Shown in pieces: positions 1 through 35,666 of a stretch of 35,666 nucleotides of DNA. Numbering within the stretch: the stretch's first letter is position 1; the number at the start of each line of letters is the position of its first letter. The position numbers and the translations under genes were made by a program. The stretch spans positions 6,505-42,170 of the forward strand of contig NZ_SMMC01000201.1 in NCBI RefSeq assembly GCF_009711445.1, written 5' to 3'. The notes under the pieces are model-generated. The model was not told the DNA's origin and searched no databases. It worked only from the letters and a program-made list of their open reading frames with translations. The DNA comes from Curvivirga aplysinae (lineage in GTDB: Bacteria > Pseudomonadota > Alphaproteobacteria > UBA8366 > Aestuariispiraceae).

Positions 1-228
1 AAAAAATGAGTTTAGAGGGCGTTTTTGTTTTGCGAATCCCAAAAAAGCAATGATCGATAAACTTGAAAATTGAAAAAGCCGTTTTTCAATCATGTTCTGT
101 AAAACTCACATTTTAAATTTTCGTTTTTGTGACACTTAAGTAGAAAAATTTAAAAAACGGTAGTTTTCTGTTTAAAGTCAGTTTATTAATAGAAAAGGCT
201 GAGCCAAAAAAATGAATCAGGCTATGGG
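1..228. other. AT-rich upstream region of the sensor kinase
   Basis: This AT-rich stretch has no credible gene. It contains a perfect inverted repeat at 69-90 (listed separately) and many A and T runs. I saw no convincing sigma70 promoter, although the kinase promoter must lie here or in the 69-228 interval. At its end a six-codon ORF (212-232) runs into the kinase start. The window begins inside this region, so the neighbour to the left is unknown. Confidence 0.5.
69..90. terminator. Perfect 9-bp inverted repeat, possible bidirectional terminator
   Basis: ATTGAAAAA (69-77), loop GCCG, then TTTTTCAAT (82-90) form a perfect 9-bp hairpin. The arms are A/T-rich, with an A run on one side and a T run on the other, so it could end transcription in either direction. 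It probably closes the gene to the left of the window. The stem is weak in G/C, so termination is inferred. Confidence 0.4.
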
Positions 229-2694
229 GTGAATAGATTCATATCGCTTAAACTGGAGCAACCTGTGTCCATCGATGTTAGTGACGTAAAAGAATATAGT
301 GATGAACGTGACATGCCACGTCGTACTCGTTTGGGTTTGAAATGGCGTTTGCTGCTGTTTGTATTTATTATTTTGCTCGCAGGCTTTAGCGGTACGGCTT
401 ATCTTCGTATTTCTGAAGGGTATGAAACCCGTCGTACGTTCCTATTGGAACGCGCTGAATTAGCCTTAAATACGCTATCAGAAACAATTACCACACCTTT
501 GTGGTATTTGAATAATCAAAGTGTTGAGCGTGCTATTGATTCAGCAATTGAATTGAAAGACGTCAAGCGCATCATTTTGGTTGGTAATGATGGTTTAAAC
601 GTTATTCGTGAAAATGTTCGTTCTTCGGCGGTGATTAATGCGGATTCTTATCAAGTTCTGACAGAAAAACTTTACTGGCAAGAAGATGATGAAAATGGGC
701 AAGTTAAGAAAACGCATTTAGCTGATTTAACTATGGAGATAGCGTTAACGCAGGCAGATGAATATCTATCTGCTGCGATATGGAATACAATTATTTCCTA
801 CTCAGTTATTATGATGGTTCTAATGGTTGTATTTTGGGCCTTTCTTCATAAACTTACAGGCCCGTTAGAACAAATGGCCGGCTATTTACGTTATATTGGT
901 AGTAATCGTAGTGCAGGTCATGTGAAGGAACTGGCGATTCCTTATCAATCCGAGCAAAATGAAATTGGGCAATTAGCGCGTTCACTAGAACGTATACGTT
1001 TACATAGTGTGGAGCTATTAGATTTACGATCCAATTTGGAAGGTAAGGTGAGCGAACAAACACATGAATTATTGGAAGCTCGTGATCTTGCCGAAGCTGC
1101 TTCAGAAGCTAAATCCAACTTTTTGGCTAACGTGACACATGAGCTTCGTACACCTTTGAACGCTGTGCTAGGAATGGCAGAGTTGTTAAAGTCTACTAAC
1201 TTAGATAAGAGCCAAAAAGAATACACGGATCTTATTGTGAATTCTGGTGATGCACTCCTAGTTCTAATCGGTGATTTGTTGGATATGGCGCAGCTTGAAA
1301 AGAAGACTTTAGAGCTTAAAAAAGCACCTTTCCAGCTAACAAATATTACTACTGGTTTGCGCAGGAACTTTGCTGAAAGCCTATCCATTTCCAAAAGTGA
1401 ACTTATTGTAAGAAATGATTTCTCTGAGGAAAACTGGTTTAAAGGTGACCTGCGTCGTATTAAACAAGTTCTTTTCGCGCTGATTTCAAATGCAATTAAG
1501 TTTACGCAAGATGGTAAAATTGCAGTAACGGTCTCCATGAATAATATACCTGAGCGTGGATGGTCATTAACAATGACTGTGGAAGATACAGGAATAGGTA
1601 TTTCCCAAGAAGATCAGGATAAATTATTTGATCATTTTATGCAGCTCGAAGGAGATTTGACACGTCGGTTTGCAGGGATGGGGACTGGGTTGGCCTTAGT
1701 ATCTTCTTTGGTTGAGATGATGGACGGGAAGATTTCAATTCAGAGCGAAAAAGGTAAGGGCTCTACCTTTACGGTTATTCTGCCGCTGGATTTAAGTAAT
1801 GTACAGGCTGATAGTACAATAGATGAAGTTAAAGAGGAAGAAGCATCAGAAACTTCCATGAATAGAAAACTAAATGTTCTTGTGGCTGAGGATAATCCGG
1901 TCAATCAGATGCTTTTATTAAAGATTCTGGAGCAAGCCGGACATAAAGTTTTTGCAACGGCGAATGGCAAGGAAGCCGTTCATGCTGTAAGGAATGATCT
2001 TTTTGATATCGTTTTGATGGATATTCAAATGCCTGAAATGGATGGCCTTACTGCACATCGCCTTATTCGCACGATTGAAGGGGCGAAAGGAAAAATTCCG
2101 GTTATCGCAGTAACAGCTAATACGCTTGATACAGATATAGAAAGATATACGGAAGAAGGATTTGATGGGTTCATAGGTAAACCTGTTAACCCACAAGCAT
2201 TGCTTTCTGTAATGGCAAAGTTATGTGGTGAAGGTGGTGTTACGGCAGAGAAAATTATTGCTGAAGCTGCGCATCGCGAAGAAATTTCCGGAAAAAATCT
2301 TGATGAAGATGAGCAAAAGGCCGAAGCGATTATTCGCGAAATCCAAGATGCAATGGGACTGCCTTTATTGGATGAAGTGCAATGGAATGAAACCAGCGAA
2401 GCTATCGGTGAAGATACGTTGATCAATCTGATGGTTGAAGTGCCGGATGAGTTAGATAAATATGCTGTGAATATTAAAGAGCTCTCTCAAGCGGAAAATT
2501 TAGATGCCTTAAAGAAGGAAGCGCATGCATTGAAAGGGTTAGCCGCAAATAGTGCTTTAAGTCGTCTCGCTCGCATCGGGAGTTTGATTAGTATCGCGGC
2601 AGGGCAGGGGGAGAATCCTGTTGACTTTGTTGAAGAGCTCGCCCCCGTTAATCTTGATAGTAAGCAAGCTCTATACAAAAAATTGACAGGTTGA
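229..2694 (+). CDS. Hybrid sensor histidine kinase (HisKA-HATPase-REC-HPt)
   Basis: This is a membrane-bound, tripartite (ArcB/BarA-like) sensor kinase of 821 residues. Transmembrane segments lie at about 41-61 and 188-207 and flank a sensor region of roughly 125 residues with no recognised fold. A HAMP-like linker and coiled coil (about 208-295) follow. The HisKA motif THELRTPLN carries phospho-acceptor His304. The ATPase domain shows the N box (N421), DTGIG (453-457) and GMGTGLAL (483-490). The receiver domain has acidic residues at E554/D555, phospho-acceptor D598, T629 and K651. The C-terminal HPt domain has His766 in EAHALKGLA. It is expected to relay phosphate His-Asp-His to an unlinked response regulator, since none is adjacent. 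The GTG start at 229 overlaps the stop of a six-codon ORF; ATG 313 is a possible alternative that would keep all domains. The signal sensed cannot be told. Confidence 0.92.
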   Translation: MNRFISLKLEQPVSIDVSDVKEYSDERDMPRRTRLGLKWRLLLFVFIILLAGFSGTAYLRISEGYETRRTFLLERAELALNTLSETITTPLWYLNNQSVERAIDSAIELKDVKRIILVGNDGLNVIRENVRSSAVINADSYQVLTEKLYWQEDDENGQVKKTHLADLTMEIALTQADEYLSAAIWNTIISYSVIMMVLMVVFWAFLHKLTGPLEQMAGYLRYIGSNRSAGHVKELAIPYQSEQNEIGQLARSLERIRLHSVELLDLRSNLEGKVSEQTHELLEARDLAEAASEAKSNFLANVTHELRTPLNAVLGMAELLKSTNLDKSQKEYTDLIVNSGDALLVLIGDLLDMAQLEKKTLELKKAPFQLTNITTGLRRNFAESLSISKSELIVRNDFSEENWFKGDLRRIKQVLFALISNAIKFTQDGKIAVTVSMNNIPERGWSLTMTVEDTGIGISQEDQDKLFDHFMQLEGDLTRRFAGMGTGLALVSSLVEMMDGKISIQSEKGKGSTFTVILPLDLSNVQADSTIDEVKEEEASETSMNRKLNVLVAEDNPVNQMLLLKILEQAGHKVFATANGKEAVHAVRNDLFDIVLMDIQMPEMDGLTAHRLIRTIEGAKGKIPVIAVTANTLDTDIERYTEEGFDGFIGKPVNPQALLSVMAKLCGEGGVTAEKIIAEAAHREEISGKNLDEDEQKAEAIIREIQDAMGLPLLDEVQWNETSEAIGEDTLINLMVEVPDELDKYAVNIKELSQAENLDALKKEAHALKGLAANSALSRLARIGSLISIAAGQGENPVDFVEELAPVNLDSKQALYKKLTG

Positions 2695-2702
2695 TCTCAA
2701 AT

Positions 2703-3515
2703 TTATGCAATGTCTTTAAGTGTCAGAATGACAGGGGTGTGATCTGACGCTTTTTCTTTAGCGCGTGGGGCCTTGTCAATTTCACATGCTTCTAAAATAT
2801 CGGTCGCTTGTGGGGATAGAAGGAAGTGATCAATGCGCAATCCTTCATCCTTTTGATAACGGCCTTTTACATAGTCCCAATAGCTATATTGTTGTTCTGC
2901 ATGAGGATGTAAACTGCGCCATGCTTCTGTTAGGCCCAAATTAAGTAGGGCACGGAATTTTGCGCGGCTTTCGGGTTTGCATAGCGCATCATTGGCCCAA
3001 CGCGGTGGATCATAAACATCGCGGTCATCCGGGCAAATATTATAATCCCCACCTAACGCAACTGGCATTTCCAAGGGCAGTAAATTATCTTTGATGTGCG
3101 TATAAAGGCGATCCATCCAGCGAAGCTTAAAGGGGTATTTGACTGTATCGACAGGATTGCCATTTGGAAGATAGATTGAGGCAACACGTAGACCCTGAAC
3201 AGTTGCTTCGATATAGCGTGCTTGGTTCTCTGCGCCTTCTTCCCATTTATCACTGGTCGGGCCGTCTTCGCCAGGTAATCCCATCAGTATATCTTCAATT
3301 GGATGTTTGGATAGGATAGCGACGCCATTATAGCTTTTTTGTCCATGAATAGCGCAATTATACCCCTTTGCCTGAAAATCAAATTCGGGAAAATCATCGT
3401 TTATCGTTTTGATTTCTTGTAATAAAACCACATCAGGTTGAGCTTCGTCTAGCCAATCCAGAATATTAGCAATACGTGCTCTTACTGAGTTGACATTAAA
3501 GGTTGCAATGCGCAT
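2703..3515 (-). CDS. xth: Exodeoxyribonuclease III (AP endonuclease)
   Basis: The product is a 270-residue enzyme of the Xth/ExoIII branch of the exonuclease-endonuclease-phosphatase family. It cleaves DNA at abasic sites and removes 3'-blocking groups in base-excision repair, and also has 3'-5' exonuclease activity. Visible motifs are FNVNSVRAR at the N terminus (Asn7), LLQEIK (metal-binding Glu34), the GGDYNICPDDRDV stretch and the C-terminal SDHTPVILTL with catalytic His259. The length is normal for the family. It lies 92 bp downstream of erpA on the same strand and converges with the sensor kinase gene, leaving only 8 bp between their stop codons and no visible terminator. Confidence 0.95.
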   Translation of the reverse strand: MRIATFNVNSVRARIANILDWLDEAQPDVVLLQEIKTINDDFPEFDFQAKGYNCAIHGQKSYNGVAILSKHPIEDILMGLPGEDGPTSDKWEEGAENQARYIEATVQGLRVASIYLPNGNPVDTVKYPFKLRWMDRLYTHIKDNLLPLEMPVALGGDYNICPDDRDVYDPPRWANDALCKPESRAKFRALLNLGLTEAWRSLHPHAEQQYSYWDYVKGRYQKDEGLRIDHFLLSPQATDILEACEIDKAPRAKEKASDHTPVILTLKDIA

Positions 3516-3607
3516 GAGGAAGCTCCCGAAATCAAAAGAGGTTTGAATTAGGATAATGGTTTAGGATTCGGTCTTTAACCAGAACAGATTTTGAAATAAA
3601 AAATGTT

Positions 3608-3979
3608 TTATACTGAAAATGATGTGCCACAGCCACAGCTTGCTGTTGCATTCGGGTTGTTGATTTGGAAATAGGCGCCCATCAAGTCGTCAACAAAATC
3701 CACTTCGGAGCCAGCTAAGAGATCCATAGATGTTTCGTCGGTTACAACTGTAACCCCATTTTTTTCGAAAAGCATGTCTTGAGTCTTGGCATTCTTATCA
3801 AAATCAAAGGCGTATTGAAAACCAGAACAGCCACCACCGGACACAGTGATACGCAACATAAGTTGATCGTCGCCTTCTAAATCACGTAGTTTAGTAATAC
3901 GCTTTACGGCTGAATCCGAGATTGTTAGCACCCGGTCAACTTCACTTGTTGGTAATGCAAATGGATCTGCATCAGACAT
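3608..3979 (-). CDS. erpA: Iron-sulfur cluster insertion protein ErpA (A-type carrier)
   Basis: This A-type (HesB/IscA-like) carrier delivers Fe-S clusters to apo-proteins. The three cluster-ligand cysteines are present: one in GGGCSGFQY (Cys51) and two in the C-terminal CGCG motif (Cys115 and Cys117). The reading frame is open further upstream to a TTG at 4027. I chose ATG 3977-3979 because GGAG lies nine bases before it and because it gives 123 residues, near the usual family size. The predicted transcription start (about 4028) would also leave no leader for the TTG. The gene faces dgt divergently across a 250-bp region and has a palindrome in its promoter. ErpA is preferred over IscA because no isc/suf genes are near and this position next to dgt fits ErpA; the distinction is not proven. 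Confidence 0.87.
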   Translation of the reverse strand: MSDADPFALPTSEVDRVLTISDSAVKRITKLRDLEGDDQLMLRITVSGGGCSGFQYAFDFDKNAKTQDMLFEKNGVTVVTDETSMDLLAGSEVDFVDDLMGAYFQINNPNATASCGCGTSFSV

Positions 3980-4034
3980 TTCAAAAATCTCCATCAATTT
4001 TGTCGGCTGTTTTAGCTCTTTTGACAATATCTCT

Positions 4035-4064
4035 ATTATCTAGGAAGTCCTAGCTTAAAGTCAA
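4035..4064 (-). promoter_or_regulatory. erpA promoter with palindromic operator candidate in the spacer
   Basis: Read on the minus strand, TTGACT (4059-4064) and GATAAT (4035-4040) are separated by 18 bp and make a good sigma70-type promoter for erpA. The spacer is almost filled by a perfect 14-bp palindrome, CTAGGA-AG-TCCTAG in plus-strand reading (4040-4053). A regulator bound there would block RNA polymerase. Iron-sulfur biogenesis genes are commonly controlled by Rrf2-family regulators such as IscR or RirA; assignment to one of these is inference. Confidence 0.5.
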
Positions 4065-4231
4065 TTCCTTGATTAAGGATATTGCTTATTGAATAACAGA
4101 ATTTCCTTCGTGGCATTAAAAAGGAAAGAATTCAAGAAAAAGTCGCAACTTGCACTTGCCATATAAACGAACCTTCTTTACCCATCAATTTATAGATTTT
4201 ACAAGGATTCATAAGAGATAGAGAGATATCC

Positions 4232-5401
4232 ATGAATTTTGAATTAGCGCCCTATGCGACCAAGTGGCAAGAGACACGCGGGCGATTACACTCAGAAAAT
4301 GAATCTTCAATGCGCAGCCCGTTTCAACGAGACAGAGATCGCATTGTGCATTCAGCTGCTTTTCGTCGGTTAATGCATAAAACTCAAGTGTTTATATCAC
4401 CTGAGGGCGACCATTTTAGAACTCGATTAACGCATTCCTTGGAAGTTGCACAAATTGCACGCGCTATTGCCAGAGCTTTAAATGTGGATGAAGATTTAAC
4501 CGAAGCTATCTCATTAGCCCATGATTTAGGGCATACGCCTTTTGGTCATTCTGGTGAAGATACCTTGCATGATTTGATGGAACCATTTGAAGGGTTTGAT
4601 CATAACGATCAGGCATTGCGCGTGTTAATCCTGCTTGAAAGCAAATATATGGACTATAAAGGTCTGAATTTGACTTGGGAAACGCTTGAGGGCGTTGTAA
4701 AGCACAATGGCCCACTATTAGATGGTAACAAGACGGTCAACCAACTCCCAAAGACTCTTGCAAGTTACAATCAGCGACATGATCTTGAGCTTGATACTCA
4801 TAGCGGGATTGAGGCACAGATTGCTGCGATCGCAGATGATGTTGCTTATAACCATCATGATATGGATGATGGTTTGCGGGCGGGGTTGTTTAATATTAAA
4901 GATGTTTGTGCAGAAGTTGATCATGTGCGTGAAGCTTTTAACATTGTGTATCGTGAATATCCTGATGCGCCAGATCATCTTGCGCGTGCGGAAGTCGTGC
5001 GTTCCTTAATTGGTGAGATGGTCGAGGATGTTTTGGCTGAGACAAATCGACGTCTTGAGGAAGATAAACCAAAAAATGCAAAAGAATTACGTCATTTGAA
5101 GCGTCCAATGGTTGCCTTCTCCGACGAAATGCGTCAAAAGGAGCGCGCCCTAAAGACCTTTATGTTTAAGGCAATGTATCGTGCACCTTCTGTAAATCAG
5201 GAACGGGTGAGAGCATCCCAACAAATGACAGAGCTTTTTAATTATTATATGGAAAAGCCTGATTTGCTTCCTGAAGAGTGGAAGAACCAGTGTTCTGGTC
5301 TGTTAGCACAAGAAAACGCGCGAATTATTGCAGATTATATTGCAGGAATGACAGATCGCTTTGCGTTGAAATTGCATCAAAGGCTTTTTGAAGCGGCATA
5401 A
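4232..5401 (+). CDS. dgt: dGTPase-like deoxynucleoside triphosphate triphosphohydrolase
   Basis: This 389-residue HD-domain phosphohydrolase belongs to the dGTPase family, which splits dNTPs to a deoxynucleoside and tripolyphosphate and helps control dNTP pools. The N-terminal RDRDRIVHSAAFRRL stretch, His68 in RTRLTHSLEVAQ, the His97-Asp98 pair in AHDLGHTPFGH and the later ADDVAY (Asp202/203) are the expected metal and substrate residues. The length suits the shorter, type-2 subfamily rather than the 505-residue E. coli Dgt, so the preferred nucleotide may not be dGTP. A purine-rich stretch (AGAGAG) lies a few bases before the ATG. It is followed by argS after 44 bp, an order common in alphaproteobacteria. 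Confidence 0.9.
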   Translation: MNFELAPYATKWQETRGRLHSENESSMRSPFQRDRDRIVHSAAFRRLMHKTQVFISPEGDHFRTRLTHSLEVAQIARAIARALNVDEDLTEAISLAHDLGHTPFGHSGEDTLHDLMEPFEGFDHNDQALRVLILLESKYMDYKGLNLTWETLEGVVKHNGPLLDGNKTVNQLPKTLASYNQRHDLELDTHSGIEAQIAAIADDVAYNHHDMDDGLRAGLFNIKDVCAEVDHVREAFNIVYREYPDAPDHLARAEVVRSLIGEMVEDVLAETNRRLEEDKPKNAKELRHLKRPMVAFSDEMRQKERALKTFMFKAMYRAPSVNQERVRASQQMTELFNYYMEKPDLLPEEWKNQCSGLLAQENARIIADYIAGMTDRFALKLHQRLFEAA

Positions 5402-5445
5402 ATTTTATGGAAGAGGGGATTTCCCTTGAATGACTAGGTAAGACG

Positions 5446-7197
5446 ATGAATATCTTTAAAGAAATTCGCAATGAATTGGAAAACATTCTAGATCAATTGA
5501 AGGCGGAAGGCGCTTTGCCTGCTGATGCAGCGACTGATCGTATTACAATTGAACCTCCAAGAGATGCAAGTCATGGTGATATGGCGACCAATGCAGCAAT
5601 GTTATTGGCCAAACCGGCGAAAATGAAACCACGAGATATTGCAGAGATGTTGGTGGGGAAATTACAGGGTTTACCTTTGGTTTCTTCTGCTGAGATTGCA
5701 GGGCCTGGTTTCATTAATCTTCGCTTGGATAATTCTATTTGGCAAAAAGTTGTGGCAGCTATCCTTGAAAGAGATGCTGATTTTGCGCGATCAGAAATGG
5801 GGCAAAATAAAAAAGTAAATGTTGAATATGTTTCTGCAAATCCAACAGGACCTTTGCATATTGGCCATGCGCGCGGTGCTGTATTTGGTGATATCCTAGC
5901 TGAACTTCTTTTATTTGCCGGTTATGATGTGACTAAAGAGTATTATGTAAATGATGCCGGTGCTCAAGTTGATGTGTTGGGCCGTTCATCTTACCTGCGC
6001 TATAAAGAAGCGCATGGTGAAACTATTGAAATTCCTGAAGGGTTGTATCCTGGAGATTATCTAAAAGCGGTTGGTCAAGCTCTCAAGGATGATCATGGTG
6101 ATGCTTTGTTATCAATGAAGGAAACGGTATGGTTACCGATCTGTCGTGCAAAAGCAGTCAAAATGATGATGGATGGTGTCAAAGAAGATTTAAAGGAACT
6201 TGGGATTAACCAAGATGTCTTTACATCTGAGCGAGCTTTGGTAGATGCTAATCGTGTGCAAGATGTTTATGATAGTTTAGATGCAAATGGCTATTTATAT
6301 ACTGGTGTACTTGAGCCGCCGAAAGGCAAGAAGCCAGATGATTGGGAACCACGCCCACAAACATTGTTTAAAGCTACAGATCATGGAGATGATGTCGATC
6401 GTCCATTGAAGAAATCGGATGGTAGTTGGACTTATTTTGCAAATGATATCGCAAACCATTTAGATAAATATCAGCGTGGATTTACACAGCAGATTGATAT
6501 TTTTGGCGCGGATCATGGCGGATATGTGAAACGCATGTTGGCGGCAACATCTGCGGTAACTGAAGGTAAAGCAGACTTAGATATCAAGCTTTGCCAGTTG
6601 GTCAAGTTAATGGACAAAGGTCAGCCAATCAAAATGTCCAAACGTGCTGGTACGTTCGTAACTTTGCGTGATCTGGTTGATGAAGTTGGCAAAGATGTTG
6701 TGCGCTTCTTCCTGCTTACTCGTAAGAATGATGCACCTTTAGATTTCGATTTATCTGCTGTAAAAGAGCAATCCCGTGACAATCCGGTTTGGTATGTACA
6801 ATATGCGCATGCGCGTTGTTGTTCTGTATTCCGCCAAGCTGCGGAAGCTTTTGACGGAATTGACCTTTCTAAAGACGCGTTATCCAAAGCTGATTTAACA
6901 TTGTTAAATGATCCAGCAATTGAAGAAGTGGTGAAGCTATTAGCGAGTATGCCGCGTTTGATTGAAGCTGCTGCAGAAGCACATGAGCCACATCGCGTCG
7001 CATTTTATATGATGGATGTTGCCGCTGCTTTCCATGGATTATGGGCAAAAGGGAAAGAAAATACGCATTTACGTTTTGTGGCACCAGATAATAAAGCGCA
7101 AACAATGGCGAATTTAGCGCTTTTGGAGGCGGTACGTTCGACAATTGCTGCCGGCTTGGAAATCTTCGGGGTGGAACCAGTCCGCGAACTACATTAA
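5446..7197 (+). CDS. argS: Arginyl-tRNA synthetase
   Basis: This class I aminoacyl-tRNA synthetase charges tRNA-Arg with arginine. The 583-residue protein has an N-terminal additional domain recognising the tRNA elbow (about 1-110). HIGH is at 138-141 within [14 protein letters not shown], and the KMSK loop is at 396-399. A C-terminal DALR-type anticodon-binding domain begins near residue 450 ([13 protein letters not shown] onward). Length and motifs are normal. It sits between dgt and the SPOR-domain gene and is probably co-transcribed with both. Confidence 0.97.
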
Positions 7198-7238
7198 CCT
7201 GATCAATATTGATGATTTATTTTGTAAGAGGGTAAGGC

Positions 7239-8210
7239 ATGCCAGCAGACATGCGTGATCTTGAAGAAGAGTTTTCAGAACTAAAAGATCTGGGCAATAT
7301 GGATGACCTTGATAAAGAATTACGTGCGCGTGGTTTAGAGGCGGGGGAACCCATTGCACAGACAAAAGAGACGTTGCGTATTCTTCCAATTTCTATTGCG
7401 GGTGTTGCACTTTTAGCTTTCGCAGGCATTGTTGGTTACGCTTATTCAACGGGCGTATCTTCTACTAATGCGGGAGACGTACCTTTGCTGACACCTGAAC
7501 ATGCAGCAAAGGTATTACCTGACGATCCGGGTGGGTTGAAAGTTCCTCATCAAGATAAGTTAGTTTATAATCAGATGGAACCTGAAGTGGATGATTCACA
7601 GGTGGAACGTTTGTTGCCACCACCTGAACAACCGATCAAACCTCCCGCAGCGAAACCTGTCGTTGAAGCTGTTGAAGATGATACGCCTCCAATCCCAAGT
7701 ATTACTGCACCTATTAAACCCAGGGAAAAAAACAGCGAGCCGCTATTGATTAATCCGGATGCTGAAGAAGAGGTGGTGACAAAAACTACTGAAGTTCCAG
7801 AAACTGTTGTTCAGACATCGAAAGTTGAGACACCAAAAAAGCCGGAAGTAACTGCTTCCGTACCTGAAACGAAGCAGACTGCACCTAAGGTTGAAGAGGC
7901 TCCTAAACCAAAAGCCGAGCCTCTCCAAACTGCTGCGACTGCTGTTATTAATAAAGCAAAAGATTGGCGTATTCAGTTAGGCGCAATGTCGTCTCATCGT
8001 AAGGCACAAGAAGAATATACACGCCAACAAAAAAAGAATGGTGACTTGCTTGGAAAGTTAGCTTTAGAGGTCCAGCAAGTAGAAGTGAATGGGAAAGATT
8101 TTTTCCGTTTGAGATTAGGGCCACTTGCATCTCAGAAAGATGCTAAGGGTTTATGTGGTGACCTTAAAAAACGTGGTACAGATTGTATTGCTGTTGCGCC
8201 CGGGAAGTAA
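7239..8210 (+). CDS. SPOR-domain inner-membrane protein
   Basis: This 323-residue protein has a short acidic cytoplasmic N terminus, one membrane anchor at about residues 49-70, and a long Pro/Glu/Lys/Thr-rich periplasmic linker (about 90-235). A C-terminal SPOR domain (about 243-320, beginning DWRIQLGAMSS) completes it. SPOR domains bind denuded glycan strands of septal peptidoglycan, so a role at the division site or in wall remodelling is likely, but no enzyme domain is present. AGAGGGTAAGG precedes the ATG. It follows argS by 41 bp and precedes nagZ, a position where alphaproteobacteria often carry such a protein. A hairpin after the stop may partly separate it from nagZ. Confidence 0.88.
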   Translation: MPADMRDLEEEFSELKDLGNMDDLDKELRARGLEAGEPIAQTKETLRILPISIAGVALLAFAGIVGYAYSTGVSSTNAGDVPLLTPEHAAKVLPDDPGGLKVPHQDKLVYNQMEPEVDDSQVERLLPPPEQPIKPPAAKPVVEAVEDDTPPIPSITAPIKPREKNSEPLLINPDAEEEVVTKTTEVPETVVQTSKVETPKKPEVTASVPETKQTAPKVEEAPKPKAEPLQTAATAVINKAKDWRIQLGAMSSHRKAQEEYTRQQKKNGDLLGKLALEVQQVEVNGKDFFRLRLGPLASQKDAKGLCGDLKKRGTDCIAVAPGK

Positions 8211-8249
8211 TTTCGATCTTTTAGTTTTTATCGAATCAATTAATTTCGG

Positions 8250-8278
8250 TATGGCTACGATTTGATGTCGTAGCCATA
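8250..8278 (+). terminator. Strong hairpin between the SPOR gene and nagZ
   Basis: TATGGCTACGA (8250-8260), a 7-base loop and TCGTAGCCATA (8268-8278) form a perfect 11-bp stem. The following sequence, TTTGATT, is only modestly T-rich, so termination may be partial. It could instead be an mRNA-stabilising or processing element between co-transcribed genes. Confidence 0.55.
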
Positions 8279-8304
8279 TTTGATTCAAGTTCAGGGAATA
8301 GAGA

Positions 8305-9321
8305 ATGCGTAACGCTGCAATTTTTGGATGTGAAGGTTTAACTTTAACGACTGAAGAAATTTCTTTCTTTAAAGATGTGCAACCATTCGGTTTCATCCTC
8401 TTTGCACGAAATGTGGATACGCCAGCACAAGTGAAAAAAATATGTGATTCTTTACGTGATATTGTAAACGATCCGGATGCACCAATTCTCATTGATCAAG
8501 AAGGTGGGCGCGTCCGTCGCCTTCGACCACCACATTGGGTCGATAGCTTTCCGATGGAACTTTTTGGTAACCTTTATGAAAAAGATAAAGAGGTTGGTAT
8601 AGAAGCTCTTAAATTGCAGTGTGACCTGCAATCAAGTCAACTTCTTGCTTCGGGGATTAATGTAACCTGTGCACCATGTCTAGATGTAAGATTTAAGGAT
8701 GCACATGATATTATTGGAGATCGGTCCTTTTCTACCGATCCGGAAGTTGTCGGCGAGTTAGGTAAGATTGCATCTGATCAATTCATAAAAAATGGCGTAT
8801 ATTCAATCGTTAAGCATATTCCTGGACATGGGCGAGCCTATGCAGATAGTCACCTTGAATTGCCTGTTGTTGAAGCTTCTGTTGGGTCCTTACGTGATAT
8901 AGATTTTAAACCATTTATAACAGTTAAAGATGCACCTATGGCTATGACGGCGCATATCTTATATCCCGCATTTGACAAAGATAATTGTGCGACTATGTCA
9001 TCTACCTTTATTGAAGATGTGATTCGCAAAGAAATAGGCTTTGATGGTTTGATTATGACGGATGATCTTTCAATGAAGGCATTAAGTGGTGATTTTACCG
9101 AAAAAACAAAGCTTTGTCTGGATGCTGGTTGCGATCTGATTCTTCATTGCAATGGGGATATGTCAGAAATGAATGATATATCTAAGTCTTTGAAAGTAAT
9201 GAATAACCTTTCTTGGTCTCGTTGGGAGAGCGCAAAATTGCGCCTCGGAGATGGGTTTAAGTTGTTAACTCGTTACGAAGAGGAAACAGCTAGCGAGAAA
9301 CTTAGAGAGTTATTGTTGTAG
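8305..9321 (+). CDS. nagZ: Beta-N-acetylhexosaminidase NagZ (GH3)
   Basis: NagZ removes N-acetylglucosamine from GlcNAc-anhydro-muropeptides in the cytoplasm during peptidoglycan recycling. In bacteria that carry inducible AmpC its products feed beta-lactamase induction. The 338-residue protein has no signal peptide. It shows the family motifs DQEGGRVRRL, KHIPGHGRAYADSH (K170, H171, H175) and MTDDLSMKAL with the expected nucleophile Asp253. GGGA and AGAG lie just before the ATG. It lies between the SPOR-domain gene and scpA, an order often seen in alphaproteobacteria. The C terminus seems slightly divergent but no key motif is missing. Confidence 0.94.
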   Translation: MRNAAIFGCEGLTLTTEEISFFKDVQPFGFILFARNVDTPAQVKKICDSLRDIVNDPDAPILIDQEGGRVRRLRPPHWVDSFPMELFGNLYEKDKEVGIEALKLQCDLQSSQLLASGINVTCAPCLDVRFKDAHDIIGDRSFSTDPEVVGELGKIASDQFIKNGVYSIVKHIPGHGRAYADSHLELPVVEASVGSLRDIDFKPFITVKDAPMAMTAHILYPAFDKDNCATMSSTFIEDVIRKEIGFDGLIMTDDLSMKALSGDFTEKTKLCLDAGCDLILHCNGDMSEMNDISKSLKVMNNLSWSRWESAKLRLGDGFKLLTRYEEETASEKLRELLL

Positions 9322-9380
9322 TTATTACCATATCTTGTGGGTGAGTATTTTTATCTAGCTATATTTTGATAAATATATTA

Positions 9381-9396
9381 AACTGCGTTTGCAGTT
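9381..9396. repeat. 16-bp imperfectly spaced palindrome upstream of scpA
   Basis: AACTGC (9381-9386), a GTTT spacer and GCAGTT (9391-9396) form a 6-bp inverted repeat in the 134-bp gap between nagZ and scpA. The flanks are very A/T-rich (TATATT, TATTTTGATAAA), so it might sit in a promoter region for scpA. No regulator can be named. Confidence 0.3.
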
Positions 9397-9455
9397 AATG
9401 GTATTTTATGGATTTTGGTGTGCTTTAGATAAATAAGCCGTTATTTAGGTAAAAG

Positions 9456-10340
9456 ATGGATCTACAAGAAGATTTTAATTCCGAGTTTGAGGAAGATGAT
9501 GTACCTGCTGGTCGTTCGCCTGCAGATTTACTTTTTCTTGCTTTGGATGGCTATGAAGGCCCGATTGATCTTTTGCTTAGCTTGGCGAGGGACCAAAAGG
9601 TTGATCTTGCTAAGATTTCTATCGTGGCCTTAGCTGATCAATATTTAGAGTTTATCTCACGCGTTCGCCAGTTACGCCTCGAAGTTGCCGCGGATTATTT
9701 GGTGATGGCTGCTTGGCTTGCTTATCTTAAGTCGCGCCTCCTGTTACCAGAACAGCCATCTGATGAAGATGAAGAAAGCCCCGAAGATTTAGCTGCGCGT
9801 CTTGCATTTCAATTACGTCGTTTAGAAGCCATGCAAAAAGCGTCGAAAGAATTGATGGCTATTCCACGTATTGGACAAGATTTCTATCGGCGTGGCGATC
9901 CGGAAGCAATTAAAGTGGAAAATACATCAACCTTTGATCTTTCCCTTTACGACCTTCTAAAAGCCTATGGCAGTATTCGCGATAAAATGACGGCGAGTAC
10001 GCTTCGTATTATGCCGACAGAACTGTATTCTATGGATGATGCGATTGAGCGTCTTCGGGATATGCTGGGTGGTAGGCGCGTACCAAATTGGTCCAGCCTT
10101 GAAACATTTTTGCCAGACGACTTGAAGGATACACTTGTAGTACGTTCAGCAACAGCTGCAACATTTGCCGCATCTCTTGAATTAGCGAGGGAAGGGTTGT
10201 TGGAAATTCGTCAAAACGGTATTTTTGCACCGATCTTCTTTCGATCAAATCCAGATGCGCCTGAGCCGGAAGTTGATGATGTTGAAGAAGAGGATCTGGC
10301 ACGAGTAGATTCGTTATTAGCGGATTTGGAAGTGGACTAA
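9456..10340 (+). CDS. scpA: Segregation and condensation protein A (ScpA, kleisin)
   Basis: ScpA is the kleisin that bridges SMC heads and, with ScpB, forms the bacterial condensin complex needed for chromosome compaction and segregation. The 294-residue protein starts with an acidic extension. It has the typical N-terminal YEGPIDLLLSLARDQKVDL motif (about residues 32-50) and a helical block ending in KSRLLLPEQ. After a variable middle, the C-terminal winged-helix region (about 205-280) closes it. Its stop lies 3 bp before the scpB start, implying translational coupling. Confidence 0.93.
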   Translation: MDLQEDFNSEFEEDDVPAGRSPADLLFLALDGYEGPIDLLLSLARDQKVDLAKISIVALADQYLEFISRVRQLRLEVAADYLVMAAWLAYLKSRLLLPEQPSDEDEESPEDLAARLAFQLRRLEAMQKASKELMAIPRIGQDFYRRGDPEAIKVENTSTFDLSLYDLLKAYGSIRDKMTASTLRIMPTELYSMDDAIERLRDMLGGRRVPNWSSLETFLPDDLKDTLVVRSATAATFAASLELAREGLLEIRQNGIFAPIFFRSNPDAPEPEVDDVEEEDLARVDSLLADLEVD

Positions 10341-10343
10341 TCC

Positions 10344-11042
10344 TTGGATCGTTTTGAACAAATTCGCCTGCTAGAAGCTTTACTATTTGCAGCTCAAGAA
10401 CCAATTCGGGAGAAACAGCTTGCCGAACGTATGCCATCGGACGCGGATTTGAATGGATTGCTGCAGGAATTACAATCTATGTATGCCAATCGCGGTGTAC
10501 AATTGCGTCGCATTGAGATTTCAAAAAATGAAAATGCATGGGCATTTCGGACAGCCGATGATCTTTCTAGCTATATGAGCATCAATCGTGAAGTTGAGAA
10601 AAAGTTAAGCCGTGCGGCCATTGAGACATTATCTATTATTGCCTATCACCAACCCGTCACCCGCGCAGAAATTGAAGATATTCGCGGCGTTGCCTTATCT
10701 AAAGGGACAATGGATATTCTGCTTGAGGCGAGTTGGATTAAGCCAAAGGGACGGCGTCAAACACCCGGCAGACCAGTGACTTGGGGAACAACAGGTAATT
10801 TCTTGGATCACTTTGGTTTGGAGACGGTACGTGATTTACCAGGAATGGAAGAATTACGTGCATCTGGATTGTTAGAATCGCGACCGGGACTTGGCACAAT
10901 CGCGATGCAACAAAGTGAAGCGGCGTTTGATGGTTCAGAAGAAGACGAAGAAGATTTCGAAGGTCTTCAAGATGAACTCTTTGATCTCGAAGATGATTAC
11001 GAAGCTGTTGAGCTAGAAGAAGATATCGCGATTGAAGATTAA
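10344..11042 (+). CDS. scpB: Segregation and condensation protein B (ScpB), TTG start
   Basis: ScpB is the winged-helix partner of ScpA in the SMC condensin complex. The TTG at 10344, three bases after the scpA stop, is the probable start: the protein opens FEQIRLLEALLFAAQEPI, the normal ScpB beginning, and a later ATG would remove it. A purine-rich GGAAGTGGA inside the end of scpA can serve as ribosome-binding site. The second winged helix includes LSIIAYHQPVTRAEIEDIRG and the GRPVTWGTT segment. A very acidic tail of about 40 residues (from about 190) ends the 232-residue protein. scpA and scpB are clearly one operon. Confidence 0.93.
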   Translation: MDRFEQIRLLEALLFAAQEPIREKQLAERMPSDADLNGLLQELQSMYANRGVQLRRIEISKNENAWAFRTADDLSSYMSINREVEKKLSRAAIETLSIIAYHQPVTRAEIEDIRGVALSKGTMDILLEASWIKPKGRRQTPGRPVTWGTTGNFLDHFGLETVRDLPGMEELRASGLLESRPGLGTIAMQQSEAAFDGSEEDEEDFEGLQDELFDLEDDYEAVELEEDIAIED

Positions 11043-11056
11043 ATTATAATCGTGAC

Positions 11057-11085
11057 TTGTATCTGCAAATGCTTCGCAATATAAA
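11057..11085 (+). promoter_or_regulatory. Promoter of the orphan ABC ATPase, leaderless start predicted
   Basis: TTGTAT (11057-11062) and TATAAA (11080-11085) are separated by exactly 17 bp. Transcription would begin about seven bases after the -10 hexamer, which is the A of the ATG at 11092. No Shine-Dalgarno sequence is visible before that ATG. The sequence therefore predicts a separately transcribed and possibly leaderless mRNA. The -35 hexamer is imperfect. Confidence 0.5.
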
Positions 11086-11091
11086 ATACCT

Positions 11092-12177
11092 ATGACAAAT
11101 CTGAATTCTGATAAGCTCGCGTTGAGTTTTAAAAACTTGCGTCATTCCTATGGTAATGTGACTGCAGTACGTGATGTTTCTTTAACTATTGAAGCTGGCG
11201 AAGTTGTTTGCCTCCTTGGACCAAGCGGATGTGGTAAAACGACAGCTTTACGTTTAGCAGCGGGTCTTGAGCAACCCGTTGATGGAACTGTATTTGTTGG
11301 TGGTAAGCTGGCTGCGGATGCACAAAATTGTAAGCCTCCTGAAGAACGTAATGTAGGTTTAGTATTTCAAGATTATGCTTTATTTCCGCATCTAACTGTC
11401 GGAAAAAATGTTGCTTTCGGTATTGATAAATTATCCAAAACTGAGCAAGAGGAGCGAGTTGCTGACAGCCTAGAGCAAGTCGGGATGTCAGATTATGTGG
11501 AGTCTTATCCTCATATGTTATCCGGCGGACAGCAACAACGCGTGGCTCTTGCGCGCGCTATGGCTCGTAAACCTGAATTAATTTTATTGGATGAACCTTT
11601 CTCTGGTCTTGATGCGCGTTTGCGTGATCAGGTACGCGACCGTACGTTACATGTTTTAAAGAATGCTGGCGCCGCAGCTTTGATGGTGACACATGATGCG
11701 GAAGAGGCCATGTATATGGCGGATCGGATTGCCGTTATGTATCAAGGCGAAATTGTTCAGATGGGTACACCATCGGAACTATATAATCGGCCAGTGAATT
11801 CTTTTGTTGCTGAATTTTTCGGCGATGTGAACCGCATAATGTGTGATATATACGACAATCAAGTTCATACGGCGCTTGGCAATTTTAAACTAGAATTGCC
11901 AATGGAATCAGGCTCCGCCGAAGTTATCATTAGACCTGAAGCAATTAATCTAAAACCTGCTGATTCAGATAGTGTAGGAATTGGATATGCGAAAGTATTA
12001 GCATCGCGATTATTAGGTCGTGCCAGTTTGATTCATTTATGCACTTGCACGACAACAGGCAACGATATTCATTTACATGCACGTGTCGCTGGGGAATATC
12101 TACCAGAAGAAGGTAGTATTCAGAAACTGGAAATTAATCAAAGTCAGGTTTTCATTTATCCAAAAACAGTAACTTAA
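11092..12177 (+). CDS. ABC transporter ATP-binding protein (FbpC/PotA-like), no partner genes nearby
   Basis: This 361-residue ATPase has all catalytic motifs: Walker A GPSGCGKTT (43-51), Q-loop in VFQDYALFPH, signature LSGGQQQR (143-150), Walker B LILLDEPFSGLD and switch His201. The C-terminal 110 residues look like a TOBE-type regulatory domain (IIRPEAINL motif). The family energises import of Fe3+, sulfate, molybdate, polyamines or similar solutes; FYALFPHLTV-type Q-loop regions and the overall length are closest to ferric-ion FbpC types, but the substrate is not determinable. No permease or binding-protein gene is adjacent, so it must work with unlinked subunits or do something else. It sits between scpB and tatA with its own promoter, an unusual place for such a gene. 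Confidence 0.87.
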   Translation: MTNLNSDKLALSFKNLRHSYGNVTAVRDVSLTIEAGEVVCLLGPSGCGKTTALRLAAGLEQPVDGTVFVGGKLAADAQNCKPPEERNVGLVFQDYALFPHLTVGKNVAFGIDKLSKTEQEERVADSLEQVGMSDYVESYPHMLSGGQQQRVALARAMARKPELILLDEPFSGLDARLRDQVRDRTLHVLKNAGAAALMVTHDAEEAMYMADRIAVMYQGEIVQMGTPSELYNRPVNSFVAEFFGDVNRIMCDIYDNQVHTALGNFKLELPMESGSAEVIIRPEAINLKPADSDSVGIGYAKVLASRLLGRASLIHLCTCTTTGNDIHLHARVAGEYLPEEGSIQKLEINQSQVFIYPKTVT

Positions 12178-12251
12178 TGTTGCTGTTTTGATCTATCTGA
12201 GATCGAGTCAATTTAAAACCAACCTTGATTGGGTGTGTTCTTTGAAAAAAA

Positions 12252-12279
12252 TTGAAATTTTTCCTCTTTTTACTATATC
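12252..12279 (+). promoter_or_regulatory. Promoter for the tatA leader / small RNA candidate
   Basis: TTGAAA (12252-12257), a 16-bp spacer and TATATC (12274-12279) resemble a sigma70 promoter. A transcript would start near 12285 and run into the structured segment that precedes tatA. The -10 hexamer matches consensus at four of six positions. Confidence 0.4.
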
Positions 12280-12284
12280 AGGCA

Positions 12285-12350
12285 TTGCGAGGTCCGGTCG
12301 CTTCTGTAATGATCCCTGCAAGTAGGGAGAAAGAAGGTTTCGACCTTTTT
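12285..12350 (+). ncRNA. Candidate small RNA or transcribed leader upstream of tatA
   Basis: Downstream of a sigma70-like promoter lies a stretch of about 65 bases that can fold into three successive hairpins. GCGA/TCGC (12287-12290 with 12298-12301) is stacked on CATT/AATG (12283-12286 with 12308-12311). TCCCT/AGGGA (12313-12317 with 12324-12328) follows. The last is a UUCG-capped stem (12331-12350) followed by five Ts. This is the layout of a small RNA with an intrinsic terminator, or of an attenuator in the tatA 5' leader. It matches no RNA family I recognise. The AAGAAGG of the last stem (12331-12337) is complementary to CCTTCTT (12401-12407), which abuts the tatA ribosome-binding site, so control of tatA is conceivable. 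Expression is not shown by sequence alone. Confidence 0.4.
12331..12350 (+). terminator. UUCG-capped intrinsic terminator upstream of tatA
   Basis: AAGAAGGT (12331-12338), loop TTCG and ACCTTTTT (12343-12350) form a stem of about seven pairs with one G-U, and the right arm merges into a run of five Ts. It lies about 155 bp after the ABC ATPase stop and 72 bp before tatA. It would end either the ATPase transcript or the short leader RNA described here. Confidence 0.5.
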
Positions 12351-12421
12351 GTATTGTAAGAAATTAAGTTTAGATTTTTCGAATATCTCTTTTCGGAAAT
12401 CCTTCTTGGAGGTTTTTAAAT

Positions 12422-12658
12422 ATGGGTGCGTTTAGTATTTGGCACTGGGTTATTGTTCTTGTTGTTGTGCTTGTTCTGTTTGGCGGTAAAGGCAAAATTT
12501 CGGGTATTATGGGTGACTTCGGTAAAGGTTTGAAATCTTTTAAGAAGAACATCAAAGAAGAAACAGCTTCTTCTGATAGCGATGACGCAAAACAAATTTC
12601 TGAAAAAAGTGAAGCTGCTGATACAACAGAATCCAAAGATAAGTCTGCTCAAGGTTAA
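12422..12658 (+). CDS. tatA: Twin-arginine translocase subunit TatA
   Basis: TatA oligomerises to form the passage of the Tat system, which exports folded, often cofactor-bearing proteins across the inner membrane. The 78-residue protein has the usual short N terminus, one membrane helix (about 5-20, [16 protein letters not shown]), the FGG hinge and the amphipathic helix [16 protein letters not shown], then a charged tail. GGAGG lies nine bases before the ATG, stronger than for tatB. A stable hairpin follows immediately, before tatB, and could set TatA in excess over TatB and TatC. Confidence 0.95.
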
Positions 12659-12664
12659 TTTACT

Positions 12665-12696
12665 TGATAAAGGTCCAATTTATTGGGCCTTTATCA
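12665..12696 (+). terminator. Strong hairpin between tatA and tatB
   Basis: TGATAAAGG..CCTTTATCA arms with an inner TCCAA..TTGGG portion (12665-12678 with 12683-12696) give a 14-bp stem with a four-base loop and one G-U pair. The downstream sequence TTTGAATTTTAG is only moderately T-rich. Partial termination here, or protection of an upstream tatA mRNA fragment, would favour TatA over TatBC. Confidence 0.6.
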
Positions 12697-12746
12697 TTTG
12701 AATTTTAGTTATTTTGCGTTGAAGAGAATCTTGGAAAGCATTGGTT

Positions 12747-13109
12747 ATGTTTGATATCGGTTGGCCGGAAATGATGGTTATTGGGGTTCTGACAATTATT
12801 GTTGTTGGCCCGAAAGAGCTACCGCGTGTGATGCGAACAGTCATGGGACTAATTCGTAAAGTGCGTATGATGGCTGGCGATTTTCAAAGTAGTATGGAAG
12901 ATATCGCCCGTGAAGCTGATCTGGCAGATATTAAAAAACAAGTTGAACAAGCGCAAAGCGAAACTGTATCTGCTAAGATGGAAAAACTTATTGATCCTGA
13001 TGGCAGCATTAATGAAGCCATGAAAGATACAGAACAGGACATGCGTAAGACGCAGGAAAATATAGAAGATGCAGCTAAAAAAGCACCTTCAAAAGCTGAA
13101 ACATCCTAA
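12747..13109 (+). CDS. tatB: Twin-arginine translocase subunit TatB
   Basis: TatB forms the receptor complex with TatC and recognises twin-arginine signal peptides. The start was set at ATG 12747, giving the canonical MFDIGWPEM opening, with GGAAAG eight bases upstream; the frame also extends two codons to a TTG. The 120-residue protein has a membrane helix at about 6-21 and the VVGPKELPRVMR hinge. A long amphipathic and charged C-terminal region follows. It lies between tatA and tatC, 35 bp before the latter. Confidence 0.95.
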   Translation: MFDIGWPEMMVIGVLTIIVVGPKELPRVMRTVMGLIRKVRMMAGDFQSSMEDIAREADLADIKKQVEQAQSETVSAKMEKLIDPDGSINEAMKDTEQDMRKTQENIEDAAKKAPSKAETS

Positions 13110-13144
13110 AACTTGATACTGAATATTGCGAAAAAGAAAATATT

Positions 13145-14053
13145 ATGAGCGATACTTTAGGCGATAAAGCCCCATTGGTAGAACATTTAACAGAGCTTAG
13201 AAAACGTTTAATGGTCTCAGTTGTTTTTCTTCTGTTATCCTTCTTCGTGATGTTTCCTTTCGCTGGTTATATTTTTAATTTCCTCTTGGAACCTCTAAAT
13301 GCAATTTGGGGACAACAAGAAGGTCGCAGGGTCATTTATACTGCATTACACGAAAAGTTTTTTGTGGATATTAAAATCGCATTTTTTGCGGGTTTCTTTG
13401 TTTCATTTCCGATTATTGCGGGACAAATATGGATGTTTATGGCGCCAGGCCTTTATAAACATGAAAAAGCAGCGTTTTTACCTTTCTTGGTAGCAACGCC
13501 AATCCTGTTTTTAATGGGGTCGGCTTTTGTATATTATATTGTCTTACCTGCAGCATGGGAATTTTTTGCGGGCTTTGAGCAATTAAGTCAGGCAGGTACG
13601 CTTGATATTCAATTAGAACCCAAAGCAAATGAGTATCTTTCGCTTGTAATGCGTTTGATTTTTGCTTTCGGTTTTAGTTTCGAGTTACCTGTCGTACTTA
13701 CTTTGTTAGCGCGTATTGGCTTAGCGACACCTGATGGCCTTCGCAAAAAACGTCGTTATGCTATTCTATTGGCATTTGTAGCTGCCGCGGTTCTAACGCC
13801 GCCAGATCCGCTAAGCCAGATTGGCTTGGCTATTCCAATCATCATTTTATACGAAATTTCTATTTTATCTGCTGTGCTTGTATACAAACAAAAAGCTCAG
13901 CGCGAAAAAGAACTCGGTCTTGATGATGATGACGAGGATGAAGATTTGGAAGAAAACACCTCAGAAGAAACCGGGCCAGAGTGGGAGCAACCTGAAGAAA
14001 TTCTGGACCGTGAAGCACGTATAAAGGCTCATGATGAGGCTGAGGGGCCATAA
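13145..14053 (+). CDS. tatC: Twin-arginine translocase subunit TatC
   Basis: TatC is the polytopic core of the Tat receptor. The 302-residue protein begins APLVEHLTELRKRL, the conserved cytoplasmic N terminus that helps bind the twin-arginine motif. It has six hydrophobic segments, with the FLEP-like loop and the LTPPDPLSQ segment before the last helices. A C-terminal extension of about 55 residues, very acidic (DDDDEDEDLEEN), is longer than in E. coli TatC. It is the last gene of the tat operon and is followed by a strong terminator. Confidence 0.96.
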   Translation: MSDTLGDKAPLVEHLTELRKRLMVSVVFLLLSFFVMFPFAGYIFNFLLEPLNAIWGQQEGRRVIYTALHEKFFVDIKIAFFAGFFVSFPIIAGQIWMFMAPGLYKHEKAAFLPFLVATPILFLMGSAFVYYIVLPAAWEFFAGFEQLSQAGTLDIQLEPKANEYLSLVMRLIFAFGFSFELPVVLTLLARIGLATPDGLRKKRRYAILLAFVAAAVLTPPDPLSQIGLAIPIIILYEISILSAVLVYKQKAQREKELGLDDDDEDEDLEENTSEETGPEWEQPEEILDREARIKAHDEAEGP

Positions 14054-14084
14054 AATTAGAAGTTTTGGTTTGAAAACAGATAAG

Positions 14085-14114
14085 AGCGTAGCGTTTTTTT
14101 GCTACGCTTTTTTT
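14085..14114 (+). terminator. Intrinsic terminator after tatC
   Basis: AGCGTAGC (14085-14092), an eight-base loop rich in T and GCTACGCT (14101-14108) form a perfect 8-bp stem followed by a run of seven Ts. This is the clear end of the tat operon. Confidence 0.85.
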
Positions 14115-14300
14115 CTATGAGAGAGGGAGGTCGTTGCCAGATGAGATACCAAACAGGTTATCCAAATTGTATATGAATAACCTTGGGCTGATGCGCCTTT
14201 GCATCACTTTCTGAAAAACGTTATTTATGTGGGGATTGAAGGTTGTCTCAGAGGCGGTGCTTGCCTATAACCAAGACGTTTCTAACATGGTTTGATTCGC

Positions 14301-14306
14301 TATAAT
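14301..14306 (+). promoter_or_regulatory. Likely -10 element of serS
   Basis: A perfect TATAAT lies 47 bp before the serS ATG. The bases at the expected -35 position (GTTTCT or TTTCTA) are poor matches, so the promoter may need an activator or be weak. No stem-loop of T-box type is visible in the predicted 40-base leader. Confidence 0.45.
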
Positions 14307-14352
14307 CAGGCGAAGACCTTCTAATACATGTAAAGAATAAAGGAATTCTATC

Positions 14353-15627
14353 ATGCATGACTTAAAATTTATTCGCGAGAACCCCGAAGCTTTTGACAAA
14401 GCAATGGCTGCACGCAGCCTTGAGGCGCAGTCGCAATCAATTTTAGACATGGATGAAACCCGTCGTTCGCATCAAACAGCGATGCAAGAAATGCAAGCTC
14501 GTCGTAATTCCGCATCCAAGGAAATTGGTGATGCGATGAAAGCGGGTGACAAAGATAAAGCCGAAGCGTTAAAAGCAGAAGTTACAGCCTTAAAAGATGA
14601 TTTGGCGAAAGCTGAGGAGGCGGAACGTGAGGCTGCTGCTAAGTTAAAATCTGTTTTGGAAAACCTTCCAAATATGCCATTTGACGATGTGCCTCCCGGT
14701 GCGGATGAAGATGACAATGTGGAAGTACGCCAATGGGGAACTCCACGTGGCTTTGATTTTGAACCAAAACAACATTTTGATCTTGGTGAAGAGCTTGGTT
14801 ATATGGATTTTGAAGGTGCCGCAAAGCAATCAGGTGCGCGTTTTGTGCATTTGAAAGGCCCTCTAGCGCGTCTGGAGCGTGCTTTGGCAACGTTCATGCT
14901 TGATCTTCACGCCGATGAACACGGTCTTCAGGAAACAATTACGCCTGTTTTAGTGCGTGAAGATGCACTTTATGGCACTGGTCAGCTACCAAAATTCTCT
15001 GAAGATTTATTCCGTACGGAAGAAGGTTTCTATATGATCCCTACAGCCGAGGTTACTTTGACCAATACGGTAGCGGGTGAGATTTTGGCCGAAGATGAAT
15101 TGCCAAAACGTATGACTGCATGGACACAATGTTTCCGTTCTGAAGCAGGCGCAGCAGGTCGTGATACACGTGGCATGATCCGTCAGCATCAATTCTCAAA
15201 AGTTGAGATGGTCTCTGTTGTTCACCCAGATAAATCTGAGGAAGAATTGGAACGTATGACCGGATGTGCAGAAGAAGTTCTCAAACGTCTTAATTTGCCA
15301 TATCGGACAGTCATTCTATGCGTTGGTGATATGGGCTTTGGTGCACGTAAAACTTACGATATTGAAGTATGGCTACCGGGTCAGGATAAGTATCGTGAGA
15401 TTTCCAGTTGTTCCAACTGTGGTGATTTCCAAGCTCGTCGTATGGCAGCACGTTTCCGTCCAAATGGTGAAAAAGGAACTCAATTTGTTCACACATTGAA
15501 TGGATCAGGTCTAGCTGTTGGCCGCACTTTAATTGCGGTGCTTGAGAATTATCAAAATGAGGATGGTTCAATCACTGTACCAGATGCACTTATCCCATAT
15601 ATGGGCGGATTAACGGTTATCAAGTAA
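14353..15627 (+). CDS. serS: Seryl-tRNA synthetase
   Basis: This class II synthetase charges tRNA-Ser (and tRNA-Sec where present). The 424-residue protein has an N-terminal antiparallel coiled coil (about 28-105, rich in Ala/Lys/Glu) that contacts the long variable arm. The catalytic core carries motif 2 around [14 protein letters not shown] (from residue 261) and motif 3 [10 protein letters not shown] (384-393). The TAEV serine-binding element and [11 protein letters not shown] loop are also intact. AAAGGAA precedes the ATG. It is followed five bases later by pcm. Confidence 0.97.
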
Positions 15628-15632
15628 GACGA

Positions 15633-16277
15633 ATGACAGACTTTAGGGCAGAAAAGTCAAAACTCATTGAGGCATTGCAGGAAGGCGGTATCAGTGATGA
15701 ATCCGTACTTTCTGCGATTGCGGACACGCCTCGGGAATTATTTATTCCTGAGACCTTCAAAAATCATGCATATGAAAATTCTGCCTTACCAATTGATCGT
15801 GGACAGACGATCAGTCAACCTCTTGTGGTTGCGAAGATGACGGAAGCCTTAGAAGTACATAACCGTCATAAAGTTTTAGAAATCGGTACAGGGTCTGGCT
15901 ATCAGGCGTATATTTTATCCAAACTTTGTCGTCGTTTGTTTACGATTGAACGACATCGCTTGTTGATGCAGCAGGCGGAAAAGAGATTCCAATCTCTTCG
16001 TGCTTATAACATTACCACGATGCGAGGTGATGGTGGACGTGGTTGGCCTGAACAAGCTCCTTTTGAAAGAATTATGGTGACTGCGGCGGCGGAAGATATT
16101 CCTCCAGTCTTAATTGATCAGTTAACTGTAGGGGGGATTATGATCGTACCAATCGGGGCAGTTGAGGATCATCAAGATTTATTAAAAGTCACCAAAACCG
16201 AATCTGGTATTGATGTGGAAGATATGGGGCCTGTTCGTTTTGTACCTTTAGTGAGTGGATTACCTACAGGCGGGTAG
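15633..16277 (+). CDS. pcm: Protein-L-isoaspartate O-methyltransferase
   Basis: Pcm methylates isoaspartyl residues in aged proteins using S-adenosylmethionine, starting their repair. The 214-residue protein has the substrate-loop signature GQTISQPLVVAKM and the SAM-binding VLEIGTGSGYQ (residues 81-91). VTAAAEDIPPVLIDQL and MIVPIG also match the family. It starts five bases after serS and is surely co-transcribed. In many relatives surE lies between serS and pcm; it is absent here. Next comes an NlpD-like gene, the usual neighbour of pcm. Confidence 0.93.
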   Translation: MTDFRAEKSKLIEALQEGGISDESVLSAIADTPRELFIPETFKNHAYENSALPIDRGQTISQPLVVAKMTEALEVHNRHKVLEIGTGSGYQAYILSKLCRRLFTIERHRLLMQQAEKRFQSLRAYNITTMRGDGGRGWPEQAPFERIMVTAAAEDIPPVLIDQLTVGGIMIVPIGAVEDHQDLLKVTKTESGIDVEDMGPVRFVPLVSGLPTGG

Positions 16278-16329
16278 TTTTAGGTTTAAATTAGCTTGTA
16301 GAAATAACAGGTTAGCGTAAAATATTGCT

Positions 16330-17349
16330 ATGATGATTGATCGCACACTTATTCAGAAATGCCGCATTCGTGGCCTTATTCTGTTATTAGGGCTGTTTCT
16401 GACAGCCTGTGCGGCTGACCCTGGAAGAGATATTACGATCTATGGGGGTGATAGAGGGAGCAGTAGTTCTGGTGGATCATCAAAGGCGCCACAATATGGC
16501 ACCCATACGGTAACAAAAGGCGAAACGCTCTATTCAATATCTCGTGTTTATGGCGTGGATATCCAGACAATCGTAAAGCGCAATAAATTACGTCCACCAT
16601 ATAAGTTATCAAATGGACAAAAACTCATTATTCCTGCAGGCGGATTTTACGTTGTTAAAAAAGGTGATTCCGTTTGGAAAATTGCCAAAAGCCAGAATGT
16701 ATCTGCTTCGAGTATCGTCAGAGCGAATAATTTAGCTGAACCCTATACAATTTATGTGGGACAACGCCTAGCAATTCCAAGAAGTGGGATACCTAAGCAG
16801 GTTGAAACAAAGAAAGATCAACCCAAGTCAGCCGTGATTGTGCCTGAAACGCCTGCTGCCAAGGTAACACAAACATCTGGTGGCTGGCCTAGACCGACAG
16901 CCAAACCATCAGAGCCACGTATTACATCACGTACAGCTAGCCATAATCAAATTCCACAGCCAAAACCAAGATCTAGCTCCAAATTCTTGATGCCAGTTCG
17001 TGGACGGGTTATTTCAAGTTATGGACCGAAGGCGAAAGGTTTGTTTAATGATGGAATTAATATTGCCGCTCCTCGGGGAACTTCAGTGAAAGCCGCTGAA
17101 AATGGCGTTGTCGCCTATACAGGAAATCAACAAGGAGGGTTCGGCAATCTGATCCTTGTGAAGCATGCAGATGGTTATATTAGTGCATATGCCCATACTG
17201 GCGACATGCTGGTGAAACGCGGCGACAAAGTGCGTCGTGGCCAAGTCATCGCAAAAGTCGGAAGCACTGGTAGCGTTGAACGACCACAATTACATTTCCA
17301 AATTCGTAAAGGCCGTCAAACTTTAAATCCGATGAAGTTTTTAAGTTAG
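16330..17349 (+). CDS. NlpD-like LysM / degenerate M23 lipoprotein (amidase activator)
   Basis: This 339-residue lipoprotein has a signal peptide ending in the lipobox LTAC (Cys27), two LysM peptidoglycan-binding domains (about 59-101 and 107-149) and a Pro/Ser/Thr linker. A C-terminal LytM/M23 fold (about 219-335) follows. The zinc ligands are degraded: Asn240 and Asn244 stand where an active enzyme has the His and Asp of HxxxD. The HxH motif reads His322-Phe-Gln. As in E. coli NlpD, this implies an activator of a cell-wall amidase rather than a hydrolase. The pcm-nlpD neighbourhood agrees. Two ATGs (16330 and 16333) are possible starts. It converges with the DUF815 gene with three bases between stops. 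Confidence 0.88.
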   Translation: MMIDRTLIQKCRIRGLILLLGLFLTACAADPGRDITIYGGDRGSSSSGGSSKAPQYGTHTVTKGETLYSISRVYGVDIQTIVKRNKLRPPYKLSNGQKLIIPAGGFYVVKKGDSVWKIAKSQNVSASSIVRANNLAEPYTIYVGQRLAIPRSGIPKQVETKKDQPKSAVIVPETPAAKVTQTSGGWPRPTAKPSEPRITSRTASHNQIPQPKPRSSSKFLMPVRGRVISSYGPKAKGLFNDGINIAAPRGTSVKAAENGVVAYTGNQQGGFGNLILVKHADGYISAYAHTGDMLVKRGDKVRRGQVIAKVGSTGSVERPQLHFQIRKGRQTLNPMKFLS

Positions 17350-17352
17350 GTG

Positions 17353-18210
17353 TTACTTTAAATGTTTGCCTAAGGAGCCTGCTAAATCCTGAACGAATTG
17401 CCATGCAACGCGGCCCGAACGCGCACCACGTGTAACTGTCCATTCAACAGCTTTAGGTTTCCATTCTGCCTCATTGACGCCTAGATTATAGGCCTCAACA
17501 TAACCACGGATCATATCGAAATATGTTTCTTGATTACAATTGTGGAAGCCTAACCATAATCCAAAACGATCTGATAAAGATACGTTTTCTTCAATAGCTT
17601 CAGATGGATTAATTGCTGTGGAGCGTTCATTTTCAATCATATCACGTGCCATTAAATGACGTCGGTTTGACGTCGCATAGAAAATGACGTTATCAGGACG
17701 TCCCTCAATACCTCCTTCTAGCACAGCTTTCAGGGATTTATAGGCATCATCTTGTGTATCGAATGAAAGATCATCGCAGAATAGGACACACTGCTTATTG
17801 GATTTTTTAAGAATAGAGAGCAAGTTGGGCAGGGTAGGGATATCTTCGCGATGGATTTCAACAAGTTTAAGGCTACCTGGCGCATCTGCGTTGATACGCC
17901 CATGAACTGCCTTCACAATTGAACTTTTCCCTGTACCTTTAGCACCCCATAATAAAGCGTTATTGGCAGGTAAGCCATTCGCGAAACGTTTGGTGTTTTC
18001 TAAAAGTTGCTCTTTTTGGGAAGGAATACCACGCAGTAGATCAAAATCTACTCGATTCACGCGTTCAACTGGTTCAAGCCCCATTGGGTCTGTATGCCAA
18101 ACATATGCGTCTGCGTCGCTTAGATCAGAAACTTTTATAGCGGCCGGAGCTAGACGATCCAAAGCTTCGGCGATGCGTGTTAACGTTGGTAAAAGCTTTG
18201 ATGCGCCCAT
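17353..18210 (-). CDS. DUF815-family P-loop ATPase
   Basis: This 285-residue AAA-like ATPase belongs to the DUF815 family, which is widespread in proteobacteria and of unknown cellular role. It has Walker A GAKGTGKSS (89-97) and Walker B VLFCDDLSF (about 142-150). The sensor-like YATSNRRHLM and the ENVSLSDRFGLWLGF stretch are conserved in the family. The N-terminal 60 residues are likely a helical lead-in. AAGGAAAG lies just before the ATG. It stands alone on the minus strand between the NlpD-like gene and yajC. The family is confidently recognised, the function is not. Confidence 0.85.
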   Translation of the reverse strand: MGASKLLPTLTRIAEALDRLAPAAIKVSDLSDADAYVWHTDPMGLEPVERVNRVDFDLLRGIPSQKEQLLENTKRFANGLPANNALLWGAKGTGKSSIVKAVHGRINADAPGSLKLVEIHREDIPTLPNLLSILKKSNKQCVLFCDDLSFDTQDDAYKSLKAVLEGGIEGRPDNVIFYATSNRRHLMARDMIENERSTAINPSEAIEENVSLSDRFGLWLGFHNCNQETYFDMIRGYVEAYNLGVNEAEWKPKAVEWTVTRGARSGRVAWQFVQDLAGSLGKHLK

Positions 18211-18520
18211 GATTCTTTCCTTGATGGAGTTGCTTTATTGGCAGGCAAGTTAAAACGGGTGACATTTCAAGACAAGAGGTAGAGGGTGGATATAAGTCAT
18301 TCCTTGTGGGAAAAAGACGTAAAATTAGGCCCATAAGGCGGAAAACGGCACTTTTACACAGATATTTATGCTTGAAAGATTGCATAATCGTATCGGGGTT
18401 GTATAGTCCGGCGGTTCTGGTTTTTTTTGATGATTCAATCTTGAATATTTTGGGATTGAAATTGACAGAATATTTACCAGATTAAATAGCTATAAATAAT
18501 ATCTCTTTGGAGTAATGAGT
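18211..18520. other. Divergent intergenic region between the DUF815 gene and yajC
   Basis: This roughly 310-bp gap must carry promoters for both neighbours. On the plus strand a consensus -35 TTGACA (18462-18467) lies 53 bp before the yajC start, but the matching -10 is unclear (TAAATA at 15 bp spacing). Just upstream is an inverted repeat TTCAATC (18434-18440) / GATTGAA (18454-18460). A weak four-pair hairpin followed by eight Ts ends near 18428. TTATGC/GCATAA around 18366-18387 forms another small hairpin. No gene is evident. Confidence 0.45.
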
Positions 18521-18910
18521 ATGATTTCTTCTGCATACGCACAGGCAGCGGGTGGTGCAGCTGGCGGCGACATGTTTGGCGCCTTTTTGCCATTGATTTT
18601 GATCTTTGTTGTTTTCTATTTCTTGTTGATTCGTCCTCAACAAAAGAAACAAAAAGCTCATCAACAAAAATTATCTGCGGTCCGTCGCGGCGATAAAATT
18701 ATCACAGGTGGCGGTTTTTACGGCACGGTAACTAAAATTATCAGTGATACCGAAATTCAAGTTGAGATTGCAGAAGGTGTAAAAGTGAAAGTTGCTTCTG
18801 CGACAATCATGGATGTTCTTTCTAAATCTGAACCTGCAAATGATGCTGCACCTGCAGCAGAAGAGAAAAAAGGTGGCTTAGGCGGCTTGTTCGGTAAAAA
18901 GAAAGACTAA
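18521..18910 (+). CDS. yajC: Preprotein translocase accessory subunit YajC
   Basis: YajC associates with SecD-SecF in the holo-translocon. The frame opens at ATG 18515, but GGAG (18509-18512) is only two bases from that codon and eight from ATG 18521, so the second is chosen, giving 129 residues. The protein has a Gly/Ala-rich start, one membrane helix (about 21-40, FLPLILIFVVFYFLLIRPQ) and the family signature RPQQKKQKAHQ. The conserved VRRGDKIITGGGFYGTV block follows, then an Ala/Lys-rich tail. A strong terminator separates it from secD, so secD probably also has its own promoter. Confidence 0.93.
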   Translation: MISSAYAQAAGGAAGGDMFGAFLPLILIFVVFYFLLIRPQQKKQKAHQQKLSAVRRGDKIITGGGFYGTVTKIISDTEIQVEIAEGVKVKVASATIMDVLSKSEPANDAAPAAEEKKGGLGGLFGKKKD

Positions 18911-18926
18911 TCTGTCTTCATTCTGA

Positions 18927-18958
18927 AACAGGGTAGATTTAATATCTGCCCTGTTTTT
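18927..18958 (+). terminator. Intrinsic terminator after yajC
   Basis: AACAGGGTAGAT (18927-18938) pairs with ATCTGCCCTGTT (18944-18955) in a 12-bp stem with one T-G pair and a five-base loop. TTTCTTTCT follows. It looks strong enough to reduce yajC read-through into secD. Confidence 0.75.
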
Positions 18959-19024
18959 CTTTCTGGTTAGCAATAAAATATGAGCTGATCATTGATTTGG
19001 CGAAAATAATACGGAAAAATTCGC

Positions 19025-20605
19025 ATGTTAAATTTCCCTCTTTGGAAGAAAACACTGGTTGGCATTGTATGCCTCTTAAGTGTGCTTTACGCGGTTCCAA
19101 ACTTTATGCCTACAGGTACATTTGCTGGTGTTCCAAGCTGGTTACCAGGTAAAACTGTAAATCTTGGCCTTGATCTTCAAGGTGGGGCGCATCTGTTATT
19201 CAAAGTAGAAACCGAACAGGTTTTGAAAGAACGCATGGAAAATGTTGTGGCAGAAATGCGCGTCACATTACGCCAAGAGCGTTTGCGTTACAGTGGTTTG
19301 GGCGTAAGAAATAATAGTGCAATGGTGACGTTGCGAGATGCCTCGCAATCTGATCGTTTTCGGGAGTTAATCCGCGAAATTGATAATCGTTTACTGATTG
19401 ACGAGGTTTCTGAGGGAAGTTTTGCGCTTAGCTTATCTGAACAAGATTTGAAGGCTGAAGTCGACAATGCGGTTGCGCAATCTATCGAAGTTATTCGTCG
19501 TCGTATTGATGAGGATGGTACCAAAGAACCAGTGATCCAACGTCAAGGCGAAGATCGTATTTTGGTTCAGGTGCCTGGTGCTGAAGATACAGAGGAAGTG
19601 AAGCGTAAAGTTGGTAAAACAGCCAAAATGACCTTCCAAATGGTCGACGTGCGGAATTCTTTATCAGATGCCATTGCGGGCCGTGTTCCACCAGGGTCTG
19701 TTTTGTTACCTTCAATCGAAGAAGACGAAAATGGCAATCCAGTACAGATGTATTTAGTTGAAAAACGTGTTCGTGTAAGCGGTGAGCATCTTACCGGCGC
19801 TTCTTCTTCTTTTGATCAGGCGAACCGTCCTGCGGTAAGTTTTCAATTTGACGCTGTAGGTGGCCGTAAATTTGGCAAAGTTACGACTGAAAATGTTGGT
19901 TTCCCATTCGCTATTGTTTTGGATGGTAAAGTGATTTCTGCACCTGAAATTCAAAGCCCAATCGTAGGTGGTAGCGGTATTATTACAGGTAACTTCACTG
20001 TTGCAGAAACTAATGAACTCTCATTGCTATTACGTGCCGGTGCATTGCCTGCGCCATTAATTATTCTTGAAGAACGTTCTGTGGGTCCCGGTCTTGGTCA
20101 AGATTCCATCGATGCTGGTACCGTCGCTTCGGTTATTGGTTTGATTGGTGTGATTATCTTCATGGCAGCGAGTTATGGCTTGTTCGGTTTATTGGCGAAT
20201 GTAGCGCTTATATTCAATATTTCTTTGATCATTGCTGCTTTGTCCACCTTACAAGCAACACTGACTTTACCTGGTATAGCAGGAATCGTTTTGACCATTG
20301 GTATGGCAGTTGATGCCAATGTATTGATCTTTGAACGTATTCGTGAAGAGTTCAAATCTGGTCAGAAGATTGGTACGGCTATTGAGGCTGGTTATAAACG
20401 TGCATTGACAACAATTGTTGATTCCAACTTAACAACATTGATTGCAGCGATTCTTCTATTCGCATTTGGTGCAGGTCCGATTAAAGGTTTCGCTGTAACA
20501 TTAAGTATAGGTATCTTAACCTCAATGTTTACGGCGATTATGGTAACACGTTTCTTAGTTGTGACTTGGTACACAAAAAAGAAACCTAAGACATTACCGA
20601 TATAA
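19025..20605 (+). CDS. secD: Protein translocase subunit SecD
   Basis: SecD, with SecF, uses the proton motive force to pull secreted proteins through SecYEG on the periplasmic side. The 526-residue protein has an N-terminal membrane helix and the D1 signature LGLDLQGGAHLLFKV. A large periplasmic domain follows, then five further membrane helices. The regions TNELSLLLRAGALPAPL, VGPGLGQDSI and GMAVDANVLIFERIREE are conserved; the Asp in AVDANVLIFERI is the expected proton-path residue. GGAAA lies a few bases before the ATG. It precedes secF by 16 bp. Confidence 0.96.
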   Translation: MLNFPLWKKTLVGIVCLLSVLYAVPNFMPTGTFAGVPSWLPGKTVNLGLDLQGGAHLLFKVETEQVLKERMENVVAEMRVTLRQERLRYSGLGVRNNSAMVTLRDASQSDRFRELIREIDNRLLIDEVSEGSFALSLSEQDLKAEVDNAVAQSIEVIRRRIDEDGTKEPVIQRQGEDRILVQVPGAEDTEEVKRKVGKTAKMTFQMVDVRNSLSDAIAGRVPPGSVLLPSIEEDENGNPVQMYLVEKRVRVSGEHLTGASSSFDQANRPAVSFQFDAVGGRKFGKVTTENVGFPFAIVLDGKVISAPEIQSPIVGGSGIITGNFTVAETNELSLLLRAGALPAPLIILEERSVGPGLGQDSIDAGTVASVIGLIGVIIFMAASYGLFGLLANVALIFNISLIIAALSTLQATLTLPGIAGIVLTIGMAVDANVLIFERIREEFKSGQKIGTAIEAGYKRALTTIVDSNLTTLIAAILLFAFGAGPIKGFAVTLSIGILTSMFTAIMVTRFLVVTWYTKKKPKTLPI

Positions 20606-20621
20606 GAAAGGGAGAAAGAAA

Positions 20622-21566
20622 ATGAGATTATTGAAACTTATCCCTGAAACACCAAGCTTTAACTTTGCTTCAAAGCGTGTTGCTGCATTTGTGTTTTCTG
20701 CATTTTTGATTGTGGCTTCTATCGGCTCTTTTGCTGTTAATGGTTTAAATCTAGGTATTGATTTCTTAGGTGGTATCTTGATTGAGGCCGAGACAAATGG
20801 TCCTGCAGATGTGACTTCCATGCGTCGTCAATTAGGTGGTTTGGGTCTTGGTGACGTATCAATTCAGGAATTTGGTGACGACAATACGGTCCTGATTAAA
20901 GTTCAACGTCAAGAAGGTAGTGCCGAAGCTCAACAAGCTGCAGTTACCTTGGTAAAAGAGACATTGGCGACGCAAGTTGCTGAATATCGTCGTACAGAAC
21001 TTGTAGGACCAACTGTCGGAGCAGAGCTCCAAGAAGCTGCATTATGGGCGGTTTTATCTGCTGTTGGTGCTATTCTGATTTATATCTGGTTTCGATTTGA
21101 ATGGCAGTTTGGTATTGGTGCGGTGATTGCTTTGAGCCATGATGTGATTACAACTATTGGCCTTTTTGCATTACTTGGTTTGGAATTCAATCTTGCTACT
21201 GTTGCTGCGATTTTGACTATTGCAGGTTACTCGATCAACGATACAGTTGTAGTATATGACCGTATTCGTGAGAATATGCGTAAATTCAAGGTGATGGATT
21301 TCATTGAGTTATATAACCTATCCATTAACCAAACCTTATCCCGTACAGTTATAACTTCCGTAACCACTCTTTTGGCGTTGCTGGCGTTGTTTGTCTTTGG
21401 TGGAGAAGTTATTCGTGGTTTCTCTATCGCGCTGATTTGGGGTGTCATTATTGGTACTTATTCCTCTATAGCTTTGGCTGGACCTATATTAACTTATATG
21501 GAGCCAAATCGTGGTACTGATGAAGAAGAATATCCCGGCTCAAAAAAAGATGATGCCAGTGCATAA
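20622..21566 (+). CDS. secF: Protein translocase subunit SecF
   Basis: SecF is the partner of SecD. The 314-residue protein shows the first helix and the LGIDFLGGILIEAE signature. A short periplasmic domain is followed by five membrane helices, including VGPTVGAELQ and the GYSINDTVVVYDRIRENM segment near the proton path. AAGGGAGAAAG directly before the ATG is a strong ribosome-binding site. A Lys/Asp-rich tail ends the protein. A good terminator follows, and then the NDUFAF3-like gene. Confidence 0.96.
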   Translation: MRLLKLIPETPSFNFASKRVAAFVFSAFLIVASIGSFAVNGLNLGIDFLGGILIEAETNGPADVTSMRRQLGGLGLGDVSIQEFGDDNTVLIKVQRQEGSAEAQQAAVTLVKETLATQVAEYRRTELVGPTVGAELQEAALWAVLSAVGAILIYIWFRFEWQFGIGAVIALSHDVITTIGLFALLGLEFNLATVAAILTIAGYSINDTVVVYDRIRENMRKFKVMDFIELYNLSINQTLSRTVITSVTTLLALLALFVFGGEVIRGFSIALIWGVIIGTYSSIALAGPILTYMEPNRGTDEEEYPGSKKDDASA

Positions 21567-21578
21567 TCTGCTATAAAC

Positions 21579-21605
21579 AAAGGGTCGCAAATTTGCGGCC
21601 CTTTT
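21579..21605 (+). terminator. Intrinsic terminator after secF
   Basis: AAAGGGTCGCA (21579-21589) and TGCGGCCCTTT (21594-21604) form an 11-bp stem with one T-G pair around a short AATT loop, ending in TTTT. It would end secDF transcription, although the next genes follow within 40 bp. Confidence 0.75.
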
Positions 21606-21640
21606 AGTATAAGAAACAAAAATATAAGATTGGATTAAAG

Positions 21641-22030
21641 ATGGCAGTTGATGTAACACCGCCACTGGAAGCAGGGGCTAAATTTATTGATTCTTATGGT
21701 CCTAATCGCTTCAAAATCACTGATGAAGTATTTGAAGGCTCTGTCATTGTTTTTCCGGACAAAGTTGTATCATGGGATGTAGCTGATGTATCGGAACTGA
21801 CTGTGGATAGCTTCCAAGCTGTATTTGAGGCTAATCCCACTGTAGAGCTTTTGTTATTAGGTTGTGGTGACAAAATGATGTTAATTCCTTCTAGTCTTCG
21901 ACAAGCCTTGCGCGAGAAAGGGACCCCGCCAGATTTTATGGATACAGGAGCGGCTTGTCGCACCTATAACATCCTACTTGGTGAAGGACGTCGAGTTGCT
22001 GCGGCTTTAATTGCAATGCCTGCTGAATAG
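21641..22030 (+). CDS. Mth938-domain protein, NDUFAF3-like
   Basis: This 129-residue protein belongs to the Mth938/DUF498 family. Features shared with human complex I assembly factor NDUFAF3 are an IDSYGPNRF-type start, FPDKVVSWDV, LLLGCGDKM, IPSSLRQALREKG and MDTGAACRTYNILLGEGRRVAAAL. From memory these match the mitochondrial protein position by position. In mitochondria NDUFAF3 helps build the Q-module of complex I. A similar role for a bacterial relative is inferred, not shown. There is no signal peptide or membrane helix. It lies between secF and two prenyl-synthase-fold genes, eight bases before the next start, so the three are probably one operon. Confidence 0.85.
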   Translation: MAVDVTPPLEAGAKFIDSYGPNRFKITDEVFEGSVIVFPDKVVSWDVADVSELTVDSFQAVFEANPTVELLLLGCGDKMMLIPSSLRQALREKGTPPDFMDTGAACRTYNILLGEGRRVAAALIAMPAE

Positions 22031-22038
22031 GAATATCC

Positions 22039-22968
22039 ATGTCTCTTGCTAAAGAAGATTTTGAAATTTGCCAGAGGATCACCCGACAAGGAGGATCAAA
22101 TTTGGCACTGGTTAGTCGTACTTTAGTGAAACCGCTACAAATGCTTTTTGCGCCGACATATGCATCGATGCGTCTTATTGATGATTTGGTGGATGAAGAT
22201 TTTTTGACGCTACCGATAGAAGACCGTGATATTCAACGCCAAGCATATTTGGACAGAATTTCTGCTTGGGAAGATGCATGTATTAAGGCAGCAAATGGCG
22301 AGTTTTTTAAACCTGATTTTGCTTTTAAACTTCCTGAAGGTGAGGCGATTTCAATATTTCGTCTGTTAAGTCAAACAGCGGGGCAAAGCAATCTGGGAGC
22401 TTTGCCTTGGCAGGTAATGGCATCTGCCATGTCACGTGATGTCAATGAGATTCCTATACGGGATTGGAACGACTTTGAAGACTATAGTTGGGGGGCAACG
22501 GTCTCTCCAACGGCTGTATATTTGTATATTCTTACGGCTGATTATCAATCAGGAATATATACAGGTATAAGCGGCTCGGACTTAATGGATAAAGCAAAAG
22601 GTATGGGCCTGTTTTGTTATTTGGTTCATATCGCACGTGATCTGATAAAAGATGCAGTGAAAGCTGATCAATTACTTACTTTGCCGCAAGAACTGCTAAA
22701 TGATCTTGGTGAAACATATACACAAGAAGAAATCCGGTATCTGATTTGCGAAATCTTAAAACAGGCAGAGAGTTATCTTGATGCAATTGATGTTTGTCGA
22801 GATGAGTTACAGCCACATATGTCATTGCGAAACCTAACCATCTTTAAATCTCTATTGGGATTGTATATGACCATGTTTGAGAAGATGAAAAATGACCCAT
22901 TAGCGATGCTTGATGATGGGTTTGAAGAAAAGTTACGCCAACAAGATGATTTGTTAAATGCGTCTTAA
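22039..22968 (+). CDS. Squalene/phytoene synthase family protein with intact Asp motifs
   Basis: This 309-residue all-helical protein belongs to the squalene/phytoene synthase fold (head-to-head prenyl condensation). Both metal-binding motifs are present: DDLVDED (48-54) and ARDLIKDA with Asp201 and Asp205. Catalysis is therefore possible, unlike in the following paralogue. The flanking sequences are divergent, and I cannot assign squalene, phytoene or hydroxysqualene chemistry; no hopanoid or carotenoid genes are in the window. It is translationally packed between the NDUFAF3-like gene (8 bp) and the NDUFAF6-like gene (12 bp). A non-isoprenoid role linked to its neighbours is possible. Confidence 0.8.
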   Translation: MSLAKEDFEICQRITRQGGSNLALVSRTLVKPLQMLFAPTYASMRLIDDLVDEDFLTLPIEDRDIQRQAYLDRISAWEDACIKAANGEFFKPDFAFKLPEGEAISIFRLLSQTAGQSNLGALPWQVMASAMSRDVNEIPIRDWNDFEDYSWGATVSPTAVYLYILTADYQSGIYTGISGSDLMDKAKGMGLFCYLVHIARDLIKDAVKADQLLTLPQELLNDLGETYTQEEIRYLICEILKQAESYLDAIDVCRDELQPHMSLRNLTIFKSLLGLYMTMFEKMKNDPLAMLDDGFEEKLRQQDDLLNAS

Positions 22969-22980
22969 AGAAGGTCCTTA

Positions 22981-23838
22981 ATGACTGAAAGTAAATCTAT
23001 TTCTGGTTTATCTGCGATTGGCAATATTGTCCATGATAAGGATAAGGACCGCTTTATCACAACGATGATGCTTTCAGCTGAATTTCGTGAAAATGTTTTG
23101 TGCCTTTATGCTTTTAATTATGAAGTTGCGAAAACTTCATCTGCCGTAAGTGAGCCTATGCTTGGTCGTATTCGCCTACAATGGTGGCGTGAAGCGATTG
23201 AGGAATGTTACGCAAATAATCCGCGTCGTCATGAAATTACGCGACCTCTTGCAGATTTATTAACGCATGTTGAGCTTCCGAAAGATTTGTTTGATCAATT
23301 GATTGACGCTCGCGAAAAGGATTTGGAAGAAGAAGCTATACAAACGCTTTCAGAGTTAATGGAATATGCGAATGCAACAGGTGGTAATTCTTTAAAGCTC
23401 GCAGTAATCGCCTTGGGAGTAAAAGCGGAAGATGTTACGCAAGTTGCAGGACAAATAGGCACTGCTTGGGCTCTTATTGGTTTGATGCGTGCGTTACCAT
23501 TTCATTTGCGCGCTAAAAAGCAATGGTTGCCTGAGGAATTAGTAAAGCGTCACAAGATTGACGGCCGTCGTATGCGCGACTTGAATGAGAGTGCTGAACT
23601 AAATCTGGCTGTTAAAGAAGTTTGTGGAATAGTAATCAACCTCTTGGAAGAAGCACGAAGCAGTGATGCTTCAATCCCCAAGAAAGTAAAACCTCTTTTT
23701 CATTTAGCGACTTTGGCTGAAAGTTATGTATCGCAGTTAAGAAAAGCTAAGTATAATCCATATGATAGCTCATTGGCACAACCATCAGGTTTACGCATGT
23801 TAAATCTACTTTGGAAGAATTTAATAGGGAAGTTTTAG
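22981..23838 (+). CDS. NDUFAF6-like protein (degenerate squalene/phytoene synthase fold)
   Basis: This 285-residue protein has the same fold as the preceding gene but lacks the Asp-rich motifs. The first-motif region reads AFNYEVAKTSSAVSEP and no second DxxxD is seen. From memory it resembles human complex I assembly factor NDUFAF6 along its length: AFN.E.A....VSE, GRIRLQWWREAIEE, the REKDLEEEA stretch, RALPFHLRAKKQWLP and YNPYDSSL. Enzyme activity is unlikely, and a role in assembling NADH dehydrogenase is inferred. It closes the three-gene group, and its stop codon overlaps the stop of convergent marC by 4 bp. Confidence 0.83.
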   Translation: MTESKSISGLSAIGNIVHDKDKDRFITTMMLSAEFRENVLCLYAFNYEVAKTSSAVSEPMLGRIRLQWWREAIEECYANNPRRHEITRPLADLLTHVELPKDLFDQLIDAREKDLEEEAIQTLSELMEYANATGGNSLKLAVIALGVKAEDVTQVAGQIGTAWALIGLMRALPFHLRAKKQWLPEELVKRHKIDGRRMRDLNESAELNLAVKEVCGIVINLLEEARSSDASIPKKVKPLFHLATLAESYVSQLRKAKYNPYDSSLAQPSGLRMLNLLWKNLIGKF

Positions 23839-24488
23839 CGGCTGGAAATACCGGGAATGCTAGCCAATAGATTACTGGCCTCAACCCCATCCAGAACGAA
23901 TTGTACAGCAAGTGCAGCCAACAAGACACCGACGACGCGGGATACCACTTGCAATCCGGTGACACCTAATAATTTTTGAACTTGGGTTGCAACAAGCAGT
24001 AAAACCAAGGTCATGATCAGAATGCCGACCATTCCCAAGACAACCATAGAACCTAGTTGATAATCCCCATGCGTTTCTGCCATGAGAAGGATAACAGCAC
24101 CAATAGATCCAGGGCCTGCAATCAAAGGCGTTGCCAATGGGAAGACCGAAATATCTTGTTTCTTTTCCGCCTCTTTATTTTCTTCTTTGGTTGTGGAATT
24201 TGCACCGGAATGACGTGCAAAAACCAAATCGATAGAAATTAAAAGAAGTAAAATACCACCCGCGATTTTCAACGCAGGTAAAGAAATACCAAATAGATTT
24301 AGGGTCGCTTTACCAAAGACAGCGAAAAGTAAAAGGACACCTGTTGCAATCAACACCCCCTTGATCGCCATAGACCGTCTTTCTTTACCGGTTGCATTGG
24401 CGGTTAAGGCCGCAAACAGAGCTGCAACGTCAAATGGACCAATAACGGCAAAGAATGTAGTAAAGGAAACAAGGGCTGTTTCAAACAT
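23835..24488 (-). CDS. MarC-family integral membrane protein
   Basis: This 217-residue protein has six predicted membrane helices and the MarC-family traits: FFAVIGPFDVAALFAAL near the start, GGILLLLISIDLVF, and PLATPLIAGPGSIGAVILL in the middle. Despite the family name, a role in multidrug resistance is not supported and the true function is unknown. A short hydrophilic Lys/Glu-rich loop lies between helices 3 and 4. It lies 34 bp after trmFO on the same strand, so co-transcription is likely, and its stop codon overlaps that of the convergent NDUFAF6-like gene. Confidence 0.87.
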   Translation of the reverse strand: MFETALVSFTTFFAVIGPFDVAALFAALTANATGKERRSMAIKGVLIATGVLLLFAVFGKATLNLFGISLPALKIAGGILLLLISIDLVFARHSGANSTTKEENKEAEKKQDISVFPLATPLIAGPGSIGAVILLMAETHGDYQLGSMVVLGMVGILIMTLVLLLVATQVQKLLGVTGLQVVSRVVGVLLAALAVQFVLDGVEASNLLASIPGISSR

Positions 24489-24522
24489 AAGCTAACCTTA
24501 GAAAATCAATTTCATGAATGGT

Positions 24523-25872
24523 TTATGCGTTAATTTCGCTTTCTAACCATTTAGTCATATCTTCTTTTGCACGCGTACTCAAGGCCAGCTTGCGATCGCG
24601 ACCTTTGATCTTACGTTTGCCTTGTGGCACTTCAGGTGGCGGGAAGAGGCCGAAATTGACATTCATAGGCTGGAAAGTTTCTTCTTCGGCATTCTCTGTT
24701 AAATGCGAAAGCAATGCACCTAGGGCTGTGGTCGCAGGCGGTGGCGTAAAGGTTTCACCGTGACATTCGGCTGCTGCCATACGCCCTGTGATTAAGCCAA
24801 TAGCGGAGCTTTCGATATAGCCCTCCACACCAGTAATTTGACCTGCGAAACGAATACGCGGATCCGCTTTTAAGCGTAATTGATCATCTAGTAGGCGAGG
24901 GCTATTAATAAATGTATTGCGATGAATACCGCCAAGGCGGGCGAATTCCGCTTTCTCAAGCCCCGGGATATTACGCAGAACTTCTACCTGTGCGCCATAT
25001 TTCATTTTGGTTTGGAAACCAACAATATTCCATAATGTTCCCAACTTGTTATCCATACGCAATTGAACAACAGCATATTGTTTTTCTTCCGCATGTGGGT
25101 TGGTAAGGCCGACCGGTTTCATAGGGCCGAAGCGTAATGTTTCACGACCACGTTCAGCCATGACTTCGATTGGTAAGCAGCCTTCAAAATAGGGCGTATC
25201 TTTTTCCCATTCTTTGAATTCTGTTTTCTCTGCATCAAGAATAGCATCGATAAAATTGTTATATTGTTCTTCCGTCATCGGACAGTTGATATAATCTGTG
25301 CCTGTTCCTTTATCGTAACGGGATTGGAACCAAGCTTTTGACATATCAATACTGTCTTTATGCACGATTGGGGCAATTGCATCAAAGAAAGACAATTGAG
25401 CTTCGTCAGTGATTTCAAGAATTTTCTCTGTCAGGGCGGGGGACGTTAAGGGGCCGGATGCAACAATGATACGGTCCCAATCATCAGGAATTTCTGTGAT
25501 TTCTTCGCGTTCAATTGTGACGAGAGGATGATCTTCAAGAGCTTTGGTAACTTTACCGGAAAACTCATGACGATCGACCGCCAAAGCACCACCGGCAGGT
25601 ACGGAACATTCATCACCAAATTTCATGATGATGGAATCTAATTGGCGCATCTCATGATGGATCAAACCTACTGCGTTAAATTCATGATCATCAGATCGGA
25701 AGGAGTTGGAACAAACCAGTTCAGCTAGATCATGTGTTTGATGGGCAAAGGTGTCTCTGGTTGGGCGCATTTCATGCAGCACAACAGGCACACCCTGACT
25801 AATTAACTGCCAAGTTGCTTCTGACCCCGCAAGGCCTCCACCAATTACGTGAACAGGTTTTATATCGCTCAT
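24523..25872 (-). CDS. trmFO: Folate/FAD-dependent tRNA m5U54 methyltransferase TrmFO
   Basis: TrmFO makes 5-methyluridine at position 54 of the tRNA T-loop using methylenetetrahydrofolate and FAD. The start is set at the ATG ending at 25872, since AGGA lies nine bases before it; TTG and ATG codons two or three codons upstream would be too close. The 449-residue protein has the Rossmann motif [12 protein letters not shown] at its start. TrmFO-specific blocks include [46 protein letters not shown] and the C-terminal [11 protein letters not shown]. It is a GidA relative but lacks the longer GidA C terminus. It lies downstream of uvrA beyond a hairpin. Confidence 0.95.
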
Positions 25873-25937
25873 AACCATCAATCCTAACTCGAAAAATCTT
25901 GAGGCAGGTCATGACGCTTTCTGAGCTTGAAGTCAAG

Positions 25938-25961
25938 CCCCCGAAGCCAGTTCTTCGGGGG
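25938..25961 (-). terminator. Terminator-like hairpin between uvrA and trmFO
   Basis: CCCCCGAAG (25938-25946), a six-base loop and CTTCGGGGG (25953-25961) form a perfect 9-bp, GC-rich stem just after the uvrA stop. On the minus strand it is followed by CTTGACTTC rather than a T run. Termination may therefore be partial or factor-assisted. A smaller repeat GCTTGA-AG-TCAAGC (25924-25937) abuts it. Confidence 0.6.
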
Positions 25962-25970
25962 ACCCTAGAA

Positions 25971-28838
25971 CTACTCAGCAGCCTGTTTGCTGAGATATGG
26001 CTGCAAATAGTGACCCGTATAACTGCCAGATACTGCGGCTACATCTTCAGGTGTGCCCATAGCAACAATTTCACCACCTTTATCGCCACCATCTGGACCA
26101 ATATCGATGATCCAGTCGGCTGTCTTGATTACCTCAAGATTATGTTCAATGACGACAACTGTATTACCAGTATCAACAAGGGTTTGTAGAACTTCCAATA
26201 ACTTGCGAACATCCTCGAAATGTAGACCGGTGGTTGGCTCATCAAGGATGTATAAAGTTTTGCCAGTCGCACGGCGGCTTAATTCTTTGGCAAGTTTTAC
26301 ACGCTGAGCCTCGCCGCCTGATAGGGTGGTAGCTTGTTGCCCAACTTTAATATAGCCAAGGCCAACCTTTTGCAGAGTGATCATCTTATCGCGGATGGAT
26401 GGCACAGCCTTAAAGAATTCAGCAGCTTCGTCCACTGTCATATCTAAAACGTCAGAAATGGATTTATCTTTATATTTAACTTCCAATGTTTCACGATTAT
26501 AGCGATGACCTTTACATTGATCACATTGTACATAAACGTCTGGTAGGAAATGCATCTCGATTTTGATAACACCATCCCCTTGGCATGCTTCACACCGCCC
26601 ACCTTTTACGTTGAATGAGAAACGTCCCGCGGCATATCCACGTGTTTTGGCTTCTGGTAATCCAGCAAACCATTCGCGAATTGGCGTGAAGGCACCTGTA
26701 TATGTCGCAGGGTTTGAGCGCGGTGTCCGACCAATAGGGGACTGGTCAATATCAATTACCTTATCCAGATGCTGGATGCCTTTTAATTCATCATAAAGCC
26801 CCGGTTGCTCACGTGATCCCATGAGGTCACGGCTTAGGGCTTTCCAAAGTGTTTCGATGGTTAATGTGGATTTACCACTACCGGAGACACCAGTGATACA
26901 TGTGAATGTGCCTAATGGAATTTCTGCAGTTACCTTTTTAAGGTTATTGCTGCGTGCACCAGATAGAACTAGTTTTTTGTTATTCTTGGCTTTACGACGC
27001 TTCGCAGGAATTGGGACCTGCATCATGCCAGTGATATATTGTCCTGTGACACTATCTGGGCATTGGAATACTTGATCTGGTGTACCTGCTGCAACAACGG
27101 TACCACCATTCACACCGGCACCAGGTCCCATATCGACCAGATAATCAGCCGCACGGATAGCATCTTCATCATGTTCCACCACGATTACTGTATTCCCAAG
27201 ATCACGAAGACGCTTCAATGTAGCGAGTAGACGATCATTATCACGCTGATGTAGGCCGATAGAGGGTTCATCCAATACATATAATACGCCTGTTAAACCA
27301 GAGCCGATCTGACTTGCTAAACGAATACGCTGACTTTCGCCGCCGGATAATGTACCAGAGTTACGCGAGAGCGTAAGGTATTGTAATCCCACATTATTTA
27401 AGAATCCAAGGCGTTCGTTGATCTCTTTCAAAATGCGATAGGCGATTTCTTGATCTTTTTCCGATAGTTTTTCACCAACAGCATCAAACCATTTACCTGC
27501 TTCGGCAATCGACATTTCAGCGACATTGGCAATATGTTTATCGTCAATTTTGACTGCAAGGGCTTCTTCTTTTAGCCTGTAGCCTAGGCAATGACCGCAA
27601 GCGTGAACCGATTGGTATTTGGACAATTCGTCACGTGACCAGTTACTATCTGTTTCACGGAAACGTCGTTCCATATTATTGATCACACCTTCAAATGGCT
27701 TTTTAGTTTTATAAGTGCGTGATCCATCATCATAGTAAAATTCAACCTCGACCTTACCGGTACCATAAAGCACTGCATTTTGAACTTTCTTTGGCAATTT
27801 GCTAAAGGCGGTGTTTGATTTCTCACCAAAATGCTTAGCAACTGCTTGCAAGGTTTGGCGATAATAAGGTGAACTTGTTTTAGACCACGGCGCGATAGCC
27901 CCATTATCTAATGGCTTATCTTTGTCAGGAATGACCAGCTCTTCATCAAATTCCATATGGGTGCCTAGACCGTCACATACAGGACAAGCACCAAATGGGT
28001 TGTTGAAAGAAAAGAGGCGAGGTTCGATTTCTTCAATCGTAAAGCCACTTTCAGGACAGGCAAAATTCGCGGAAAAGACAGTTTGCTGTCCCGTAGTCGC
28101 ATCTTCAGCAAAGAGAAGACCTTCGGATATGTCTAATGCTGTTTCAATTGAATCTGCCAAACGCGTTGCTAGACCTTCACGCACTACTACCCGGTCAACA
28201 ACCACATCAATGTTATGTTTAAGTTTTTTATCTAGCGCAGGCACATCTTCGATCAAATAAAACTCACCATCAACTTTTGCACGTTGGAAGCCACGTTTCT
28301 GTAGGTCTGCAAATTCTTTACGATATTCCCCTTTGCGACCTCGTACGATGGGAGCAAGAAGATAAAGTTTTGTTCCTTCTTCCATATCCATAATACGGTC
28401 AACCATTTGGGTAACTGTTTGGCTTTGGATTGGAAGGCCAGTGGTAGGAGAATAAGGAATACCAATACGTGCCCAAAGCAGGCGCATATAATCATAAATT
28501 TCTGTGACTGTGCCGACTGTTGAACGCGGGTTTTTTGACGTGGTTTTTTGCTCAATAGAAATAGCAGGGCTTAAACCTTCAATAAGATCAACATCGGGTT
28601 TTTGCATCATTTCAAGGAATTGACGCGCATAAGCAGAGAGGGATTCAACATAACGGCGCTGCCCATCTGCATAGATTGTATCAAAGGCGAGAGAAGACTT
28701 ACCTGAACCTGATAGACCTGTAATCACCACCAGCTGATCTCGTGGTAAATCTACACTTACATCTTTCAGGTTATGCTCACGTGCGCCACGTACGCTGATC
28801 ACTTTTTTATTGGCAGCTACAGGAGTTTCATTATTCAT
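25971..28838 (-). CDS. uvrA: Excinuclease ABC subunit UvrA
   Basis: UvrA is the damage-recognition ATPase of nucleotide excision repair and loads UvrB. The start is set at ATG ending at 28838, where AAGG lies eight bases upstream and the protein opens close to the [19 protein letters not shown] block; the frame extends further upstream without support. The 955-residue protein has two ABC modules (first Walker [10 protein letters not shown] at 41-49, second GVSGSGKST). Two LSGGE/Q signatures and zinc-finger cysteine pairs ([16 protein letters not shown] and CDQCKGHR) are also present. A perfect palindrome lies 41 bp upstream, between uvrA and the divergent EndoU gene. In many bacteria uvrA is LexA-controlled and neighbours ssb, which is not here. 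Confidence 0.97.
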
Positions 28839-28878
28839 GTCTTTAGCCTTAAACAAATCGGGTTTATGCTGAAATAAG

Positions 28879-28901
28879 AGATCAACTATATTGGTTGATC
28901 T
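28879..28901. promoter_or_regulatory. Perfect 8-7-8 palindrome between uvrA and the EndoU gene
   Basis: AGATCAAC (28879-28886), a 7-bp spacer and GTTGATCT (28894-28901) form a perfect inverted repeat centred between the divergent genes. It overlaps the -35 of the predicted plus-strand promoter. The N7 spacing is that of alphaproteobacterial LexA boxes (GTTC-N7-GTTC), but the half-sites are CAAC/GTTG, so LexA binding is only a possibility. Confidence 0.55.
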
Positions 28902-28919
28902 TATCAATAATCTTATACG
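28891..28919 (+). promoter_or_regulatory. Predicted promoter of the EndoU gene
   Basis: TTGGTT (28891-28896) and TATACG (28914-28919) are separated by exactly 17 bp. Transcription would begin near 28926, favouring the ATGs at 28939 or 28951 as start codons. The right half of the palindrome overlaps the -35 box. Confidence 0.45.
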
Positions 28920-28950
28920 GCAAAATATGTATATCTGGATGAATCACAAC

Positions 28951-29562
28951 ATGCGAAGCCATCTGTCAAGAAACATAGCGATGTTCACGTTTTTGTCCAT
29001 AGTTTCGTCAGTTCCTACTGACAGCATTATGGCAGGAGAGGCATTGCATTCTTGTGAATATGAAGGATTAAAAACGGAACATACCATTCAGGTGGATTGG
29101 GGGCATATCTTCTGTGGTGATGTAAATCGTAAAAAAACTAAAGGCACTGGCTATCATCATCGCCCAAATGGGGAGGATAGCAATACAGCCTATATAGAAG
29201 ATATTGACCGAAAGAACAGTGAAACAGGTGTTTATGAAGCTTCACCACTTTATGTGTGGGAAGAGGGGAAATGGTATATAAAAAGACGCGGTTCTACATT
29301 TTTTCCAGATCATTGCACAGCAAAACAAGTGATGAATAGTATTGCCTATGCGGCAACTAATGTTCATTGCCGTTACAAGAATGGAAAATGGGGAGGGCTC
29401 TCTGCACCAATACGCAATGAAGGGAATTACTGTTATGGCTCAAATGGAGACGCTTTAATCATCAATGGCTACTTCCGTCGTGATAATGGGCATGTAGCAA
29501 CAGCATGGCCATTGATGAGCAATCAACAACCAGCTTCCTGCATATCTATTGAACACGAGTAA
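28951..29562 (+). CDS. Secreted EndoU-family nuclease-like protein
   Basis: This 203-residue protein (from ATG 28951; ATGs at 28927 and 28939 are alternatives) has a probable signal peptide: MRSHLSRN, a hydrophobic stretch at about 9-21, and a small-residue region before LHSC. The rest resembles bacterial EndoU nuclease domains. VDWGHIFCGDV carries His52, GTGYHHRP carries His69/His70, and KRRGSTFFPDHCTAKQV carries the STFFP signature. These fit the two-histidine RNase fold found in contact-dependent inhibition toxins and in secreted EndoU proteins. Six cysteines suggest disulfides outside the cytoplasm. No immunity gene is evident next to it, as expected if the enzyme is exported. No strong ribosome-binding site is visible. 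It overlaps the convergent TraB/GumN gene by 17 bp. The family call rests on motif recall; the RNA target is unknown. Confidence 0.72.
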   Translation: MRSHLSRNIAMFTFLSIVSSVPTDSIMAGEALHSCEYEGLKTEHTIQVDWGHIFCGDVNRKKTKGTGYHHRPNGEDSNTAYIEDIDRKNSETGVYEASPLYVWEEGKWYIKRRGSTFFPDHCTAKQVMNSIAYAATNVHCRYKNGKWGGLSAPIRNEGNYCYGSNGDALIINGYFRRDNGHVATAWPLMSNQQPASCISIEHE

Positions 29563-30433
29563 TATTATAACCTTTTTGTTCAAGATACCATTGAACAGAT
29601 TTTTCTCCTCCAAGATGGCCTGCACCAACAGCAATAAAAATATTACCTGAACCTTTCATCATTGTATCAATTTGGTTGGCCCAGTTCTTATTTCGATCGA
29701 ATAAAAATGACTTCTGAAGGTTGGGGAATTGACTAAATGTCACATTCATAAAGTCCGCTAGCCCTTCCGTATCACCAGTTTTCCATAAATCTAACATTGT
29801 ATGTAGCATTTCGGGTGAATCCGCCATTTGGATAATAGAATCCTCAAAGAAACGTAGATCATCTTCTGGTGATAAATTTCCAAATAACCCTAGTTGCTGC
29901 TCAATTGTTTCAAGATATCGTATTTCTTTTTTGAACAACTTGGCTGCATTCTCTAGGGATTGGTCGACACCTGATTGAGGATCAATTTGCTCATGCATCA
30001 TCTGTATGTTGAGAAAGGTGAGCGCTGCTAACCAAGGGCGCATTGGCGCTAGTTGCTGTTTGAAATTTTCAGGTAAATTGTATTTTGTGATTAATTGCTT
30101 AAGCGCTGTGTTTGTCTTTGGCGTTAATAAATCAAATAAACTTTGCCCATTTTTGTTTAAACCATATTCTGATATCAGAGCGATCGCTTTCTGACCGGAC
30201 ATTTCATCAAGTGAAACTTCTAAATAGAGAGTATCGGTTTCCGTTAGGGCTTTCGTAATTTTTGGTGTACGCCATTTGATTTTTTTATCTAGCGCATGAA
30301 TTGTTCCAAAAAGCCAAATTTTACTATCATGATCTGATATTAACCATAAAGCTGGGTTCACCTTTTCCGAAGCATATGCAGGTGTAGATAAGACAAAAAG
30401 AGATATAAAGATTAGGGCTAGTTTTTTTAACAT
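29546..30433 (-). CDS. TraB/GumN-family protein
   Basis: This 295-residue exported protein has a signal peptide (MLKKLALIFISLFVLSTPAYA, cut after residue 21). It shows the TraB/GumN family landmarks: WLFGTIHALD (His46), YLEVSLDEM with its Glu, a long helical middle, and the C-terminal FIAVGAGHLGG (His273). The family includes GumN of xanthan clusters, TraB/PrgY and the Tiki proteases, and the GxxH and Glu residues suggest metal-dependent hydrolysis. Function in bacteria is unsettled. It stands alone on the minus strand, right after the RND terminator, and its 3' end overlaps the EndoU gene by 17 bp. Confidence 0.88.
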   Translation of the reverse strand: MLKKLALIFISLFVLSTPAYASEKVNPALWLISDHDSKIWLFGTIHALDKKIKWRTPKITKALTETDTLYLEVSLDEMSGQKAIALISEYGLNKNGQSLFDLLTPKTNTALKQLITKYNLPENFKQQLAPMRPWLAALTFLNIQMMHEQIDPQSGVDQSLENAAKLFKKEIRYLETIEQQLGLFGNLSPEDDLRFFEDSIIQMADSPEMLHTMLDLWKTGDTEGLADFMNVTFSQFPNLQKSFLFDRNKNWANQIDTMMKGSGNIFIAVGAGHLGGEKSVQWYLEQKGYNITRVQ

Positions 30434-30453
30434 CTTATTTTAACTCAAAAAAA

Positions 30454-30482
30454 TCCCCTCTTATTTTTGGAATAAGAGGGGA
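30454..30482 (-). terminator. Intrinsic terminator of the RND efflux operon
   Basis: TCCCCTCTTATT (30454-30465) and AATAAGAGGGGA (30471-30482) form a perfect 12-bp stem with a five-base loop. Read on the minus strand the stem is followed by a run of seven Ts, directly after the RND stop. It is a strong terminator and lies just upstream of the TraB/GumN start. Confidence 0.87.
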
Positions 30483-30489
30483 TATGTAT

Positions 30490-33400
30490 TTATTCAGCTG
30501 CCTCCGCTTCCATATTAGGAGCAGAGTCATCAGTTTTGCCAAGTTTCCTTGTCTTACGTTTATCATACCAGTCTTTGATATTACCACGTAACATTAAGGC
30601 GCATGGGGTTAGAACCAACGTCAATACAGTTGCAAAGGCCAGTCCAAAGGCGATGGCAGTTGAAAGTTGAACCCACCATTGTGTGGAGGGCGCCCCTTGT
30701 GAAATTTCACGAGAAACGAAGTTAATGTTGATCTGCAATACCATAGGCATCAAACCAAGAATGGTTGTGATTGTGGTTAACATAACCGGACGTAAACGCT
30801 GAGCACCTGTTAACAGGATTGCTGTACGTATATCTTTTTCTGTTTGAACCAAACGATCATAGGTATCGATCAACACGATATTATTGTTCACCACGATACC
30901 GGCCAAAGCAATAACGCCAACACCGGACATCACTATGCCGAATGGTTGTCCAATTACCATTAGTCCGATGAAAACGCCTGCGGTAGACATAATAACCGCA
31001 AACAGAATCAAGAAAGCTGAATAGAAGCTGTTAAACTGGGTAACTAGAATCAATGCCATCAGGAATAGGGCGACTGCAAATGCGGATACCAAGAAATCCT
31101 GTGATCTTTGTTGATCTTCATTATCACCCTTGAACGTCACATCAACACCGTCAGGCAGTTCGAAATGTTCCATTGCAGCTTGAATTTCTTTCACTTTGGT
31201 GTCCGCTAGAACACCTTCTGCAACATCAGCTTTCAGGAACATAATACGCTTTGCATCTGTGCGACGTAACAAGCCGGTTTTTTGCTTTGGCGTACGAGTG
31301 ATGAAATTAGATACAGGAACCAAGCCTACACTTGTTTGAATGCGAATGTTATCTAATTGGTTCAAAGTACGATATTCAACAGGATAGCGTGCAAGGATAT
31401 CTACCTCATCATCGCTGCTATCGGGACGATAATCGCTGATTTTCATCCCCTTAGTTACCAGCTGAATTACGTTACCGATAGTGACCACATCTGCACCAAA
31501 TTTGGCGGCTTGTGCACGATCAACATCAAGTTCCCATTCAATTCCAGGAATGGGACGGCTATCTTCAATCTCGACAAGGCCATCAACTGTCTCAAGATAG
31601 GCACGTGCCTGATCTAGAACAGGTTCAATCAGTTCAGGATTCCAGGAAGAGAACTCCAGATGGATAGGTTTACCTTGTTGTGGACCTTCTCTTTGTTGTT
31701 GATGTTCGATCCAAATACCAGTGAGATCTTCTGTTCTTTCACGAAGGTCTGTGGTGATTTCTGTATAAGGACGACGTTCATCCCATGTACGGAACTCTAA
31801 TTGGATTTTACCAATGATATCTTCGGCGGTATCGTCACGCGCTTCAAAATTACCGGCAGAAGAATAGATTGTTTTGAACTCGTCTTTTTCTTCTTGTAAC
31901 TGAAGAACACGGCGTTCAACTTCTTTGGCAAGATAATTTTTTCCTGCACAGACATATTGCCACGGGCATGGATATTGATGATCCCGAGTTCAGGCTCAAT
32001 TTCAGGGAAGAATTCAACGCCTTTACCAATTGCTCCATACAGCATGTAAGTACCAATCAAAATACCGACACCAACAGTTAGACAAGTACCAGGAAAACGT
32101 AATGCGCCACGAAGCATCTTGATATAAAAGGCTGATGGGCCTTTCACATTTGATAAACCGTGCTCACCATGCCCGGCACTTAATTCTTGTGCAATCGCAG
32201 GATCCACATTGGTTTGTTCTAACAGACGTCCCAGAAGTTTGCCAAGCTTTGCACCCAAGAAGAGACCTAGAATAGCTAATAGTACAGCAACTAAAGCAGC
32301 TGCACCACCAAGGAAAGATTCAGTTAATCCCATGCCAATAGCACCAAAAGCAACGGCAAGGGCGATTGAAATCACAAGACGTAACACACCTGCTAAATTC
32401 GCACCTAATACAGGGATGAATACTAATGCCATGGCCAAAGATGCGGTTAATGTCGCAATCAGGGTGATTGGCATATACTTCATAAATTCACCCACAATAT
32501 CTGGCCAGAATAACAAGGGTAAGAATGCCGCCAAAGTCGTTGCCGTTGAGGCAATAATCGGCCAAGCCATTCGTTTAGCAGCTAATCCATAAGCAACTTC
32601 TTTTGGTTCGCCTTCTGCTAGTTTTCTATCAGCATATTCAGTAACAACAATCGCACCATCAACCAGCATACCAACTGATAAAATAAGAGCGAAAAGCACA
32701 ACCACGTTAACTGTAAAACCAACGATATAGAGGAATAATACACCTGCTAAGAAAGAGCCGGGGATGGCTAATCCTACAAGCAAGCCACCGCGCAGACCAA
32801 GAGCGCCCACAATCACAATCATCACAAGCAAGATGGCACTTGTAATGTTATTTTGAAGATCGGTTAGCATATCTTTGATATTGTTAGATTTATCTTGGCT
32901 AAACCCAACCTGGACACCTAATGGGAAACGTTCTGATTCTGCCGTTACAACCTCACGTACTTTTGCAATTGTATCAATGATATTTTCGCCTGTCCGTTTG
33001 GAAACTTCCAATGTCACGGCTGGTTTACCATTCACACGTGCAAAATTGGTTGGGTCTTTAAATGTTTTACGTAATTCAGCAATGTCACCAATACGGATTA
33101 GAGAATCGCCTTCTACCTTAAGAGGCATATCTAAAATATCTTTTGCACTTTCAAACAGGCCTGGAACTTTAACAGAAAAACGTCCTTGGCCTGTATCCAT
33201 AGCACCCGCAGCAATCAAAATGTTTGAGCGGCTTAATGATGTAAAAACTTCATCGGGATTGATATTGTAACTTTCCATTTTCATCGGGTCGATGATTACT
33301 TCAACAGCTTCATCACGATCGCCAATGATATTAACTTCAAGTACAGCTGGTAATGCTTCGATATCGTCTTTCAGTTCATCAGCGATACGAAGTAGTGTTC

Positions 33401-33848
33401 TTTCAGGGACTTGTCCAGCAAGTGTGACTACCAAAACGGGGAATTGACTGAGATTTACCTCATTAACCGATGGCTCATCAGTGTCATCCGGTAATTCTGG
33501 CTTTGCGGTATCTACTTTCTCACGTACATCATCCAATGCAGTATCCGCATCGAAACCGGCATCGAATTCTAAAACAACATTGGCACCACCTTCATAAGCA
33601 GTAGAACGCATTTCTTTAATGCCTTCGATACTGCGGACTTCCTTTTCAATAGGACGAACAAGCAATCGCTCTGCATCTTCTGGTGAAATACCTTCATGAT
33701 GAAGTGATACATAAATCATTGGGATATCGATATCTGGATCAGATTCTTTTGGGATATTGATATAGGCGAGGGCACCAGCAATCAAAATGAACAGCAATAA
33801 GGATAAAGCTGTTCTTGACCGATTGAACGCGGCACTGATTATAGACAT
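30490..33848 (-). pseudogene. RND efflux permease (AcrB/MexF-like), frameshifted at 31937-31942
   Basis: This is an inner-membrane RND drug/proton antiporter, recognised by its N terminus (RSRTALSLLLFILIAGALAYINIPKESDPD) order of porter domains and helix 4 LSVGMLVDGAIVV with Asp397. It is read as two pieces: the first 637 or so codons (from 33848), then a frame change, then the rest to 30490. The shift is in a run of six As in the coding strand (31937-31942); restoring one base gives a continuous 1119-residue protein with no other stop. Between helix 6 and the next porter part, residues about 484-565 are an unusual insertion with two hydrophobic stretches. ATG 33848 has GGAG nine bases upstream. 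It follows the membrane fusion protein by 24 bp. It may be a real pseudogene, a sequencing error, or expressed by slippage. Confidence 0.85.
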
Positions 33849-33872
33849 GTGTTTTCTCCGACTTAATCGATC

Positions 33873-34985
33873 TTAAGAGTTTGAAGCGCTGTTTACATTT
33901 AACGGTGTTGCAGTTACTTGCGCGCCGGCTGCTACAAATTCCTGTCCGACGGCAATGATACGGATATTGTTTGGCAAGCCACTTACCCAGACACCTTTTT
34001 CTGTATCTTCGATAATGTTGACCTGATTAAACTCAACAATGTCATCATCAGAAAGTGTTTTAACCCCAATGTTCCCTGCATTATTTAATGTAAGAAGGGC
34101 AGGGGAAAGCAAATGTGCTTTTGTTTGACCGAGCGGTAATGTCACACTTGCTGTTAAGCCGGATAGAATTTTACCATCAGGGTTAGGTACTTCTACCTTC
34201 ACTTCAAAACTACGTGTGCTTTCCAAGGCAGTAGGAGATATATGACTTACTAAACCTGTAATTTGTTCGCCGTTGATTAATGTGCCTGTTGCCTCAGAAT
34301 CTAATGAAATTGAATTGATTTCTTTTTCTGAAACATAAGCCACAATATAGATTGGGTTCATGTCAACAATTGTTGCGATTGGATCACCTTCTTGAACATA
34401 ATCACCTAGTTCAACACTTTGCGTTTGGATGATACCGTCAAATGGGCTTCGAACACTTGTATTCGCATAGTTTTTTCGTGCGACATGAAGGTCTGATTTT
34501 GCTGACTCCAAATTTGCCAAAGCTTCAGCCTTTCGGATTTGTGAGTTGAAACCTTTTTTTGCAAGTTTGGTTGCAGCTTCAAATTCGATTTCACGTTGTT
34601 CTAAAATTGCTTCTGCGCGTTTGATCTGCGATCCACGATCTTGAATTGCCAATTGGGTGATTAAGGTATTTTTTTCAACTGGATATGTTTCTTCCATATC
34701 TAGCTTTACGATCTTGCCATAGGTTTCAGCCCGAATTGTTGCCACACGGTCATATTGTGTTTGTGCCGTGATTTGTATGGAGGCTTGATGATTAATCGCA
34801 GCTGAGTCCACATAACGAACGGAGGTTTTATAGGAAGGCAGTTTTTCTTCCTGACCAACTTCGTCTAATGGATTTTCAGTATTTGCATGTAAATCCTGAC
34901 CAGACCATAACCAAAGGCCGATACCTGTTGCCAATCCAACAGCGATTAAGACGGAAGGTTTGATATTAAATCGTGATCTTAGCAT
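33873..34985 (-). CDS. RND efflux periplasmic adaptor (membrane fusion protein)
   Basis: This HlyD/AcrA-type adaptor joins the RND pump to an outer-membrane channel. The start is set at ATG ending at 34985: GGAG lies seven bases before it and overlaps the padR end, while the ATG six codons upstream lacks a site. The 370-residue protein has an N-terminal membrane anchor (about 12-28). A lipoyl half with an alpha-helical hairpin (about 105-175) follows, then SVRSPFDGIIQTQSVELGDYVQEG, a beta-barrel domain and a membrane-proximal region. No TolC-like gene is in the window. It is translationally close to padR (4-base gap) and precedes the RND gene. Confidence 0.9.
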   Translation of the reverse strand: MLRSRFNIKPSVLIAVGLATGIGLWLWSGQDLHANTENPLDEVGQEEKLPSYKTSVRYVDSAAINHQASIQITAQTQYDRVATIRAETYGKIVKLDMEETYPVEKNTLITQLAIQDRGSQIKRAEAILEQREIEFEAATKLAKKGFNSQIRKAEALANLESAKSDLHVARKNYANTSVRSPFDGIIQTQSVELGDYVQEGDPIATIVDMNPIYIVAYVSEKEINSISLDSEATGTLINGEQITGLVSHISPTALESTRSFEVKVEVPNPDGKILSGLTASVTLPLGQTKAHLLSPALLTLNNAGNIGVKTLSDDDIVEFNQVNIIEDTEKGVWVSGLPNNIRIIAVGQEFVAAGAQVTATPLNVNSASNS

Positions 34986-34989
34986 GATA

Positions 34990-35550
34990 TTACTCCGCAG
35001 CATCTTGCTTGTTTGCCGGACTGCCGGTCAATGCAGCAGCAATGGCGATATGTTTATTTTCTTCGAGAAATTCTTTCGCGGCTTGGCTCATATGGAGGCC
35101 AAACGCATGCACAAAAGCTTGCCCTTTTGTGAGGGAACCGTTTGGTGAACGTTCAGTTTCAAGCGTGTTAATTTTGTCTTTTAAAGATTTGATACGTTGA
35201 TCGATTGTATTCTCAACGAATGCAGGGGAAAGATATTCAGCAAAGAACATAGAAAATAAGAAGTCAGACTTGAATTTATCTGGCACAGGATTGTTTGAAA
35301 GGGCTTCGATGAGTTCTAAACGACCTTTTGTTGTTATTTTGTAAACGTTTTTTTGTGGTCGATTATCTTGGTCCAATGTCTCGCTTGTTACTAATCCATC
35401 TTGCTCCAGTTTTTTTAGGGCAGGGTAAATTGAGCCAAAACCACCTTCAGCAAAGACACTGAAAGGGCCATCTTCAAACATTTTCCGAATTTCATAGCCG
35501 CTTGCATTATTTAACGCCAATACGCCAAGGCATGATGTTCTAATATCCAT
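34990..35550 (-). CDS. PadR-family transcriptional regulator
   Basis: This 186-residue protein has the N-terminal winged-helix domain of PadR repressors. It opens MDIRTSCLGVLALNNASGYEIRK, followed by the recognition region GGFGSIYPALKKLEQDGLV and the wing NVYKITTKGRLEL. A C-terminal helical dimerisation part (about 90-160) and an Ala-rich tail follow. PadR proteins usually bind phenolics, bile acids or drugs and repress neighbouring efflux genes. As first gene of this operon it probably controls the adaptor and RND genes and itself, through the inverted repeat in its promoter. Confidence 0.9.
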   Translation of the reverse strand: MDIRTSCLGVLALNNASGYEIRKMFEDGPFSVFAEGGFGSIYPALKKLEQDGLVTSETLDQDNRPQKNVYKITTKGRLELIEALSNNPVPDKFKSDFLFSMFFAEYLSPAFVENTIDQRIKSLKDKINTLETERSPNGSLTKGQAFVHAFGLHMSQAAKEFLEENKHIAIAAALTGSPANKQDAAE

Positions 35551-35580
35551 TTTCGAATCCAGTTTATATGCGATTAGGTT

Positions 35581-35593
35581 TCACATTATGTGA
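35581..35593. promoter_or_regulatory. 13-bp palindrome in the padR leader
   Basis: TCACAT-T-ATGTGA is a perfect palindrome 31 bp upstream of the padR ATG, within the predicted leader. ACAT/ATGT half-sites are like those reported for some PadR operators, so it is a candidate second site. Confidence 0.4.
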
Positions 35594-35606
35594 TGTGCCT
35601 TATTAA

Positions 35607-35638
35607 GAAATATATTTTCCCTATATATTTCGTGCCAA
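35607..35638 (-). promoter_or_regulatory. padR promoter overlapped by a 9-7-9 inverted repeat
   Basis: On the minus strand TTGGCA (35633-35638) and TATATT (35609-35614) with an 18-bp spacer form a promoter for the padR operon. GAAATATAT (35607-35615), a 7-bp spacer and ATATATTTC (35623-35631) form a perfect inverted repeat covering the -10 and most of the spacer. Protein bound there would exclude RNA polymerase. Autoregulation by PadR is inferred. Confidence 0.5.
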
Positions 35639-35666
35639 TAATGCAGCACCATTACCCAACTAATTT

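What the first reader, a model, noticed from the sequence alone, without database searches (positions are those of the whole stretch)
28951..29562. Solitary secreted EndoU-type nuclease next to uvrA
The ORF combines a signal peptide, six cysteines and EndoU-like motifs (His52, His69/70, STFFP). EndoU domains in bacteria are best known as C-terminal warheads of polymorphic or contact-dependent toxins with immunity partners. Here it is free-standing, probably exported, without a visible immunity gene, and in a slot where many bacteria carry ssb beside uvrA. It could act in interbacterial competition, extracellular RNA scavenging or periplasmic RNA decay.
Basis: partly seen in the sequence, partly recalled or inferred. 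Interest (0 to 1): 0.6.

Follow-up and report, generated by a model that had tools for sequence, protein, structure and literature searches.

The report
Orphan exported EndoU-type RNA-cutting enzyme
An unnamed alphaproteobacterium carries a small, probably exported RNA-cutting enzyme of a family best known as bacterial toxins, but, unlike most of its free-standing relatives that were examined, it has no recognisable protective partner gene, which suggests a toxin turned into a solitary exported enzyme.

Summary
Window 28951-29562 (+) encodes a 203-aa EndoU ribonuclease: Pfam EndoU_bacteria 61.2 bits, cut-off 25.3; H52, H69, S115, T184 invariant in 16 aligned proteins; EndoU-like predicted fold. 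A hydrophobic leader and six cysteines suggest export. Being free-standing is usual: 18 of 20 EndoU hits in 385 alphaproteobacterial genomes are short open frames. Lacking a partner is the peculiarity: 11 of those 20 genomes, and 13 of 18 full-length free-standing genes examined, have a homologous 82-133-aa gene just downstream, related to UPF0231/YacL. A homologue follows an RHS-type EndoU cassette, and its predicted fold resembles, among unrelated folds, the immunity protein of an EndoU toxin. No copy was detected in the window or its genome. EndoU is divergent from uvrA in 4 of 14 family genomes; all 4 lack the partner and keep all six cysteines. Best reading: an exported, disulphide-dependent EndoU RNase that lost its immunity partner. 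Activity, export and target are untested.

The parts
28951..29562 (+). EndoU-type ribonuclease gene, 203 aa
   Evidence: start codon supported by the start of the G001 protein (M-x-x-x-LSR in both)
28951..29040 (+). probable signal peptide (residues 1 to about 30; end not determined)
   Evidence: hydrophobicity; low model confidence there; no SignalP run
29101..29514 (+). EndoU_bacteria domain, residues 51-188, with H52, H69, K111, S115, T184, W186
28839..28950 (.). 112-base intergenic region between divergent uvrA and EndoU, with an inverted repeat at 28879-28901
25971..28838 (-). uvrA, divergent neighbour; same arrangement in G001, G002, G007
   Evidence: ATG at 28838 chosen because homology begins at residue 37 of the longer ORF and a Met is residue 24
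29546..30433 (-). TraB/PrgY/GumN-family gene, convergent, 3' ends overlap by 17 bases

Best explanation
The gene makes a metal-independent EndoU ribonuclease that is exported through Sec, oxidised outside the cytoplasm to a three-disulphide enzyme, and cuts RNA there (periplasm or surroundings) with a His-His-Lys site. It descends from the secreted EndoU plus immunity pairs of Alphaproteobacteria, but in the uvrA-linked clade the UPF0231/YacL-like partner was lost; export and dependence on disulphides would make a cytoplasmic inhibitor dispensable. Shown: family, conserved residues, fold resemblance, no detectable partner, clade-wide uvrA linkage. Inferred: export, disulphides, activity and metal independence (from the family), loss rather than primary absence, RNA decay or scavenging rather than attack.
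For: Pfam 61.2 bits. H52 and H69 align with residues 162 and 178 of XendoU (2c1w) and have the same 17-residue spacing as H187 and H204 of CdiA-CT STECO31 (PMC9086364 passages), whose chain aligns 184..323 to model 49..188 (ranges only). Model pLDDT 86.6; the first 27 VIA-align rows are EndoU-family chains (Z 7.6-4.8), row 28 a chain of a CDI toxin-immunity complex (Z 4.3), the next row 3.2. All six cysteines are kept in 4 of 4 clade members although identity to the window protein is only 36-45%. DsbB is encoded in all 4 genomes. The partner profile finds no copy in G000, G001, G002, G007 at E<=1, while leave-one-out profiles recover each of 13 partners at E<=1e-8. The tree places the partner-less clade among partner-bearing rows. 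GC and GC3 lie within the range of nine other window genes, so no sign of recent import.
Against: Foldseek alone found nothing at E<=0.001, and none of the 50 rows it showed is an EndoU; no VIA row reached Z 8. Export rests on a hydrophobicity heuristic. Relatives with six cysteines in the mature part (L017, L019) still carry the partner, so disulphides alone do not explain the loss. The clade's fork is weak (89/81, drawn open) and also holds partner-bearing G004 on a long branch. G200, outside the clade, also lacks the partner. Whether the catalytic lysine is K111, or is replaced by R113, is unresolved.
Confidence: 0.55

Rival explanations
1. It is still a weapon: a released EndoU effector against other bacteria or against eukaryotic cells, with self-protection by export, oxidation or target choice instead of an immunity protein, as may be the case for Ribocin.
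For: Homologues are RHS-type toxin cassettes with an immunity-like gene. Ribocin, a signal-peptide RNase of the related RNase A-like fold, cuts eukaryotic ribosomes and not bacterial H69 (PMC13189344: abstract, section 7 and passages seen). A putative EndoU-like nuclease, All2314, is among the exoproteome proteins of Anabaena (PMC10957091, one passage).
Against: No delivery domain and no delivery gene recognised in the window (inspection only); the locus is shared with 3 relatives rather than exchanged.
Confidence: 0.27
2. A toxin whose immunity protein is of another family or unlinked.
For: The G002 gene is followed, with a 4-base overlap, by a SnoaL/NTF2-like ORF; G347 has a MafI-like partner, so partners differ between lineages. 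The own assembly is in 216 contigs.
Against: In the window no ORF follows; in G001 an ABC-transporter gene follows at +145 and in G007 only long ORFs at +129 and +148, where a chemoreceptor-like gene matches. No MafI in G000, G001, G002, G007 and no A4-type partner. The only immediate neighbour shared by the 4 genomes is uvrA.
Confidence: 0.12
3. A weakened or dead enzyme, so that immunity became unnecessary: the common Lys at position 113 is Arg here and Gly in the other three clade members.
For: K113 is present in 10 of the 12 other rows of A1 but in none of the 4 clade rows.
Against: K111 is kept in 4 of 4 clade rows and is also present, with R113, in the RHS-type cassette L048 (aligned by eye); H52, H69, S115 and T184 are intact.
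Confidence: 0.06

Closest known systems
CdiA-CT STECO31 (EndoU CDI toxin with immunity protein, 5hkq)
   Same: EndoU fold; two histidines 17 residues apart
   Different: toxic C-terminal region of CdiA with an immunity protein; here 203 aa, own leader, no partner. It preferentially cleaves tRNA-Glu (PMC9086364 passages); target here unknown
MafB MGI-1 NEM8013 with MafI (PMC4287609 passages)
   Same: secreted bacterial EndoU ribonuclease
   Different: MafB toxin with MafI immunity gene downstream; no MafI found in this genome
Free-standing secreted EndoU plus UPF0231/YacL-like partner of Alphaproteobacteria (described here)
   Same: size, leader, catalytic residues
   Different: partner gene absent here; six-cysteine set complete
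All2314 of Anabaena, putative endoU-like nuclease in the exoproteome (PMC10957091, one passage)
   Same: bacterial EndoU-like protein detected in an exoproteome
   Different: no function given in the passage seen; sequence not compared here
Ribocin RbcN of Pseudomonas aeruginosa (PMC13189344, abstract, section 7, passages)
   Same: RNase with a signal peptide and a structurally related fold
   Different: closest structure is CdiA-CT Ykris (RNase A superfamily), not EndoU; its eukaryotic ribosomal target is known
XendoU and human EndoU (2c1w, 9ftw)
   Same: two histidines in an H-x(14-16)-H spacing align (both), and the T-A-Y-P motif (2c1w only)
   Different: eukaryotic, larger catalytic domain; human and mouse enzymes need calcium (PMC11275989 passages)

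Membership tests
EndoU_bacteria (PF14436) | profile score over the curated cut-off | tested here: met
   61.2 bits, cut-off 25.3
EndoU_bacteria (PF14436) | two catalytic histidines | tested here: met
   H52, H69 invariant in 16 of 16 rows; align with XendoU 162/178
EndoU_bacteria (PF14436) | catalytic lysine | tested here: inconclusive
   K111 present; R113 at the position where 10 of 16 rows have Lys; no coordinates could be read
EndoU_bacteria (PF14436) | EndoU fold | tested here: met
   first 27 VIA-align rows are Nsp15, EndoU, STECO31 and XendoU chains, Z 7.6-4.8; unrelated rows start at 3.2. Against: Foldseek alone not significant
EndoU_bacteria (PF14436) | RNase activity | not testable with these tools
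   needs a bench assay
Polymorphic or CDI toxin | nuclease as C-terminal part of a multi-domain delivery protein | tested here: not met
   203 aa, only EndoU in Pfam
Polymorphic or CDI toxin | adjacent immunity gene | tested here: not met
   no ORF of 55 aa or more starting within 160 bases; none in the genome by two profiles; other immunity families not searched
Secreted EndoU plus UPF0231-like pair | N-terminal export leader | tested here: inconclusive
   hydrophobicity heuristic positive; SignalP not available
Secreted EndoU plus UPF0231-like pair | downstream partner gene | tested here: not met

The most novel reading that the evidence does not exclude
UPF0231/YacL-type proteins, including the E. 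coli protein of unknown function, are a family of inhibitors of EndoU ribonucleases, and the uvrA-linked clade is a secreted toxin domesticated into an exported enzyme that is switched on only by oxidation outside the cytoplasm and so could drop its inhibitor.
Probability: 0.3. Interest if true: 0.62.

Novelty: new variant of a known kind. Interest (0 to 1): 0.45.

Why it matters
It gives a natural comparison, with or without the inhibitor gene, for how a toxin nuclease can become an ordinary exported enzyme. The partner found in many relatives offers a directly testable function (EndoU inhibition) for UPF0231/YacL, an uncharacterised family. The enzyme itself belongs to a known family.

Tried and rejected
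Phage or plasmid origin: no match in phages; in viral contigs 19 stretches matched a pattern but none encodes a relative; three plasmid matches, one significant (Streptomyces, E 2e-7, a 671-aa protein), the others weak. LexA control with uvrA: the pattern GTTC-N7-GTTC with one mismatch occurs 25 times in the window, 24.25 expected, and not in the intergenic region. The inverted repeat at 28879-28901 has no visible counterpart in G001 or G007 (by eye). The promoter scan gave nothing on the + strand. The UPF0231 profile alone is too weak across genomes: 16 of 372 at E<=0.1, only 2 over the cut-off; one of the two, G068, has no EndoU and none visible in 3.2 kb. PDB search with A4: best E 0.0015, unrelated-looking chains. 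PDB search with P0001 listed only lectins at E 1.5 or worse; with A1, lectins scored best (E 0.0013) and EndoU chains at 0.08 and 0.21; the lectin stretch is taken as chance. VIA-align rows for the partner model form a middling background: LcpA 7.5, 5hkq_I 7.3, PURA 7.3, so the immunity-fold match is suggestive only. The link between six cysteines and absence of the partner (Fisher p 0.003) rests on one clade and is not independent evidence. Literature: no paper in the held CC-licensed library with UPF0231, yacL with EndoU or yacL with immunity protein; Michalska 2018 is not held, so priority is not established. Not scanned or left out: L038, L040, L049 and L050 partners were not put to Pfam; the tree leaves out G153, G346, G347, G177, G277 and G358.

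Full report
Observation. The ORF at 28951-29562 (+) is real: 203 aa, Pfam EndoU_bacteria at 61.2 bits against a cut-off of 25.3, residues 51-188, no NCBIfam hit, and the only EndoU found in the own assembly of 3.56 Mb, 98.8% complete, 216 contigs.

Who carries it. Of 59 genomes searched with the protein (the own one included), 6 match: own, G001 (46%), G002 (45%), G007 (44%), G004 (41% over 93 residues) and a weak G053. In 385 class genomes, 20 carry EndoU_bacteria; 18 of the 20 have open frames of 144-286 aa, the other two 378 and 482 aa. In 398 genomes drawn from the phylum, 10 match: of seven alphaproteobacterial hits six are short (200-229 aa) and one has a 563-aa frame; the three from other classes are two RHS-type tails (172 and 258 aa frames) and one frame of 1111 aa (the RHS label is by recalled motif).

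Catalytic site. In 16 aligned full-length proteins H52, G56, G67, H69, G93, S115, P119, G149, T184, A185 and P187 are invariant. A profile of these finds human EndoU and XendoU in the PDB, weakly (E 0.08 and 0.21), aligning H52/H69 with XendoU positions 162/178 (that these are its catalytic histidines is recalled). The same profile scored lectins better on another stretch (E 0.0013), which I take as chance. For CdiA-CT STECO31 the listed active-site residues are H187, H204, K261, T262, H321 (PMC9086364 passages); the VIA-align ranges 49..188 and 184..323 would put H52 and H69 at H187 and H204 (ranges only, the residue match is inferred). The lysine is unresolved: K111 in the window protein, R113 where 10 of 16 rows have Lys.

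Fold. The AlphaFold2 model has mean pLDDT 86.6, with residues 1-40 poorly defined. VIA-align ranks 27 EndoU-family entries first (Z 7.6-4.8), then a chain of a CDI toxin-immunity complex (4.3), then unrelated rows from 3.2 down. Foldseek alone had no match at E<=0.001 and showed no EndoU in its 50 rows, and no Z reached 8.

Partner gene. Downstream of many free-standing EndoU genes lies a small same-strand ORF. Thirteen of these, from G004, G053, G070, G083, G205, G209, G216, G305, G307, G311, G381, G743 and G746, 82-133 aa long, form one family: with each left out in turn, a profile of the other 12 finds it at E 1e-8 to 8e-29 among 1625 ORFs, while the best ORF of a non-member locus, the window included, has E 0.57 or worse. 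Six junctions are ATGA-type overlaps: G053, G305, G083, G070, G216, G311. Nine of the 13 were put to Pfam: the G083 member is UPF0231 over the cut-off (32.0 bits, cut-off 25), three others hit UPF0231 below it (12.3-17.8 bits), five do not. In the 385 class genomes the profile rings in exactly 11, all of which also have EndoU; these 11 were in its training set and in most genomes only 12 candidates were scored, so this shows specificity, not independent discovery. One hit outside the training set is a second copy about 2.4 kb from the first in G307, like the orphan immunity genes of toxin loci (recalled). An RHS-type EndoU cassette in another class (L048) is followed by a homologue (hhalign probability 98.3; UPF0231 25.3 bits, cut-off 25). 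The partner model (pLDDT 91.8) has the immunity protein of the STECO31 EndoU toxin, 5hkq chain I, as its second VIA row (Z 7.3, 2.9 A, 89 residues), tied with unrelated folds. I infer that the partner is an EndoU immunity protein; no binding was tested.

The window clade. Of the 20 class-sample EndoU genomes 11 have this partner, 1 has a MafI-like one (G347, 27.6 bits, cut-off 31), and 8 have none recognised: own, G001, G200, G153, G346, G177, G277, G358; G153 and G346 are longer proteins, G177, G277 and G358 compact ones. Of 18 full-length free-standing genes (16 plus G743 and G746), 13 have it and 5 do not: the window, G001, G002, G007 and G200. A whole-genome search with the partner profile at E<=1 finds nothing in these five and finds G004, a training member. 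G002 instead has a SnoaL/NTF2-like ORF overlapping EndoU by 4 bases. MafI is not found in own, G001, G002, G007 or G200 at E<=0.1. Other immunity families were not searched.

Synteny. In own, G001, G002 and G007 EndoU is divergent from uvrA. In the other ten family genomes the protein search finds no EndoU, except G004, whose EndoU lies on another contig than its uvrA; in eight of the ten the region upstream of uvrA was searched with four EndoU proteins and gave no hit. In G001 EndoU lies between uvrA and a liv-type cluster; in G003 and G004 other ORFs fill that interval. The own SSB genes are on other contigs. The immediate downstream neighbours of EndoU differ among the four.

Export and disulphides. 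All 16 aligned proteins have an N-terminal stretch more hydrophobic than any in the rest of the protein; start codons of the relatives were chosen by me, three of them GTG. All six cysteine columns are kept in 4 of 4 clade members and in none of the other 12 rows; DsbB is encoded in the 4 clade genomes. Together with the lack of a partner this suggests a protein active only after oxidation outside the cytoplasm, but six-cysteine relatives with a partner exist (L017, L019), so the link is not tight.

Tree. In a tree of 20 rows (the 18 above, L048 and a Streptomyces plasmid protein) the four clade members lie with partner-bearing G004 (long branch) on a fork of 89/81 support, drawn open, and this group is sister to partner-bearing rows; the labels need 3 changes. 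This favours loss over primary absence, weakly.

Conclusion. A known enzyme family in a form that is common in its class, made interesting by the lack of a partner that I identify here as a probable EndoU immunity family (UPF0231/YacL). What RNA it meets, and whether it feeds, cleans or attacks, remains open.

Noticed in passing
L032, L033, L035, L036 (genus g59): In one genus the EndoU/partner pair lies in a flagellar gene cluster; in L032 and L033 it directly follows fliO- and fliP-like genes, in L035 and L036 flagellar genes lie nearby (part of the output cut; gene names by eye).
   Followed up: partly
L033:6337-6663 and 12 homologues; L048:727-1041: A UPF0231/YacL-like small protein family is encoded next to EndoU genes and looks like their immunity protein.
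   Followed up: yes
L042, L043, L045 (family f139): Compact EndoU-like ORFs matching only profile positions 63/64-128, beside aldolase-like and lysyl-tRNA-synthetase-like (epmA-like) genes, without a recognised partner (names by eye).
   Followed up: no
L044:7152-7388: A MafI-like ORF (27.6 bits, cut-off 31) overlaps a compact EndoU ORF by 4 bases.
   Followed up: partly
L028:7494-7844: A SnoaL/NTF2-like ORF overlaps the uvrA-linked EndoU of G002 by 4 bases; it might be a replacement partner.
   Followed up: no
window 30490-33848 (-): Two adjacent ORFs (332 and 683 aa) look like one RND-type transporter interrupted between them; HlyD-like and PadR-like genes lie next to it (by eye).
   Followed up: no
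L037:3713-4126: A second copy of the EndoU partner lies about 2.4 kb from the first in G307.
   Followed up: no
G000 contigs C28 and C52: The window genome has two SSB genes over the cut-off, neither on the contig of uvrA.
   Followed up: no
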